Assembly (NCBI GenBank): GCA_016180575.1 | Contig: JACPAY010000016.1 | Location: 1 to 46,458 of the forward strand | Length of the DNA: 46,458 nucleotides | Source of the DNA: Candidatus Omnitrophota bacterium | GTDB lineage: Bacteria; Omnitrophota; Gorgyraeia; Aquiviventales; Aquiviventaceae | Reading direction: 5' to 3' | In this document: piece by piece, positions 1-46,458 of the stretch | How the letters are laid out: every line of letters begins with the position of its first letter | Position numbering within the stretch: the stretch's first letter is position 1 | Notes under the pieces: generated by a model | Database searches by the model: none | What the model was told of the DNA's origin: nothing | The model's input: the letters and a program-made list of their open reading frames with translations, nothing else | Translations under genes and position numbers: made by a program

Positions 1-1569
1 CCGTGGGCCAGCGCGCCCTGGCTCGACTTTTCCCAGGCGGCGGCGCGGACCCGCCTGGAGGAGGCGCTCGGGACAGTTCGCAAGCAACTCGGCCACGAGT
101 ATCCGCTGCTGGTGGGTTCCGGAGAGGTGCGGACGGCCAAGACGCTGGCGGTCCGCAACCCGGCGGCCCCGACGGAGGCGATCGGGAGCGTCGCCCAGGC
201 CAGCCCCGAGGACGTCGACCGGGCCGTGCGCGCAGCCGAGGCCGCCCAGCCGCGCTGGGCGCGCATGCCGGCGCGCGAGCGGACCGCCTGCCTGCGCCGC
301 GCCGCGGCCCTGATGCTGGAGCGGCGCGAGCTACTGACCGCCTGGGAGATCCTCGAGGTCGGCAAGACGTGGCGGGAGGCCGACGTCGACGTCGCGGAGG
401 CGATCGACTACCTGGAATACTACGCCTGGAGCATGGACGAGCTGGCGAAGGGCCGTCCGCTCCTGCAGCTTCCGGGCGAGCGCAACGAGTACCGATATGT
501 CCCCCGCGGGGTGGCCGCGGTCATCGCGCCGTGGAATTTCCCCATCGCCATCCTGACCGGCATGGCCTCGGCGGCGCTCGCGGCCGGGAACGCCGTTCTC
601 CTCAAGCCCGCCGGGCAGTCGCCCATCACGGCGGCGCACGTGGCCGCCATCCTCCGCGCCGCCGGCATCCCGCCCGGGGTCGTCCAGTACCTGCCGGGCC
701 GCGGCGAGGAAGCGGGGACGGCGCTCGTGCGCCATCCGGGCGTCCACGCGGTCCTCTTCACCGGCTCCCGGGCGGTCGGCCTCTCGATCCACGCCGCGTG
801 CGCCGCGGTGCCGGCGGGGCAGCGGTTCGTCAAGCACGTCGTGGCGGAGATGGGCGGCAAGAACGCGATCATCGTCGACGCGGACGCGGACCTTGACGCG
901 GCCGTCGCCGGCACGCTGCGCTCCGCCTTCGGCTACGGCGGGCAGAAGTGCTCGGCCGCCTCCCGGGTGATCGCGCACGCCGCGGTCGCCGACCGGTTCG
1001 TCGCGCGCCTGGCGGCAGCGGCGGACCGCCTCGTGGTCGGCGACCCGTCGGATCCCGGCACCGACATGGGGCCGCTCATCGATGAGACGGCCAAGCGGCG
1101 CCTGCTGGAGGCGGCGGCGCGCGTCCGTCAGGTGGGGAGCGTGGCCTACGCGTATCCCGCCGCGCGGCTGCCGCGCGAGGGCCACTTCGTCGGCCCGCTC
1201 ATCGCCGCGGACGTGCCCCGGCACGATCCGCTGGCCACCGAGGAGCTGTTCGGCCCGCTCCTGTGCGTCTTCCGCGTCGAAACGTTCGAGGAGGCGCTGG
1301 CGCTGGCCAACGACACCGACTACGCGTTGACCGGCGGGGTCTACTCCCGCTCGCCGGCGCACTGCGAGCTGGCGATCCGCGCCTTCGACGTGGGGAACCT
1401 GTACCTCAACCGGCCCATCACCGGCGCGATGGTCGGCCGGCAGCCGTTCGGTGGCCATCGCCTCTCCGGGCTCGGCACGAAGGCCGGCGGGCCGGACTAC
1501 CTCCTCCAACTCGTGCTGGCGAAGACCATCTGCGCCAGCACCGCCCGCCACGGCATCCCCCTTGAATAA
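1..1569 (+). CDS. Delta-1-pyrroline-5-carboxylate-type aldehyde dehydrogenase, 5' partial
   Basis: The reading frame is open from base 1, so the N-terminus lies outside the window; about 522 residues are visible. It is an NAD(P)-dependent aldehyde dehydrogenase. Visible family features are the APWNFP segment followed by a small-residue stretch (bases about 526-590), the catalytic Glu in AEMGGKNA (bases 847-849) and the nucleophile Cys in GQKCSAAS (bases 949-951). The N-terminal text (VRTAK...NPA.PTEAIGSVAQASPEDVDRAV) and the WREADVDVAEAIDYLEYYA segment resemble the P5C dehydrogenase (RocA/PutA C-terminal) branch, which oxidises glutamate semialdehyde/P5C to glutamate in proline breakdown. An ATG at 112 exists, but homologous sequence continues upstream of it. 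Whether a proline dehydrogenase domain or gene precedes it cannot be seen. The family call is firm; substrate is inferred. Confidence 0.88.
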   Translation, partial: PWASAPWLDFSQAAARTRLEEALGTVRKQLGHEYPLLVGSGEVRTAKTLAVRNPAAPTEAIGSVAQASPEDVDRAVRAAEAAQPRWARMPARERTACLRRAAALMLERRELLTAWEILEVGKTWREADVDVAEAIDYLEYYAWSMDELAKGRPLLQLPGERNEYRYVPRGVAAVIAPWNFPIAILTGMASAALAAGNAVLLKPAGQSPITAAHVAAILRAAGIPPGVVQYLPGRGEEAGTALVRHPGVHAVLFTGSRAVGLSIHAACAAVPAGQRFVKHVVAEMGGKNAIIVDADADLDAAVAGTLRSAFGYGGQKCSAASRVIAHAAVADRFVARLAAAADRLVVGDPSDPGTDMGPLIDETAKRRLLEAAARVRQVGSVAYAYPAARLPREGHFVGPLIAADVPRHDPLATEELFGPLLCVFRVETFEEALALANDTDYALTGGVYSRSPAHCELAIRAFDVGNLYLNRPITGAMVGRQPFGGHRLSGLGTKAGGPDYLLQLVLAKTICASTARHGIPLE

Positions 1570-1575
1570 TCGGGT

Positions 1576-1696
1576 GCTGTCTCAATTTGGCGGGTGACGC
1601 GGAGCCGGGGCCCCCGCCGCCTGCCCGCAGGCCGACGAGGCCGAGGACAGCCGGCGGGGTGGCGGCGCGGCAGGACCCGCCAAATTGAGACACGAC
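1576..1696. repeat. Family A inverted-repeat element, copy 1
   Basis: Two arms carrying TGTCTCAATTTGGCGGGT face each other: the left arm is about 1576-1600 and the right arm, reverse-complemented, about 1670-1696. The GC-rich centre has further small dyads. A second copy in the opposite orientation lies at 11346-11490. The outer ~30 bp of the two copies match and the centres differ, which is a MITE-like arrangement. It fills most of the gap between the dehydrogenase stop and the next promoter, and it could also act as a terminator hairpin. Confidence 0.85.
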
Positions 1697-1707
1697 CAAT
1701 AATCGCG

Positions 1708-1736
1708 TTGACAGGGCGGGCCCGCCCTGCTAGCCT
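1708..1736 (+). promoter_or_regulatory. Sigma-70-type promoter for the hemerythrin-like gene
   Basis: TTGACA at 1708-1713, a 17-nt spacer containing a GGGCGGGCCCGCCC palindrome, then TAGCCT at 1731-1736. The predicted start is about 1743, giving a ~40-nt leader before the ATG at 1784. Confidence 0.6.
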
Positions 1737-1783
1737 GAGGTCTGGTTACCGTTCGCAGCGCTTCCGAGCAAGAGAGGTGAGCC

Positions 1784-2377
1784 ATGGAAGCGACCCGCCA
1801 ATTGCGACAGGATCACGACCTCCTCCGGAAGAAGCTCATCCTCTTGGAGTCCGCCCTCCAGGTCGCGCCAGAGGCGCGGTTTGTCCTGCGGGAGATGTGC
1901 TTCTCCCTGCAGCGCCTGCTCCATGACCACATCGTCCGGGAGACGCCGGTGCTCGAGCGGTGCGCGCAGCGCGACCGCATCGCGGACCACCAGGACACGC
2001 GCAGCCTGGTGCGCACCGTGAACGAGCTGCTCCTGAGCGGGATGCGGGCCTCGATGCCCACCGTCGTCCTGTGGCTCTCCAAGCTGATCGAGCTGCTCCG
2101 GGAGCAGATGGCGCAGCAGGAGCGCGCGATGGTCGACGCGCTCGAGCAGGCGGCGAGCGCGCCGCCCGTCGAGGTCCCGACGGACATCTCCGGCGGGATG
2201 AGCGTCAACGAGATCCTCCAGCGCTACCCAAAGACCCAGCGGCTCTTCGAGCACCTCCACATCAACCGCCTCCAGGAAGGCTACGAAAGCGTCGATGAGG
2301 TCGCCTGGCACCACGGCATGGACGTGTCGCAGTTCCTCGAGCAGCTGCGCCAGGCCGCGACCTCCTTCGCCTCGTAA
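1784..2377 (+). CDS. Hemerythrin-like protein with DUF1858-like C-terminal domain
   Basis: 197 residues. Residues 1-120 form a helical hemerythrin/HHE-like region with candidate iron ligands H11, H47/H49, E53 and H69. The last-helix ligand motif (usually HxxxEE) is replaced by EQMAQQERAM, so the di-iron site looks incomplete. After a Pro-rich linker, residues 138-190 (MSVNEILQRYPKTQRLFEH...) resemble the DUF1858 fold often attached to such proteins, but without its usual cysteines. The start ATG is preceded by GAGAGGTGA. The protein has no signal peptide, so it is probably a cytoplasmic sensor or oxygen/NO-responsive protein. Domain assignment is fairly secure; oxygen binding is doubtful because of the missing ligand. 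Confidence 0.7.
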   Translation: MEATRQLRQDHDLLRKKLILLESALQVAPEARFVLREMCFSLQRLLHDHIVRETPVLERCAQRDRIADHQDTRSLVRTVNELLLSGMRASMPTVVLWLSKLIELLREQMAQQERAMVDALEQAASAPPVEVPTDISGGMSVNEILQRYPKTQRLFEHLHINRLQEGYESVDEVAWHHGMDVSQFLEQLRQAATSFAS

Positions 2378-2417
2378 CGGCCGCCCCCGGCATTTCCCCC
2401 GTACGCCGCGCCGCACG

Positions 2418-2426
2418 TGCTATACT
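2418..2426 (+). promoter_or_regulatory. Extended -10 promoter for the thioredoxin-like gene
   Basis: TGC immediately followed by TATACT (2421-2426) forms an extended -10. There is no recognisable -35 at 17 nt. The expected start is about 2433, 31 nt before the ATG at 2464. Confidence 0.5.
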
Positions 2427-2463
2427 CACAGCAGGATTGCTTCAGCGATCGAAAGGAGCCGCG

Positions 2464-3144
2464 ATGCCTGATGGGAAGCGCCCGCTTGCGCGGGCCGTGA
2501 TGGGGGGAATCGTGTCACTGGTGTTGTGCGGGAGCCAGGCCGGCCGGGCGGACGAGGTCAAGCTGAAGGACGGCGCGACGGTGTCCGCCACCGTGCTGCA
2601 GCGGGACGGTGAAACCGTGATCCTGCAGGTGCCGCGCGCATCGGTCGAGCTGGTGAACGGCGCACCGCTTCCGCCGCCGGTGGCGGCCGGCACCCCGGCC
2701 CCGGAGTTCACCGCGGTGGACCTTGCGGGCGTCACCCGCACCCTGAGCGAGCACCGCGGGCACCCCGCGCTCGTGCAGTTCTGGGCGAGCTGGTGCCCCC
2801 ACTGCCGCTCGGACCTCTCCTTGGTGAAGCAGCTGTTCACGCAGCACCAGGGGAAGCTGGGCCTGGTGACGGTCAGCATCGACCAGGACCTTGAGCAGTT
2901 GCAGGCGTTCCTCAAGGAGCAGCAGGTGGCCTTCCCCGTGATCGCCGCCGCATCGCATCCGGACCTGGCGGAGCGCTATGAGGTGCAGGGCGTGCCGGCC
3001 TACTACCTCATCGACGCTGACGGGGTGATCGCCAAGACCTGGAGCGGGTCGGTCACCGAGCACCCGTCCGATTTCGAGGAGGTCGTCGCCCGCCTCATCA
3101 GCGGTCCAGCGCCTCAAGCTGCCGCTGCAGGTTCTGCCAACTGA
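2464..3144 (+). CDS. Secreted TlpA/ResA-like thioredoxin-fold protein
   Basis: 226 residues. The ATG at 2464 is chosen because AAAGGAG lies 5 nt upstream (2452-2458). An N-terminal hydrophobic segment ends near AGRADE, consistent with a signal peptide or anchor. Residues ~30-65 (VKLKDGATVSATVLQRDGETVILQ) look like a small beta module. The thioredoxin fold follows, with the active site WCPHC (C111, C114) and the cis-proline region VQGVPAYYLID. It is likely a periplasmic thiol-disulfide oxidoreductase used in cytochrome maturation or disulfide reduction; the partner is not visible. Its 3' end overlaps the convergent M48 gene by 47 nt. Confidence 0.88.
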   Translation: MPDGKRPLARAVMGGIVSLVLCGSQAGRADEVKLKDGATVSATVLQRDGETVILQVPRASVELVNGAPLPPPVAAGTPAPEFTAVDLAGVTRTLSEHRGHPALVQFWASWCPHCRSDLSLVKQLFTQHQGKLGLVTVSIDQDLEQLQAFLKEQQVAFPVIAAASHPDLAERYEVQGVPAYYLIDADGVIAKTWSGSVTEHPSDFEEVVARLISGPAPQAAAAGSAN

Positions 3145-4087
3145 CCGAGCCTCTCGGGTAGAGCCGCTGTGCCTCCCGCAGCGCCTTCCGCTGCGCCTCA
3201 ACGTCCGGTATCAGATACCGGTCGTTAGCCGGGTGTGTTGGCCGGTATCTGATACCGGAACTGGTCTCCGCGAGATACCGTTCGAGGTAGTCGCGCCGCA
3301 CGCTGGTGTACGGGTGGGTGCGCATGAACGGCCAGGGGTAGTCAAACCGGCTGAAATCCTGCAGCAGATCCAGCGCCGCCCGCGGCGCAAACCCCGCTCG
3401 GCTCACGTACCGGATCCCCAGCTGGTCCGCCTCCAGCTCCTGTTCCTGGCTGTAGCCGCTGTTCGCCACATCCTGCAGGAGGCCGACGGCATCGACGGCG
3501 ATCCGCCCCGCCTGCTGCGCGGCGTCGCTTGCGCCGCGCGTCGCCGCCGCGGCGCCAGCGGCGGCGAGGGCGATCATGAGCTGTTGCTGCTGGAGCCGCC
3601 GGTAGCGCTTGACCAGGTGCTGCGCGACGGTGTGCGCCAGCTCATGGGCGAGGATGAACGCCAGCTCATCGACCCGGCTGCCGCGTCCGGCGAGGTACTG
3701 GACCATCCCGGTCGAGAGGTAGATGCGGCCGTCCGCCAGCGCGGCCGCGTTGGGGTCGTCATCCGCATAGAGGTAGGCGCGGTAGTGCAGGGCGGGGCGT
3801 TCGGTGACGCGGCTTAAGCGGTCCACGACGCCCTGGACGTCCATCCCGGCGAGCCGCTCGTTCCACCCGAGCCGGCGCGCGCCCTGTTGCTCAAACTCCC
3901 TGGCTTGGATCGCGCTGATCTCCCGCTCGATCTCCAGCGCGTCCGCCGATTCCTCCGGCGCCGGGGTCGGGCGAACGGCGTACTGGGGCGTCGCGCACCC
4001 GGCGAGGAGTAACAATACGGTGGGTAAAGCGTAATGCGTAATGCGTAATGGAAAGCGTGTCGATAGTCGAGCGCCCGAGGTCTTCAT
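3098..4087 (-). CDS. M48-family zinc metallopeptidase lipoprotein
   Basis: 329 residues. The lipoprotein signal ends in LLLLAGC (C31). The zinc site is HELAH (H148, E149, H152), with the downstream Glu in QELEADQLG. The family includes BepA/Oma1-like periplasmic quality-control proteases. The start region is unusual: residues RITHYALP are encoded by a family E repeat arm, and the ATG itself lies just inside the other arm. A second oddity is near the C-terminus, where GIRYRPTHPANDRYLIP is encoded by a family C palindrome (3205-3258) that keeps the frame open. It lies 33 nt downstream of the helicase gene on the same strand, so the two may be co-transcribed. Peptidase call secure; substrate unknown. 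Confidence 0.9.
   Translation of the reverse strand: MKTSGARLSTRFPLRITHYALPTVLLLLAGCATPQYAVRPTPAPEESADALEIEREISAIQAREFEQQGARRLGWNERLAGMDVQGVVDRLSRVTERPALHYRAYLYADDDPNAAALADGRIYLSTGMVQYLAGRGSRVDELAFILAHELAHTVAQHLVKRYRRLQQQQLMIALAAAGAAAATRGASDAAQQAGRIAVDAVGLLQDVANSGYSQEQELEADQLGIRYVSRAGFAPRAALDLLQDFSRFDYPWPFMRTHPYTSVRRDYLERYLAETSSGIRYRPTHPANDRYLIPDVEAQRKALREAQRLYPRGSVSWQNLQRQLEALDR
3205..3258. repeat. Family C nested palindrome inside the M48 gene
   Basis: CCGGTATCAGATACCGG (3205-3221) and CCGGTATCTGATACCGG (3242-3258) are each palindromic and are inverse copies of one another around a 20-nt loop. The flank on the 3258 side reads AGTTCC on the minus strand, as in the other two copies (19231 and 41865 regions). 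It is inserted in frame in the coding sequence of the peptidase. Confidence 0.9.
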
Positions 4088-4113
4088 TGCGCTTTACGCA
4101 TTACCCATTACGC
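4022..4113. repeat. Family E repeat (GCGTAATGCGTAATG) at the start of the M48 gene
   Basis: The left arm 4022-4051 has three tandem GCGTAATG-like units. The right arm 4085-4113 has their inverse (TTACGCATTACCCATTACGC). A related copy lies at 41570-41654. The M48 start codon (4087-4085 on minus) and much of its signal peptide lie within this element. Confidence 0.85.
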
Positions 4114-4120
4114 AGGAGGC

Positions 4121-6112
4121 TCACCCAAGCCTCAGCTGGGCTTCGGCATCGATGACATCCCGGTTGATGCGCCGCATCGCCTTCTCCGCGGTCGCGCGCA
4201 GCGCCGCGTCGCCCGCGGGCATCTCCGCGAGCTGGCGCAGGAGCTGGACCGCCATCCGGAAGTACCGCACGATCTCCCCCTCGTCCACGTCGCAGAGCCG
4301 GGCGATCCGGTCAAATGGTGCCGCCCCCATCCAAGCCTCCATGGCATGGGAGAGGTGGAACGACGGGGATTTGGTCTTCGGGGCGATGCGGAACCGCGTC
4401 TCCTCTTTGTGGATGCGGCTCAACGGCTCACGGCAGAGCGCGGCGAGCCGCTTGCTCAGATGGTGCGAGCGGGGCAGGGCGGCGCCCGGCCGCGGCTCAT
4501 AGACGACCGCCGTCATCAGGACGGCCAGCGCCACCGGATCCAGGCCGGCGAGCCGGCGCTGGGCGTGGAGTTCGGTGATGAGCAGCTCATAGCCGTAGAC
4601 CCACGCGCCGAACTCGCCTTTCGGCGTCAGGGCGGTGCGGGTGAGGTACCCCATCGCTTCCAGCAGGTCCAGCTTGCGCTGCATGAGGTCCAGCCCCTGC
4701 TGGCGCTGCGCGCCGCTCGTCTGCGCATAGTAGAGCGTCTTCGGGAACATATCGAGCAGCGAGCGGCCGCGGTGGCGGTAGAGGTTGAGGAGCGTCGCAT
4801 AGGCGGTGTTGAACCGGCTCTGCACCGGCTCCGGCGTCGCCTGGAGCAGGTGCAGGACCTCCGGGTAGGAGACATGGCGGGGATTGACGCGCAGGTACAC
4901 GAAGCCCTCCGCATCCATGCCGCGCCGGCCGGCGCGGCCCGCCATCTGCTGGAACTCCCGCCGGCGCAGCAGCCGGAAGCCGTGGGGCCCGCGCTTGTCC
5001 AGCGCGTCCAGGACGACGCTGCGCGCCGGCATGTTGACGCCCAGCGCGAACGTCTCCGTCGTGACGATGACCTTCATCAGGCGGCTGGTGAAGCAGCGCT
5101 CCAGGACCTCCTTCAGCGTCGGCAGCATCCCGGCGTGATGGAAGCCGACGCCCCGGTCGATGAGGCGCCCGAGCGCTTCGGCGCCGCGGTCATGGGTGAG
5201 CTGGTAGCGCGCGCAGAGCTCGTCGAACAGCGCCCGGAGCGCCGCGCGCTCCTTCGCGTCGAGCAGCGGGAATCCCGACAGCTCCCAGGCCAGCTCCTCG
5301 GTCCGCCGCCTGCCGAACGTGAAGAAGATGCACGGCAGCTGGTCGCGGTCATGCAGCTCCCGGATGAGCGGCTCCAGGCGGTTGGGGTGCAGGGGAAACT
5401 GGCGCCGCTGCCCATGGCGGAAGCGCAGCCGGCCCCAGTCCTCGACGCCCTGGTAGCCCGCGCGCTTGAGCTCCTCGGCTCCGGCGAGGATCCGGTTCTG
5501 GCACTGGAAGCGGACGCTGAGCGGCACGGGCCGGTGCGTCTCCTCGATGACCTCGACGGGCCGCTGGTGGACGGCGCGGATCCACTGCGCCAGCTCCTGC
5601 ACGTTGGGGATGGTCGCGCTGAGCGCCAGCAGGTTGATGTGGGGCGGGGTGAAGAGGATCGCCTCCTCCCACACGGTCCCGCGCTCCGGATCATCGAGGA
5701 AGTGGACCTCGTCGAAGATGATCCAGGCGTAGCCGGCGAGCCGCTCGATGTCCTCGAGCAGCGTGTTGCGGTAGATCTCGGTGGTCATGATGACGAGCGG
5801 GGCGGTGGGGTTGATGGTGACGTCGCCCGTCATGATGCCCACCTGGTTGCCGCCCGCCCCGGCACGCGTGCCCGGCGGGCCGGGGTGGCGCGCGGTGAAG
5901 TCGCGGAACTTCTGGTTGCTCAGCGCCTTGATGGGCGCCGTGTAGATGAGGCGCTGGCGCCGCTCGAACGCGCGCTCGATGACGTAGTCCGCCAGCACGG
6001 TCTTGCCGGAGCCGGTCGGCGCGGCGACGAAGAGCGAGGCCCCGCTCTCGATGACGTCGATGGCCCGCTGCTGGAACGGGTCGTAGGGAAACGGGTGGAT
6101 GGCCGGTGGCAT
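4121..6112 (-). CDS. Ski2/Mtr4-type DExH-box RNA helicase
   Basis: 663 residues. Superfamily 2 helicase motifs appear in order: Walker A APTGSGKT (31-38), the TAPIKALSNQKFRDF motif Ia region, DEVH box (134-137), SATIPN motif III, then domain 2 with VTTETFALGVNMPA and the motif VI core QQMAGRAGRRG. The C-terminal helical part is like the DSHCT region of Ski2/Mtr4 helicases, which unwind RNA for decay or ribosome maturation. Bacterial homologues occur but are less usual than RhlB/DeaD-type helicases. No Zn cluster or accessory domain is seen. It begins in a short divergent promoter region shared with the phosphodiesterase gene and is followed by the M48 gene. Confidence 0.9.
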   Translation of the reverse strand: MPPAIHPFPYDPFQQRAIDVIESGASLFVAAPTGSGKTVLADYVIERAFERRQRLIYTAPIKALSNQKFRDFTARHPGPPGTRAGAGGNQVGIMTGDVTINPTAPLVIMTTEIYRNTLLEDIERLAGYAWIIFDEVHFLDDPERGTVWEEAILFTPPHINLLALSATIPNVQELAQWIRAVHQRPVEVIEETHRPVPLSVRFQCQNRILAGAEELKRAGYQGVEDWGRLRFRHGQRRQFPLHPNRLEPLIRELHDRDQLPCIFFTFGRRRTEELAWELSGFPLLDAKERAALRALFDELCARYQLTHDRGAEALGRLIDRGVGFHHAGMLPTLKEVLERCFTSRLMKVIVTTETFALGVNMPARSVVLDALDKRGPHGFRLLRRREFQQMAGRAGRRGMDAEGFVYLRVNPRHVSYPEVLHLLQATPEPVQSRFNTAYATLLNLYRHRGRSLLDMFPKTLYYAQTSGAQRQQGLDLMQRKLDLLEAMGYLTRTALTPKGEFGAWVYGYELLITELHAQRRLAGLDPVALAVLMTAVVYEPRPGAALPRSHHLSKRLAALCREPLSRIHKEETRFRIAPKTKSPSFHLSHAMEAWMGAAPFDRIARLCDVDEGEIVRYFRMAVQLLRQLAEMPAGDAALRATAEKAMRRINRDVIDAEAQLRLG

Positions 6113-6178
6113 TCGTAATCATTGTATAATACCACCTATGTCGCATACAATTCGGTACCTGGTACCATTTCGCTTGCG
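6113..6178. promoter_or_regulatory. Divergent promoter region with TATAAT
   Basis: TATAAT occurs at 6125-6130 on the plus strand. Its complement gives ATTATA on minus, so one AT-rich island may serve both the helicase (start 6112, minus) and the phosphodiesterase (start 6179, plus). No convincing -35 elements were found. This is the only AT-rich stretch between the two genes. Confidence 0.4.
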
Positions 6179-6212
6179 ATGAGAGGCTGGGCGAAATGGT
6201 ACCTGGTACCGG
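6155..6212. repeat. Family D palindrome over a start codon
   Basis: The arms GGTACCTGGTACCATTTCGC and GCGAAATGGTACCTGGTACC pair at 19 of 20 positions around a 17-18-nt loop. The loop contains the ATG at 6179, and the right arm encodes residues KWYLVPG of the signal peptide. A reduced form, AAAGGTACCCGGTACTTTT, is at 42374-42391. Confidence 0.85.
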
Positions 6213-8446
6213 GACTTGTGCTGCTGGTCTCGCCGAGTCTCTGCGGCGCCGCCGACGCGGCGCGCCGGACGCTGGAGGTCCCGGCGTCGCGCCAATGGAC
6301 TGACACCGGCGTCGACGTCCGCCGGGGCGAGCCCCTCCACGTCGAGGCCGAGGGGCTCGCGAGCGTCGTCGGCTGGCGCGTGGCGGATTGGCTGGCGGGC
6401 CGGCCGGTGGACCGCTGGGTGGGCCCGGCCGGCACCTACGTCTGGCCGCGGCACTACGCGGCGCGGGGCCGCTTCCCGCTGCCCGCGATGGCGGAGGGGC
6501 CGTTTCCCGCGTTCGGCCTGATCGGGAAGCTCGGGGAAGACGGCGAGCCGTTCGCCGTCGGCGAGCGCTACGACGGGAAGGCGCCGGCCTCCGGCCGGCT
6601 GTGGCTGGGCCTCAACGACGATGAGCTGTCGGACAACCGCGGGGCCTTCCGCGTCACCGTCGAGCTGGCGCCCCATCCGGCCGCCCCGGCCCCCGAGCCG
6701 CCGGTCGTCGAGCCCGGCAGCCGCTCCGGACGGCCCATCCCGAACGCGCGGGTGCTGCTGCTCTACGTGGACGGCCTGCGGCCGGATGTGCTGCGCGAGA
6801 TGGCCGAGGCCGGCTTCCTGCCGGCGTTCAAGCGGGCCTTCCTCGACCGAGGCCTCGCGGTGCCCAACGCGTTCACCGTGTTTCCTTCCAACACGCTGAT
6901 CGCCAACGGCTCGCTCTTCACCGGGCTCTTCTCCGACGCGACCGGCATCAAGTCCCAGAACCAGTTTGAGCGCTCGAGCCTCAAGCCGCGGGGCCAGCTC
7001 AGCGCCTGGCTGCCGGACGGCTTCATCCCGAAGCCCCCGACGAGGGTGCTCGACCTGCTGGACAAGTACGCGCCGGAGCACACCCACGCGTTCCTGGTCA
7101 AGCGCGGCGTGCCGACGCTGGGGACGCGGCTCGGCAAGGCCTTCCGCTTCACGACGCTCCCGATCGCGCCGCTCAACCCGCCGCCGCAGTGGTTCCATCG
7201 CGCCGTCAACACCATCGGGCCGTTCGGGATTGCGACCCAGCTGCCACGGCGCCTGGACACGGTCAACGCCCAGTATGCCGTCGAGGAGATGATCGGCGAC
7301 GAGGACCTGCGGGTGATGGCGGTCTGGCTGCCCATGGTGGACAAGACGTGCCACCACAGCCCGCGGGGCCAGTTCGGCGCCGCGCGGCGCGACCTCGCGC
7401 TGGAGGACCGGTACCTGGCCCGCATCCTCAGCCGGCTGGAGGAGGTGGGATGGGACCGCTCCCTGTATCTCATCCTGGTGTCCGACCACGGGAATATGGG
7501 CGGCGAGCGGACGGTGAACCAGGCCTGCAACCTGCCGCGCGACTGGGCGCACCGGCAGCTGGGATGGAGCGCCAAGGTGGTCGGCCAGGAGTGGATGCAG
7601 CCGGGCATCGAGGAGGACCGGTTCGCCTTCTTCGACAACCAGGGGGCCGGACAGGTGAAGCTGTTCCTCCCGTACGGCTCCTACTTTGCCGGGCCCTGGC
7701 GCCGCAACCGGCTGGCGGAGCTCGCGCGCTACCGCGCGGCGCCGGGGCGCACCGTGAACCTGTTGGAGTCGCTGGCGGCCTTTCGGCCGCCTGGCTGGAA
7801 CGGCCAGGGCCCTGCGCCGGTCGATCTCATCCTCGTGAAGCTGGATGAGCGCCGCGTCTTCGTCTATCGCGATGAACAGGATCAGGCGATCATCCACCAC
7901 GAGACGGACCGCTCCGGCGGAGAAGTCTACCGTTACGAGCCGGTCCGACAGCTCTCCCAAGCCGATGACGGGACGCTGGCTCATGAGCCCGCGCGGCCCG
8001 CACAGGACCCGTTGGGCTATCTCCGCGACCCCGCATTTCTCCGTCACGCGTCGCCCGGCTGGCTGGCCGAGCCGCACACCGCCCGCGAGTGGCTTGCGGC
8101 CACGGCTGAGACCCGGTACCCCGACGCGGTCGTCGCGATGGCGAAGTTCTTTGCCTGGCGCGACTCGATGCAGGACCTCGCGGAGGTCCGGGACCCTGAC
8201 CTCGTGGCGACCGCCTCGGAGGGCTGGTCGTTCCGTTCGGATGACGGGGCGGGGACCGACCACGGCTACCCGCTGGCGGGATCGATGCGCATGACGTGCG
8301 TCCTGGCCGGCCCGAACATCCCGCACGGCACGCTCACCACCCCGCACCGGATCGTGGACATCCTGCCCACCATGCTGGAGATGGTCGGCTGGCCGTATGA
8401 TCCGAAGACGCTCGACGGAGAAGCGATCCAGGGCATCTACGAATGA
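6179..8446 (+). CDS. Secreted PA-IL-like domain plus type I phosphodiesterase (alkaline phosphatase superfamily)
   Basis: 755 residues from ATG 6179. A signal peptide ends near SLCGAADA. Residues ~25-165 resemble the PA-IL/LecA galactose-binding lectin fold: WTDTGVDVRRGEPLHVEAEG, LIGKLGEDGEPFAVG and LWLGLNDDELSDNRG. From ~185 the alkaline phosphatase superfamily begins: metal Asp in YVDGLRPD, nucleophile Thr in FPSNTLIANGS, metal ligands MVDKTCHH and SDHGNMGG, and a final His in GTDHGYP. It probably hydrolyses phosphodiesters or phosphonates outside the cytoplasm, tethered to sugar by the lectin-like part. Its TTG/ATG starts upstream (6122) would translate the family D repeat; ATG 6179 gives the better signal peptide. 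It overlaps the next gene by 4 nt (ATGA). Confidence 0.75.
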   Translation: MRGWAKWYLVPGLVLLVSPSLCGAADAARRTLEVPASRQWTDTGVDVRRGEPLHVEAEGLASVVGWRVADWLAGRPVDRWVGPAGTYVWPRHYAARGRFPLPAMAEGPFPAFGLIGKLGEDGEPFAVGERYDGKAPASGRLWLGLNDDELSDNRGAFRVTVELAPHPAAPAPEPPVVEPGSRSGRPIPNARVLLLYVDGLRPDVLREMAEAGFLPAFKRAFLDRGLAVPNAFTVFPSNTLIANGSLFTGLFSDATGIKSQNQFERSSLKPRGQLSAWLPDGFIPKPPTRVLDLLDKYAPEHTHAFLVKRGVPTLGTRLGKAFRFTTLPIAPLNPPPQWFHRAVNTIGPFGIATQLPRRLDTVNAQYAVEEMIGDEDLRVMAVWLPMVDKTCHHSPRGQFGAARRDLALEDRYLARILSRLEEVGWDRSLYLILVSDHGNMGGERTVNQACNLPRDWAHRQLGWSAKVVGQEWMQPGIEEDRFAFFDNQGAGQVKLFLPYGSYFAGPWRRNRLAELARYRAAPGRTVNLLESLAAFRPPGWNGQGPAPVDLILVKLDERRVFVYRDEQDQAIIHHETDRSGGEVYRYEPVRQLSQADDGTLAHEPARPAQDPLGYLRDPAFLRHASPGWLAEPHTAREWLAATAETRYPDAVVAMAKFFAWRDSMQDLAEVRDPDLVATASEGWSFRSDDGAGTDHGYPLAGSMRMTCVLAGPNIPHGTLTTPHRIVDILPTMLEMVGWPYDPKTLDGEAIQGIYE

Positions 8447-9525
8447 GGAGGACTGGTCTATTTTTCCCATTGCCCCGTCAGGGAAAAATGGACCTGTCCC
8501 CGGGGCCATCGCTGACGTGCCTGTCGCTGGCCTTCCTCCTCTTCACGGCGGCAGCGGAGGCGCAGACGCCCGGCGAGGAGCGGTTCTTTGCCGGCTGCCC
8601 GCGCCGCGGGCGCATCCATCTCCATGACGAGCGCCGGCCGTGGGACCTCCACACGCTCCTCTATTCCGGGTTGGGCGTGCTGGAGCTTGAGGTGGTGCGC
8701 GTGGCGGATTGGACGATTGACCTGCCGCTGCCCGGCCAGCACCAGCCGTTGCAGGGGATGGTGCAGGGCATCCGTTCCGGATACAACCGGCTGCCGCGCT
8801 GGCGGCTGCGGCGACGGGTCGGCGAGTTCGTGGACGCGCTGCAACTGGCCGAGCTGAGCTTCGGCGACGCGGCGGCCACCTACTCGGTGGGGCCGACGGA
8901 TTTGGCCGGGCCCGGCAGCGGTCTGCTCATCCGGGCCAATAAGCTCATTGACTGGACCCAGCACGTGACAGGCGACGTGAACCAGCTCATCGGGATGCCC
9001 GTGGGGCGGCGCCGCGGGCTGATCCCCGGGACGCTGCCGGAGCGCGCGGTGGACCGCACGCAGTGGCTGCTCATCAAGCTGTTCAACGCCGCGAGCATCT
9101 TGGTGACGCGCACCCTCGATTACAGCCTCATGACAGTGGAGGTCGCGGGGGAAACGCTCGTGAATGTCGGCCACCGCCCGCCCCATCAGGAGCAGACGGT
9201 GTTCCTGCGGCTGCCGCGCGCGGCCTACCGGGCGCATGAGCTCTGGCTGCTGGAGCACGAGGCCCACCTCGTGGTCGGGGACCGCGCGCGCTTCGCGCAG
9301 GCCACGCACGCGGCGCTCGCGCATCCCCGCCGATGGCGGGACCCCGCCGCAGGCGGTGGCCGCCGCCGGCCGGGTTCCCCGGCGAAGCGGGGCCTGCCGG
9401 ATCTCGCGGCCGGCGCCTCCGAGGTCATCGTGATGACGACGGCGCGGGTGGTGTCGCGCGCGCCGCGGGAGCTTGCGGCCTACGTGGTGCCGGCCGCCTG
9501 GATCCTGAACGACGCGCCGCATTGA
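8443..9525 (+). CDS. Secreted protein of unknown function
   Basis: 360 residues from ATG 8443, or 345 from ATG 8488. The first 20 codons are translated family B repeat. The hydrophobic signal segment LTCLSLAFLLFTAAAEA follows, so the export signal straddles the repeat end. I recognise no domain. The body is Arg-rich, with FFAGCPRRGRIHLHDERRPWDLH near the mature N-terminus. Residues ~295-325 are low complexity and coded by three consecutive GC hairpins (9326-9395). It is translationally coupled to the upstream phosphodiesterase (ATGA overlap), suggesting a shared extracytoplasmic role. A beta-strand-rich C-terminus is suggested by alternating residues but is not proven. Confidence 0.6.
   Translation: MRRTGLFFPLPRQGKMDLSPGPSLTCLSLAFLLFTAAAEAQTPGEERFFAGCPRRGRIHLHDERRPWDLHTLLYSGLGVLELEVVRVADWTIDLPLPGQHQPLQGMVQGIRSGYNRLPRWRLRRRVGEFVDALQLAELSFGDAAATYSVGPTDLAGPGSGLLIRANKLIDWTQHVTGDVNQLIGMPVGRRRGLIPGTLPERAVDRTQWLLIKLFNAASILVTRTLDYSLMTVEVAGETLVNVGHRPPHQEQTVFLRLPRAAYRAHELWLLEHEAHLVVGDRARFAQATHAALAHPRRWRDPAAGGGRRRPGSPAKRGLPDLAAGASEVIVMTTARVVSRAPRELAAYVVPAAWILNDAPH
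8446..8502. repeat. Family B inverted repeat, copy 1
   Basis: The left arm GGACTGGTCTATTTTTCCC and right arm GGGAAAAATGGACCTGTCC flank a short loop. It begins at the stop codon of the phosphodiesterase gene and runs into the 5' end of the next coding sequence. The left boundary AATGAGGAG is shared with copy 2 at 10742. Confidence 0.85.
9326..9395. repeat. Three consecutive GC hairpins inside a coding sequence
   Basis: CCCGCC-GAT-GGCGGG (9326-9340), CCGCC-GCA-GGCGG (9344-9356) and a CCCCG...CGGGG hairpin (about 9377-9392) follow one another within the secreted unknown gene. They encode a Pro/Arg/Gly-rich insert. They may be an in-frame repeat insertion; the boundaries are uncertain. Confidence 0.55.
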
Positions 9526-9550
9526 CAAGGCCGCAGGCGGCCGGTAAGCT
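9522..9550 (+). promoter_or_regulatory. Promoter for the FIST gene, short leader
   Basis: TTGACA 9522-9527, a 17-nt spacer with a GCCGCAGGCGGC dyad, then TAAGCT 9545-9550. The ATG is at 9562, only 11 nt beyond the -10, so the transcript would be almost leaderless. The -35 overlaps the preceding gene's stop codon. Confidence 0.6.
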
Positions 9551-9561
9551 GAGAGCGTCGA

Positions 9562-10746
9562 ATGCGGTTCACCTCAGGGATCAGCGGCGCCGTCAACGCC
9601 TCCGAGGCGGCGGACGCCGTCTGCAGCCAGGTGCTGGAGCAGCTCGGGGGCGAGCCGTGCGACCTCGCGTGCCTCTTTGCCTCCACGATTTACCGCGCCT
9701 CCTGGCCGTCGCTCCTCGCCCGGCTCCATGAGCGGCTCCGCCCCCGCGCCCTGATCGGGTGCAGCGGCAGCGGCATCATCGGCGGCGGGCAGGAGCTGGA
9801 GTGGGTGCCGGCCGTTTCCCTCGTGGCGGCGTCGCTTCCCGGCGTCAAGCTCTTCCCATTCGCCGTGACCCCTGACGAGCTCGAGGACTCCTCCCCCGGC
9901 GGGTTCTGGGTGGACAAGATCGGCGCCTCCCCGGCCGCGCAGCCCGTCCTCCTCCTGGCCGCCGATCCCTTCAGCTGCAATCCGGTCAAGCTCGTTGAGG
10001 AGCTCAACGCCACCTACCGCGCGCGCCCGATCATCGGCGGGCTCGTCAGCGGCGGCAACGAGCCCGGCGAGCACCTGCTGTTCGCCGGCACGACCGTGTC
10101 CCATGAGGGGGCGGTCGGCGTGGCGATGGCGGGCAACATCGTGATGGACACCGTCATCTCCCAGGGCTGCCGCCCGATCGGCCGCCCCGCGGTGGTCACG
10201 AAGGCGGACGAGCACGGGGTCATGGAGCTGGGCGGGAAGCCGGCCCTGGCCGCGCTGCACCATGTCCTCTCCAGGCTTCCGGCGGGGGACCGCGAGCTGG
10301 CCCAGCAGGGCTCCATCTTCGTGGGCCTCGTGATCGACGAGATGCGGCGGCAGGCCTTCGCGCCGGGCGACTTCCTCATCCGCAACATCGTCGGCATCGA
10401 CCCGGACCTGGGCGCCATCGCCGTGGCGGACGACGTGCGGATCGGCCAGACGCTCCAGTTTCAGCTCCGGGATCCCGCCACCTCGCGGCAGGAGCTGCGC
10501 CGGCTCCTGCTGCAGCGGCAGCCGTCCCCCGGCCTCCCGCCGGCGGGCGGCCTGCTGTTCACGTGCACGGGACGCGGCCGGTCGCTCTACGGGCTGGCCC
10601 ACCAGGACGTGAAGACGATCCAGACCGTGAGCGGCAAGCTGCCCATCGGGGGGTTCTTCTGCAACGGGGAGATCGGGCCCGTCGGCGAGACCAACTTCGT
10701 GCACAGCTACACCGCCAGCCTTGGGTTATTCCGACCCCACAAATGA
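9562..10746 (+). CDS. FIST domain protein (FIST_N plus FIST_C)
   Basis: 394 residues. The N-terminal half contains the ALIGCSGSGIIGGGQELE signature and the second half the PIIGGLVSGG and GGFFCNGEIGP motifs typical of FIST_N/FIST_C proteins, which are proposed small-ligand sensors. There is no attached GGDEF, kinase or MCP domain here, so it is a free-standing sensor module. There is no signal peptide. It has its own promoter with a very short leader. The stop codon marks the left edge of a family B repeat. Family assignment is firm; ligand unknown. Confidence 0.88.
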   Translation: MRFTSGISGAVNASEAADAVCSQVLEQLGGEPCDLACLFASTIYRASWPSLLARLHERLRPRALIGCSGSGIIGGGQELEWVPAVSLVAASLPGVKLFPFAVTPDELEDSSPGGFWVDKIGASPAAQPVLLLAADPFSCNPVKLVEELNATYRARPIIGGLVSGGNEPGEHLLFAGTTVSHEGAVGVAMAGNIVMDTVISQGCRPIGRPAVVTKADEHGVMELGGKPALAALHHVLSRLPAGDRELAQQGSIFVGLVIDEMRRQAFAPGDFLIRNIVGIDPDLGAIAVADDVRIGQTLQFQLRDPATSRQELRRLLLQRQPSPGLPPAGGLLFTCTGRGRSLYGLAHQDVKTIQTVSGKLPIGGFFCNGEIGPVGETNFVHSYTASLGLFRPHK

Positions 10747-10813
10747 GGAGACCGCGTCCCTTTTTCCCATCATCGAGACTCACGGGAAAAAGGGACGTGG
10801 TCCCGGGACTATC
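10742..10813. repeat. Family B inverted repeat, copy 2
   Basis: The left arm GACCGCGTCCCTTTTTCCC (from 10751) and right arm GGGAAAAAGGGACGTGGTCCC-like segment (10782-10804) surround a 14-nt loop. The left border AATGAGGAG contains the FIST stop codon, as copy 1 contains the phosphodiesterase stop. It fills the gap before the permease start. Confidence 0.88.
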
Positions 10814-10834
10814 GTGATCCCTTCGCCGCAGTCG

Positions 10835-11344
10835 ATGTGGCGCTCGTGGGTCATCATCGGCGGCCTCATCCTCGTCTGCGCGGTCGTGGCGTGGCGCACC
10901 GGCGGCCCGGCGCGCATCGGGCAGGCGCTCACCAGCGGGACCATGCTCTTCCTCGGCGTCCTCCCCAACCTCGTGCTGGGGTTCGCGCTGGCCGGCTTCC
11001 TGCACGTGCTCCTGCCCGCGGACCTCATCAGCCGCCTGATGGGCGAGGAGTCCGGGGTGCGCGGCCTGCTGGTCGGCACGGCGGCGGGCATGGTGACTCC
11101 GGGCGGCCCGTTCACCCACTTTCCGATCCTCGCCTCGTTCCTCTCCAAGGGCGCCACCGTCGGCCCCGTCTGCGCCTACATCGCCGCCTGGGCGCTCATC
11201 GGGCTCAACCGCATCATCATCTGGGAGCTGCCGATCCTCGGCCCCCAGATCGCCCTCGTCCGCCTGCTCGCGTCGGCCGGCTTTCCGCCGCTCATCGGCT
11301 GGCTGGCCGCCTGGCTCTTCCGCGCCTTCCGCTTCTCCCTCTAA
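10835..11344 (+). CDS. UPF0718/DUF318-type permease
   Basis: 169 residues from ATG 10835; an in-frame GTG at 10814 is an alternative, and neither has a clear ribosome-binding site. There are about five hydrophobic segments. The centre GTAAGMVTPGGPFTHFPILASFL matches the polar loop of UPF0718/ArsP-like predicted permeases. It is short compared with the ~300-residue family, about one half-repeat, so it may dimerise. The long open frame to 10721 is translated family B repeat and is unlikely to be real protein. The transported substrate is unknown. Confidence 0.7.
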   Translation: MWRSWVIIGGLILVCAVVAWRTGGPARIGQALTSGTMLFLGVLPNLVLGFALAGFLHVLLPADLISRLMGEESGVRGLLVGTAAGMVTPGGPFTHFPILASFLSKGATVGPVCAYIAAWALIGLNRIIIWELPILGPQIALVRLLASAGFPPLIGWLAAWLFRAFRFSL

Positions 11345-11345
11345 A

Positions 11346-11490
11346 GGTCGTGTCTCAATTTGGCGGGTCCTGCCGTCCCTCGACTCCCGTGGGTCGCTCG
11401 GGATCCTGAGCGAGGCCGAAGGCCGAGTCGAAGGACGCCGCCACCACGGGGTCCCCGGCTCTGCGTCACCCACCAAATTGAGACACCACC
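11346..11490. repeat. Family A inverted-repeat element, copy 2
   Basis: This is the same terminal sequence as 1576-1696 in the opposite orientation: left arm 11346-11375 and right arm 11459-11490 (CACCAAATTGAGACACCACC). The centre differs from copy 1 and holds its own dyad, CTCGACTC...GAGTCGA around a GGCCGAAGGCC core. Like copy 1, it ends 15-20 bp before a TTGACA promoter hexamer. Confidence 0.88.
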
Positions 11491-11505
11491 CCTCTAAAAG
11501 AACGC

Positions 11506-11533
11506 TTGACAGGCCTCTGGGAACCGGTACAAT
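11506..11533 (+). promoter_or_regulatory. Strong promoter of the fur iron operon
   Basis: TTGACA 11506-11511, a 16-nt spacer, then TACAAT 11528-11533. The predicted start is about 11540, immediately before the palindromic operator at 11544-11560. Confidence 0.75.
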
Positions 11534-11543
11534 TGGTCAATAC

Positions 11544-11560
11544 TTGAGACTGAGTCTCAA
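11544..11560. promoter_or_regulatory. Perfect 8-1-8 palindrome, candidate Fur-family operator
   Basis: TTGAGACTGAGTCTCAA is a perfect 8-1-8 dyad. Its TGAGACT-G-AGTCTCA core has the 7-1-7 geometry of Fur-family boxes. It sits at the predicted transcription start and 10 bp before the fur ATG, which fits autorepression of the whole operon. The sequence departs from the enterobacterial Fur box, as expected for a distant lineage. Confidence 0.7.
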
Positions 11561-11570
11561 CTAACTTCTG

Positions 11571-12050
11571 ATGAAGCGATTCGTGGAGGTCGAGCAGCTC
11601 CTGCGCACGAAGGGGGTGCGCCTGACCGACCAGCGGCGGCTGGTGGTCCGGCGGGCGGTGGCCTACCTCCATTTCACCTCGGAGGAGCTGGTGCGGGATG
11701 TGAAGGCGTTCGATCCCTCGGTGGCGCGCGGCACGGTCTACCGGACCCTGGCGCTCCTCCACCAGGCCGGCGTGGTGGAGAAGCACGACTTCCGCTACGG
11801 CCCGCCCAACTACGAGGTGACGTTCGCCAAGGCCCACCACGACCACCTCATGTGCATCCGGTGCGGCGAGATCATCGAGTTCCAGGAGCCGCGGTGGGAG
11901 CCCATGCAGGAAGCAGCCGCCAAACGATACGGCTACCAGCTCCTCTCGCACACCCACAAGCTCTACGGCCTCTGCGGGACCTGCCAGCGCGCCGGCGCGA
12001 AGCGCCTCGCGAAGCCCCCGCGGCTGCACGTCGAGGAAGTGGTGGCCTGA
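11571..12050 (+). CDS. fur: Fur-family ferric uptake regulator
   Basis: 159 residues. An N-terminal winged helix (residues 1-80: RLTDQRRLVVRRAV, ARGTVYRTLALLHQAGVV) is followed by the metal-binding dimerisation half, with the HHDH segment (H89, H90, H92) and two CxxC zinc pairs (C95/C98, C135/C138). Subfamily (Fur, Zur or PerR) cannot be fixed by sequence alone. The downstream operon of an outer-membrane receptor, TonB system and FTR1-type permease points to iron. The first gene is preceded by a near-consensus promoter and a perfect palindrome. It overlaps the receptor gene by 1 nt (TGATG). Confidence 0.92.
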   Translation: MKRFVEVEQLLRTKGVRLTDQRRLVVRRAVAYLHFTSEELVRDVKAFDPSVARGTVYRTLALLHQAGVVEKHDFRYGPPNYEVTFAKAHHDHLMCIRCGEIIEFQEPRWEPMQEAAAKRYGYQLLSHTHKLYGLCGTCQRAGAKRLAKPPRLHVEEVVA

Positions 12051-14173
12051 TGGCGAAGGGCCATGGGATCTGGGTGGCCTGCGCAAGTGTCCTCGTCATC
12101 GGGGCGGGGCAGAGTGAAGCCGAAGAGGAACCGCGTCCCGGTTCGCGCCGGCTGGAAGAGGTCGTGGTGACCGCTGAAGAGCTGCCGGCGCGCGGCCCCT
12201 TTCTACCCGACGTTGCGGATGCGCGGATCCTCAGCGGCAAGAAGACGGCCGTCATCGATTTGGCGGCGCGCCCGGTGGTCGTCAACAACAACTACCGGCA
12301 GGTGCTGGAGCGCACGCCGGGCCTCGTGCTGAGCGAGGAGACGACGCCGCTCTTCAGCGTCGGCTACCGGGGCCTGGAGCCCCATCGGGCGCAGTTCACC
12401 CAGGTGCTGAAGGACGGGGTGCCGATCCACGCGGAGATGTTCGGCTACCCGGAGGCGTACTACACGCCGCCGCTGCAGGGCATCGACCGCATCGAATTCG
12501 TCTCGGGGGGCGCCGCCCTGATGTACGGGCCGCAGCCTGGCGGGGCGCTGAACTTCCTCACGAAGCCGCCGGCGACGGACACGCCGGGTGCCGTCTACAC
12601 CGAGAACAGCTTCGGGGATGACGAGCTCTTCTCAACGTACACGAGCCTCAGCGGGACGCTGGAGCCTCTGGGATATCTCGGCTACCTGCATGAGCGGGAG
12701 GCCAACGGCTTCCGGGTGGGCAACAGCGACTTCGAGGTGCTCGGCGGCGGGACGAAACTCCAGATGGACACCGGCCCGGGCTCACGCCTGACCCTGACCT
12801 ACGACGAGTACCATGAGGAGCACGGGGAGCCCGGCGGCCTCACCAAGGCGGTCGCGGACAGCGAGGGGCGCGACCTCACCACCCGGTTCTACGACCGGTT
12901 CCGCCTGGAGCGCTACTACGGGACGCTCCTCTATGAGCAGGGGCTGGGGGAACACAGCCAGCTTGAATTCCGGACATTCGGCGGACACTACCGCCGGTAC
13001 AGCAAGCGGCAGGATGGCAACGTGTTCGGCGGCGCCCCGACCGGCTCGACGATGTCCATCGAGGAGCAGGACTTCTACACCTTCGGCTTCGAGCCGCGCG
13101 TGCGCTACACCTATGACGCGTTCGGCCAGGAGGGCCACACGCTGACCGCCGGGCTCCTCGGCTACTTTTCCGATTCCCCGCGGGAGGATCAGCGGGGCAC
13201 CTGGCTCGGCGCGGACAGCGGCGGCCTGCGCAACGCGAGCAAGCGCAACATGCAGTACCTCTCGCTCTTCGCCGAGCAGCTGTTCCGGTTCGGACGGCTC
13301 TCGGTGACGCCCGGCGTGCGCCTTGAGTCCATCTGGCAGCACCTCAAGGAGGAGGTCAACGCCAGCAAGACGACGGTGCCGCTGGCGAGCGTGCACGAGT
13401 TCGACTTCGTGCCGCTCTTCGGCCTCGGCGCAGCCTTCGACCTCACCCCGTCGGTGCGCGGCTACGCGAACCTGTCCCAGTCCTACCGGCCGAAGATCTT
13501 CACGCAGGCGGTGCCGACGGGCGCCGGCACCGTCGTCAACGACGACCTGGAGGAAGGGAAGGGCTGGCTGATGGATGTCGGCGTCCGCGGCCGCCACGCC
13601 GACGCGGTGTCCTGGGACGTCAGCTACTTCGTGATGCGCTTCGACGACCAGATCGGGACCTCCGGCAGCACGGTGGAGAACGTCGGTGACGCGCTCCATC
13701 AGGGGATCGAGGCCGCCGCGGAGGCCGACCTCGTCGGGCTCTACGACGCCGGCCGAGGCACGTCCTACGGGGACCAGGCGGGGTCCCTGGGCCCGTATGT
13801 CAGCCTGATGCTGCTGGATGCGACGTTCCTCGAAGGCCCGCAGGACGGCAAGACCCCGCAGTTCGCGCCGCAGTACGTCCTGCGGTTCGGCGCCCGGTAC
13901 GCCCTGCGGGACCGCGTCAAGATCGCCTTGAGCAGCACGTTCGTGGACGATCACTTCGCGGACGACTCCAACCTCGCCAACCGGACGGTGCCGTCCTACA
14001 AGGTGTGGGACCTGACCGGCGAGGTGCGGGTGTGGAAGGACTACCTGACGCTCTTTGGCGGGATCAACAACCTGTTCGATGAGCGCTACTACGCGCGCAT
14101 CCGCAGCGATGGGGTCGATCCGGCCTACGAGCGGAACATCTACGGCGGGGTTCGTGTCGGGATGAGGTTCTAA
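12050..14173 (+). CDS. TonB-dependent outer-membrane receptor (FecA-like)
   Basis: 707 residues from the ATG overlapping the fur stop. The signal peptide ends near GQSEAEE. The TonB box is probably EEVVVTAEE. The plug domain (VNNNYRQVLERTPGLVLSEE, FSVGYRGLEPHRAQFTQVLKDGVP, GIDRIEFVSGGAALMYGPQPGGALNF) is followed by a ~500-residue beta-barrel ending in VGMRF with a terminal Phe. There is no extra N-terminal signalling domain, so transport only. Its place behind fur and before exbBD-tonB implies import of a ferric chelate or another iron form. Confidence 0.92.
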   Translation: MAKGHGIWVACASVLVIGAGQSEAEEEPRPGSRRLEEVVVTAEELPARGPFLPDVADARILSGKKTAVIDLAARPVVVNNNYRQVLERTPGLVLSEETTPLFSVGYRGLEPHRAQFTQVLKDGVPIHAEMFGYPEAYYTPPLQGIDRIEFVSGGAALMYGPQPGGALNFLTKPPATDTPGAVYTENSFGDDELFSTYTSLSGTLEPLGYLGYLHEREANGFRVGNSDFEVLGGGTKLQMDTGPGSRLTLTYDEYHEEHGEPGGLTKAVADSEGRDLTTRFYDRFRLERYYGTLLYEQGLGEHSQLEFRTFGGHYRRYSKRQDGNVFGGAPTGSTMSIEEQDFYTFGFEPRVRYTYDAFGQEGHTLTAGLLGYFSDSPREDQRGTWLGADSGGLRNASKRNMQYLSLFAEQLFRFGRLSVTPGVRLESIWQHLKEEVNASKTTVPLASVHEFDFVPLFGLGAAFDLTPSVRGYANLSQSYRPKIFTQAVPTGAGTVVNDDLEEGKGWLMDVGVRGRHADAVSWDVSYFVMRFDDQIGTSGSTVENVGDALHQGIEAAAEADLVGLYDAGRGTSYGDQAGSLGPYVSLMLLDATFLEGPQDGKTPQFAPQYVLRFGARYALRDRVKIALSSTFVDDHFADDSNLANRTVPSYKVWDLTGEVRVWKDYLTLFGGINNLFDERYYARIRSDGVDPAYERNIYGGVRVGMRF

Positions 14174-14178
14174 CCGAG

Positions 14179-14805
14179 ATGTGGCACTGGTTCCTCAAGG
14201 GCGGGCCGGTCATGTGGCCCCTGCTGCTCTGCTCGGTCATCGCGCTCGGGGTCATCCTGGAGCGCCTGACGTTCTGGATGCAGGAGCGCAGGACCCAGGA
14301 CACCGGCCTCGTGCACAGGCTGCTCCACCTCACCGAGCGGGGGCTCTTTGATGAGGTGGCCGCCGCCGCGCGGGGCACGCGCGATGCGGTCGCGCGCATC
14401 CTCGTCAACGGGCTGAGCCATCACCACTTCTCCCTCGAGGGCGCCTTGGAGGTGGCGGTCAACGCCGAGCTCAAGCGCATGAAGCGGTACCTGGGCGTGC
14501 TGGACACCATCATCACCGTGGCGCCGCTGCTGGGGATCTTCGGGACCGTCACCGGCATCCTCGTCGCCTTCGGCGCCCTGGAAGGGCGCATCCCCGACCC
14601 CAAGGTGGTGGCCTCGGGGATCGCCCAGGCGGTCATCACGACGGTGGCGGGCCTGGCGATCGCGATCCCGACCGTCGTGGCCTACAACTACTTCTGCGCG
14701 AAGGTCGAGGACGCATCCGGCCGCATCTCCACGCATGTGTCGAACTTCCAGATCCTCTACCAGAAGGGCAAGGCGAAGAATGCAGGTGAACCCATTTCCG
14801 TTTAA
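14179..14805 (+). CDS. exbB: ExbB/TolQ/MotA-type proton channel subunit
   Basis: 208 residues with three membrane segments: ~10-30 (PVMWPLLLCSVIALGVILERL), ~112-138 (DTIITVAPLLGIFGTVTGILVAF) and ~150-175 (AQAVITTVAGLAIAIPTVVAYNY). The GIFGTVTGI and TTVAGLAIAIP stretches are the conserved MotA_ExbB core. It works with ExbD and TonB in the inner membrane to energise the adjacent receptor. It starts 5 nt after the receptor stop and overlaps exbD by 26 nt. Confidence 0.93.
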   Translation: MWHWFLKGGPVMWPLLLCSVIALGVILERLTFWMQERRTQDTGLVHRLLHLTERGLFDEVAAAARGTRDAVARILVNGLSHHHFSLEGALEVAVNAELKRMKRYLGVLDTIITVAPLLGIFGTVTGILVAFGALEGRIPDPKVVASGIAQAVITTVAGLAIAIPTVVAYNYFCAKVEDASGRISTHVSNFQILYQKGKAKNAGEPISV

Positions 14806-15190
14806 GCGGCGCGCGCGGATCGAGATGGTGCCGCTCATCGACATGTTTTTTCTCCTGCTGGTGTTTTTCATCTTCGGCGTCTTCTCCATGACGGTGCAGC
14901 AGGGGATGGCGGTGGAGCTGCCCTCCGCCGCCACCGGGACCCCGGTGAAAGAGGAGGGGCCGACCGTCTCGCTCACCGCGGACGGCTCGCTCTTCCTGAA
15001 CCAGGATCCGGCGACGCTTGAGGCGCTGGCCGCCGCGCTGCGCGAGGAAGCCCAACGCCCGTCCATGCCGGTCGTGGTGATCAACGCCGACCGCCAGGTG
15101 CCGCATGGACGGGTCATGACGGTCCTGGACGCCGTCCGCCAGGCCGGGCTGCAGCGCGTGTCCTTCCACACCACCCCCGAGCAGCCATGA
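14780..15190 (+). CDS. exbD: ExbD/TolR biopolymer transport protein
   Basis: 136 residues from ATG 14780, chosen because MQVNPFPFKRRARIEMVPLIDMFF is the usual short basic N-terminus followed by the single membrane helix with its essential Asp in PLIDMFF. The periplasmic domain (VSLTADGSLFLN, VVINADRQVPHGRVMTVLDAVRQAGLQRV) is typical. It overlaps exbB by 26 nt and tonB by 4 nt, indicating tight translational coupling. Confidence 0.93.
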   Translation: MQVNPFPFKRRARIEMVPLIDMFFLLLVFFIFGVFSMTVQQGMAVELPSAATGTPVKEEGPTVSLTADGSLFLNQDPATLEALAAALREEAQRPSMPVVVINADRQVPHGRVMTVLDAVRQAGLQRVSFHTTPEQP

Positions 15191-15735
15191 CCGCGGAGCT
15201 GAAGTGGGCCATCAGCCTCTCCCTCGGTGCGCACGCGGCGTTCTTGACCGGGCTGCCGGTCAGCGGCCGCGTGGCGTTTGACGTGGAGCGGGCGCCGACG
15301 AGCCTGGAAATTGTCGTGGTGGCGCCCCCGCCGCGCTCCCTGCCGGAGCCCGCCCCCGCAGCGCCTGAGCCCTCGGTCGTCGTCCCCGAGGAACCGGACC
15401 CCGCGCCGCAGACGGTCATCGCCCCCGAGCAGCGGGGGGTGTTGACCGAGGTGCTGCCGCAGTACCTGCGCAACCCGGCGCCGGTCTATCCCCGCCTCGC
15501 GCGCGAGCGCGGCGAGGAAGGGACCGTCGTGCTGGATGTCGAGGTGCTCCCCTCCGGGCGGTGCGGTACGCTTCGGGTGCTCGAATCGTCAGGGCACGCG
15601 CTCCTCGATGAGGCGGCGGCGCGCGCGGTGCGGGGGTGGCGGTTCAAGCCCGCCGCGCGGTGGGGACGCGCCATCGCCGTGTGGGTGGAGATCCCCGTCA
15701 CCTTCCGGCTGATCGACGCCAAGGGGAGCTTCTGA
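15187..15735 (+). CDS. tonB: TonB energy transducer
   Basis: 182 residues: an N-terminal membrane anchor, a Pro/Glu-rich periplasm-spanning region (residues ~50-80) and a C-terminal TonB domain (PVYPRLARERGEEGTVVLDVEVLPSG..., LDEAAARAVRGWRFKPA). The Cys in GRCGTLRVLESSG is unusual but not disqualifying. It starts by an ATGA overlap with exbD and ends with a TGATG overlap to the permease, so receptor, energiser and permease are made as one unit. Confidence 0.92.
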   Translation: MTAELKWAISLSLGAHAAFLTGLPVSGRVAFDVERAPTSLEIVVVAPPPRSLPEPAPAAPEPSVVVPEEPDPAPQTVIAPEQRGVLTEVLPQYLRNPAPVYPRLARERGEEGTVVLDVEVLPSGRCGTLRVLESSGHALLDEAAARAVRGWRFKPAARWGRAIAVWVEIPVTFRLIDAKGSF

Positions 15736-16565
15736 TGTGGGACGGGACGGTGATGGCCACGCTGCTGGTGGTCTTCCGGGAGACGCTGGAGGCCGGCCTC
15801 ATCGTCGGCATCATCCTGACCGTGCTGGCGCGCCTGCGGGCGATGCGCTACGCCCCGAACGTGTGGAGCAGCGTCTTCCTGGCCGTGGGGCTGAGTCTCG
15901 CGGCGGGATGGGCGCTCAGCCTGGCCACCCAGGCGACCCAAGGGCAATGGGAGAAGGGGATCGAGGGGGTCATCTCCTTGGTGGCCTGCGGGGTGCTGAC
16001 GCACATGATCTTCTGGATGGACCGGCAGGCGAAGCGCATCCGTCCCGAGATCGAGCTGCGCGTCGAGACCGCCGTGAGCCGGCAGGAGCTGGCGGCGATC
16101 ATGCTGCTGCCGTTTCTGGCGGTGCTGCGAGAGGGAGCCGAGACGGTCCTCTTCCTCAAGGCGGTCGCCATCCAGAACTCCGGCGCCGTTTCCCTCGCCG
16201 GCGGCCTGCTGGGCGGGGCGCTGGCGGTGGCCGTGACCGCACTCATCTTCGTCGGCGGCCGGCGCGTCCCGCTGAAGCCGCTCTTCCGCACGACCGGCGT
16301 CGTCCTCCTCCTGGTCGCGGCCGGGATGCTCGCCTACGGCATCCACGAGCTGGAGGAGCTCGGCTGGATCCCTCAGCTCGTCTATCCGGTCTGGAACATC
16401 AACCACGTCCTCAACGAGAAAGAGGGGCTGGGGTCCTTCCTGAAGGCGCTCTTCGGCTACAACGGCAATCCCTCGCTGACCGAGGTCGCAGCCTACGTGG
16501 CCTACCTGGCCGTGGTGATGGGGCTGCTGCGGCGCACGTCCCCCCTGCCGGCCGACAGCCGGTAA
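15735..16565 (+). CDS. FTR1-family iron permease
   Basis: 276 residues from ATG 15735, the only start that avoids translating tonB out of frame. There are about seven hydrophobic segments. Both REXXE-type iron motifs are visible: FRETLEAGL in the first helix (R and the two E) and LREGAETVLF in the fourth. The family moves iron across the inner membrane in EfeUOB and FetMP systems. No EfeO, EfeB or periplasmic chaperone gene is here; instead the partner is a TonB-dependent receptor, giving an outer-to-inner membrane route in one operon. Confidence 0.9.
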   Translation: MWDGTVMATLLVVFRETLEAGLIVGIILTVLARLRAMRYAPNVWSSVFLAVGLSLAAGWALSLATQATQGQWEKGIEGVISLVACGVLTHMIFWMDRQAKRIRPEIELRVETAVSRQELAAIMLLPFLAVLREGAETVLFLKAVAIQNSGAVSLAGGLLGGALAVAVTALIFVGGRRVPLKPLFRTTGVVLLLVAAGMLAYGIHELEELGWIPQLVYPVWNINHVLNEKEGLGSFLKALFGYNGNPSLTEVAAYVAYLAVVMGLLRRTSPLPADSR

Positions 16566-16583
16566 CGCTCGTCCCCCCGCTCG

Positions 16584-16592
16584 TGCTATAAT
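16584..16592 (+). promoter_or_regulatory. Extended -10 promoter of nadE
   Basis: TGC followed by consensus TATAAT (16587-16592). No -35 match is seen at the usual distance. The start at about 16599 leaves a ~19-nt leader without a Shine-Dalgarno match before the ATG at 16618. Confidence 0.6.
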
Positions 16593-16617
16593 AACGATCT
16601 TTCCCCTCTTCTTGACG

Positions 16618-18435
16618 ATGGCCGCGCTGCGCCTGGCCCTGGCTCAACTGAACGTGACGGTGGGGGACCTGGACGCCAACCGGCGCCTCATCGAGGAGGC
16701 CATCCACCGGGCGCAGGCCTGGCGGGCCGACCTCGTGGTGGTGCCGGAGCTGGCGGTCACGGGCTACCCCCCGGAAGACCTGCTGCTCAAGCCGCAGTTC
16801 ATCGAGGCCAACGCGCGGGTCCTCGAGCGGTTGAGCCCCGCCTCCCGGGGGCTGGTGGCGCTCGTCGGGTTCGTGGACCGCGACCGCCAGGGGCGGCTCC
16901 ATAACGCGGCGGCGGTGCTGGCCGGCGGCCGCCGGGTGGCGACATACCACAAGCAATGGCTGCCCAACTACGGCGTCTTCGACGAGAAGCGCTACTTCAC
17001 CGCCGGCGCCGGATCGCTCGTGCTCATGGTGGGCGGCGTGCGGGTAGGGGTGACCATCTGCGAGGATCTCTGGGAGGAGGCGCCGTGCCGCGCGCTGGGG
17101 GCCTTGGGCGCGCAGGTCGTCGTGAATCTGTCTTCCAGTCCCTACCACGCGGGCAAGCTGCGGGTGCGGGAGCGGCTCTTCGCCCGCCGGGCCCAAGAGA
17201 ACCGGCTGGCGATCGCCTACTGCAACCTCGTCGGGGGGCAGGATGAGCTCATCTTTGACGGCGCAAGCCTCATCCTGGATGCCCGCGGCCGTGAGCGCAT
17301 CCGGGGCGCCCAGTTCCGGGAGGACATGGTGCTGATGGATCTTGAGCCGCCGCAGATGGGTCCGGGGCGGCCGTCCCGTGCGGCCCGCGGAGCCGCGCGG
17401 GTGGTGCCGCTCTCGCGCGCCCTGACGGAGCGGCCGCGCCTGCGCCTGGCGCGGGCCAGGCGGCTGTTGCCGGTCGAGGAGGTCTACGAGGCGCTGACGC
17501 TGGGCGTGCGGGACTATGTCCGGAAGAACGGGTTTTCCACCGTCGTGCTGGGGCTCTCCGGCGGGGTGGATTCCGCCCTGACCGCGTGCATCGCCGCAGA
17601 CGCCTTGGGGCCGGCCGAGGTGCGGGCGGTCGTGATGCCCTCGCGCTTTTCCTCATCCGCCACCCAGGCGGATGCCCGGCGGGTGGCCAAGGCGCTCGGC
17701 ATCGAGGTGCTGGAGATCCCCATCGAGCCGATGTTCCGGGCGTACCTGGAGACGCTCCAGCCGCATTTCGGCACCCGCGCCCCGGACGTGGCCGAGCAGA
17801 ACCTCCAGGCCCGCGTCCGCGGGACGCTGCTGATGGCGCTCTCGAACAAGTTCGGGTGGCTGGTGCTGACGACCGGCAACAAGAGCGAGACGGCGACGGG
17901 CTACACGACGCTCTACGGCGACATGGCGGGGGGCTTTGCGGTCATCAAGGACGTGCCCAAGACGCTGGTCTACGAGCTGGCGCGGTTCCGCAACCGGCGG
18001 GCCCGCCCCGGCGATCGCGAGCCCGCCCCGGCCTTCGGCCGCGTCGGGCCGGGGAGGCGGGCCGGGGGCCCGGGCGTGCCCATCCCGGCCAGCGTCCTTG
18101 CGCGCGCCCCGTCGGCGGAGCTGGCCCCGAACCAGACCGACCAGGACACCCTGCCGCCGTACAGCCTGCTGGACCGCCTCCTCAAGGCATACGTCGAGGA
18201 GGATCAAAGCCTGCGCGCGATCCTGGCGCGCCTGCCTGCCGCGCTACCGTGGGGTACGACTGGCGCGGCGCAGGCAGGCAATCGGGTGGATCCGGCGGTG
18301 GCTCAGCGGGTCATCGCGATGGTGGACCGCTCCGAGTACAAGCGGCGCCAGGGGCCGCCGGGCATCAAGATCACGCCCAAGGCGTTCGGGAAGGACCGCC
18401 GGATGCCGATCACGAACCGGTTTCACCAGAGCTGA
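16618..18435 (+). CDS. nadE: Glutamine-dependent NAD+ synthetase with two in-frame inserts
   Basis: 605 residues. The N-terminal nitrilase-type glutaminase has the catalytic trio: Glu in VVPELAVTGYPPEDLL, Lys in YHKQWLPNYGVFDE and Cys in GVTICEDLWEE. The C-terminal synthetase has the ATP pyrophosphatase loop LGLSGGVDSAL, then LTTGNKSETATGYTTLYGDMAGGF and the end segment EYKRRQGPPG...KDRRMPITNRF. It is ~45 residues longer than usual. The surplus is two GC palindromic stretches, at residues ~462-486 and ~538-554, both in frame. ATG 16618 is preferred over TTG 16612. It makes NAD from deamido-NAD; a nicotinate phosphoribosyltransferase of the same pathway is at the right end of the window. It overlaps the next gene by 1 nt. 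Confidence 0.93.
   Translation: MAALRLALAQLNVTVGDLDANRRLIEEAIHRAQAWRADLVVVPELAVTGYPPEDLLLKPQFIEANARVLERLSPASRGLVALVGFVDRDRQGRLHNAAAVLAGGRRVATYHKQWLPNYGVFDEKRYFTAGAGSLVLMVGGVRVGVTICEDLWEEAPCRALGALGAQVVVNLSSSPYHAGKLRVRERLFARRAQENRLAIAYCNLVGGQDELIFDGASLILDARGRERIRGAQFREDMVLMDLEPPQMGPGRPSRAARGAARVVPLSRALTERPRLRLARARRLLPVEEVYEALTLGVRDYVRKNGFSTVVLGLSGGVDSALTACIAADALGPAEVRAVVMPSRFSSSATQADARRVAKALGIEVLEIPIEPMFRAYLETLQPHFGTRAPDVAEQNLQARVRGTLLMALSNKFGWLVLTTGNKSETATGYTTLYGDMAGGFAVIKDVPKTLVYELARFRNRRARPGDREPAPAFGRVGPGRRAGGPGVPIPASVLARAPSAELAPNQTDQDTLPPYSLLDRLLKAYVEEDQSLRAILARLPAALPWGTTGAAQAGNRVDPAVAQRVIAMVDRSEYKRRQGPPGIKITPKAFGKDRRMPITNRFHQS
18001..18062. repeat. In-frame GC palindrome within nadE, insert 1
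   Basis: GCCCGCCCCGGC occurs as a direct repeat at 18001-18012 and 18021-18032. The second copy pairs with GGCCGGGGAGGCGGGC (18047-18062) through a 3-nt bulge. It encodes an Arg/Pro/Gly-rich stretch between the conserved RFRNR and PIPASVL segments. Confidence 0.6.
18230..18279. repeat. In-frame GC palindrome within nadE, insert 2
   Basis: GCCTGCCTGCCGCGC (18230-18244) pairs with GCGCGGCGCAGGCAGGC (18263-18279) with a 2-nt bulge. It encodes LPAALPWGTTGAAQAGN in the helical region before the conserved DRSEYKRRQ motif. Confidence 0.65.
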
Positions 18436-19121
18436 TGTACCGCGTCCTCCTCATCACCGACGACTGGCCGCGGAAGAAGCCGCTGAAGTCCGAGCTGCTG
18501 GAGCGCGGGTTCTCGGTGACGCCGGCGGCCTCCGCCGAGGTCTTCCGGGACGAGTTCGCCCCGCCCGACCACCTCGACGTGGTCGTCGCGGACCTTGAGC
18601 GGTGCGCGACGGAAGGCGCGAAGCTCTGCCACGCCCTGCGGCGGGAGCGGCCCTTCAAGGAGCTGCCGCTGGTCCTCCTCGTGACGGAGGAGCAGCTGGG
18701 GCGGATCGACTTCGGGCTGGGCATGGACGACTACCTCACCCTGCCGGTGAGCGCCAAGCGCCTCGCGGAGCGGCTCAACTTCCTCGTCTGGAAGCTCCAC
18801 CGGGTCTCGCTCAAGAACGGCTTCTCGCTGGGCGAGCTCGTCATCGATTTCGAGCGCTACGAGGTGCGCGTGAAGGGCGCGCCCATCGACCTGACGTACA
18901 AGGAGTTCGAGCTGCTGAAGTTCCTCGCCACCCATCCCGGCAAGCCGTTCACCCGGGAGATCCTCCTCGATAAGGTCTGGGGGTATGACTACTACGGCGG
19001 CACCCGCACCGTGGACGTCCACATCCGGCGCCTGCGCGCCAAGATCGAGCTGGGCGGGGCCGCCTACATCGAGACCGTCCGGAACGTCGGGTATAAGTTC
19101 CTCGCCCCTCCCGAGCCGTAG
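18435..19121 (+). CDS. OmpR/PhoB-family response regulator with altered receiver
   Basis: 228 residues. The receiver domain (1-120) keeps the acidic pair D9-D10 and the phospho-acceptor D53 (VVVADLE). The normally invariant Lys is Leu103 (DYLTLPVSAK rather than DYLTKP), so phosphorylation signalling may be altered. The C-terminal winged helix (~130-228: FSLGELVIDFERYEVRVKGAPIDLTYKEFELLKFL, RTVDVHIRRLRAKIE, IETVRNVGYKF) is canonical. There is no histidine kinase beside it. It overlaps nadE by 1 nt. It is one candidate, with the lone winged-helix gene at 23068, for binding the 11-nt repeat arrays. Confidence 0.9.
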   Translation: MYRVLLITDDWPRKKPLKSELLERGFSVTPAASAEVFRDEFAPPDHLDVVVADLERCATEGAKLCHALRRERPFKELPLVLLVTEEQLGRIDFGLGMDDYLTLPVSAKRLAERLNFLVWKLHRVSLKNGFSLGELVIDFERYEVRVKGAPIDLTYKEFELLKFLATHPGKPFTREILLDKVWGYDYYGGTRTVDVHIRRLRAKIELGGAAYIETVRNVGYKFLAPPEP

Positions 19122-19131
19122 CCTCCGCTTC

Positions 19132-19161
19132 TTGTTTTTCTCGCCATCCGTCAGGTATACT
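19132..19161 (+). promoter_or_regulatory. Promoter of the structured leader RNA
   Basis: TTGTTT 19132-19137, an 18-nt spacer, then TATACT 19156-19161. The predicted start is about 19168, 14 nt before the first paired strand of the leader RNA. Confidence 0.5.
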
Positions 19162-19181
19162 TCCAGTAACAAGAGGCAAGA

Positions 19182-19289
19182 GACCCTCGAAACGCCACAC
19201 CCGGAGCAATCCGGGGCCGGAAAACCACAGTTCCGATATCAGATACCCGCGGGTATCTGATATCGGGAGGCTGGGTTGCCGAAAGGGTC
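19182..19289 (+). promoter_or_regulatory. Candidate GEMM/c-di-GMP-I-like riboswitch aptamer
   Basis: P1 is GACCCT (19182-19187) with AGGGTC (19284-19289). A CCCGGA-GCAA-TCCGGG hairpin with a GNRA loop (19200-19215) corresponds to P1b. GCCACACC before it and GGCCGGAAAACCAC after it align with the GGCAAACC and GGGACGCAAAGCC segments of the GEMM consensus. The 3' part AGGCTGGGTTGCCGAA resembles UAGCCGGGUUGCCGA. G20, A47 and C92 equivalents appear present. The remaining arm is a perfect 34-nt palindrome (19233-19266), a family C repeat. Downstream are prepilin-like genes, a common setting for this class. The alignment was done by eye and the core departs from consensus at several positions, so the ligand is inferred. 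Confidence 0.5.
19231..19266. repeat. Family C palindrome within the leader RNA
   Basis: CCGATATCAGATACCCG (19233-19249) and CGGGTATCTGATATCGG (19250-19266) form a perfect palindrome preceded by AGTT, matching the AGTTCC flank of the copies at 3258 and 41863. It occupies the variable hairpin of the aptamer without disturbing the pairing around it. Confidence 0.9.
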
Positions 19290-19296
19290 GGCCGAG

Positions 19297-19342
19297 CCGG
19301 GTTCGAGGGTCAGGCAGGACCCTTGGAGCGCCCGGCAATTTT
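19297..19342 (+). terminator. Intrinsic terminator competing with an antiterminator
   Basis: The outer stem is CCGGG (19297-19301) with CCCGG (19331-19335) and the inner stem AGGGTC (19306-19311) with GACCCT (19318-19323), followed by TTTT (19339-19342). TTCGAGGGTC (19302-19311) can instead pair perfectly over 10 bp with GACCCTCGAA (19182-19191), the 5' strand of P1. Aptamer P1 and the antiterminator are therefore mutually exclusive, and ligand binding would favour termination. The U-tract is short. Confidence 0.55.
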
Positions 19343-19353
19343 GTTGAGGGGGA

Positions 19354-19854
19354 ATGGCACACCGGATGCGATCGCGCGGGATGACGCTGGTGGAGGTCAT
19401 GGTCGGCACCGCGGTGCTGGTCACCGGGGGCGGCGCGCTCCTGCTGGGCATGCACTACGCCCTGGTCCAATCGGATTACCTGAATCACACGCAGATCGCG
19501 CTCCAGGCCGCCCAGGGGGAGCTTGAGCGGCTCACCGGCGAGGCCTTCGGCACGCTGGCCACCGGCGCCGCGTACAATGGCGCCCGGCAGAGCGGCCAGC
19601 TCGCGGCCATCAACAACGCGGAGCTGCCTGGGGCGGCGCTGGGAATCCAAATCAAGACGTTCCCTGCCGGCACACCCTGGACGACGGCGACGCTGCTCGA
19701 CCTGCACGTGGCGGCCTGCTGGACTTCGCGCGGCCGCCGGATCGGAGAAGACCAGAACTGCAACGGGGTCCTGGACGTGGGGGAAGATGCCAATGGCAAC
19801 GGGTGGATCGACTCGCCTGCGATGGTCAGCACGCGGGTCGCCACAGATGGCTGA
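19354..19854 (+). CDS. Type IV prepilin-like protein (PilV/GspI-like)
   Basis: 166 residues. The N-terminus is a class III prepilin signal: a short basic leader, then RG|MTLVEVMVGTAVLV with Gly at -1 and Glu at +5, followed by the hydrophobic stalk. Near the C-terminus DQNCNGVLDVGEDANGNGWID has the spacing of calcium-binding DxNxNG loops. GAGGGGG (19346-19351) is a good ribosome-binding site just after the terminator. It is probably a minor pseudopilin processed by a prepilin peptidase not in this window. First gene of a four-gene cassette under the leader RNA. Confidence 0.85.
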   Translation: MAHRMRSRGMTLVEVMVGTAVLVTGGGALLLGMHYALVQSDYLNHTQIALQAAQGELERLTGEAFGTLATGAAYNGARQSGQLAAINNAELPGAALGIQIKTFPAGTPWTTATLLDLHVAACWTSRGRRIGEDQNCNGVLDVGEDANGNGWIDSPAMVSTRVATDG

Positions 19855-20344
19855 CATGGACCGCTTGGGGTTCACCGCGCTCGAGCTGGTCATCGCCACC
19901 GGCGTGGTGTTCGGCGTCATGGGCGGCCTGATGCTGATGACGACCGACGCGGGCAACCGGGTGTGGGCGCGGACGGATTCGCAGGTGGCCACCATGACGG
20001 CGGCGCAAATGGTCTTGAACCGGATGCGGGAAGACCTCCACGCGGCCTCGCTCGCCTCGCTCTCCGAGGAGGAACTGGGGTGCGATCCCGGCGCCATCTC
20101 GTTCCGGCGGGCCTCCGACGGAGTGGTCATCCGCTATCAGCTGGATGCCGCGGCGGGGACGATCCGCCGCACGGTGGGCGCGGCGACCAGCGTGCTCGCG
20201 CCGAACGTCTCGGCGATGACCTTCCCGACCTGCGACGCCGCCACCGGGGTGGTGCGCGTGGCGCTCACCACGCGCGTCGCACCGCGGCGGTTTCCGACGG
20301 CCACGCACATCGTGGAATCGCAGATGAGGGTCCAGAACCCATGA
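19847..20344 (+). CDS. Type IV prepilin-like protein (PilW/GspJ-like)
   Basis: 165 residues from ATG 19847 (ATG 19856 also possible). The leader MADMDRLG is cut before FTALELVIATGVVFGVMGG, with Glu at +5. The remaining ~130 residues include VLNRMREDLHAASL and ISFRRASDGVVIRYQLD, typical of PilW/GspJ-like minor pilins. It overlaps the upstream prepilin by 8 nt and the next gene by 4 nt, so the three are translated as a unit. Confidence 0.85.
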   Translation: MADMDRLGFTALELVIATGVVFGVMGGLMLMTTDAGNRVWARTDSQVATMTAAQMVLNRMREDLHAASLASLSEEELGCDPGAISFRRASDGVVIRYQLDAAAGTIRRTVGAATSVLAPNVSAMTFPTCDAATGVVRVALTTRVAPRRFPTATHIVESQMRVQNP

Positions 20345-21810
20345 CACGCGCCAGGCCGCGCGACAACCGCGGCTTCGTCCTCATCAGCAGCTACCTGATG
20401 CTGTTCCTGTTCTTCATCTACTCCAACGCCTTGACGATGCAGACCATGACCCAGCGCACGGTCGCCGACCGCGCGCGCGAGCAGCTCCAGGCGACGAACC
20501 TCGCGCAGGGGGCGATGGAGCAGCTCAGCGACGAGTTCTACCAGTTCCTGGCCGAGCAGGTGTACGCATTGCACTTCCAGAACAACGCGATCCAGGCGCT
20601 CCAGTGGCTCGACACCCTCGGGAACACCATCACCAGCGGAGGACTCGTCACCTCCACCGTCTCATGCGCGCCCTGCCTCAGCTACGAGTACGACGCCAAC
20701 GGCGCCCTGGCCATGAAGAGCAACTTCTCGGGTGGCCTGCTTGACGGGGTCGCCGCCAATCCGCGGCTGGCCAAGCTGCCAGCCGGCGACGGGAAGTCAT
20801 GGATTGCCTCCATCACGTCCACGGATCCCGCCAATGCCCTGGCGACGCGGCAGGTGACGCTGATCGGCGAGGCGACCGTCGGCGGGACAACCAAGCGCAT
20901 CCAGGCGGTCTACGACATCGTGCTGGGGATGTCGGACATCTTCCGCTACTCCTACTTCGTCAACAACTACGGGTGGTTCAGCCTCCAGGACGTCAACCAG
21001 CTCTACATCCGCGGTGAGGTCCGGGCCAACGGCGATATGGCGTTCAACGGCAGCACGTGGCGGATGTGGGTGGACGGCGACCTCTACGCGGCCAAGAACC
21101 CGGAGCTGGTCAACCCGGTGACCAAGCAGCCGGCGACCGGCGGCATCACCGGGGATCCCGCCGAGACAGCGAATCAGAAGGCCTACTGGCAGGCGTGCGA
21201 CACGGCGGCCTGCGACCGCGACGCGGCGCGTCCGACGCGGAAGCTCACGGTCCCAGGCCAGCCGGCCATCGGGGGGAGCGAGAAGGTCCTGCCCTACGGG
21301 AAGGGGTGGGACAGCGACAAGCCGAACCAGACCAAGTATGACGCCCAGACGACCCAGCCGATCCCGTACCTCGGCGACCTCAACTTCTACAAGAGCCTCG
21401 CCCTCCAAAAAAGCAGCAAGCTGACCTACTACGACAGCGCGGCGAAGAAGACCCAGACCATCAGCGCGGTCTATTCCAGCGACAAGCCGCTGGTGCTGGT
21501 GGGCACCTGGGCCAACCCGATCGTGCTGGACGGCCCCATCGTCGTCCCGGGCGACGTCATCATCAAGGGCTATGTCAAGGGCCGCGGCACGATTTACGCC
21601 GGCCGCAATGTGCACGTGGTGGGTGACCTGCAGTACGTGGAGCCCCCGCAGTGGGTCTCGCTCGAGCGCAACGAGAAGACCGGCCGCATCGCCCAGCGGG
21701 GCTATGGGCCGTACAGCAACTACGGGTACTCCCAGAGCAACCTCGGGACGGTCTGCAAGAGCGGGTCCTACTACAAACCTGGCGAGTCTGTCCCAGGGGG
21801 ATGCATGTGA
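20341..21810 (+). CDS. PilX-like pilus assembly protein
   Basis: 489 residues. The N-terminus DNRGFVLISSYLMLFLFFIYSNAL resembles a prepilin leader after Gly, but position +5 is Ser instead of Glu, as in PilX/GspK-type proteins. A helical region follows, then a beta-rich C-terminal half with RGEVRANGDMAFNGSTWRMWVDGDLYA and VPGDVIIKGYVKGRGTIYAGRNVHVVGDL, the repetitive strand pattern seen in large PilX-like proteins. It is probably a minor or tip pilin. It starts by ATGA overlap and ends 1 nt before the next start. Confidence 0.75.
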   Translation: MTRARPRDNRGFVLISSYLMLFLFFIYSNALTMQTMTQRTVADRAREQLQATNLAQGAMEQLSDEFYQFLAEQVYALHFQNNAIQALQWLDTLGNTITSGGLVTSTVSCAPCLSYEYDANGALAMKSNFSGGLLDGVAANPRLAKLPAGDGKSWIASITSTDPANALATRQVTLIGEATVGGTTKRIQAVYDIVLGMSDIFRYSYFVNNYGWFSLQDVNQLYIRGEVRANGDMAFNGSTWRMWVDGDLYAAKNPELVNPVTKQPATGGITGDPAETANQKAYWQACDTAACDRDAARPTRKLTVPGQPAIGGSEKVLPYGKGWDSDKPNQTKYDAQTTQPIPYLGDLNFYKSLALQKSSKLTYYDSAAKKTQTISAVYSSDKPLVLVGTWANPIVLDGPIVVPGDVIIKGYVKGRGTIYAGRNVHVVGDLQYVEPPQWVSLERNEKTGRIAQRGYGPYSNYGYSQSNLGTVCKSGSYYKPGESVPGGCM

Positions 21811-21811
21811 G

Positions 21812-23005
21812 ATGAACCGTCTGACCGCTGCGGGGGTGTTGCTCTTCGCGCTGTTCGCGGGGGCGTCGGTCGCTTCTGCGGCGGGCGGCATCGGTGACCC
21901 GCCACCGCCCTCATGCAACTGCACCGGGTGGGTGCCTACGGGCGGCTGTACCGGCCCCGGCGGCCAGCAGCTCCACACCCGCACGTGCACGCCGACCGGA
22001 TGCTCCTCGACGACGACCTACGGCTACACGGCCGCGTGTCCGAATCCGAATTGCACCGGCTGTTCCCAATGGACGGCGACGGGATGCAGCAACGGCTGGA
22101 TGAACTACAAGTGCGTGGCGCCTCCGAAGTGCTCCAGCCTGACGACGTTCGGGGCCCATAAGAGTTGCACGCAGTCCTGCACGGTAGGTCCCTGGACGTA
22201 CCATGGGTGCGGTGGCTGCGGGGAGGGTTGCCGGATCCGGACCCGCACCGTGACGCCCGCGTATGCGCCCTGCTGGTACAGCACCAGCCAGTACGAGTAC
22301 TACAACGATTCCGCGTGCCCGATCAACCAGAACAACATCTCGGGCAACTGGAAGCCGTACGGGTTCGCCAACCCGGGAGACCCGCAATACAGCTTCACCT
22401 ACCCGGATAACGAGAAGCGGGGGTTCCTGGGGCTGGCCGCCAAGGGCAACATCGTCGTCGGGGATTACACCTCGAAACAGTTTGAAGACAACGTGCTGCC
22501 CAAGCTCAAGCCCGGCGCCCAATCGGTCACGCAGCCGTACGTCGTGGACCCTTCGGATGCCACGCTGGGCTACCACACCGGCAACAAGGGGAAGATGTAC
22601 GATGAGAAGGGGCGCCCCCTCTTCGATGGGAACTACGTCCAGAAAGACGGCGGCGCCAAGCTGGACGGCAAGGACCGCAAGTTCTACGAGTCCAGCCTTT
22701 CGGATGCCGAGTTCAAGAAGCTCATCAATTCCAGCGACCCGCTCTTCGCCTCGTCCGGCAGGCCGAAGATTGACGCCGTGCTGTTCACCAACCACGCCGT
22801 GGCCGGGGCGGTGAACGCGGAGGCGCTCAGCGTCAACGGCGCCCTGATTAGCCGGGACGACGCCCTGATGTTCCGCAGCCGGCTGGACCTCAACCATGAC
22901 AGCCGGTTGCTGGACGCCGCCGCGGCGCAGCTGGCGCTGCCGGTCTCCATCAAGCGCCTCAAGCTGAAGTCCTGGAAGGAGTGCCCGGCCACGGGCTGCC
23001 AGTAA
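21812..23005 (+). CDS. Secreted Cys-rich protein of the pilus cassette
   Basis: 397 residues. A clear signal peptide ends at ASVASAAGG. Residues ~30-160 hold more than 20 cysteines in short Trp/Cys repeats such as CNCTGWVPTGGC, CSQWTATGCSNGW and CTVGPWTYHGCGGC, reminiscent of thrombospondin type 1 modules and likely disulfide-bonded. The C-terminal half has YGFANPGDPQYSFTYPDN and AVLFTNHAVAGAVNAEALSVNGALISRDD, a beta-strand pattern like the end of the upstream PilX-like protein. I do not recognise a named family. Position and composition suggest an adhesin or tip protein displayed by the pseudopilins. Its stop codon region begins the first 11-nt repeat array. Confidence 0.7.
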   Translation: MNRLTAAGVLLFALFAGASVASAAGGIGDPPPPSCNCTGWVPTGGCTGPGGQQLHTRTCTPTGCSSTTTYGYTAACPNPNCTGCSQWTATGCSNGWMNYKCVAPPKCSSLTTFGAHKSCTQSCTVGPWTYHGCGGCGEGCRIRTRTVTPAYAPCWYSTSQYEYYNDSACPINQNNISGNWKPYGFANPGDPQYSFTYPDNEKRGFLGLAAKGNIVVGDYTSKQFEDNVLPKLKPGAQSVTQPYVVDPSDATLGYHTGNKGKMYDEKGRPLFDGNYVQKDGGAKLDGKDRKFYESSLSDAEFKKLINSSDPLFASSGRPKIDAVLFTNHAVAGAVNAEALSVNGALISRDDALMFRSRLDLNHDSRLLDAAAAQLALPVSIKRLKLKSWKECPATGCQ

Positions 23006-23055
23006 CGCCGATTTAACCCGCCCGTCATCCTGACGTAACACCTCTTCGTTACCCT
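23000..23055 (+). promoter_or_regulatory. Four-unit 11-nt operator array and -10, array 1
   Basis: Heptamers CAGTAAC, ATTTAAC, CCGTCAT and ACGTAAC end at 23006, 23017, 23028 and 23039, exactly 11 nt apart. TACCCT (23050-23055) starts 11 nt after the last unit's end. Spacing and core resemble PhoB-type direct-repeat boxes, where the array replaces the -35. It precedes the lone winged-helix gene at 23068. Confidence 0.7.
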
Positions 23056-23067
23056 TCCTGCGCTTCC

Positions 23068-23385
23068 ATGGCGCAGCCGCTCATCCTTCGCTTCGGCGAC
23101 CTCGTCATCGACCTGGACGCCTACCGGGTGCTCCTGGCCGACCGCCCTCTGGCGCTCACCTACCGCGAGTACGCGCTCCTGGTCTACATCGCGGGGCGGG
23201 CCGGCCAGGTCGTGTCCAGGCGCCGGCTCCTGGAAGAGGGGCTGGGCCGGCACGACCCAGGCGGCTTGCGGATGGTGGATGAGCACGTCCGGCATCTGAA
23301 GGGCCTGCTGGAGCGGGAGGGCCGCGCGTTCATCGATGACCTCGGCGAGGCCGGCTACCGCTTTGCCCGCCCCGGCGATACATGA
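23068..23385 (+). CDS. Stand-alone OmpR/PhoB-type winged-helix DNA-binding protein
   Basis: 105 residues consisting only of a Trans_reg_C domain: FGDLVIDLDAYRVLLADRPLALTYREYALLVYIAGRAGQVVSRRRLL, MVDEHVRHLKGLLEREGRAFIDDLGEAGYRFA. There is no receiver domain upstream in any frame. The recognition-helix segment is RMVDEHVRHLKGLL. It is flanked by two nearly identical 11-nt arrays, one ahead of itself and one ahead of the porin operon, implying autoregulation and control of the porin. The predicted leader is very short (ATG 12 nt after the -10) with no Shine-Dalgarno. Confidence 0.85.
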   Translation: MAQPLILRFGDLVIDLDAYRVLLADRPLALTYREYALLVYIAGRAGQVVSRRRLLEEGLGRHDPGGLRMVDEHVRHLKGLLEREGRAFIDDLGEAGYRFARPGDT

Positions 23386-23400
23386 GAGGCGGGCCGGGGC

Positions 23401-23456
23401 CTGTAACAAAGAATTAACATGACCGTGATACGCGCGTAACGTGGCTCCCTTATCGT
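23401..23456 (+). promoter_or_regulatory. Four-unit 11-nt operator array and -10, array 2
   Basis: Heptamers CTGTAAC, AATTAAC, CCGTGAT and GCGTAAC end at 23407, 23418, 23429 and 23440, again 11 nt apart. TATCGT (23451-23456) lies 11 nt after the last unit's end. The order of variants (GTAAC, TTAAC, GTSAT, GTAAC) is the same as in array 1. It precedes the small secreted protein and porin. Confidence 0.75.
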
Positions 23457-23466
23457 AGCCTTCAAC

Positions 23467-23703
23467 ATGGCGCGGCTCCTCATGCTTGTGGTCCTGATGG
23501 TCATGGCCGTAATGGCCGGCCCCCTCGTATGGGCGGGAGAGGCTCCCGAGCCCTCCACGCAGCCGGCCGCGGCGCCCGCATCGCGGCTGGCCGCCAAGCC
23601 AGCCCACCACTGTTTCCCGTCATTTCCCAAGCAAACGTTCAAGCGGCGCACCAAGGCGCCGAACGTGGCGCAGCGTTCCACCAACAGGGAGGGGACACGA
23701 TGA
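23467..23703 (+). CDS. Small secreted protein of unknown function
   Basis: 78 residues. A strong signal peptide (MARLLMLVVLMVMAVMAG...VWAGEAPE) is followed by a short Pro/Ala and then basic tail with QTFKRRTKAPN and a single Cys. I recognise no family. Support for it being real: it sits 10 nt after a promoter -10 and overlaps the porin start by 4 nt (ATGA). It may be a leader peptide coupling translation of the porin or a small periplasmic protein. Confidence 0.5.
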   Translation: MARLLMLVVLMVMAVMAGPLVWAGEAPEPSTQPAAAPASRLAAKPAHHCFPSFPKQTFKRRTKAPNVAQRSTNREGTR

Positions 23704-25010
23704 GGGGGTTCGGTCAACTCGTGCGGGGGCTCAGCCTGGTCTTGCCCGCGGCTTCCGGCCTGCTGCTCCTCGGGGGTCCAGTGTGGGCCGATGAGGCGGA
23801 CACCGCGGCGCTCAAGGCGGAGATCGAGGTGTTGAAAAATCGGCTGGCCAGCCTGGAGAGCCAGGTGGGGCAGGCGGCGCTGGCGGGCGGCATCGAGACG
23901 GGCGAAAAGGCCGTCCCGGGTCTGCTGCAGCTGCCAAGCGGGCTCGCCGGGCTGCAGATGAGCGGGTACGCGGACATCGCGTACGGCTTCAACTTCAACG
24001 AGCCGGATCCGGCCACGACCGCGACGGTCGGCCGCGCCTTTGACAACGAGTCGCACGGCTTCACCCCGCACGCCTTTGAACTGGTCCTCGAGAAGCCGAT
24101 CACGGACGAGATGCCGCTCGGGTTCCGGACCGATCTCTTCTTCGGCGATGACGCGGAGATCATCCACTCCACGGGGCTTGGTGCTGCGACCGATAACTTC
24201 GACCTCCAGCAGGCCTATATCACCGCGCGGGCGCCCATCGAGGGGCTCGAGTTCAAGGTCGGGAAGTTCGTCACGCTGCTGGGCGCTGAGGTCATCGAGA
24301 GCCCGGCGAACTGGAACTACTCGCGTTCCCTCATGTTCCAGAACTCCATCCCGTACACGCATACGGGGGCGCTGGCCACGTACCCGCTCGGGGAGATCGG
24401 GTCGGCCACGTTCGGCGTGGTGAACGGCTGGGACATCGTGGACGACAACAACAAGGCCAAATCGCTCATCGGGAATCTCACCTTCACCCCGCTTGAGGAC
24501 CTCACCCTCTCGTTCAACGGCATCACGGGCGCTGAGCGCGCCGGCGATTCGCGCAACAAGCGGTCGGTCTTCGACACCGTGGTGACGTGGACCCCGCCGA
24601 TCGAGCACCTGACGCTGATGGCGAACTACGACTTCGGCCACGAGAGCGGCGTGACCCAAGGGACCGCGCCGGGTGCGGCGGGGCGAAAGGGGTTCGAGGC
24701 GGCCGAGTGGACCGGCCTTGCGCTCTACGCCAAGTACGACCTCTCAGATGCCTGGTCGCTTGCCGGGCGCTGGGAGTGGTTCGACGACAAGGACAACGCG
24801 CGCCTCGGCGCGACGAGCATCGGCGGCTCCGCGCTGGACGACCTCGACATCTACTCCTACACCCTGACCAGCCAGTGGAAGCTGCACGAGCACGTGCTGG
24901 CGCGCCTGGAGTACCGCCATGACAAGGCGGATGAGCGGGTGTTCCTGCGCGATGAGACGTTCAGCGACTACCTCGACACCGTCGCGGCGGAGCTCATCTA
25001 CCACTTCTGA
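23700..25010 (+). CDS. Outer-membrane beta-barrel porin (BBP2/OmpL-like)
   Basis: 436 residues. ATG 23700 is chosen for AGGGAGGGG at 23687-23695. The signal peptide ends at GPVWADEA. A short coiled coil follows (LKAEIEVLKNRLASLESQV, periplasmic), then a barrel with alternating strands: MSGYADIAYGFNFN, FRTDLFFGDDAEI, FKVGKFVTLLGAEVIESPANWNYSRSL and a terminal LIYHF ending in Phe. It resembles the putative beta-barrel porin-2 family. It lies just upstream of amt, so it may admit small nitrogen compounds; its promoter array suggests control by an OmpR/PhoB-type regulator. Specificity is inference. Confidence 0.85.
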   Translation: MRGFGQLVRGLSLVLPAASGLLLLGGPVWADEADTAALKAEIEVLKNRLASLESQVGQAALAGGIETGEKAVPGLLQLPSGLAGLQMSGYADIAYGFNFNEPDPATTATVGRAFDNESHGFTPHAFELVLEKPITDEMPLGFRTDLFFGDDAEIIHSTGLGAATDNFDLQQAYITARAPIEGLEFKVGKFVTLLGAEVIESPANWNYSRSLMFQNSIPYTHTGALATYPLGEIGSATFGVVNGWDIVDDNNKAKSLIGNLTFTPLEDLTLSFNGITGAERAGDSRNKRSVFDTVVTWTPPIEHLTLMANYDFGHESGVTQGTAPGAAGRKGFEAAEWTGLALYAKYDLSDAWSLAGRWEWFDDKDNARLGATSIGGSALDDLDIYSYTLTSQWKLHEHVLARLEYRHDKADERVFLRDETFSDYLDTVAAELIYHF

Positions 25011-25023
25011 AAAGTCGTTGTGA

Positions 25024-25075
25024 CCTGTCCGAGGCCGGACAGGGCCCCGCGCCGGGCGGGCGCCTGGCGCGGGGC
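25024..25075 (+). terminator. Two adjacent strong hairpins between porin and amt
   Basis: CCTGTCCG-AGGC-CGGACAGG (25024-25043) and GCCCCGCGCC with GGCGCGGGGC (25044-25075) abut directly. No U-tract follows, so they may attenuate or protect the transcript ends rather than terminate by the intrinsic mechanism. Confidence 0.45.
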
Positions 25076-25110
25076 GTCCCCAAGCTGTTGAGGACAAAGG
25101 AGGAGGCTCT

Positions 25111-26442
25111 ATGGATCCAAAGGTGATGTGCGATACGCTGTGGGTGCTGGTCACCGCGATGCTGGTGTTCTTCATGAACCTCGGCTTCGCGTGCGTGGAA
25201 ACCGGGTTCTGCCGGGTGAAGAACTCGACGAACATCCTCTCCAAGAACTTCATCGTGTTCGCCGCCTCCTCCATCGCCTTCTGGGTGCTGGGCTGGGGCC
25301 TGATGTTCGGCAACGGCACCGGCTTCATGGGCACGGAGGGGCTGCTCTTCCTCGGGGGGGCCGACAACAGCCCGGCGACCGGAGAGGCATACAAGGGGGT
25401 CTACGCGAGCATCAACTGGACCGGCGTGCCGCTCCTCGCCAAGTTCTTCTTCCAGCTCGTCTTCGCCGGCACGGCGGCCACGATCGTGTCCGGGTGCGTG
25501 GCGGAACGCGTCAAGTACTTCGCGTTCATCGCCTTCAGCTTCATCATCGTGGGGATCATCTACCCCATCCTGGGGCACTGGATCTGGGGCGGCGGGTGGC
25601 TGGCATCCAAGGGCTTCCTCGACTTCGCCGGCTCAACCCAGGTGCACTCCATCGGCGGGTGGGCGGGCCTCGCCGGGATCCTCGCGCTCGGTCCCCGGTA
25701 CGGGAAGTACAACAAGGACGGCTCGGTCAACCCGATCCCCGGCCACAACCTCTCGCTGGGGCTGATCGGCTGCTTCATCCTCTGGCTGGGCTGGTTCGGG
25801 TTCAACCCGGGCTCCACGATGGCCGCCGACCCTGACGCGATCGCGCGGATCTGCGTCACGACGAACACCGCGGCGGCCGCGGCGATGCTCTCGGCGACCG
25901 TGGTCTCGACCATGCTCCTGGGCAAGCCGGACCTCGGCATGACCATCAACGGGTGCCTCGCGGGCCTGGTGGCGATCACCGCGCCCTGCGCGTTCGTGAG
26001 CGTGATGAGCTCCGCCATCATCGGGCTCATCGCGGGCATCATCGTGGTGCTGGCGGTCGTCGCCTTCGACAAGGTGAAGATCGACGACCCGGTCGGCGCG
26101 CTGGCCGTGCACCTGTGCAACGGGGTGTTCGGCACGCTGTGCGTTGGGCTCTTCGCCGAGCCGCAGTGGACGCCGGGGCAGGCGGCGGGCCTGTTCTTCG
26201 GCGGCGGGCTGAAGCAGCTGAGCATCCAGTTCACGGGGATCCTCGCGGTCGCGGCGTTCGCATTCGGCATCTCCTACCTGGCCTGGCAGCTCATCAAGGC
26301 GACGATGGGCATCCGGGTCAGCATCCAGGAGGAGATCGAAGGGCTCGACATCGGCGAGCATGGCCAGACGACATATCCGGAATTCGTCACGCGCAAGCCG
26401 GCGTACTCCTACGTGAGCATCGCCGAGCGGGTCGCGGAGTGA
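25111..26442 (+). CDS. amtB: Ammonium transporter (Amt/MEP/Rh)
   Basis: 443 residues with about eleven hydrophobic segments. The channel's twin histidines are visible in DFAGSTQVHSIGGWAGL and VGALAVHLCNGVFGTL. The conserved KNSTNILSKNF and GWFGFNPGS stretches are present. It conducts ammonium/ammonia across the inner membrane. A strong AAAGGAGGAGG (25096-25106) precedes the ATG. The glnK gene follows after 14 nt, the usual pairing, since GlnK blocks the channel when nitrogen is plentiful. Confidence 0.95.
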   Translation: MDPKVMCDTLWVLVTAMLVFFMNLGFACVETGFCRVKNSTNILSKNFIVFAASSIAFWVLGWGLMFGNGTGFMGTEGLLFLGGADNSPATGEAYKGVYASINWTGVPLLAKFFFQLVFAGTAATIVSGCVAERVKYFAFIAFSFIIVGIIYPILGHWIWGGGWLASKGFLDFAGSTQVHSIGGWAGLAGILALGPRYGKYNKDGSVNPIPGHNLSLGLIGCFILWLGWFGFNPGSTMAADPDAIARICVTTNTAAAAAMLSATVVSTMLLGKPDLGMTINGCLAGLVAITAPCAFVSVMSSAIIGLIAGIIVVLAVVAFDKVKIDDPVGALAVHLCNGVFGTLCVGLFAEPQWTPGQAAGLFFGGGLKQLSIQFTGILAVAAFAFGISYLAWQLIKATMGIRVSIQEEIEGLDIGEHGQTTYPEFVTRKPAYSYVSIAERVAE

Positions 26443-26456
26443 GGGGGGGCTGCAGC

Positions 26457-26795
26457 ATGAAGAAGATCGAAGCGATCGTTCGGCCAGAGAAGGTGGACGA
26501 CGTCCGCAAATCGCTGGAGAAGGCCGGCTACCCGGGGATGACCCTCAGCGAAGTGGAGGGGCATGGCAAGCAAAAGGGGGTCACCCGCCAGTGGCGGGGC
26601 GAGTCCTACAAAGTGGACCTCCTGCCGAAGGCGAAGATCGAGGTGATCGTCTCGGACAAGGACGCCGGCCGCATCACCAGCGCCATCGCCTCGGCGGCCA
26701 AGACCGGCTCGGTGGGGGACGGGAAAATCTTCATCTCCCAGGTCGAGGACGCCGTGCGCATCCGCACGGGCGACCGGGGGGAGGAGGCCCTCTAG
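26457..26795 (+). CDS. glnK: PII signalling protein (GlnK/GlnB)
   Basis: 112 residues. It starts MKKIEAIVRPEKVDDVRKSL. The T-loop KQKGVTRQWRGESYKVDLLPKAKIEV keeps Tyr51, the uridylylation site, while position 46 is Trp rather than Tyr. The C-terminal signature TGSVGDGKIFIS is present. It senses ATP/ADP and 2-oxoglutarate and regulates the adjacent ammonium channel and glutamine synthetase activity. Confidence 0.95.
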   Translation: MKKIEAIVRPEKVDDVRKSLEKAGYPGMTLSEVEGHGKQKGVTRQWRGESYKVDLLPKAKIEVIVSDKDAGRITSAIASAAKTGSVGDGKIFISQVEDAVRIRTGDRGEEAL

Positions 26796-26806
26796 CCGGA
26801 TTTCGA

Positions 26807-26834
26807 TTGACGGACCGGGGGCCGGTGGTATACT
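26807..26834 (+). promoter_or_regulatory. Promoter of glnA
   Basis: TTGACG 26807-26812, a 16-nt spacer ending in TGG, then TATACT 26829-26834: both -35 and extended -10 features. No sigma-54 -24/-12 pattern was found here. Confidence 0.65.
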
Positions 26835-26882
26835 GACGGTCGCATCCCTCCCGGGGACGCATCGAGGTCCAGCCGACCGTCA
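26834..26882 (+). promoter_or_regulatory. Long dyad in the glnA leader
   Basis: TGACGGTCG (26834-26842) and CGACCGTCA (26874-26882) are perfect 9-nt inverse repeats. Inside, GGAC (26855-26858) pairs with GTCC (26867-26870). The left arm abuts the -10, so this could be an operator pair or, if transcription starts slightly upstream, a leader hairpin. It does not match the glnA RNA consensus that I know. Confidence 0.45.
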
Positions 26883-26905
26883 CACCAACAGAGGAGGCGC
26901 ATCGC

Positions 26906-28447
26906 ATGCCCAGGGTCAGTGTCGCTGCACGCCGCAACAGGGGGCGTGTCGCACCGAGTCGCACCGCCGCGCGCGCGGGAGCCGGGACGAACAGCCGGCA
27001 CGTCGTCCCCACGTTCACCGAGGATGCGGTCAAGAAGGTCTGGGCGCTCATCAAGCAGCAGAAGATCACGGTCGTGGATCTGAAGTTCAACGACCTGCCG
27101 GGGCTCTGGCAGCACTTCTCCATCCCGGTCGAGGAGGTCGCCCAGAGCGCCAAGGAAGGAATCTGGGTGGACGGGATCGGGTTCGACGGCTCCTCCATCC
27201 GCGGGTTCCAGAAGATCCAGGAGTCGGACATGAACCTCTACCCCGACCCCTCGACGGCGGTGCTCGACCCCGTCTGCGAGACCCCCACCCTGAGCCTCGT
27301 CTGCGACATCTACGACCCGCTCTCCAAACAGGCCTACAGCCGCGACCCCCGCTACATCGCCCGCAAGGCCGAGGCCTACCTGAAGAAGACCGGCATCGCC
27401 GACGTCAGCTACTGGGGGCCGGAGCCGGAGTTCTTCATCTTCGATGACATCCGCTTCGACTCGACGGAGAACGCCAGCTACTATTTCGTCGATTCGGTCG
27501 AGGGGGATTGGAACACCGGCCGGGACGAGAAGCCGAACCTCGGCTACAAGCCGCGGTACAAGGAAGGCTACTTCCCGGTGCCGCCGCACGACATCTTTCA
27601 GGAGATCCGCAGCGAGATCATGCTCAAGGCCCGCGCGGCGGGCGTGCCGGTCGAGAAGCACCACCACGAGGTCGCCACCGCCGGCCAGGCTGAGATCGAC
27701 ATGCGCTACTCGACCCTGACGAAGATGGCGGACCACCTCATGATGCTCAAGTACGTGGTGAAGAACGTCGCCCGCAAGCACAACAAGGTCGCGACGTACA
27801 TGCCCAAGCCCCTCTTCGGCGACAACGGCTCCGGGATGCACACCCACCAGAGCCTCGCGAAGAGCGGGAGCAACCTGTTCTTCGACAAGGGCGGCTACGC
27901 GAAGATCAGCCAGATGTGCAAGTGGTACATCGGCGGGCTGCTCAAGCACGCCCCGGCGATCCTGGCCTTCGCGGCGCCGACGACGAACTCCTACAAGCGC
28001 CTCGTGCCGGGCTACGAGGCGCCGGTGAACCTGGCCTACTCGGCGCGCAACCGCTCGGCCATCTGCCGCATCCCGGTCTATGTGGACTACCCGAAGAGCA
28101 AGCGGGTGGAGTTCCGCGTGCCCGACCCCTCCTGCAACCCGTACACGATGTTCGCCGCCTGCCTGATGGCGGGGCTCGACGGCATCCAGAATCGGATCGA
28201 CCCGGGCCAGCCGGTGGACGAGAACATCTACGAGCTGCCGCCGGAGAAGGCAGCCAGGATCAAGACGGTGCCCGGCTCATTGGACGAGGCGCTCGACGCC
28301 CTGGAGCAGGACCACGCGTTCCTCCTGAAGGGCGACGTCTTCACAAAGGACGTCATCGACATCTGGATCGAGTACAAGCGGCAGGAGATCGACAAGGTCC
28401 GCCTGCGCCCGCACCCGTACGAGTTCTACCTGTACTTCGACGCCTGA
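26906..28447 (+). CDS. glnA: Glutamine synthetase type I, adenylylatable form
   Basis: 513 residues. GAGGAGG (26891-26897) fixes the ATG at 26906. Catalytic regions: [59 protein letters not shown] and [26 protein letters not shown] matches the adenylylation-site segment of beta-type enzymes, with its Tyr. An Arg-rich ~30-residue N-terminal extension ([20 protein letters not shown]...) precedes the normal start. It condenses glutamate and ammonia and follows amt-glnK, the expected nitrogen-assimilation order. Confidence 0.95.
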
Positions 28448-28465
28448 TCCATCGTTGCGCAAGGC

Positions 28466-28527
28466 GGTCACAAGGTCACAGCGTCACCAGGTCACATGTG
28501 ACGTTGTGACCTTGTGACTTTGTGACC
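28466..28527. repeat. Family F palindrome built of GTCAC/GTGAC units
   Basis: GGTCAC at 28466 mirrors GTGACC ending at 28527, with a perfect GTCACATGTGAC centre. AAGGTCAC and GTGACCTT units are repeated on both sides. It fills the gap between glnA and the amidotransferase, and its right end contains the GTG at 28522. Confidence 0.85.
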
Positions 28528-28530
28528 CAC

Positions 28531-29268
28531 GTGCCCCTCATTCTCGTTGTGCAACATGTGCCGCACGAGCGGCTGGGGACGCTTGAGGAGCCCCTCCGGC
28601 GCGCCGGGTGCGCCGTGCTGCCGTTCGCCGTCGCTGAGCGGGGGGCGACGCAGCCTCCGCTTGAAGGCATCGCGGGCGTCATCTCCATGGGCGGGCCGCA
28701 GAGCGCCTCCGAACAAGCGGCGTACCCCTGGATGGTGAAAGAAACGGCGCTGCTCGGCGAGGCGGTCAGGCGCGGGCTGCCGGTGCTCGGCATCTGCCTT
28801 GGCGCGCAGCTGCTGGCCGCCGTGCTGGGAGCGAAGGTGACCAAGAACCCGCAGAAAGAAATCGGCTGGTACCCGCTCATGCGCGAGCCCGGGGCTGACG
28901 GCGACCCATTCTTCGCGCCGTTCGGGCAGACCGAGACGGTCTTCCAGTGGCACGGGGACACCTTCGGGCTGCCAAAGGGCGCCGTCCGCCTGGCGAGTGC
29001 TCCCCTGTGCCGCGAGCAGGCCTTCCGCTACGGGGAGACCGCGTGGGGGCTGCAGTTTCACCTGGAGGTGACGGAGTCGATGATCCGGGCCTGGATGCGG
29101 CAGCCGGGAAACCGCGCCGAGCTGGCCGCGCTGAAGCACGTCATCGACCCGATGGCGATTCGGCGCCAGAGCCCCCAGCACCTCCCGCGGCTGCGGGAGC
29201 TTGCCGAGCATGTCGCCACGACGTTTGCGCAGTGCGTGAAAGGAGCGGTCAATGCCCGTCGCGTCTAA
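28531..29268 (+). CDS. Class I glutamine amidotransferase
   Basis: 245 residues from GTG 28531; GTG 28522, inside the family F repeat, would add three. The glutaminase triad is visible: nucleophile Cys in LGICLGAQLLA, then His and Glu in LQFHLEVTE. It resembles stand-alone GMP-synthase-like amidotransferases, a group with varied roles. Lying between two glutamine synthetase genes and overlapping the second by 17 nt, it may hydrolyse gamma-glutamyl compounds or glutamine. Its acceptor substrate is not evident. Confidence 0.85.
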   Translation: MPLILVVQHVPHERLGTLEEPLRRAGCAVLPFAVAERGATQPPLEGIAGVISMGGPQSASEQAAYPWMVKETALLGEAVRRGLPVLGICLGAQLLAAVLGAKVTKNPQKEIGWYPLMREPGADGDPFFAPFGQTETVFQWHGDTFGLPKGAVRLASAPLCREQAFRYGETAWGLQFHLEVTESMIRAWMRQPGNRAELAALKHVIDPMAIRRQSPQHLPRLRELAEHVATTFAQCVKGAVNARRV

Positions 29269-30625
29269 GCCCAAGGCGGCCACGGCCGCGCGCCGGCCCC
29301 TGCGGAAAGACAAGCAGTACGTCCTGCGCCTGGCCAAGGAGCACGACGTCCGGTTCATCCGCCTGTGGTTCACCGACATCCTGGGCTTCCTCAAGAGCTT
29401 CGCCATCACGATCGACGAGCTGGAGAAGGCGCTCGAGGAGGGGATGGGGTTCGACGGCTCCGCCATCGAGGGGTTCGCCCGCATCGATGAGTCGGACATG
29501 CTGGCCGTCCCGGACCCGAACACCTTCTGCCTCCTGCCCTGGCGGCCGAAGGAAAACGCGGTCGCGCGGATGTTCTGCGACGTGACCTACCCCGGCGGCA
29601 AGCTCTTCGAGGGCGACCCCCGCGCCGTGCTCAAGCGCAACCTCGCCCAAGCGAGCAAGCTGGGCTACACGTTCTACGTGGGGCCGGAGCTTGAGTTCTT
29701 CGTCTTCAAGAGCGCTGACGCCCCGGCGCCCATCGACGCGGGCGGCTACTTCGACCTGACGCCGCTCGACGCGGCTTCGGACCTGCGCCGGGACATCATC
29801 CTCTCCATGGAGGAGATGGGGATCGGCATCGAGTACTCGCACCACGAGGCGGCGCCCTCGCAGCATGAGATCGACTTCCGCTACACCGACGCGCTCACGA
29901 TGGCCGACAACGTCATGACCTACCGGCTCGTCGTGAAGGAGATCGCCTTCAAGCACGGCGTCTACGCCAGCTTCATGCCGAAGCCGCTCGCCGACCACAA
30001 CGGCTCCGGGATGCACGTGAACATGTCGCTCTTCCGGGGCGAGCGCAACGCGTTCTTCGACGCGAGGGACCGGCTCCACCTCTCCGGGACCGCAAAACGG
30101 TTCATGGCGGGGATCCTCCGGCACGCGCCGGAGCTGACGCTGGTGCTGAACCAGTGGGTCAACTCGTACAAGCGCCTCGTGCCGGGCTACGAGGCACCCG
30201 TGTACGTCACGTGGGCGCAGCGCAACCGCTCGGACCTGGTGCGCATCCCGATGTACAAGCCGGGGAAGGAGGCCTCGACGCGGATCGAGCTGCGCTCGCC
30301 GGACCCGGCCTGCAGCCCGTACCTCGCGTTCAGCGCGATCCTGGCGGCGGGCCTGGAGGGGATCGAGAAAAAGTTCGAGTTGCCGCCCCCGACCGAGGAG
30401 AACGCGGCGGAGCTGAGCGCGGCTGAGCGGGCGCGGCGGGGCATCGGGACGCTGCCGGGGACCCTGGGGGAGGCGATCGCGCTGGCGGAGAAAAGCCGGC
30501 TGCTGCGCCGCGCGCTCGGTGACCACGTCTTCAACTCGTTCCTGCAGAACAAGCGCATCGAGCTCGACCAGTTCCGCCGGACCGTCACCGACTACGAGCT
30601 CAAGACCTACCTTCCGCTGCTCTGA
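29252..30625 (+). CDS. Second glutamine synthetase family protein
   Basis: 457 residues. The GS fold is complete: MGFDGSAIEGFARIDESDM, YVGPELEFFVF, YSHHEAAPSQHEIDFRY, MPKPLADHNGSGMHVNMSL and SPYLAFSAILAAGLEG. The region of the adenylylation Tyr reads ENAAELSAAERARRG, with no Tyr, so unlike the first copy it should not be adenylylated. It looks closer to alpha-type/short GSI enzymes. It could be a second glutamine synthetase or a gamma-glutamyl-amine synthetase partnered with the overlapping amidotransferase. Its 3' end overlaps convergent lpxB by 26 nt. The N-terminus has a short Lys/Arg-rich extension. Confidence 0.92.
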   Translation: MPVASKPKAATAARRPLRKDKQYVLRLAKEHDVRFIRLWFTDILGFLKSFAITIDELEKALEEGMGFDGSAIEGFARIDESDMLAVPDPNTFCLLPWRPKENAVARMFCDVTYPGGKLFEGDPRAVLKRNLAQASKLGYTFYVGPELEFFVFKSADAPAPIDAGGYFDLTPLDAASDLRRDIILSMEEMGIGIEYSHHEAAPSQHEIDFRYTDALTMADNVMTYRLVVKEIAFKHGVYASFMPKPLADHNGSGMHVNMSLFRGERNAFFDARDRLHLSGTAKRFMAGILRHAPELTLVLNQWVNSYKRLVPGYEAPVYVTWAQRNRSDLVRIPMYKPGKEASTRIELRSPDPACSPYLAFSAILAAGLEGIEKKFELPPPTEENAAELSAAERARRGIGTLPGTLGEAIALAEKSRLLRRALGDHVFNSFLQNKRIELDQFRRTVTDYELKTYLPLL

Positions 30626-31742
30626 GGACCACGGAGGCGGCGCGCTCGACGGCGCCGGGCGGGCCGAGTTGCTCCCGCACCGCTCGCAGTTCTTCCTTCA
30701 TCCTCTCGCAGCGCGGCTCATCCCGCAGCAGCTCAATCAGCGCGGCGGCGGCGCGGGCCGGCGTGGCCCGGTGCTGGAGCAGCTCGGGGACGACCGACCG
30801 GCCCGCCACGACGTTGACCAGGGCGATGCGGGGCACGCGGAGGACCGCGCGCGCCGCCAGGTAGGTCGGCCAGGAGGCGCGGTAGACGACGACCATCGGG
30901 ACGCCGCAGCAGGCCGCCTCGAGCGTCGCGGTGCCCGAGGCGATGAGCGCCGCGTCCATGAGCTGCAGCGCGTCGTAGACCGCCCCGTCCGCGACGCGGA
31001 TCTCAAGGCCCGACCTTGCGGCGAGCGGGTCGATCGCCTCCCGCGGCACCGTCGGGGCGCGCGGCAGGAGGAACTGCACCCCCGGCATCCGCCATTGGAT
31101 CTGCCGCGCCGTGCCCAGCATGAGCGGCAGGTGCCGGCGGACCTCGTCAATCCGCGAGCCGGGCAGCAGCCCCACCGTCATCCGCCAGCCGTTCAACCCG
31201 AAGCGGCCCATCGCCTCCTCGCGGCGCAGCGCCGGCCGGGCCTCGTCCGCGAGCGGATGGCCCACCCACGTCACCGGGATCCCCGCCCGCTGGTAGAACG
31301 CCTCCTCGAACGGGAAGAGCACGAGCATCCGGTCCACGTAGCGCCGAATGTAGCGCAGCCGCCACCGCCCCCACGCCCAGACCTGCGGGCTGATGTAGTA
31401 GAGCACCGGGAGTCGGTGCCGCTTGGCCAGGGGCGCGATGACCGGCAGGTTGAAGTCGCCGAAGTCGACGAGCACGACGAGGTCCGGGCGCTTTCGCGCG
31501 AGGTGCTCATCGAGGAGCCGCTTGGCGCGGCGGAGCCGCCCCAGGTGCCGCGCCGCGTCGAACGGGCCGATGGCGGCGGCCTTGGTGAGGTCATCGAGCA
31601 GCACCATCCCGGCGCGCTGCATGGCGGGGCCGCCGAGGCCGGCGGCGGTGAGGGAGGGCTCGCGCGCCCGGAGCGTTGCGATGAGCCGGGCGGCGTGCGC
31701 GTCGCCCGAGGGGTCGCCGGCGACGAAGCAGAGAGCGGGCAT
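30600..31742 (-). CDS. lpxB: Lipid-A-disaccharide synthase
   Basis: 380 residues from the ATG at 31742, 4 nt after the upstream stop. Family motifs: MPALCFVAGDPSGDAHAARL at the N-terminus, GLGGPAMQRAGM, LVDFGDFNLPV, YYISPQVWAWG, WVGHPLAD, LLPGSRIDEVRRHLPLML and IASGTATLEAACCGVPMVV. It joins UDP-diacylglucosamine and lipid X on the inner face of the inner membrane. It is the second gene of a minus-strand unit with the Gfo/Idh oxidoreductase and is divergent from msbA, which exports the finished lipid. Confidence 0.95.
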   Translation of the reverse strand: MPALCFVAGDPSGDAHAARLIATLRAREPSLTAAGLGGPAMQRAGMVLLDDLTKAAAIGPFDAARHLGRLRRAKRLLDEHLARKRPDLVVLVDFGDFNLPVIAPLAKRHRLPVLYYISPQVWAWGRWRLRYIRRYVDRMLVLFPFEEAFYQRAGIPVTWVGHPLADEARPALRREEAMGRFGLNGWRMTVGLLPGSRIDEVRRHLPLMLGTARQIQWRMPGVQFLLPRAPTVPREAIDPLAARSGLEIRVADGAVYDALQLMDAALIASGTATLEAACCGVPMVVVYRASWPTYLAARAVLRVPRIALVNVVAGRSVVPELLQHRATPARAAAALIELLRDEPRCERMKEELRAVREQLGPPGAVERAASVVLRAAEGRS

Positions 31743-31746
31743 CGCC

Positions 31747-32664
31747 TCACCGCAGGCTGCGGGAGGCGGGGCGCAGGCGGGAACGGCGCATCGCCTGCTC
31801 GATGCGCAGGGCCAGGGCCAGGGCGGAGCGCCCCTCGGCGCCCGAGACCTCGGGCGGGCGCCCCGTTCGCACCGAGCGGATGAATGCGGCCAGCTCATCC
31901 TGCAGCGGCGCCCGCCGGTTCACGGGGAGGTGGAGGCGGCGGATGGCGGCGCCCCGCTTGCGGGCCAGCTCCACCGTCTGGGCCTTGGAGTCGATCGAGA
32001 GGGACTCGTCGCTGATGCGGCTGGCGGTGAGGTTGGCCACGCACCCGCCGGCGAACGAGAGCCGCGCGTTGGCGATGTCCTCGCTCGGCGAGAGGACGCT
32101 CACGCCGACCGCGTCGATCCGGGCGGGGGGGCGCTTCACCAGCGCGAGCAGGAGGTCGAGGTCGTGGCTCATGACGTCGAGGACGACGCTGACGTCGGTG
32201 CCGCGGAAGGGGTAGGGAGACAGCCGGTGGATCTCGATGAAGCGGGGGTGCGTGAGGCGGCGCCGGGCGGCCTCGATGGCGGCGTTGAACCGCTCGATGT
32301 GCCCGACCTGGAGGACCACGCCGGCTCGTCCCGCTTCGCGGATGAGCGCGTCCGCCTGCGCGAGGGTGGCCGCGATCGGCTTCTCGATCAGGAGGTGGAC
32401 GCCCTGCCGCAGGAGCGGGACCCCGATAGCGGCATGGAGGCTGGTGGGGACGGCGAGGCTCGCCGCGTCCACCGCGCCCCTGAGCCGCCGGGCGTCGGTC
32501 ACCGCCCGGCAGCGCAGCGCCCGCGCCACCGCCCGGGCCCGTCCCGGGTCGATGTCGCAGACCGCCGAAAGGCGGACCCCCGGCATCCTGGCATACACCT
32601 CGGCGTGCCGGGAGCCAAGGTGCCCAACCCCGATGACGGCCACCCGCAGCGGTGCGCGGATCAT
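31747..32664 (-). CDS. Gfo/Idh/MocA oxidoreductase, GnnA-like candidate
   Basis: 305 residues. It has an N-terminal Rossmann fold (RVAVIGVGHLGSRHAEVY, AVCDIDPGRA), the EKPIA motif (HLLIEKPIAATLAQAD) and the C-terminal dimerisation half (GGCVANLTASRIS). Its place directly before lpxB and opposite msbA suggests a role in making 2,3-diamino-glucose lipid A, as GnnA oxidises UDP-GlcNAc at C3. No GnnB aminotransferase is here, so the role remains inference. The promoter gives a predicted leaderless transcript, with the -10 ending 6 nt before the ATG. Confidence 0.8.
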   Translation of the reverse strand: MIRAPLRVAVIGVGHLGSRHAEVYARMPGVRLSAVCDIDPGRARAVARALRCRAVTDARRLRGAVDAASLAVPTSLHAAIGVPLLRQGVHLLIEKPIAATLAQADALIREAGRAGVVLQVGHIERFNAAIEAARRRLTHPRFIEIHRLSPYPFRGTDVSVVLDVMSHDLDLLLALVKRPPARIDAVGVSVLSPSEDIANARLSFAGGCVANLTASRISDESLSIDSKAQTVELARKRGAAIRRLHLPVNRRAPLQDELAAFIRSVRTGRPPEVSGAEGRSALALALRIEQAMRRSRLRPASRSLR

Positions 32665-32670
32665 CCGACC

Positions 32671-32699
32671 AGTCTAGCGGAGCCCTTGTCTAACGTCAA
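32671..32699 (-). promoter_or_regulatory. Promoter of the oxidoreductase-lpxB unit (minus strand)
   Basis: On minus, TTGACG (32699-32694), a 17-nt spacer, TAGACT (32676-32671). The ATG at 32664 is 6 nt past the -10, so the RNA is predicted to start at or within the start codon (leaderless). It interleaves with the msbA promoter. Confidence 0.6.
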
Positions 32700-32714
32700 C
32701 TCACGTGGTAGAAT
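32686..32714 (+). promoter_or_regulatory. Promoter of msbA
   Basis: TTGTCT 32686-32691, a 17-nt spacer ending in TGG, then TAGAAT 32709-32714. ATG 32724 is 9 nt beyond, so the leader is at most a few nucleotides. The -35 lies inside the spacer of the opposing promoter, so the two should compete for polymerase. Confidence 0.6.
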
Positions 32715-32723
32715 ACCCCGCTT

Positions 32724-34547
32724 ATGTCCACCTACCTGAGGCTGTTACGCTACCTCCGCCCGCACCTGGGGGTGTTCGGGGTGGCCATCCTGTGCATGGG
32801 GCTTTCCAGCCTGCTGGGCGGGATCCAGCTGGGGGCGGTCTTCCCCCTGGCGGACCGGATCGTCACCGACAAGGCGATCCCCTCGCCCGCGTGGCTGCCC
32901 GGCTGGCTCACCAATCTGGTGGCCTGGCTCAACGGCATCGAGCCCATACCGATGACCACGGTCATCGCCCTGGCGATCCCGGTCCTGTTCGTCCTCAAGG
33001 GGCTCTCCGAGTTCTGGCAGACGTTCCTCATGAACGACGCCACCCAGCGGGTCATCCGCGACCTGCGCCAGGCGCTCTTCGACCGGTTCGTCGGGCTCTC
33101 GCTCGACTACCACCACAAGTTCCCGACGGGGCAGACGATGTCGCGCATCCTCTACGACACCAGCATCGTCCAGAACTCCATCACCGAGGGCGTGACCGAC
33201 CTCGTCTACCAGAGCTTCCAGATCCTCATGTTCCTGGGCATCGCGCTGGCCATCAACTGGAAGCTCTCGCTGATCGTCTGCGTGATCGTGCCCCTCATCG
33301 CCTGGCCGATCGGGCGCATCGGGAAGCTGCTCAAGAAGCTCTCGCAGCAGGGCCAATCGGTCATGGCCCAGCTCAACGGGACGATCCTGGAGTCGATCCA
33401 GGGCATCCAGGTCATCCAGGCGTTCCTCGTCGAGCCGCTGGCGCGCGCGAAGTTCGCCGCCGCCAACGAGCGCTCCTACCGGCTGACCCGGAAGCTGCAG
33501 AAGCGCATGAACGTGCTCTCGCCGGTCACCGAGCTCATCGGCTCCTGCGCGATGGCGGTCGTCTTCTGGTTCGGGATCCGCAGCGTCCTGGCGGACCGGA
33601 TGACGCTGGGGACCTTCCTGCTGTTCCTGGCGGCCATGGCCTCGCTCATCCGGCCGTTCAAGCGCCTGGCGCGGCTGCACGGCATCAACCAGCAGGCGCT
33701 CGCCTCGGCGGAGCGCATCTTCGAGGTGCTCGACACGCCCTCCAGCGTCCTCGAGCACCCCAAGGCCCGGGTGCTGCCGCCGTTCCACCGCGAGATCGTC
33801 TACGAGCACGTCTCCTTCCACTACGATGCGCAGCCGGCGCTGCGGGGGGTGTCGCTGACCATCCCATCCGGGCAGACAGTGGCGCTCGTGGGCCCCAGCG
33901 GCGGCGGCAAGACGACCTTCGTCAACCTGCTGCCGCGCTTCTACGAGCCGAGCGCGGGCCGCATCAAGCTCGACGGCCTGGACATCCGGCACGTGACCCT
34001 GGCGTCGCTGCGGGGGCAGATCGGCCTGGTGTCCCAGCAGACGACGCTGTTCAACGACACCGTCCGGGCCAACATCGCCCTCGGCAAGCCGGACGCGGAC
34101 TTCATGGACATCGTGGAGGCGGCGAAGGTCGCCAACGCGCACCACTTCATCAGCCGGCTCCCCAAGGGGTATGACACGGTCATCGGGGAGCGGGGGGAGC
34201 TGCTCTCCGGCGGGGAGCGCCAGCGCCTGGCCATCGCGCGCGCCCTCCTGCCGCGTCCGCCGATCCTCATCTTCGACGAGGCCACCAGCCAGCTCGACGC
34301 GCAGTCCGAGCGGCTCATCACCGAGGCGCTGGAGCGGATCACCGCCCGCCACACGGTGCTGATCGTGGCGCACCGGCTCTCGACGGTCCGGCTCGCCCAC
34401 CGGATCGTGCTGATCCAGGAAGGGCGCATTGTGGAGCAAGGCAGTCATGACGAGCTCCTGCAGAAGAGCCCCCTCTACCGGCGGTTCTGTGAGCTGCAGC
34501 TCATGCACGCAGGGACTCGGGAGACGAACCAGACGGGAGACCGATGA
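32724..34547 (+). CDS. msbA: MsbA-type lipid A export ABC transporter
   Basis: 607 residues. Six membrane helices over residues 1-320 precede a fused nucleotide-binding domain: Walker A VGPSGGGKTTF, Q-loop LVSQQTTLF, signature LLSGGERQRLAIARALL, Walker B ILIFDEATSQLD and H-loop IVAHRLSTV. As a half-transporter it would act as a homodimer flipping lipid A-core across the inner membrane; the neighbouring lpxB supports this over other exporters. It overlaps rpsB by 4 nt, so ribosomal genes may be partly driven from this promoter. Confidence 0.92.
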   Translation: MSTYLRLLRYLRPHLGVFGVAILCMGLSSLLGGIQLGAVFPLADRIVTDKAIPSPAWLPGWLTNLVAWLNGIEPIPMTTVIALAIPVLFVLKGLSEFWQTFLMNDATQRVIRDLRQALFDRFVGLSLDYHHKFPTGQTMSRILYDTSIVQNSITEGVTDLVYQSFQILMFLGIALAINWKLSLIVCVIVPLIAWPIGRIGKLLKKLSQQGQSVMAQLNGTILESIQGIQVIQAFLVEPLARAKFAAANERSYRLTRKLQKRMNVLSPVTELIGSCAMAVVFWFGIRSVLADRMTLGTFLLFLAAMASLIRPFKRLARLHGINQQALASAERIFEVLDTPSSVLEHPKARVLPPFHREIVYEHVSFHYDAQPALRGVSLTIPSGQTVALVGPSGGGKTTFVNLLPRFYEPSAGRIKLDGLDIRHVTLASLRGQIGLVSQQTTLFNDTVRANIALGKPDADFMDIVEAAKVANAHHFISRLPKGYDTVIGERGELLSGGERQRLAIARALLPRPPILIFDEATSQLDAQSERLITEALERITARHTVLIVAHRLSTVRLAHRIVLIQEGRIVEQGSHDELLQKSPLYRRFCELQLMHAGTRETNQTGDR

Positions 34548-35341
34548 CCACCACGCTTGTGCGGCAGCTGTTGGAGGCCGGGGTGCACTTCGGCCATCAG
34601 ACGAAGCGGTGGAACCCGAAGATGAAGCGGTTCATCTTCGGCAGCCGCTCCGGCATCTACATCATCGACCTGGAGCAGACGGAGCGGCACCTGAAGGCGG
34701 CCTGCGAGTTTCTCGAGGAGACCGCGGCGAAAGGGCAGCGCGCGCTCTTCATCGGCACGAAGAAGCAGGCCAGGCCGATCCTGGAAGCCGAGGCCCAGCG
34801 CTGCGGGATGCCCTATGTCGTCAGCCGCTGGCTGGGGGGCACGCTGACGAACTTCACGACCATCAAGGTCAACATCGACCGGATGCGGGAGCTGCGCCAG
34901 CAGAAGGCGAGCGGGTTCTTCGAGCGCATCTCGAAGAAGGACGCCAAGCAGCTCGGCCGGAAGCTCGAGGAGCTCGAGGGGCACTTTGCCGGCCTCGCGG
35001 ATCTGGACCGCCCGCCCGCCTGCCTCTTCGTGGTGGACATCAAGCGCGAGGAGATCGCCGTGCGTGAGGCCAACCGCCTCAACATCCCGATCGTGGCCAT
35101 CTGCGACACGAACGCCGACCCCGACCTCATCGCCTACCCGATCCCGGGCAATGACGACGCCATCCGCTCCATCCAGCTCATCACCTCGCTCCTCACCGAC
35201 AGCCTGGTGGCCGGGCGGCGCCGCTTCGAGGCATCGCAGCCGCCCCCCGCGCCGGCGCCGGAAGCGCCGGCTGAAGCCGCCGACGCCGCAGCCCCAGCCC
35301 CCGCTGTTGACGAGCATGGCCAAGAAACCGTCAAGCCTTGA
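34544..35341 (+). CDS. rpsB: 30S ribosomal protein S2
   Basis: 265 residues: LVRQLLEAGVHFGHQTKRWNPKM at the N-terminus, IIDLEQTERHLKAA, FIGTKKQARPILEAEAQRCGMPYV, SRWLGGTLTNFTTIK, and AVREANRLNIPIVAICDTNADPD. After residue ~230 an Ala/Pro-rich acidic tail (AEAADAAAPAPAVDEHG) extends past the usual end. It starts at an ATGA overlap with msbA and overlaps tsf by 26 nt, the standard rpsB-tsf-pyrH-frr order. Confidence 0.97.
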   Translation: MTTTLVRQLLEAGVHFGHQTKRWNPKMKRFIFGSRSGIYIIDLEQTERHLKAACEFLEETAAKGQRALFIGTKKQARPILEAEAQRCGMPYVVSRWLGGTLTNFTTIKVNIDRMRELRQQKASGFFERISKKDAKQLGRKLEELEGHFAGLADLDRPPACLFVVDIKREEIAVREANRLNIPIVAICDTNADPDLIAYPIPGNDDAIRSIQLITSLLTDSLVAGRRRFEASQPPPAPAPEAPAEAADAAAPAPAVDEHGQETVKP

Positions 35342-35855
35342 CGCCATCAAGGCGCTCCGGGAGAAGACCAGCGCGTCGCTGAACGACATCCGCGAGGCGC
35401 TGGCCGCGGCGGACGGCGATGAGGCCAAGGCGCTCACCCTCCTGCGGCAGCGCGGGCTGGCCATCGCCGAGCAGCGGCAGGGGCGCTCCACCGGCCAGGG
35501 GCGGGTCGAGGCCTACGTGCACCATGACGGGCGGCTCGGCGCGCTCGTCGAGGTCAACTGCGAGACCGACTTTGTGGCCCGCACCCCGGAGTTCCAGCAG
35601 TTCTGCCGCGACGTGGCGATGCACGTCGCCGCGATGGGCCCGCGCTACCTGCGGCCGGAGGACGCCCCGGGCGGCGACGCCTCGGGCGCGGAGGAGCACA
35701 AAGCGCATGCCCTGCTGTCGCAGCCGTTCGTGAAAGACCAGGGCACCACGGTCCAGGACCTCCTCAAGGCGCTGATCGCCAAGACGGGGGAGAACATCGT
35801 GGTCCGGCGATTCGCGAAGTTCGGGGTGGGGGACGCCCCGAGTGCGGCGCTCTAG
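35316..35855 (+). CDS. tsf: Elongation factor Ts
   Basis: 179 residues from ATG 35316, inside the rpsB tail. The UBA-like N-terminus (AIKALREKTSASLNDIREALAAADGDEAKA) and the core VNCETDFVARTPEFQQFCRDVAMHVAA with its TDFVA motif, plus GENIVVRRFAKF at the end, are present. It is the short single-core version (~180-200 residues) seen in several phyla. It recharges EF-Tu with GTP. pyrH follows immediately with no spacer. Confidence 0.96.
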   Translation: MAKKPSSLDAIKALREKTSASLNDIREALAAADGDEAKALTLLRQRGLAIAEQRQGRSTGQGRVEAYVHHDGRLGALVEVNCETDFVARTPEFQQFCRDVAMHVAAMGPRYLRPEDAPGGDASGAEEHKAHALLSQPFVKDQGTTVQDLLKALIAKTGENIVVRRFAKFGVGDAPSAAL

Positions 35856-36626
35856 ATGGCGATGACCCGCTCCACTCCTGCTCGGCGATCCCCCGCGCAC
35901 GCCCCCGCCACCCCGACCTACCGGCGGATCGTCCTGAAGCTCAGCGGGGAGGCGCTGCAAGGGAAGCTGGGCTTCGGCATTGACCCCAACGTCCTGGACG
36001 ACCTGGCGCGGCAGATCAAGGAGATCAGGGAGCTCGGCGTGCAGGTGACGGTCGTCGTCGGGGGCGGCAACATCTTCCGGGGCCTCTCGACGTCGTCGGC
36101 GACCGGGATGGAGCGGGCGACCGCCGACTACATGGGGATGCTCGCGACCGCCATCAACGGCCTGGCGCTCCAGGACGCCCTGGAGCGGGCCGGGGTGCCG
36201 ACCCGGGTCCAGACCGCCATCGAGATCGCCAAGGTCGCCGAGCCCTACATCCGCCGCCGGGCCATCCGCCACCTCGAGAAGGGGCGGGTGGTCATCTTCG
36301 TCGGCGGCATCGGCAGCCCCTTCTTCACGACGGACACGACCGCGGCGCTGCGGGCGATGGAGATCGGCGCCGAGGTGGTGCTCAAGGGGACGAACGTGGA
36401 CGGCGTCTACACCGACGATCCGGCGACGAACCGAAAGGCCCGGAAGTTCGCGACCCTGAGCTTCCTCGACGTGCTGAAGAAGGGCCTCAAGGTCATGGAC
36501 GCGACGGCGGTGAGCCTGTGCATGAGCAGCAACATGCCCATCATCGTCTTCAACCTCCACCGCCCCGGCAACATCAAGCGGGTCGTCTGCGGCGAGCTGG
36601 TCGGCACCCGGGTGGCGAACAAATGA
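35856..36626 (+). CDS. pyrH: UMP kinase
   Basis: 256 residues: [82 protein letters not shown] and [13 protein letters not shown] match the bacterial hexameric enzyme. The first ~20 residues ([20 protein letters not shown]) are an extra basic, Pro-rich extension; an internal start is not obvious. It makes UDP in pyrimidine synthesis. It abuts tsf directly and overlaps frr by 4 nt. Confidence 0.96.
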
Positions 36627-37186
36627 TCCCGCTCCAGAATCTCTACAAGGAGCTGGAAGACAAGATGAAGCGCGCCCTGGCCACGGTGACGCGCGAGTTC
36701 GGGGAGCTGCGCGGCGGCCGGGCCAGCCCCGCCTTCGTGGAGCACGTCACGGTGGACTACTACGGGGCGGCGACGCCGCTCAAGCAGGTGGCCGCCATCA
36801 CCGCCCCGGAGCCCCGCCTCATCGTCATCCAGCCCTGGGACGCCAAGCTGGCGCCGGAGATCGAGAAGGCGATCCAGAAGGCGGGCCTGGGCATCTCGCC
36901 GGTGGTGGACGGCAAGCTCATCCGCCTGCCCATCCCGCCGCTGACCGGCGAGCGCCGCGCCGAGCTCGTCAAGCTGGCCCATCGGGTGGCGGAGGAGGGC
37001 CGCGTCAACATCCGGACGCTCCGGCGCGACGCCAACGAGACGGTCAAGAAGCTCAAGGCCGACAAGCAGATCAGCGAAGATGACGCCTTCAAGGGCCAGG
37101 AGCAGGTCCAGAAGCTCACCGACCGGTACATCGACCAGATCGACGCCCTCGTGAAAGCCAAAGAGCAAGAGCTCCAAACCACGTAA
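36623..37186 (+). CDS. frr: Ribosome recycling factor
   Basis: 187 residues. [44 protein letters not shown] and the helical bundle ending ([36 protein letters not shown]) are diagnostic. With EF-G it splits post-termination ribosomes. Last gene of the rpsB cluster; repeat sequences follow it directly. Confidence 0.97.
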
Positions 37187-37193
37187 GCCAACA

Positions 37194-37245
37194 ATTGGGA
37201 CCGGTTCTATTTTTCAGCCAAAAATGGGACCGGTTCTCTTTTTCT
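37194..37245. repeat. Family B-like direct repeat after frr
   Basis: GGGACCGGTTCTATTTTT (37198-37215) is repeated in the same orientation as GGGACCGGTTCTCTTTTT (37226-37243). The arms match the left arm of the inverted family B copies, but here both point the same way. It lies just upstream of the tRNA-Lys promoter. Confidence 0.8.
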
Positions 37246-37268
37246 CGCCCCGCCGCCCCTCGACGCTT

Positions 37269-37277
37269 TGCTATAAT
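37269..37277 (+). promoter_or_regulatory. Extended -10 promoter of tRNA-Lys
   Basis: TGC followed by TATAAT at 37272-37277. The expected start is about 37284, 18 nt ahead of the mature tRNA 5' end. Confidence 0.65.
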
Positions 37278-37301
37278 GGCCTCGCCGCTCTTTAACAATT
37301 T

Positions 37302-37374
37302 GGGCCGCTAGCTCATCAGGCAGAGCAACAGCCTTTTAAGCTGTGGGTGCTGGGTTCGAGTCCCAGGCGGCCCA
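37302..37374 (+). tRNA. tRNA-Lys(TTT)
   Basis: Acceptor GGGCCGC/GCGGCCC, D stem GCTC/GAGC, anticodon stem ACAGC/GCTGT with loop CTTTTAA (anticodon TTT), T arm CTGGG-TTCGAGT-CCCAG and discriminator A. CCA is not encoded. Confidence 0.97.
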
Positions 37375-37380
37375 GCTCAA

Positions 37381-37446
37381 TGCGGGACCGCTTCTCTTTT
37401 CCTATCGGATAACTGCGGGAAAAGGGAAGTGGTCCCGGGACAGTCG
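37381..37446. repeat. Family B inverted repeat, copy 4
   Basis: GGGACCGCTTCTCTTTTCC (37384-37402) pairs with GGGAAAAGGGAAGTGGTCCC (37418-37437) around a short loop. The boundary GGGACAGTC resembles the right end of copy 2. It separates tRNA-Lys from archease. Confidence 0.88.
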
Positions 37447-37459
37447 ACCCCTTTTTCAG

Positions 37460-37885
37460 ATGACCGACGACACGGGCTACGAGTTCTTCGAGCACACCGC
37501 CGACGTGGGGATGCGCGCCTCCGGCGGCTCGCTCGCGGAGCTGTTCGCGCACGCGGCCCGGGGGCTGGTGGCCCTGGTGGCCGAGGACAGCGCCATCCGT
37601 CCCGCCGAGACGCGCGCGGTGCGGCTGCGCGCGGCCTCGGTCGAGGCGCTCCTGCGCGCCTGGCTGAGCGAGCTGCTCATGTGGTTCGACACAGACCGCT
37701 TCCTGCCGGCCGAGTACGCCCTGGGCGCCGTCAGCGCCACGGCGCTTGAGGGCGAGGTCCGCGGCGAGCGGTTCGACCCGGCCCGGCACACGTATGGCAC
37801 CGAGGTGAAGGGGGTCACCCGGCATCAGTTTCGGGTCGAGCAGCGCGACGGCGGGTGGACGGCCAACGTCATCTTCGACGTCTGA
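37460..37885 (+). CDS. Archease (RtcB activator)
   Basis: 141 residues from ATG 37460. YEFFEHTADVGMRASGGSLAELFAHAARGL and the C-terminal GTEVKGVTRHQFRVE...WTANVIFDV are family hallmarks, including acidic residues that bind calcium. It speeds guanylylation and turnover of RtcB. It overlaps rtcB by 1 nt, supporting the functional pair. The longer open frame upstream runs through the tRNA and the repeat and is not credible. Confidence 0.93.
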   Translation: MTDDTGYEFFEHTADVGMRASGGSLAELFAHAARGLVALVAEDSAIRPAETRAVRLRAASVEALLRAWLSELLMWFDTDRFLPAEYALGAVSATALEGEVRGERFDPARHTYGTEVKGVTRHQFRVEQRDGGWTANVIFDV

Positions 37886-39342
37886 TGCGGCAAGCGTGGG
37901 AAGGGCCCCTCGAGAAGATCGACGACTACCGCTGGCGCATCCCGCAATCCTACGACCGCGGGATGCGGGTGCCAGGGCTGATCTTTGCCAGCGAGAAGCT
38001 GCTCAAGGACATCGTCAAGGACCAGTCGCTTCAGCAGGTGGCCAACGTTGCCCATCTTCCCGGAATCGTCAACGCCTCGCTCGCCATGCCGGACATCCAC
38101 TGGGGCTACGGCTTCCCGATCGGCGGTGTCGCGGCAATGGACCCGGAGACCGGAGTCATCTCGCCTGGCGGAGTCGGGTACGACATCAACTGCGGCGTGC
38201 GGCTGATGAAGACCGACCTCACCGTCGAGGAGGTCCAGCCCAAGCTGCGCGAGCTGGTCGTCTCGCTCTTCCGGACGATCCCCTGTGGCGTCGGGATGAG
38301 CGGCGACATCCGCTTCGCCAAGCGGGACGCCTCCAAGGTCATGGCCCAGGGCTCGCGGTGGGCGGTGGCGCAGGGCCACGGGGTCCAGGCGGACCTGGAG
38401 CACACCGAGTCCCACGGCTGCCTCGAGGGGGCCGACCCGGAGCAGGTCTCCGAGCGGGCGGTCACGCGCGGGCAGAGCCAGCTCGGCACGCTCGGCTCGG
38501 GCAACCACTTCCTCGAGGTGCAGGCGGTCGAGACGGTCTTCGATGAGGGGGCGGCCAATGCCTTCGGCATCGCCCCCGGCCAGGTGACGGTGATGATCCA
38601 CTCCGGCTCCCGTGGGTTCGGCTATCAGATTTGCGACGACCACCTCGAGGTCATGGAGCGCGCGATGCCTCGCTACGGCATCCGCGTGCCGGACCGGCAG
38701 CTCGCCTGCGCGCCGATCGACTCCGAGGAAGGGCGGCGCTACCTCGGCGCGATCCGGTGCGCGGCCAACTTCGCCTGGGCGAACCGGCAGTGCCTCATGC
38801 ACCTGGCGCGCGGCGTCTTCGAGCGCGTCTTCGAGAGGAGCTGGGAAGAGATGGGGATGAGCCTCATCTACGACGTCGCGCACAACATCGCGAAGTTCGA
38901 GCGGTACACGCTCAATGGGGGCGAAAAGACGGTGTGCGTCCACCGCAAGGGCGCGACGCGCGCCTTTCCGCCCGGCCACCCGGAGATCCCGGCGGACTAC
39001 CGCGAGGTGGGCCAGCCGGTCATTATCCCCGGCGACATGGGCCGCCACTCCTACCTGCTGGCCGGCACCGAGTCCGCGATGCGCGAGAGCTTCGGGACCG
39101 TGTGCCATGGCGCCGGACGCGTGATGTCCCGCACCCAGGCGGTCAAGGAGGCCGCGGGCCGCTCCATCGAGCAGGAGCTGGAGCGGCAGGGCATCATCGT
39201 CATGGGCCGCGGCCGGCACGGCATCGCCGAGGAGCAGCCCGCCGCGTACAAGGACGTCAACGACGTCGTGCAGGTCGTCCACGGCGCAGGCCTGGCCAAG
39301 CGGGTCGCGCGGATGCGGCCGCTCGGGGTGATCAAAGGATAG
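37885..39342 (+). CDS. rtcB: RNA-splicing ligase RtcB
   Basis: 485 residues from the ATG overlapping the archease stop. Metal and GMP motifs: GGVGYDINCGVRLM (metal Cys), HGCLEGADPEQ, LGTLGSGNHFLEVQ, MIHSGSRGFGYQI, YDVAHNIAKFE, HRKGATRAFPPGHPEIP, GDMGRHSYLLAG and the guanylylated-His segment VCHGAGRVMSRTQA. It joins 3'-phosphate and 5'-OH RNA ends in tRNA repair or splicing. A tRNA gene lies just upstream of the pair and a tRNA cluster downstream. Confidence 0.97.
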   Translation: MRQAWEGPLEKIDDYRWRIPQSYDRGMRVPGLIFASEKLLKDIVKDQSLQQVANVAHLPGIVNASLAMPDIHWGYGFPIGGVAAMDPETGVISPGGVGYDINCGVRLMKTDLTVEEVQPKLRELVVSLFRTIPCGVGMSGDIRFAKRDASKVMAQGSRWAVAQGHGVQADLEHTESHGCLEGADPEQVSERAVTRGQSQLGTLGSGNHFLEVQAVETVFDEGAANAFGIAPGQVTVMIHSGSRGFGYQICDDHLEVMERAMPRYGIRVPDRQLACAPIDSEEGRRYLGAIRCAANFAWANRQCLMHLARGVFERVFERSWEEMGMSLIYDVAHNIAKFERYTLNGGEKTVCVHRKGATRAFPPGHPEIPADYREVGQPVIIPGDMGRHSYLLAGTESAMRESFGTVCHGAGRVMSRTQAVKEAAGRSIEQELERQGIIVMGRGRHGIAEEQPAAYKDVNDVVQVVHGAGLAKRVARMRPLGVIKG

Positions 39343-39344
39343 GG

Positions 39345-39370
39345 CGTGACAAGTGACAGGTGACAGGTGA
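39345..39370. repeat. Family G tandem GTGACAGG units at the serS start
   Basis: GTGACAAGTGACAGGTGACAGGTGA-type tandem units occupy the whole rtcB-serS gap. They provide both the Shine-Dalgarno-like AGGTGA (39358-39363) and the GTG start codon (39367) of serS. Confidence 0.75.
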
Positions 39371-40629
39371 TTGACCTCAAGCTCCTCAGGGAACAGCCTG
39401 ACTGCATTCGGGAGGCACTGAAGAAGCGCGGCGTCGACTTCGACCTGGATGGGCTGCTGAACTTGGAAAAGCAGCGCCGGGAACTGCTAAAAGGACTCGA
39501 ATCCGATCGCGAGGCTCTCAAGTGGCAATCTGACGAGTTTGCCTCGCGAAAGGCCACAGGGCAAACCAGCACCCCACCTCCTATCCTAAGAGAACTGTCA
39601 GACCGGGTCACTCGGAAGGCGCAAGAGGTGAAAGCTCTTGAAGCCAACTTTCAGGCACAGTTAGCCTACGTACCCAACATCCCGCACCAGTCGGTGCCCG
39701 TCGGGGACTCGAAGGCGAACCAGGTCGTCCGCACTGTCGGGAAGAAGCCTGCGCTGCCGTTCACGCCCAAGACACACCTGGAGCTCGCCGAGCGGCTCAA
39801 GCTGATGGATTTCGAGCGGGCGGCGAAGGTGACCGGTTCCCACTTCCCGCTGTTCACCGGCGTCGGAGCGCGCCTGGAGCGCGCGCTGATTAACTGGATG
39901 CTCGACGTCCACACGAAGGAGCACGGCTATACGGAAGTGTCGCCGCCCTTCCTGGTCAACCGGACGTCGATGTTCGGGACCGGCCAGCTCCCGAAGTTCG
40001 AGGAGGACATGTACCGGCTCCGCAACGATGACCTCTTCCTGGTCCCGACGGCCGAGGTGCCGCTGACCAACCTCCACCGGGATGAGCTGCTGGCCGGATC
40101 GGCGCTCCCGTTGAAGTACGCCGCCTACACCGCCTGCTTCCGGCGGGAAGCGGGCTCCTACGGCAAGGAGACGCGGGGCCTGGTCCGGGTCCATCAGTTC
40201 GACAAGGTGGAGCTGGTCAAGCTCACGAGCCCGGAGACCTCCTATGATGAGCTGGAGCGGCTGGTCGCGGATGCCGAGGTGATCCTCAAGCGCCTGGGCC
40301 TCCATTACCGCGTCGTGTGCCTGGCGACGGGGGACCTTGGCTTCGCGGCGGCGAAGTGCTACGACCTCGAAGCCTGGGCGCCGGGCCTCGACCAGTTCCT
40401 CGAGGTGTCCAGCTGCAGCAACTTCGAGGCGTTCCAGGCGCGGCGCGCCAACCTCCGCTACCGGCAGGCCGCGACGGGCAAGCCGGCCTACGTCCACACG
40501 CTCAACGGCTCCGGCGTGGCGCTGGCGCGGACGCTCATCTGCCTGCTGGAAACGCACCAGCGGGCAGACGGGCACGTCGCGATTCCGGAGCCGCTGCGCC
40601 CCTATCTGGATGGCCAAGAACAGCTTTAG
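39367..40629 (+). CDS. serS: Seryl-tRNA synthetase
   Basis: 420 residues from GTG 39367. The N-terminal tRNA-binding helical arm spans residues 1-110. The class II core has motif 2 YTACFRREAGSYGKETRGLVRVHQFDKVEL and motif 3 HTLNGSGVALARTLICLLE. Codons in the first ~100 residues (many GAA, AAA, CTA, TTA, TCA, AGA) are clearly less GC-biased than in the remainder, suggesting the arm had a different history. It charges tRNA-Ser; four tRNA-Ser genes lie within 3 kb downstream. It overlaps the membrane protein gene by 20 nt. Confidence 0.97.
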   Translation: MIDLKLLREQPDCIREALKKRGVDFDLDGLLNLEKQRRELLKGLESDREALKWQSDEFASRKATGQTSTPPPILRELSDRVTRKAQEVKALEANFQAQLAYVPNIPHQSVPVGDSKANQVVRTVGKKPALPFTPKTHLELAERLKLMDFERAAKVTGSHFPLFTGVGARLERALINWMLDVHTKEHGYTEVSPPFLVNRTSMFGTGQLPKFEEDMYRLRNDDLFLVPTAEVPLTNLHRDELLAGSALPLKYAAYTACFRREAGSYGKETRGLVRVHQFDKVELVKLTSPETSYDELERLVADAEVILKRLGLHYRVVCLATGDLGFAAAKCYDLEAWAPGLDQFLEVSSCSNFEAFQARRANLRYRQAATGKPAYVHTLNGSGVALARTLICLLETHQRADGHVAIPEPLRPYLDGQEQL

Positions 40630-41329
40630 TCTGAAGGCGGGGCTCGCCCGGCTCGTCAAGGCGGCGATGGTGGCGGTCCTGCTCCCGCTGGCCATCGGGC
40701 TCCTGCAGGGGATCCTGGGGGAGCTCGAGCTGACGACCGCCTCCGGTTCCACGTTCCGCGAGTGGATTGGGTGGGGGTTCGTGACGTACGTCGGGCTGCA
40801 CGTGCTGCTCTACCGTCCGGTTGCGCTCTTCCGCGTCAGCCACCGGCTCTTCTCCACGCTGGCGGTCTGGCTCTTCGGCGGCCAGGTCGCCAGCACCGAA
40901 GGGTCCGGCGGCGGCAGGGGCAAGGGCGCCAAGGGCGGGAAGGGAGAAGCGGCCGCGCAGGGCTCGACGCTGGTGGCCTTCAGCCCGTACGTGATCCCGC
41001 TCTACACGATCCTGGTCTCGGCCGGCGGATGGTTCCTGCGCCGCTGGCTGGGGCGGGCGGTGGCGGACGGGCCGGTGAGCTTCTGCCTTGGAGCCACGAT
41101 GGCGTTCCACTGGCTGATGACGGCGGACGACCTCCAGCGGCAGCGGGAGCGCTGGCACGTGGAGACCTACCTGCTGGCGATCGGCCTCGTGTTCCTCGTG
41201 ACGCTGCTGCTCGCCGGGGCGTGCCTGCCGTGGGCGGTGCCGGAGTTCTCGTTCGCGCGGGCCTTCGCCGACGGGATCTCGCGCGCGCAGGGCCTCTACA
41301 CGACGCTGGTCCAGCGGCTGTTTTTGTAG
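40610..41329 (+). CDS. Multi-spanning membrane protein of unknown function
   Basis: 239 residues from ATG 40610. Hydrophobic segments occur near residues 14-35, 48-66, 122-142, 155-170 and 187-210. Between the second and third is a Gly/Lys-rich loop (GGGRGKGAKGGKGEAAAQG) that looks disordered. There are no catalytic motifs and I do not recognise the family. It overlaps serS by 20 nt and precedes the tRNA cluster. Confidence 0.65.
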   Translation: MAKNSFSLKAGLARLVKAAMVAVLLPLAIGLLQGILGELELTTASGSTFREWIGWGFVTYVGLHVLLYRPVALFRVSHRLFSTLAVWLFGGQVASTEGSGGGRGKGAKGGKGEAAAQGSTLVAFSPYVIPLYTILVSAGGWFLRRWLGRAVADGPVSFCLGATMAFHWLMTADDLQRQRERWHVETYLLAIGLVFLVTLLLAGACLPWAVPEFSFARAFADGISRAQGLYTTLVQRLFL

Positions 41330-41346
41330 CGCGGCAACGAGGCGCC

Positions 41347-41433
41347 GGAGAGATGGCTGAGCGGCTGAAAGCGGCGGTCTTGAAAACCGCTAGGGCCTTC
41401 GGGTCCTCGCAGGTTCGAATCCTGCTCTCTCCG
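41347..41433 (+). tRNA. tRNA-Ser(TGA)
   Basis: Acceptor GGAGAGA/TCTCTCC, anticodon stem GCGGT/ACCGC with loop CTTGAAA (anticodon TGA), the long variable arm typical of serine tRNAs, a CAGG-TTCGAAT-CCTG T arm and discriminator G. CCA is not encoded. Confidence 0.97.
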
Positions 41434-41456
41434 CGTCCTTGCTGAAACCGTTCTGG

Positions 41457-41543
41457 GGAGAGGTGGCTGAGTGGTTGAAAGCGCTGGTCTCGAAAACCGG
41501 TAGGGCCGCAAGGCCCTCGTGGGTTCGAATCCCACCCTCTCCG
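41457..41543 (+). tRNA. tRNA-Ser(CGA)
   Basis: Acceptor GGAGAGG/CCTCTCC, anticodon loop CTCGAAA (anticodon CGA), variable arm with a GGGCCGCAAGGCCC hairpin, T arm GTGGG-TTCGAAT-CCCAC and discriminator G. CCA is not encoded. Confidence 0.97.
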
Positions 41544-41569
41544 CCGTTCGCCAGTCAATAGGAAGTTTT

Positions 41570-41654
41570 GGGTAATGTGGAATGCGTAATGCGTAACAGG
41601 TGAAGGCGATATCCCGAAGTTTCCATTACGCGTTACGCATTGAACATTACGCAG
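41570..41654. repeat. Family E repeat, copy 2, between tRNA-Ser genes
   Basis: The left arm GGTAATGTGGAATGCGTAATG (from 41571) and GCGTAACAGG face the right arm ATTACGCGTTACGCATT...ATTACGC (41626-41653). The same units appear at the M48 gene start (4022-4113). Confidence 0.85.
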
Positions 41655-41677
41655 AAGTTGGTGTTTTCCATTAGAAT

Positions 41678-41767
41678 GGAGAGGTGTCTGAGTGGCCGAA
41701 AGAGCGCGGCCGGAAACCGCGTAGCTACCCACAAGGTGGCTCCCGGGTTCGAATCCCGGCCTCTCCG
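41678..41767 (+). tRNA. tRNA-Ser(GGA)
   Basis: Acceptor GGAGAGG/CCTCTCC, anticodon stem CGCGG/CCGCG with loop CCGGAAA (anticodon GGA), long variable arm, T arm CCGGG-TTCGAAT-CCCGG and discriminator G. Confidence 0.97.
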
Positions 41768-41784
41768 TTGTTTTTCTCATTCGA

Positions 41785-41858
41785 GCGCTCGTAGCTCAAC
41801 TGGATAGAGCATCAGCTTGCGGAGCTGAGGGTTCCGAGTTCAAATCTCGGCGAGCGCG
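41785..41858 (+). tRNA. tRNA-Arg(GCG)
   Basis: Acceptor GCGCTCG/CGAGCGC, D arm GCTC/GAGC, anticodon stem TCAGC/GCTGA with loop TTGCGGA, so the anticodon is GCG. T arm CCGAG-TTCAAAT-CTCGG, discriminator G. Bacteria normally decode CGC/CGU with tRNA-Arg(ACG) whose A34 is deaminated to inosine; a G34 version is unusual. Confidence 0.93.
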
Positions 41859-41862
41859 CTTC

Positions 41863-41900
41863 AGTTCCGGTATCAGATACCATGGGGTATCTGATACCGG
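41863..41900. repeat. Family C palindrome, copy 3, before tadA
   Basis: CCGGTATCAGATACC (41867-41881) and GGTATCTGATACCGG (41886-41900) form a 15-4-15 palindrome preceded by AGTT, as in the other two copies. It fills the gap between tRNA-Arg and tadA. Confidence 0.92.
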
Positions 41901-41909
41901 CCAGAGATC

Positions 41910-42374
41910 ATGACCGCCGCTGCCAAACCCGACGAGCAGTACATGCGCGAGGCGCTCAAGGAGGCGGAGCACGCGCTGGCGTCCAACGACCGGCCCATCG
42001 GCGCGGTCATCCTCCACCAGGGCCGCGTCATCGCCCGGGCGCACCACCAGGTGCGGCTGCTCCGGGACCCGACCGCCCATGCGGCCATCATCGCCATCAC
42101 GCAGGCGGCCAATGCGCTCCAGTCGGACCAGCTGCCGGAGGCGGTCGTGTACGTGACCCAGGAGCCGTGCGCGATGTGCGTCGGGGCGCTGCTGCTCAGC
42201 GGGGTCGCGCGGGTCGTCTTCGGGGCGACCGACCCCAAACGCGGCGCGTGCGGCTCGGTCGTGGACCTGACGGGCAACGAGCGGCTCAACCGCCGCCTCG
42301 TCGTGGTACGGGATGTACTGGCCGGGGAATGCCACGCGCTCCTGCGCAAGGCGACCACCAGCGCGCAGGCGTAA
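41910..42374 (+). CDS. tadA: TadA-like deaminase with catalytic Glu replaced by Ala
   Basis: 154 residues with the TadA/CMP-dCMP deaminase fold. The zinc ligands are kept: H57 and C87/C90 in EPCAMC. The proton-shuttling Glu of the HAE motif is Ala59 (DPTAHAAIIAI; codon GCC at 42084-42086), and the substrate-contacting Asn46 of the GHN motif is His. GAG to GCC needs two base changes, so a single read error is unlikely. The fold and the FGATDPKRGACGSV segment otherwise follow TadA closely. The gene follows a tRNA-Arg(GCG), which has no A34 to deaminate. It may be a relic, a non-catalytic binding protein, or a partner subunit. Confidence 0.85.
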   Translation: MTAAAKPDEQYMREALKEAEHALASNDRPIGAVILHQGRVIARAHHQVRLLRDPTAHAAIIAITQAANALQSDQLPEAVVYVTQEPCAMCVGALLLSGVARVVFGATDPKRGACGSVVDLTGNERLNRRLVVVRDVLAGECHALLRKATTSAQA

Positions 42375-42392
42375 AGGTACCCGGTACTTTTG

Positions 42393-42486
<94 letters not shown>

Positions 42487-42505
42487 CGCCTTTGTCGGCA
42501 TCTTC

Positions 42506-42892
42506 ATGCTCGTGGCCGGCGCCGCCCCCGCTTGCGCGGAACGTTCCGGCGAACCGATGATTGAGGAGATCTCGCCGCTGTCCGGTCCCATAGGGACCAC
42601 CATCGTCATCTACGGCTCGAACTTTGCTCCGGCCGACAACGACGTCGCATTTACTCATCCAGAGATCAATTTTCAAGGGCGGAATACCGCGTATCTCAAC
42701 CACGTCCCTTCGTCGGATGGGAACACGTTGTCGTTCAGCCTTCCCGATGCCCTGGGGGCTTGCGCGTATTCCCGCTTGAGCGACGAAGCCTGCCCCGAGA
42801 TCGGCATCGTGCTCCCTCAAGGCGCTGTCCAGCTCTCCGTGGTCAATGCAACCGGCGTGAGCAACAGCGCGATGTTTACCGTCGAAGAATGA
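42506..42892 (+). CDS. Small secreted IPT/TIG-domain protein
   Basis: 128 residues from ATG 42506. The signal peptide appears short (MLVAGAAPACA), and the frame stays open back into the tRNA, so the original start may have been displaced. Residues ~18-125 form an IPT/TIG immunoglobulin-like fold: IEEISPLSGPIGTTIVIYGSNFAPADNDVAF and VQLSVVNATGVSNSAMFTV. Two cysteines (GACAY, EACPE) may pair. Base composition is more AT-rich than its neighbours. It overlaps dnaX by 4 nt, an odd partner for a secreted protein. Function unknown. Confidence 0.7.
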   Translation: MLVAGAAPACAERSGEPMIEEISPLSGPIGTTIVIYGSNFAPADNDVAFTHPEINFQGRNTAYLNHVPSSDGNTLSFSLPDALGACAYSRLSDEACPEIGIVLPQGAVQLSVVNATGVSNSAMFTVEE

Positions 42893-44541
42893 GCTACCTG
42901 CCGTTCGCCCGCAAGTACCGGCCGCAGACCTTTGAGGACCTCATCGGCCAGCCCCACGTCACGACGACGCTGACGCGGGCGTTGAGCCAGAAGCGGCTCG
43001 CTCAGGCCTACCTCTTCACCGGCCAGCGGGGGGTCGGCAAGACCTCCGCGGCGCGCATCCTCGCCAAGTGCCTCAACTGCGAGGGCGGGCCGGTCCCGGC
43101 GCCCTGCAACCGGTGCGCCAGCTGCACCCAGATCGCGCAGGGAACCAGCCTGGACGTCATCGAGATCGACGGCGCCTCCAACCGCGGCATCGACGAGATC
43201 CGCAGCCTGCGGGAGACGGTGCCGTTCGCGCCGGCGGGCGGGAGCTTCCGCGTCTACATCATCGATGAGGTCCACATGCTCACGCCCGAGGCGTTCAACG
43301 CGCTCCTCAAGACGCTGGAGGAGCCGCCCGCGCACGTGAAGTTCGTCTTCGCCACCACCGCCGCCGCCAAGGTCCCGCCGACCATCCTCTCGCGCTGCCA
43401 GCGGTTCGACTTCCGGCGGCTCGAGGCCGCCACGGTGGTCAAGGCGCTTTCGAAGGTGGCGAAGGCGGAGCGGGTGCGCGCGAGCGAGCCGGCGCTCTAC
43501 GCCATTGCGCGCGCCTCGGAGGGCAGCCTGCGCGATGCCGAGGTGATCCTCGAGCAGCTGGCCAGCTTTGTCGAGGGGACGATCGAGGAGCGCGACGTGA
43601 CGGAGCTGCTGGGGGCGATCGAGTCCGACGCGCTCATCGCCTGGACCCAGGCCGTCCTCGAGCGGGACGCCCCCCAGGCGCTGGCGCAGCTCTCGTCCCA
43701 GCTTGAGCAAGGGCGGGATCCGCTCCAGCTCCTCACGGGCCTGTTGCGCCACCTGCGCAACCTGCTCATCATCCGAGCCGCCGCCGAGGCCCCATCGCGC
43801 GAGGCGCTCATCGCGCGCCTCGTGGATGAGCCCTTGGATCGCCTCAAGCGGCTGGAGGAACAGGCGAATCGCTCGACCCCGCAGGAACTGCTGCTCTTCC
43901 TTCAGATGTTGACCGGCGCCTATGAGCTGGTGCGCCGCAGCCCGATGGCGCAGGCGATCCTGGAGCTTGCGGTTGTCAAGCTGGCGACGCGGGAGGCATG
44001 GCAGTCGCTGGATGAGATCAGCCGGCGACTGGAACAGGCCGGCGCCGGCGCGCTGCCCGCCGGCGGGACGGCGGCGGCGGCCCGGCCGGCGCCGCGCTCA
44101 CCCTCGGCAATGGGAGACGAGCCGCCCGCGGCGATGTCCGCAGCGCCCGAGGCGGCGCCCGCAGAACTGCCGGACGCGGTGCGCTCGACATGGCCGACGT
44201 TTCTCGAGCGGCTCGGCGCGAAGAAGATGTCGCTCGCCGCCTACCTCGCCCACGCGCGCCCGCTCTCGGTTGAGGGGGCGACACTCATTGTGGGGCTGCC
44301 GGGGTTTGCGCTGCACCAGGAGGTGCTCAGCGTAGCGGAGCACAGCCGCCTCATCGACCGGCTGCTCAGTGAGCTGTGCGGGGCGGCGCTCACCGTGCGC
44401 TACGTGACGCTCGCCGAGCCGGTCGACGCGGGGTCGGCGTCGGCGCAATCCGAGGCTGAGGCGGCAGCGCCCCCCATCGTGCAGGAGATCGTCAACCTGT
44501 TCAACGCCACCATCCTGGACCAGCCGAGGCCGACGCCATGA
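42889..44541 (+). CDS. dnaX: DNA polymerase III subunit gamma/tau
   Basis: 550 residues. The AAA+ clamp-loader domain has Walker A FTGQRGVGKTSAARILAK, the four-Cys zinc module CLNCEGGPVPAPCNRCASC, Walker B VYIIDEVHMLT and the arginine-finger SRC motif ILSRCQRFDFRR. The region beyond ~370 is helical, then Ala/Pro-rich, ending in a tau-like C-terminal fold (LGAKKMSLAAYLAHARPLSVEGATLIVGLP). I see no clear slippery A-tract for making gamma. It overlaps recR by 4 nt. Confidence 0.95.
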   Translation: MSYLPFARKYRPQTFEDLIGQPHVTTTLTRALSQKRLAQAYLFTGQRGVGKTSAARILAKCLNCEGGPVPAPCNRCASCTQIAQGTSLDVIEIDGASNRGIDEIRSLRETVPFAPAGGSFRVYIIDEVHMLTPEAFNALLKTLEEPPAHVKFVFATTAAAKVPPTILSRCQRFDFRRLEAATVVKALSKVAKAERVRASEPALYAIARASEGSLRDAEVILEQLASFVEGTIEERDVTELLGAIESDALIAWTQAVLERDAPQALAQLSSQLEQGRDPLQLLTGLLRHLRNLLIIRAAAEAPSREALIARLVDEPLDRLKRLEEQANRSTPQELLLFLQMLTGAYELVRRSPMAQAILELAVVKLATREAWQSLDEISRRLEQAGAGALPAGGTAAAARPAPRSPSAMGDEPPAAMSAAPEAAPAELPDAVRSTWPTFLERLGAKKMSLAAYLAHARPLSVEGATLIVGLPGFALHQEVLSVAEHSRLIDRLLSELCGAALTVRYVTLAEPVDAGSASAQSEAEAAAPPIVQEIVNLFNATILDQPRPTP

Positions 44542-45143
44542 GCATGACCTATGCGCGGCCGCTGCTGCGGCTGCTCGAGGCGCTGGAGAAGCTGCCCGGG
44601 ATCGGGCCCCGCTCGGCGGAGCGGATGGCGTTCTATCTGCTGCGGGGGTCCCGGGAGGAGGCGCGGCAGCTGGCGCAGGCGATCACCGACGTGAAGGACG
44701 GCCTGCGGTTCTGCGAGGTGTGCTTCAACCTGAGCGAGGCCGAGCGCTGCCGCATCTGCCAGGATGCCTCGCGCGACCCCTCCACCCTGTGCGTGGTCGA
44801 GGAGCCGAAGGACGTCCTCGCCATCGAGAAGACCGGGGCCTTCCGCGGGCTCTACCACGTCCTTCTGGGGGCGATCGCGCCGCTCGACGGGATCGGGCCG
44901 GAGCTGCTGAAGATCGACGAGCTGCTCGCGCGGTTGTCGGACGGGGTCGTGCAGGAGGTCATCATCGCCACCGATGCGGACAAGGACGGCGAGACCACCG
45001 CCGCCCATCTCTCCAAGCTCCTGCGTCCGCGAGGCCTGAAGCTCACCCGAATCGCCTCCGGCATCCCGGTCGGCAGCCACCTGGAGTACGCCGACCAGGC
45101 GACGCTCGCCCGCGCCCTCGAGGGACGCCGCGAGCTTAACTAG
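44538..45143 (+). CDS. recR: Recombination mediator RecR
   Basis: 201 residues. A helix-hairpin-helix (EKLPGIGPRSAERMAFYLL), the four-Cys zinc finger CEVCFNLSEAERCRIC, the Toprim domain (LCVVEEPKDVLAIEKTGAFRGLYHVLLG) and the C-terminal Walker-B-like TDADKDGETTAAHLSKLL are all present. With RecO and RecF it loads RecA at gaps. The usual ybaB/ebfC gene between dnaX and recR is missing; dnaX and recR overlap directly. Its 3' end overlaps the convergent pncB gene by 8 nt. Confidence 0.97.
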   Translation: MSMTYARPLLRLLEALEKLPGIGPRSAERMAFYLLRGSREEARQLAQAITDVKDGLRFCEVCFNLSEAERCRICQDASRDPSTLCVVEEPKDVLAIEKTGAFRGLYHVLLGAIAPLDGIGPELLKIDELLARLSDGVVQEVIIATDADKDGETTAAHLSKLLRPRGLKLTRIASGIPVGSHLEYADQATLARALEGRRELN

Positions 45144-46458
45144 CGGCCAGGCGGCCGGCCAGCTCTTCCAGCCCGCGCGACACCTTCACAGGGTAGGGAG
45201 GATACGGCGGCTCCGGGATCATGCGCCGGAGATCCTCCGGCAGGCGCGCCAGCTCCTGCGCGGCGCGCGCCCGCGTTTCCGCCAGCGAGGGCGCCTCTCC
45301 GAAGCGCCGTCCGCCGCGCATCACCGGGACCAGCAGCGCTTCCCCTTCCACCCGTTCCGCCTCCAGGCTGAGCGTGTCGAAGGCCATCCTGCCGTCTGGC
45401 CCATACGTCCGGTGCACCTGCTTCCGTCCTGGCAGCGTCGCCTTGCCCTCCGAGCGCTTGGCGCGCGGGCGCCCGGCGTACTCCTCGAGCTTGTAGGCGC
45501 AGTCGAGGACCGGCGCGTCTGCCGAGGCGCCAAGCTGCGTGCCGACGCCGAAGCCGTCAATCGGCGCGCCGGCCTTCAGCAAGCTGAACAGTTCCAGCTC
45601 ATCCAAGCCGCCGCTTGAGAAAATCTTCACCTCGCCAAGGCCTCCCGCATCCAGGATGTGACGCACCTGCTTGGCGTGGGCGGCGAGGTCGCCGCTGTCC
45701 AGGCGGATTGCCCCGATGCGGACCCCATCCCGCTTCAGGCGCGGCGCAAGCGAGACCACCGTCCTGGCGGCCGCCTCCGTGTCATACGTGTCCAGCAGGA
45801 AGGTCACCGGCCCTTGCTGGGCCTTCGCGAAGCGGACGAACGCCTCTGCCTCGTCGTCGTGCGCCTCGATGAAGGCGTGCGCGACGGTGCCGTAGAGCGG
45901 GATCCCGAAGGCGCGGCCGGCCAGGACGTTCGACGTGCCGGAGAACCCTGCGAGGTAGCTCGCGCGGGCGGCGAGGAGCGCAGCCTCCGCGCCGTGGGCG
46001 CGGCGCATCCCGAAATCGACCAGCAGCTTGCCCGGGGCTGCCAGCACCGAGCGGGCCGCCTTGGAGGCGATCACCGTCTCAAGCTGGAGGAGGTTGATGA
46101 GCCTCGACTCGACGAGCTGCGCCTGGGGGATGGGCGCGGTCACCCGCAGGATCGGCTCGTTCGGAAAAAAGACTGTCCCCTCCGGCATCGCATGGACGTC
46201 GCCGGTGAACCGCAGCCGCTCCAGGTACTGCAGGAACTCCTTGGTGAACCGGCCGTCCTTCGCAAGCCACCCCAGCTCATCGGGCTGCACGCGGAGTGTT
46301 TCGAGGTAGGCCAGCGCCTGCTCCAGGCCCGCGGCCAGCAGGAACCCGCGCTGCGGCGGGAGCCTCCTGACGAAGAACTCGAAGACCGCAGGCTCCTCCA
46401 TCCGATGCGCCGCGTAGGCCTGGAGCATCGTGAGCTGGTAGAGGTCGGTGAGCAGCGC
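45136..46458 (-). CDS. pncB: Nicotinate phosphoribosyltransferase, 5' partial
   Basis: The frame is open to the window edge, and the extra codons read ALLTDLYQLTM before the internal Met at 46428, so the true start lies outside. About 440 residues are visible. Family motifs: FFVRRLPPQRGFLLAAGLEQAL, FPNEPILRVTAPI, the phospho-His region FGMRRAHGAEAA, GTVAHAFIEAHDDE, IGAIRLDSGDLAAHAKQVR and IFSSGGLDELEL with GFGVGTQLG. It makes nicotinate mononucleotide in the NAD salvage pathway, complementing the nadE gene in this window. Confidence 0.95.
   Translation of the reverse strand, partial: ALLTDLYQLTMLQAYAAHRMEEPAVFEFFVRRLPPQRGFLLAAGLEQALAYLETLRVQPDELGWLAKDGRFTKEFLQYLERLRFTGDVHAMPEGTVFFPNEPILRVTAPIPQAQLVESRLINLLQLETVIASKAARSVLAAPGKLLVDFGMRRAHGAEAALLAARASYLAGFSGTSNVLAGRAFGIPLYGTVAHAFIEAHDDEAEAFVRFAKAQQGPVTFLLDTYDTEAAARTVVSLAPRLKRDGVRIGAIRLDSGDLAAHAKQVRHILDAGGLGEVKIFSSGGLDELELFSLLKAGAPIDGFGVGTQLGASADAPVLDCAYKLEEYAGRPRAKRSEGKATLPGRKQVHRTYGPDGRMAFDTLSLEAERVEGEALLVPVMRGGRRFGEAPSLAETRARAAQELARLPEDLRRMIPEPPYPPYPVKVSRGLEELAGRLAAS

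Follow-up and report, generated by a model that had tools for sequence, protein, structure and literature searches.

Can a dispersed palindromic repeat sit inside a regulatory RNA and leave it working? And if it can, how did the repeat get there? A leader in the window poses both questions. The window is the whole stretch of DNA that we analysed, 46,458 nucleotides from a Candidatus Omnitrophota bacterium (contig JACPAY010000016.1). A preliminary description, made from its sequence alone, read this leader as a c-di-GMP-I-like (GEMM-I-like) riboswitch ahead of a pilus gene, with a mobile-looking palindrome in its variable arm and a core so divergent that the ligand might differ. Here we conclude, with good confidence in the explanation as a whole, that the riboswitch controls a type IV pilin-like operon and that its P1b arm is occupied by a REPIN-like repeat.

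A c-di-GMP-I aptamer ahead of a pilin-like operon

The leader (19182-19345) lies on the forward strand between a response-regulator gene that ends at 19121 and a prepilin-like gene that starts at 19354. The covariance-model search that had been proposed as a check of its identity was run with RF01051 (c-di-GMP-I). The model matches 19184-19283 with 52.2 bits, where 35 bits is the gathering score. With its closing helix P1, the aptamer spans 19182-19289. Its minimum free energy fold is the three-helix arrangement of P1, P1a and P1b with a GNRA loop (z = -8.5 against shuffled sequences). P1 pairs GACCCT (19182-19187) with AGGGTC (19284-19289, segment B), and its 5' strand opens a longer segment A, GACCCTCGAA (19182-19191), that is kept in the sister species. 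P1a is the hairpin CCCGGA-GCAA-TCCGGG (19200-19215), capped by a GCAA tetraloop and constant in length among relatives. The core segments J1/2 (19192-19201) and J2/3 (19217-19224) were placed by the model alignment and a table of 114 parsed aptamers. The P1b arm (19223-19277) has the palindrome as its distal part. P1, the GNRA-capped P1a, the core segments and the 3' hallmark GGCTGGGTTGCCGAA are all found where they had been read by eye, and by sequence and fold the leader is a genuine riboswitch of the c-di-GMP-I class. We rejected membership of the c-di-GMP-I-GGC family (RF03167), whose model gives 54.3 bits against a cut-off of 59 bits. A box like TCAGGTATACTT occurs at 19150-19162, 20-30 nucleotides 5' of this aptamer, and several other aptamers of the genome have one in the same place; it is probably a shared promoter -10 region.

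The first regulated gene (19354-19854) encodes a prepilin-like protein with an N-terminal methylation motif (PF07963). Two further genes of the operon follow at 19856-20344 and 20341-21810. Neither protein has a match in Pfam; the product of 20341-21810 is probably PilX-like.

This leader is one of 12 RF01051 riboswitches in the 1.3 Mb genome. The model finds matches in 56 of the 59 related genomes of the class that were searched, with up to 25 in a single genome.

The palindrome belongs to a dispersed repeat family

Positions 19233-19266 equal their own reverse complement over all 34 nucleotides; no other perfect palindrome in the window is longer than 20. The preliminary description had also recognised this palindrome's kin at 3205-3258 and 41867-41900, and rightly so: these belong to one family of inverted doublets, GGTATCAGATACC..GGTATCTGATACC, with the consensus TTCC-GGTATCAGATACC-(spacer)-GGTATCTGATACC-GGAA. 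Pfam likewise identifies the M48 peptidase gene that holds the first of these copies and the tadA-type deaminase gene next to the second. In the M48 frame (3098-4087, minus strand) the repeat, at 3207-3256, comes after the Pfam domain has ended, and it leaves the frame open. The other copy, at 41862-41900, follows a tRNA gene (41785-41858) by a few bases and closely precedes the deaminase gene at 41910. It has the flank CAGTTCC in common with the riboswitch copy.

How widespread is the family? A 15-mer allowing up to two mismatches matches the genome 66 times in forward and 63 times in reverse orientation, against a single match for the reversed-pattern control. The exact 13-mer has 67 occurrences in this genome and none in the congener; only three of the other relatives searched contain it. 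In the stretches examined we count about 40 elements, 37 of 40 falling between predicted genes as delimited by our own simple gene caller (coding fraction 0.90). Of the clusters, 39 of 40 consist of two or three copies that end as inverted pairs. The doublets have A in the left centre and T in the right, their ends (TTCC..GGAA) are complementary, and their spacers often are too. One compensated base pair separates the window copy from the copy at C24; complementarity has thus been maintained.

This architecture recalls the REPIN, in which a short palindrome occurs as an inverted doublet around a spacer and forms a hairpin (PMC3116915). We call the repeat REPIN-like and do not file it as a REPIN, because our search of this metagenome-assembled genome (85% complete) turned up no linked RAYT gene with the same REP on its flanks. 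The sole Y1 transposase found in the genome has AAAGTACCGGGTACTTT repeats as its flanks, a family other than GGTATC, so that it is at most a candidate for moving the GGTATC element. These AAAGTACCGGGTACTTT palindromes lie on both sides of the transposase gene (L127, 1290-1330 and 2110-2170) and form a third family, which the congener has too. That the GGTATC element is mobile, and that some agent moves it, we infer.

The window holds other repeats. Inverted repeats with TGTCTCAATTTGGCGGGT at 1572-1697 and 11346-11491 bound a stretch of about 10 kb and are possibly the ends of a mobile unit. Another dispersed family, around GGGACNTGGTCCCGGGAC, has four window copies, at 6191, 8482, 10785 and 37417.

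P1b arms are a recurrent home for palindromic repeats

The palindrome in the variable arm, described from this one leader, turned out to belong to a wider pattern of many riboswitches and several repeat families. The GGTATC element occupies P1b in five of the 12 riboswitches of the genome (C10, C12:25612, C20:68700, C20:74243 and C24:6009). If the 37 intergenic elements were scattered across the roughly 131 kb between genes, the 12 arms, each some 22 nucleotides long, would be expected to hold 0.075 of them. The Poisson probability of five or more is about 2e-8, or 1e-6 if only four are counted; the five insertions may be non-independent, because C10 and C24 have both a C21-G46 core and a palindrome centre, CCCGCGGG, that occurs in no other copy examined, and the arm may have been exchanged between them.

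A second type of repeat, GGTGCC, takes up two or three further arms of the same genome: C13:20235 and C23:32466 carry a long GGTGCCTGGC element, and C20:38194 a single GGTGCCAGGCACC. Other genomes repeat the pattern with repeats of their own. In G013, CGATATCAGATATCG doublets occupy five arms, of which two resemble a tandem duplication; the sequence has 66 singlets across that genome and none in the 27 other genomes searched. G010 has a GGTGCC element in three arms. Where the arms themselves were read, palindromic P1b arms also turned up in G003, G016, G019 and G024.

Approached from the side of the repeat, the result is the same. The 30-mer GGTGCCTGGCTCNTCGCGNAGCGANGTGCC was searched, with up to two mismatches, across 384 genomes of the class, taking no account of where riboswitches lie. 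Seven copies turned up, in four genera. Six are in the arms of GEMM-I aptamers with RF01051 scores over the cut-off. The remaining copy (G011, L292) occupies the P1b arm of an aptamer whose core is interrupted by a 47-nucleotide double palindrome and which the model therefore fails to find at the gathering score. With all seven copies in P1b, this subfamily is seen only in P1b arms; members of the broader GGTGCC family also occur at other sites (for example G001 C17:23983 and C48:59270). Raw counts of GGTGCCTGGCTC contain chance matches in coding sequence and were set aside once their context had been read. In the L292 aptamer (G011:C73, 1465-1625), the 47-nucleotide palindrome pair, CCATGAACC..GGTTCATGG and CGGTGTACC..GGTACACCG, is inserted exactly between C44 and G45.

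Why P1b? It had been suggested that the repeat lies in the one helix whose length is free to vary, and the aptamer table agrees. P1a measures 17 nucleotides in all but five of the 114 aptamers (109), and the length of P1b varies between 19 and 94, in a sample from which insertions at other aptamer sites would tend to be missing because they evade the covariance model. P1b is the tolerant helix. Of the arms, it alone has an end that is not engaged in any conserved tertiary contact. In our model, the distal P1b helix gives way to the hyperstable hairpin of the repeat, and the pocket, the GNRA-capped P1a and P1 remain untouched; with these intact, the switch is predicted to work still. The conclusion that P1b arms are a recurrent, tolerated home for palindromic repeats in this riboswitch family, and that their occupancy is non-random, is well supported. 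Arms therefore turn over and cores stay.

The sister species carries a different arm

A comparison with a palindrome-free homologue, also proposed at the outset, makes this turnover visible. A search with the PilX-like protein (20341-21810) assigns the genome to Candidatus Omnitrophota. Its nearest relative, the congener Candidatus Omnitrophota nzgw327, has the orthologous leader on G001:C23, in synteny that extends over many flanking genes. In the core the two leaders are 95% identical on the 5' side and 85% on the 3' side; the sequence upstream is 87% identical and that downstream 88%. Their arms are 53% identical, which is the level of shuffled arms (mean 50%, maximum 56%). The flanks and core are thus nearly the same and the arm is wholly different: the arm has been replaced between the orthologues. 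Two more orthologue pairs (C13:85412 and C20:38194) also have arms at shuffle level. The arms of the C13:20235 pair are just over it, and both arms of the C15:102294 pair are short. Did the repeat arrive after the split from the sister species, or was it lost there? In this two-species comparison without an outgroup, gain in the present lineage is favoured because the whole repeat family is missing from the congener.

How did the repeats reach the arms?

One possibility is that mobile hairpins preferentially land in P1b or are exchanged there. The process would recognise an existing stem-loop, and the riboswitches would be continually re-armed by selfish repeats. We hold this reading tentatively, at well under even odds. 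Somewhat less probable, in our judgement, is that nothing transposed into the arms at all: the repeat would have reached the riboswitches once or a few times, and homologous recombination or gene conversion, acting through the conserved core, would have swapped P1b arms between paralogous riboswitches or copied them from one to another. The centre and core in common between C10 and C24 fit such an exchange. So do the lower-stem flanks common to C12:25612 and C20:74243, and the restriction of the tight GGTGCC subfamily to GEMM-I arms. Against it, the spacers of C12:25612 and C20:74243 match different non-riboswitch copies, the outer flanks of these riboswitches are unrelated, and different genera have different families at the same site. 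Either could have happened: a mobile-like element may have inserted, or arms may have been exchanged.

Could the palindrome instead be an operator, a protein-binding site put in the leader for regulation? The 13-mer GGTATCTGATACC is nearly palindromic by itself, and the family is intergenic in 37 of 40 cases, as an operator might be. The inverted-pair doublets described above, with their A and T centres, complementary ends and often complementary spacers, speak for a hairpin instead, as does the compensated difference between the window and C24 copies, and the repeat is missing from the congener. We regard the operator as very improbable and keep to the reading of a mobile-like hairpin.

The divergent core and the ligand

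The preliminary description had suggested that the divergent core might signal an altered ligand. The residues that matter most in c-di-GMP-I riboswitches are G20, A47, A48, C92 and the C44-G83 contact (PMC3764141). All are kept in the window, in Vc2 numbering: G20 at 19194, A47 at 19221, A48 at 19222, the equivalent of C92 (in J3/1) at 19279, and C44 and G83 at 19218 and 19270. The divergence is a compensated swap, from G21-C46 to C21-G46 (19195 and 19220). Among the 114 parsed aptamers, positions 21 and 46 are G-C in 95 and C-G in 19, with no other combination; since these counts ignore relatedness, a small number of events might account for the swap. Positions 24 and 43 likewise covary (A with A or G in 81, C with T or C in 30, three exceptions), and A47 is present in all 114. 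The C21-G46 core thus appears to be a recurrent variant of the family and not the sign of a new ligand.

The genome has four matches to GGDEF, two of them with the FKxxNDxxGH signature of c-di-GMP cyclases. An Asp in this signature marks c-di-GMP cyclases, and a Ser marks Hypr enzymes. With the ligand residues kept, the swap a family variant and GGDEF proteins present, c-di-GMP is the expected ligand. GEMM-Ib riboswitches of the cGAMP type have A at the G20 position; this base change is absent here, where 19194 is G. The G20 position has been described as a selectivity factor among cyclic dinucleotides (PMC9262584). A GEMM-I variant with another ligand, such as cGAMP, would account for a core that departs from the RF01051 consensus at C19, C21, C24, C43 and G46, and for the slightly higher score with RF03167 (54.3 against 52.2 bits). 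We think it very unlikely: all of G20, A47, A48 and C92 are kept, the core changes are compensated sets common within the family, and the two signature-bearing GGDEF proteins have Asp, not the Ser of Hypr enzymes. Least probable of all is an assembly artefact, which could arise because palindromes are hard to assemble and might be misjoined in a metagenome-assembled genome; the strands of the lower P1b stem are still complementary on either side of each insert, both flanks match the sister species, and independent genomes show the pattern with other repeats.

Expression platform and direction of control

Downstream of the aptamer, segment C, TTCGAGGGTC (19302-19311), is a perfect 10-nucleotide complement of segment A. 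It doubles as the 5' strand of a terminator-like hairpin (19296-19336, -27.5 kcal/mol), in which segment D, GACCCTT (19318-19324), is its 3' partner. The element extends to 19345 with a weak U tract, AAUUUUGUU; directly after the hairpin the sequence reads AAUUUUGUUG. Minimum free energy folds of the growing transcript pass from P1 to pairing of A with C, and then to P1 together with the terminator-like hairpin, in both orthologues. These folds suggest a simple mechanism. Bound c-di-GMP would hold P1, allowing the downstream hairpin to form. Without ligand, segment A would pair with segment C and block the hairpin. We lean slightly towards an OFF switch, and no further than that because the weak U tract makes termination uncertain.

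At four other riboswitches (C12:25612, C12:35411, C13:85412 and C20:74243) the terminator is built from the 3' strand of the aptamer itself, and an ON switch is therefore predicted. On these models the genome seems to use both signs. What would the palindrome do to such a switch? The isolated 34-mer hairpin has a predicted energy of -24.9 kcal/mol. It could fold first and draw the two strands of P1b together, and an effect on the kinetics of switching is plausible.

Two arrangements elsewhere bear noting. G000:C12:35411-35710 holds a tandem pair of GEMM-I aptamers with a terminator-like hairpin after each. The aptamers at G016:C7:594-705 and G016:C40:13847-13956, downstream of G000:C15:102294, and at L190 9189-9338 have a duplicated 3' half, with two GCCGGGNTGCCGAA-like segments, which could provide two alternative P1b/P1 partners.

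Comparison with known systems

It is well supported that this locus combines an ordinary ligand-binding class with an unusual pattern of palindromic repeats in its variable arm. It offers a clear natural case of short palindromic repeats in one tolerant helix of a regulatory RNA that probably works, with a repeat-free orthologue in a sister species. It raises the questions of how a hyperstable hairpin affects riboswitch kinetics and whether enzymes that mobilise hairpins prefer stem-loops. If P1b is indeed a preferred site, mobile hairpins have a route by which to diversify a regulatory RNA. In practice, such repeats may confuse covariance searches and classifications of riboswitches based on their arms. 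In the open-access literature that we searched, coverage of which is incomplete, we found no paper that joins riboswitches with REPINs in this sense and none on riboswitches of Omnitrophota; on riboswitches and palindromic elements, the only relevant item was a review of MITEs that merely raises the possibility.

With the c-di-GMP-I family (RF01051) the window riboswitch has in common the covariance-model match, the three helices, the GNRA-capped P1a, G20, A47, A48 and C92, and C44 and G83. It differs in C21-G46 in place of G21-C46, in C24 and C43, and in the dispersed palindromic repeat that serves as its distal P1b. With c-di-GMP-I-GGC (RF03167) it has the fold in common, but carries A where that family's consensus has G, at what we read as position 47.

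REPINs (PMC3116915) resemble the repeat in the inverted doublet with a spacer, the hairpin, the many copies, the mostly intergenic placement and the restriction to particular genomes. The repeat here is shorter, no matching RAYT adjoins a copy, and it recurs inside a riboswitch arm.

As for the platform, the Cd1 OFF switch of Clostridioides difficile lets aptamer and terminator coexist while an antiterminator competes with both (PMC9262584), and the predicted platform of the window follows the same logic. In the Geobacter pilM ON switch the terminator is made from the 3' strand of the aptamer, as in several riboswitches of this genome, although its ligand is cGAMP (PMC9262584). The U tract of the window is weaker than that of either switch.

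Follow-up and report, generated by a model that had tools for sequence, protein, structure and literature searches.

A predicted GlnR-type nitrogen regulon in Omnitrophota, with twin 11-nt-period operator arrays and a receiver-less paralogue

Actinobacterial GlnR, known from Streptomyces, Mycobacterium, Amycolatopsis and Saccharopolyspora, is an OmpR-family regulator with a pseudo-receiver that is listed as an orphan, and its boxes are 11-nt direct repeats, usually two continuous ones. In S. coelicolor the GlnR box reads gTnAc-n6-GaAAc twice, i.e. in the order a-b-a-b, and in M. smegmatis t/gTAAC-n6-Gc/aAAC (PMC10704036), while the receiver aspartate of GlnR matters for dimer formation (PMC12632262). 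PhoB/PhoP and the PHO box represent a similar arrangement, with 11-nt tandem repeats for OmpR/PhoB winged helices and the array over the -35 position, and with phosphate targets, a phosphorylatable receiver and an adjacent kinase. Stand-alone OmpR-type winged helices are likewise found among receiver-less Trans_reg_C proteins. Our literature search, which was not exhaustive, returned no GlnR outside Actinobacteria and no nitrogen regulator in Omnitrophota.

Based on detailed analyses of a 46,458-nt stretch of DNA from a Candidatus Omnitrophota bacterium (the window) and comparisons to related genomes, we consider it very likely, judging from sequence, that a GlnR-like regulator of 228 aa binds two four-core arrays as GlnR boxes and thereby governs a nitrogen regulon outside Actinobacteria. 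The recognition helix and wing are near-identical to those of actinobacterial GlnR, the arrays have the same period and similar cores as the published boxes (a sequence match only; PMC10704036, PMC5826061), and ammonium-transport and glutamine-synthetase targets are in common. In contrast to the actinobacterial systems, the host belongs to a porin-bearing, uncultured phylum, core 2 reads TTAAC and not GaAAC, the regulator adjoins nadE, the predicted regulon includes an outer-membrane porin, and a receiver-less paralogue lies between twin arrays. The phosphate targets and phosphorylatable receiver of PhoB/PhoP were not seen here, nor was an adjacent kinase among the neighbours of the regulator that we examined, i.e. 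FTR1, nadE, pilin-like ORFs and the gene of the receiver-less winged-helix protein (wHTH), which are part of the window ORFs.

The locus is a nitrogen-assimilation and ammonium-uptake cluster (Table 1), in the order nadE, regulator, array 1, wHTH, array 2, porin, amtB, glnK, glnA, amidotransferase and second glnA homologue; parts of this order vary among genomes. The nadE stop overlaps the regulator start by TGATG in the window, and nadE directly precedes the regulator gene in almost every mapped relative of the family and also in a further family, f27.

Table 1. Window coordinates of the arrays and of the genes around them
Feature	Position	Strand	Remarks
nadE, glutamine-dependent NAD synthetase	16612..18435	+	
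GlnR-like atypical response regulator, 228 aa	18435..19121	+	candidate binder of both arrays
Array 1	23002..23039	+	GTAAC-n6-TTAAC-n6-GTCAT-n6-GTAAC (cores 23002-23006, 23013-23017, 23024-23028, 23035-23039); 5' of receiver-less wHTH gene; kept in 18 genomes
Putative -10 of array 1, TACCCT	23050..23055	+	TAnnnT, same offset in 14/18 genomes
Receiver-less winged-helix gene, 105 aa	23068..23385	+	PF00486 only; best PDB matches GlnR
Array 2	23403..23440	+	GTAAC-n6-TTAAC-n6-GTGAT-n6-GTAAC (cores 23403-23407, 23414-23418, 23425-23429, 23436-23440); 5' of porin-amtB-glnK-glnA operon
Putative -10 of array 2, TATCGT	23451..23456	+	
Small ORF, 78 aa, signal-peptide-like	23467..23703	+	first ORF past array 2, start 27 nt after
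BBP2-type outer-membrane porin	23700..25010	+	PF07642, E 1.6e-79
amtB ammonium transporter	25111..26442	+	PF00909, TIGR00836
glnK/glnB P-II protein	26457..26795	+	PF00543
glnA, type I glutamine synthetase	26990..28447 (start approximate)	+	TIGR00653 above cut-off
Glutamine amidotransferase-like protein	28522..29268	+	
Second glutamine synthetase homologue	29252..30625	+	TIGR00653 above cut-off

Read directly from the window, the cores follow an equal order in both arrays and each -10-like hexamer begins 11 nt past its array, in agreement with an earlier sequence-only reading, whose eight core end coordinates proved exact. The genome-wide scan for 11-nt-spaced cores that it had proposed was run: at up to three mismatches, the joint four-core pattern matched only arrays 1 and 2 in the genome (1.31 Mb, 85% complete; all genome-wide statements here derive from such pattern searches), and the backwards control of this pattern gave no match there at the same tolerance. 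A looser core pattern added a single site in the own genome (C21:109944, two mismatches), which is of poor quality, and we therefore claim no third target in it. In a PWM scan the window arrays score 48 bits, while 0.56 Mb of reversed sequence held no match of at least 8 bits. Stronger proof against chance than these controls comes from conservation across 18 genomes.

Pattern search detected arrays in 21 of 40 relatives; high-identity matches to the receiver-less wHTH were obtained from 18 of these 40. All 18 wHTH-bearing Omnitrophota genomes have one array 5' and one array 3' of the gene; relatives that keep the genes and have lost the 11-nt cores, which the sequence-only reading would have taken as evidence against itself, were not encountered among them. 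Alignment of 36 arrays yields the consensus GTnAC-n3-GAT-TTAAC-n6-GTnAT-n6-GTAAC, and the spacers of array 1 differ consistently from those of array 2 across genera. Counting one 1-base shift, the TAnnnT hexamer at array 1 recurs in 15 of the 18 genomes, and an in-frame start lies 24-29 nt past this array in 12 of them (29 nt in the window), hence the wHTH mRNA is probably near-leaderless. G004, a genome of the same family as the window in which the wHTH was not found, has an array between the regulator and amtB. In the array-less family genomes (G003, G008, G018, G020, G023 and G024) amtB was likewise not detectable; in G014 amtB is located 627 nt from the contig start, so that its upstream region is probably missing, and in G007 a good array (L100) sits right at the contig end. 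Matches with three mismatches at L094, L112 and L126 were treated as chance, and no nitrogen gene was found adjoining them.

The regulator displays the receiver and Trans_reg_C architecture in both Pfam and the fold model (PF00486, 97 bits; PF00072, 25.6 bits, just under the cut-off of 30.2). Its best PDB matches, by single sequence and by profile, are GlnR of M. tuberculosis (8hih) and of S. erythraea (8hig and 8hml), with a profile E of 1.4e-49 for the best GlnR structure versus 1.2e-38 for the next protein, RegX3. The top Foldseek match of the predicted fold is again 8hih (41% identity), in a model with good domain confidence and an uncertain domain arrangement (pTM 0.55). The recognition helix GGTRTVDVH(I/V)RRLR and the TVRN wing agree with GlnR, and the DNA-binding domains are 53-67% identical to M. 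tuberculosis GlnR in family f1, versus 41-51% to RegX3/MtrA, and 63-70% identical to either GlnR in f27. The phosphorylation lysine of the receiver is gone from the regulators of all four families examined (f1, f8, f20 and f27), the K103 position being L or W in f1, R in f8 and another residue in f20 and f27, while D53 is retained in 21 of 21 f1 regulators and is N in f8. In a 56-row tree, built with few outgroups and with actinobacterial GlnR sequences from PDB alignments, two of the latter nest inside the Omnitrophota regulator clade (support 100/100). Of 17 further Omnitrophota regulators, 16 fall outside this clade together with RegX3 and MtrA, and the remaining one, L203 (G158), is placed inside it on a long branch. 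An NCBIfam search returned no GlnR model among its matches. Taken as a sequence-based assignment, the regulator is likely the GlnR of the locus.

Across 285 genomes of the phylum, with the GlnR-like regulator called at at least 200 bits and arrays at two mismatches, the related array pattern was found at 22 sites in 13 genomes, and the control pattern had no match in the genomes listed. Arrays occur in 12 of 21 genomes with the GlnR-like regulator versus 1 of 264 without it (Fisher p 8e-15, which overstates independence as the genomes are related). The arrays of f27 adjoin the regulator or precede porin-amtB genes, and are again present 5' of glnA; f20 has similar, weaker arrays near the regulator and before glnA. 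The wHTH is absent from both families, and since their arrays adjoin the regulator and precede amtB and glnA, the arrays track the GlnR-like regulator rather than the 105-aa protein. In f8, three genomes were seen by eye to carry only three-core, diverged arrays with a -10, located between the regulator and either amtB or glnK. Arrays unlinked to the locus were detected 5' of GAF-ANTAR, P-II and nitrite-reductase genes in an unbiased scan (L092 and L106), before a GAF-ANTAR gene (L122), before P-II and molybdopterin genes (L098) and before NirB/NirD (L109). By position, the genes behind arrays thus comprise amtB, glnK, glnA, NirA-like and NirB/NirD.

We note that in L092 (5301-8316), L106 (5925-10208) and L122 (3502-4314) the array lies 5' of an antiterminator-like GAF-ANTAR gene, and in L092 and L106 genes for P-II and for a nitrite reductase of NirA type come next. 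It is possible that this set represents a nitrite-assimilation operon with ANTAR control.

The protein encoded between the twin arrays lacks a receiver, as stated in the sequence-only reading, and its relation to GlnR emerged in both sequence and fold searches. Compared to other receiver-less Trans_reg_C proteins it is closest to GlnR, was seen in a single order of those sampled (in f1 and, among the nearest genomes sampled, in f2) and is flanked by GlnR boxes, and its sequences form one clade on a long branch. By sequence comparison it is a truncated, diverged paralogue of the GlnR DNA-binding domain. V195, R199, T214 and R216, which from PhoB-DNA structures we take to be the contact positions of the recognition helix and wing, are invariant in all 35 GlnR-like regulators; in the wHTH, V195 is replaced by E (18/18), R199 mostly by H (15/18), T214 by mixed residues and R216 mostly by G. 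With these positions changed the wHTH is unlikely to share the specificity of the regulator and probably does not recognise the arrays in the manner of that protein. The GRHD loop and E72 show no variation among the wHTH sequences, and the retained loop indicates a functional gene under selection. Our best guess, and the most likely role, is that of a GlnR-controlled feedback modulator rather than a reader of the arrays.

The core sequence alone cannot name the binder, because PHO boxes share the 11-nt design (PMC4415409) and an array of this kind lies before pstS in G205. The GTCAT and GTAAC cores also resemble PHO boxes, and the arrays could accordingly be bound by a PhoB-type regulator, the operon then answering to phosphate. 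However, the identified array targets are nitrogen genes, and the regulator reaches 130 bits in TIGR02154, the PhoB equivalog model, versus a cut-off of 296, and is devoid of the receiver lysine. The own assembly encodes two PF00486 proteins only and no other OmpR-type regulator was found in it, although one could be missing as the genome is 85% complete. We therefore reject the phosphate reading as very improbable. The G205 array itself (L202, G205:C26, 5513-5550, minus strand) is located directly 5' of pstS/pstC, and its genome is devoid of the GlnR-like regulator; it is probably a PHO box and shows the likeness of the two operators.

Alternatively, the 105-aa wHTH itself may regulate both arrays, combining autoregulation with control of the porin operon and governed by its abundance, which the sequence-only reading had offered next to control by the response regulator at 18435. 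Such a role would fit the location of the gene between the arrays wherever it occurs and the intact winged helix of the predicted fold (pLDDT 92), but it is unlikely given the loss of residues that the regulators hold invariant and the arrays that exist without a wHTH in f27, f20 and G004. Hence, of the two proposed binders the regulator at 18435 is favoured, being GlnR-like and tracked by the arrays, and direct reading by the 105-residue protein is disfavoured. The assignment of the twin arrays as OmpR/PhoB-type 11-nt operators is upheld, whereas the GlnR-like identity of the regulator, the GlnR boxes and the nitrogen operon had escaped that reading altogether. Joint binding, in which the wHTH would occupy part of an array alongside the 228-aa regulator, as its partner or in competition with it, deserves somewhat more credit and yet is rather doubtful: gene and arrays are strictly co-located within one order, their spacers are kept different across genera and the protein is under selection, but the contact residues appear lost and the same array design is found elsewhere without the wHTH.

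We propose that the GlnR-like regulator operates as follows. Forming homodimers independently of phosphorylation, it would sit head-to-tail on the 11-bp repeats. A box would hold two monomers and an array up to four. Each array would lie over the -35 position, one fixed step 5' of the TAnnnT -10: its last core would be just 5' of this hexamer and the -35 would fall within the stretch from core 3 to core 4, which is class II geometry, and binding would recruit RNA polymerase by class II activation. In this manner array 2 would switch on the porin-amtB-glnK-glnA operon when nitrogen is limiting; both the activating sign and the nitrogen-limitation signal are deduced from the targets being nitrogen genes. 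Array 1 would switch on the wHTH gene, presumably a duplicated and diverged copy of the DNA-binding domain of the regulator, from a near-leaderless mRNA. That this dedicated paralogue, with its own GlnR box, tunes GlnR by partnering or competing in this Omnitrophota order is a tentative suggestion. In the literature searched, we encountered no GlnR system with a receiver-less feedback module of this type.

The model predicts how nitrogen uptake is controlled in a part of a phylum that has not been isolated. It also indicates that a GlnR-type system exists beyond the Actinobacteria and has one new component, the receiver-less paralogue, whose effect on GlnR is testable in vitro. With actinobacterial GlnR nested in the Omnitrophota clade, albeit in a small tree, it becomes testable whether GlnR is of ancient origin or was transferred. 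Nitrogen regulons of metagenome-assembled genomes can be predicted by means of the conserved core pattern.

Further observations concern individual genes of the locus. A 477-aa ORF without Pfam match (window 21572-23005) ends in a stop codon that shares bases with core 1 of array 1, and it has homologues in L090 and L110, again 5' of array 1. The 78-aa ORF past array 2 has no family match and no counterpart in related loci. In the nearest relative (L090, same genus) the regulator is 94% identical to that of the window, while the amtB products (window 25111-26442; L090 3198-4514) share only 43% identity; from this divergence, amtB seems to have been exchanged while the locus persisted.
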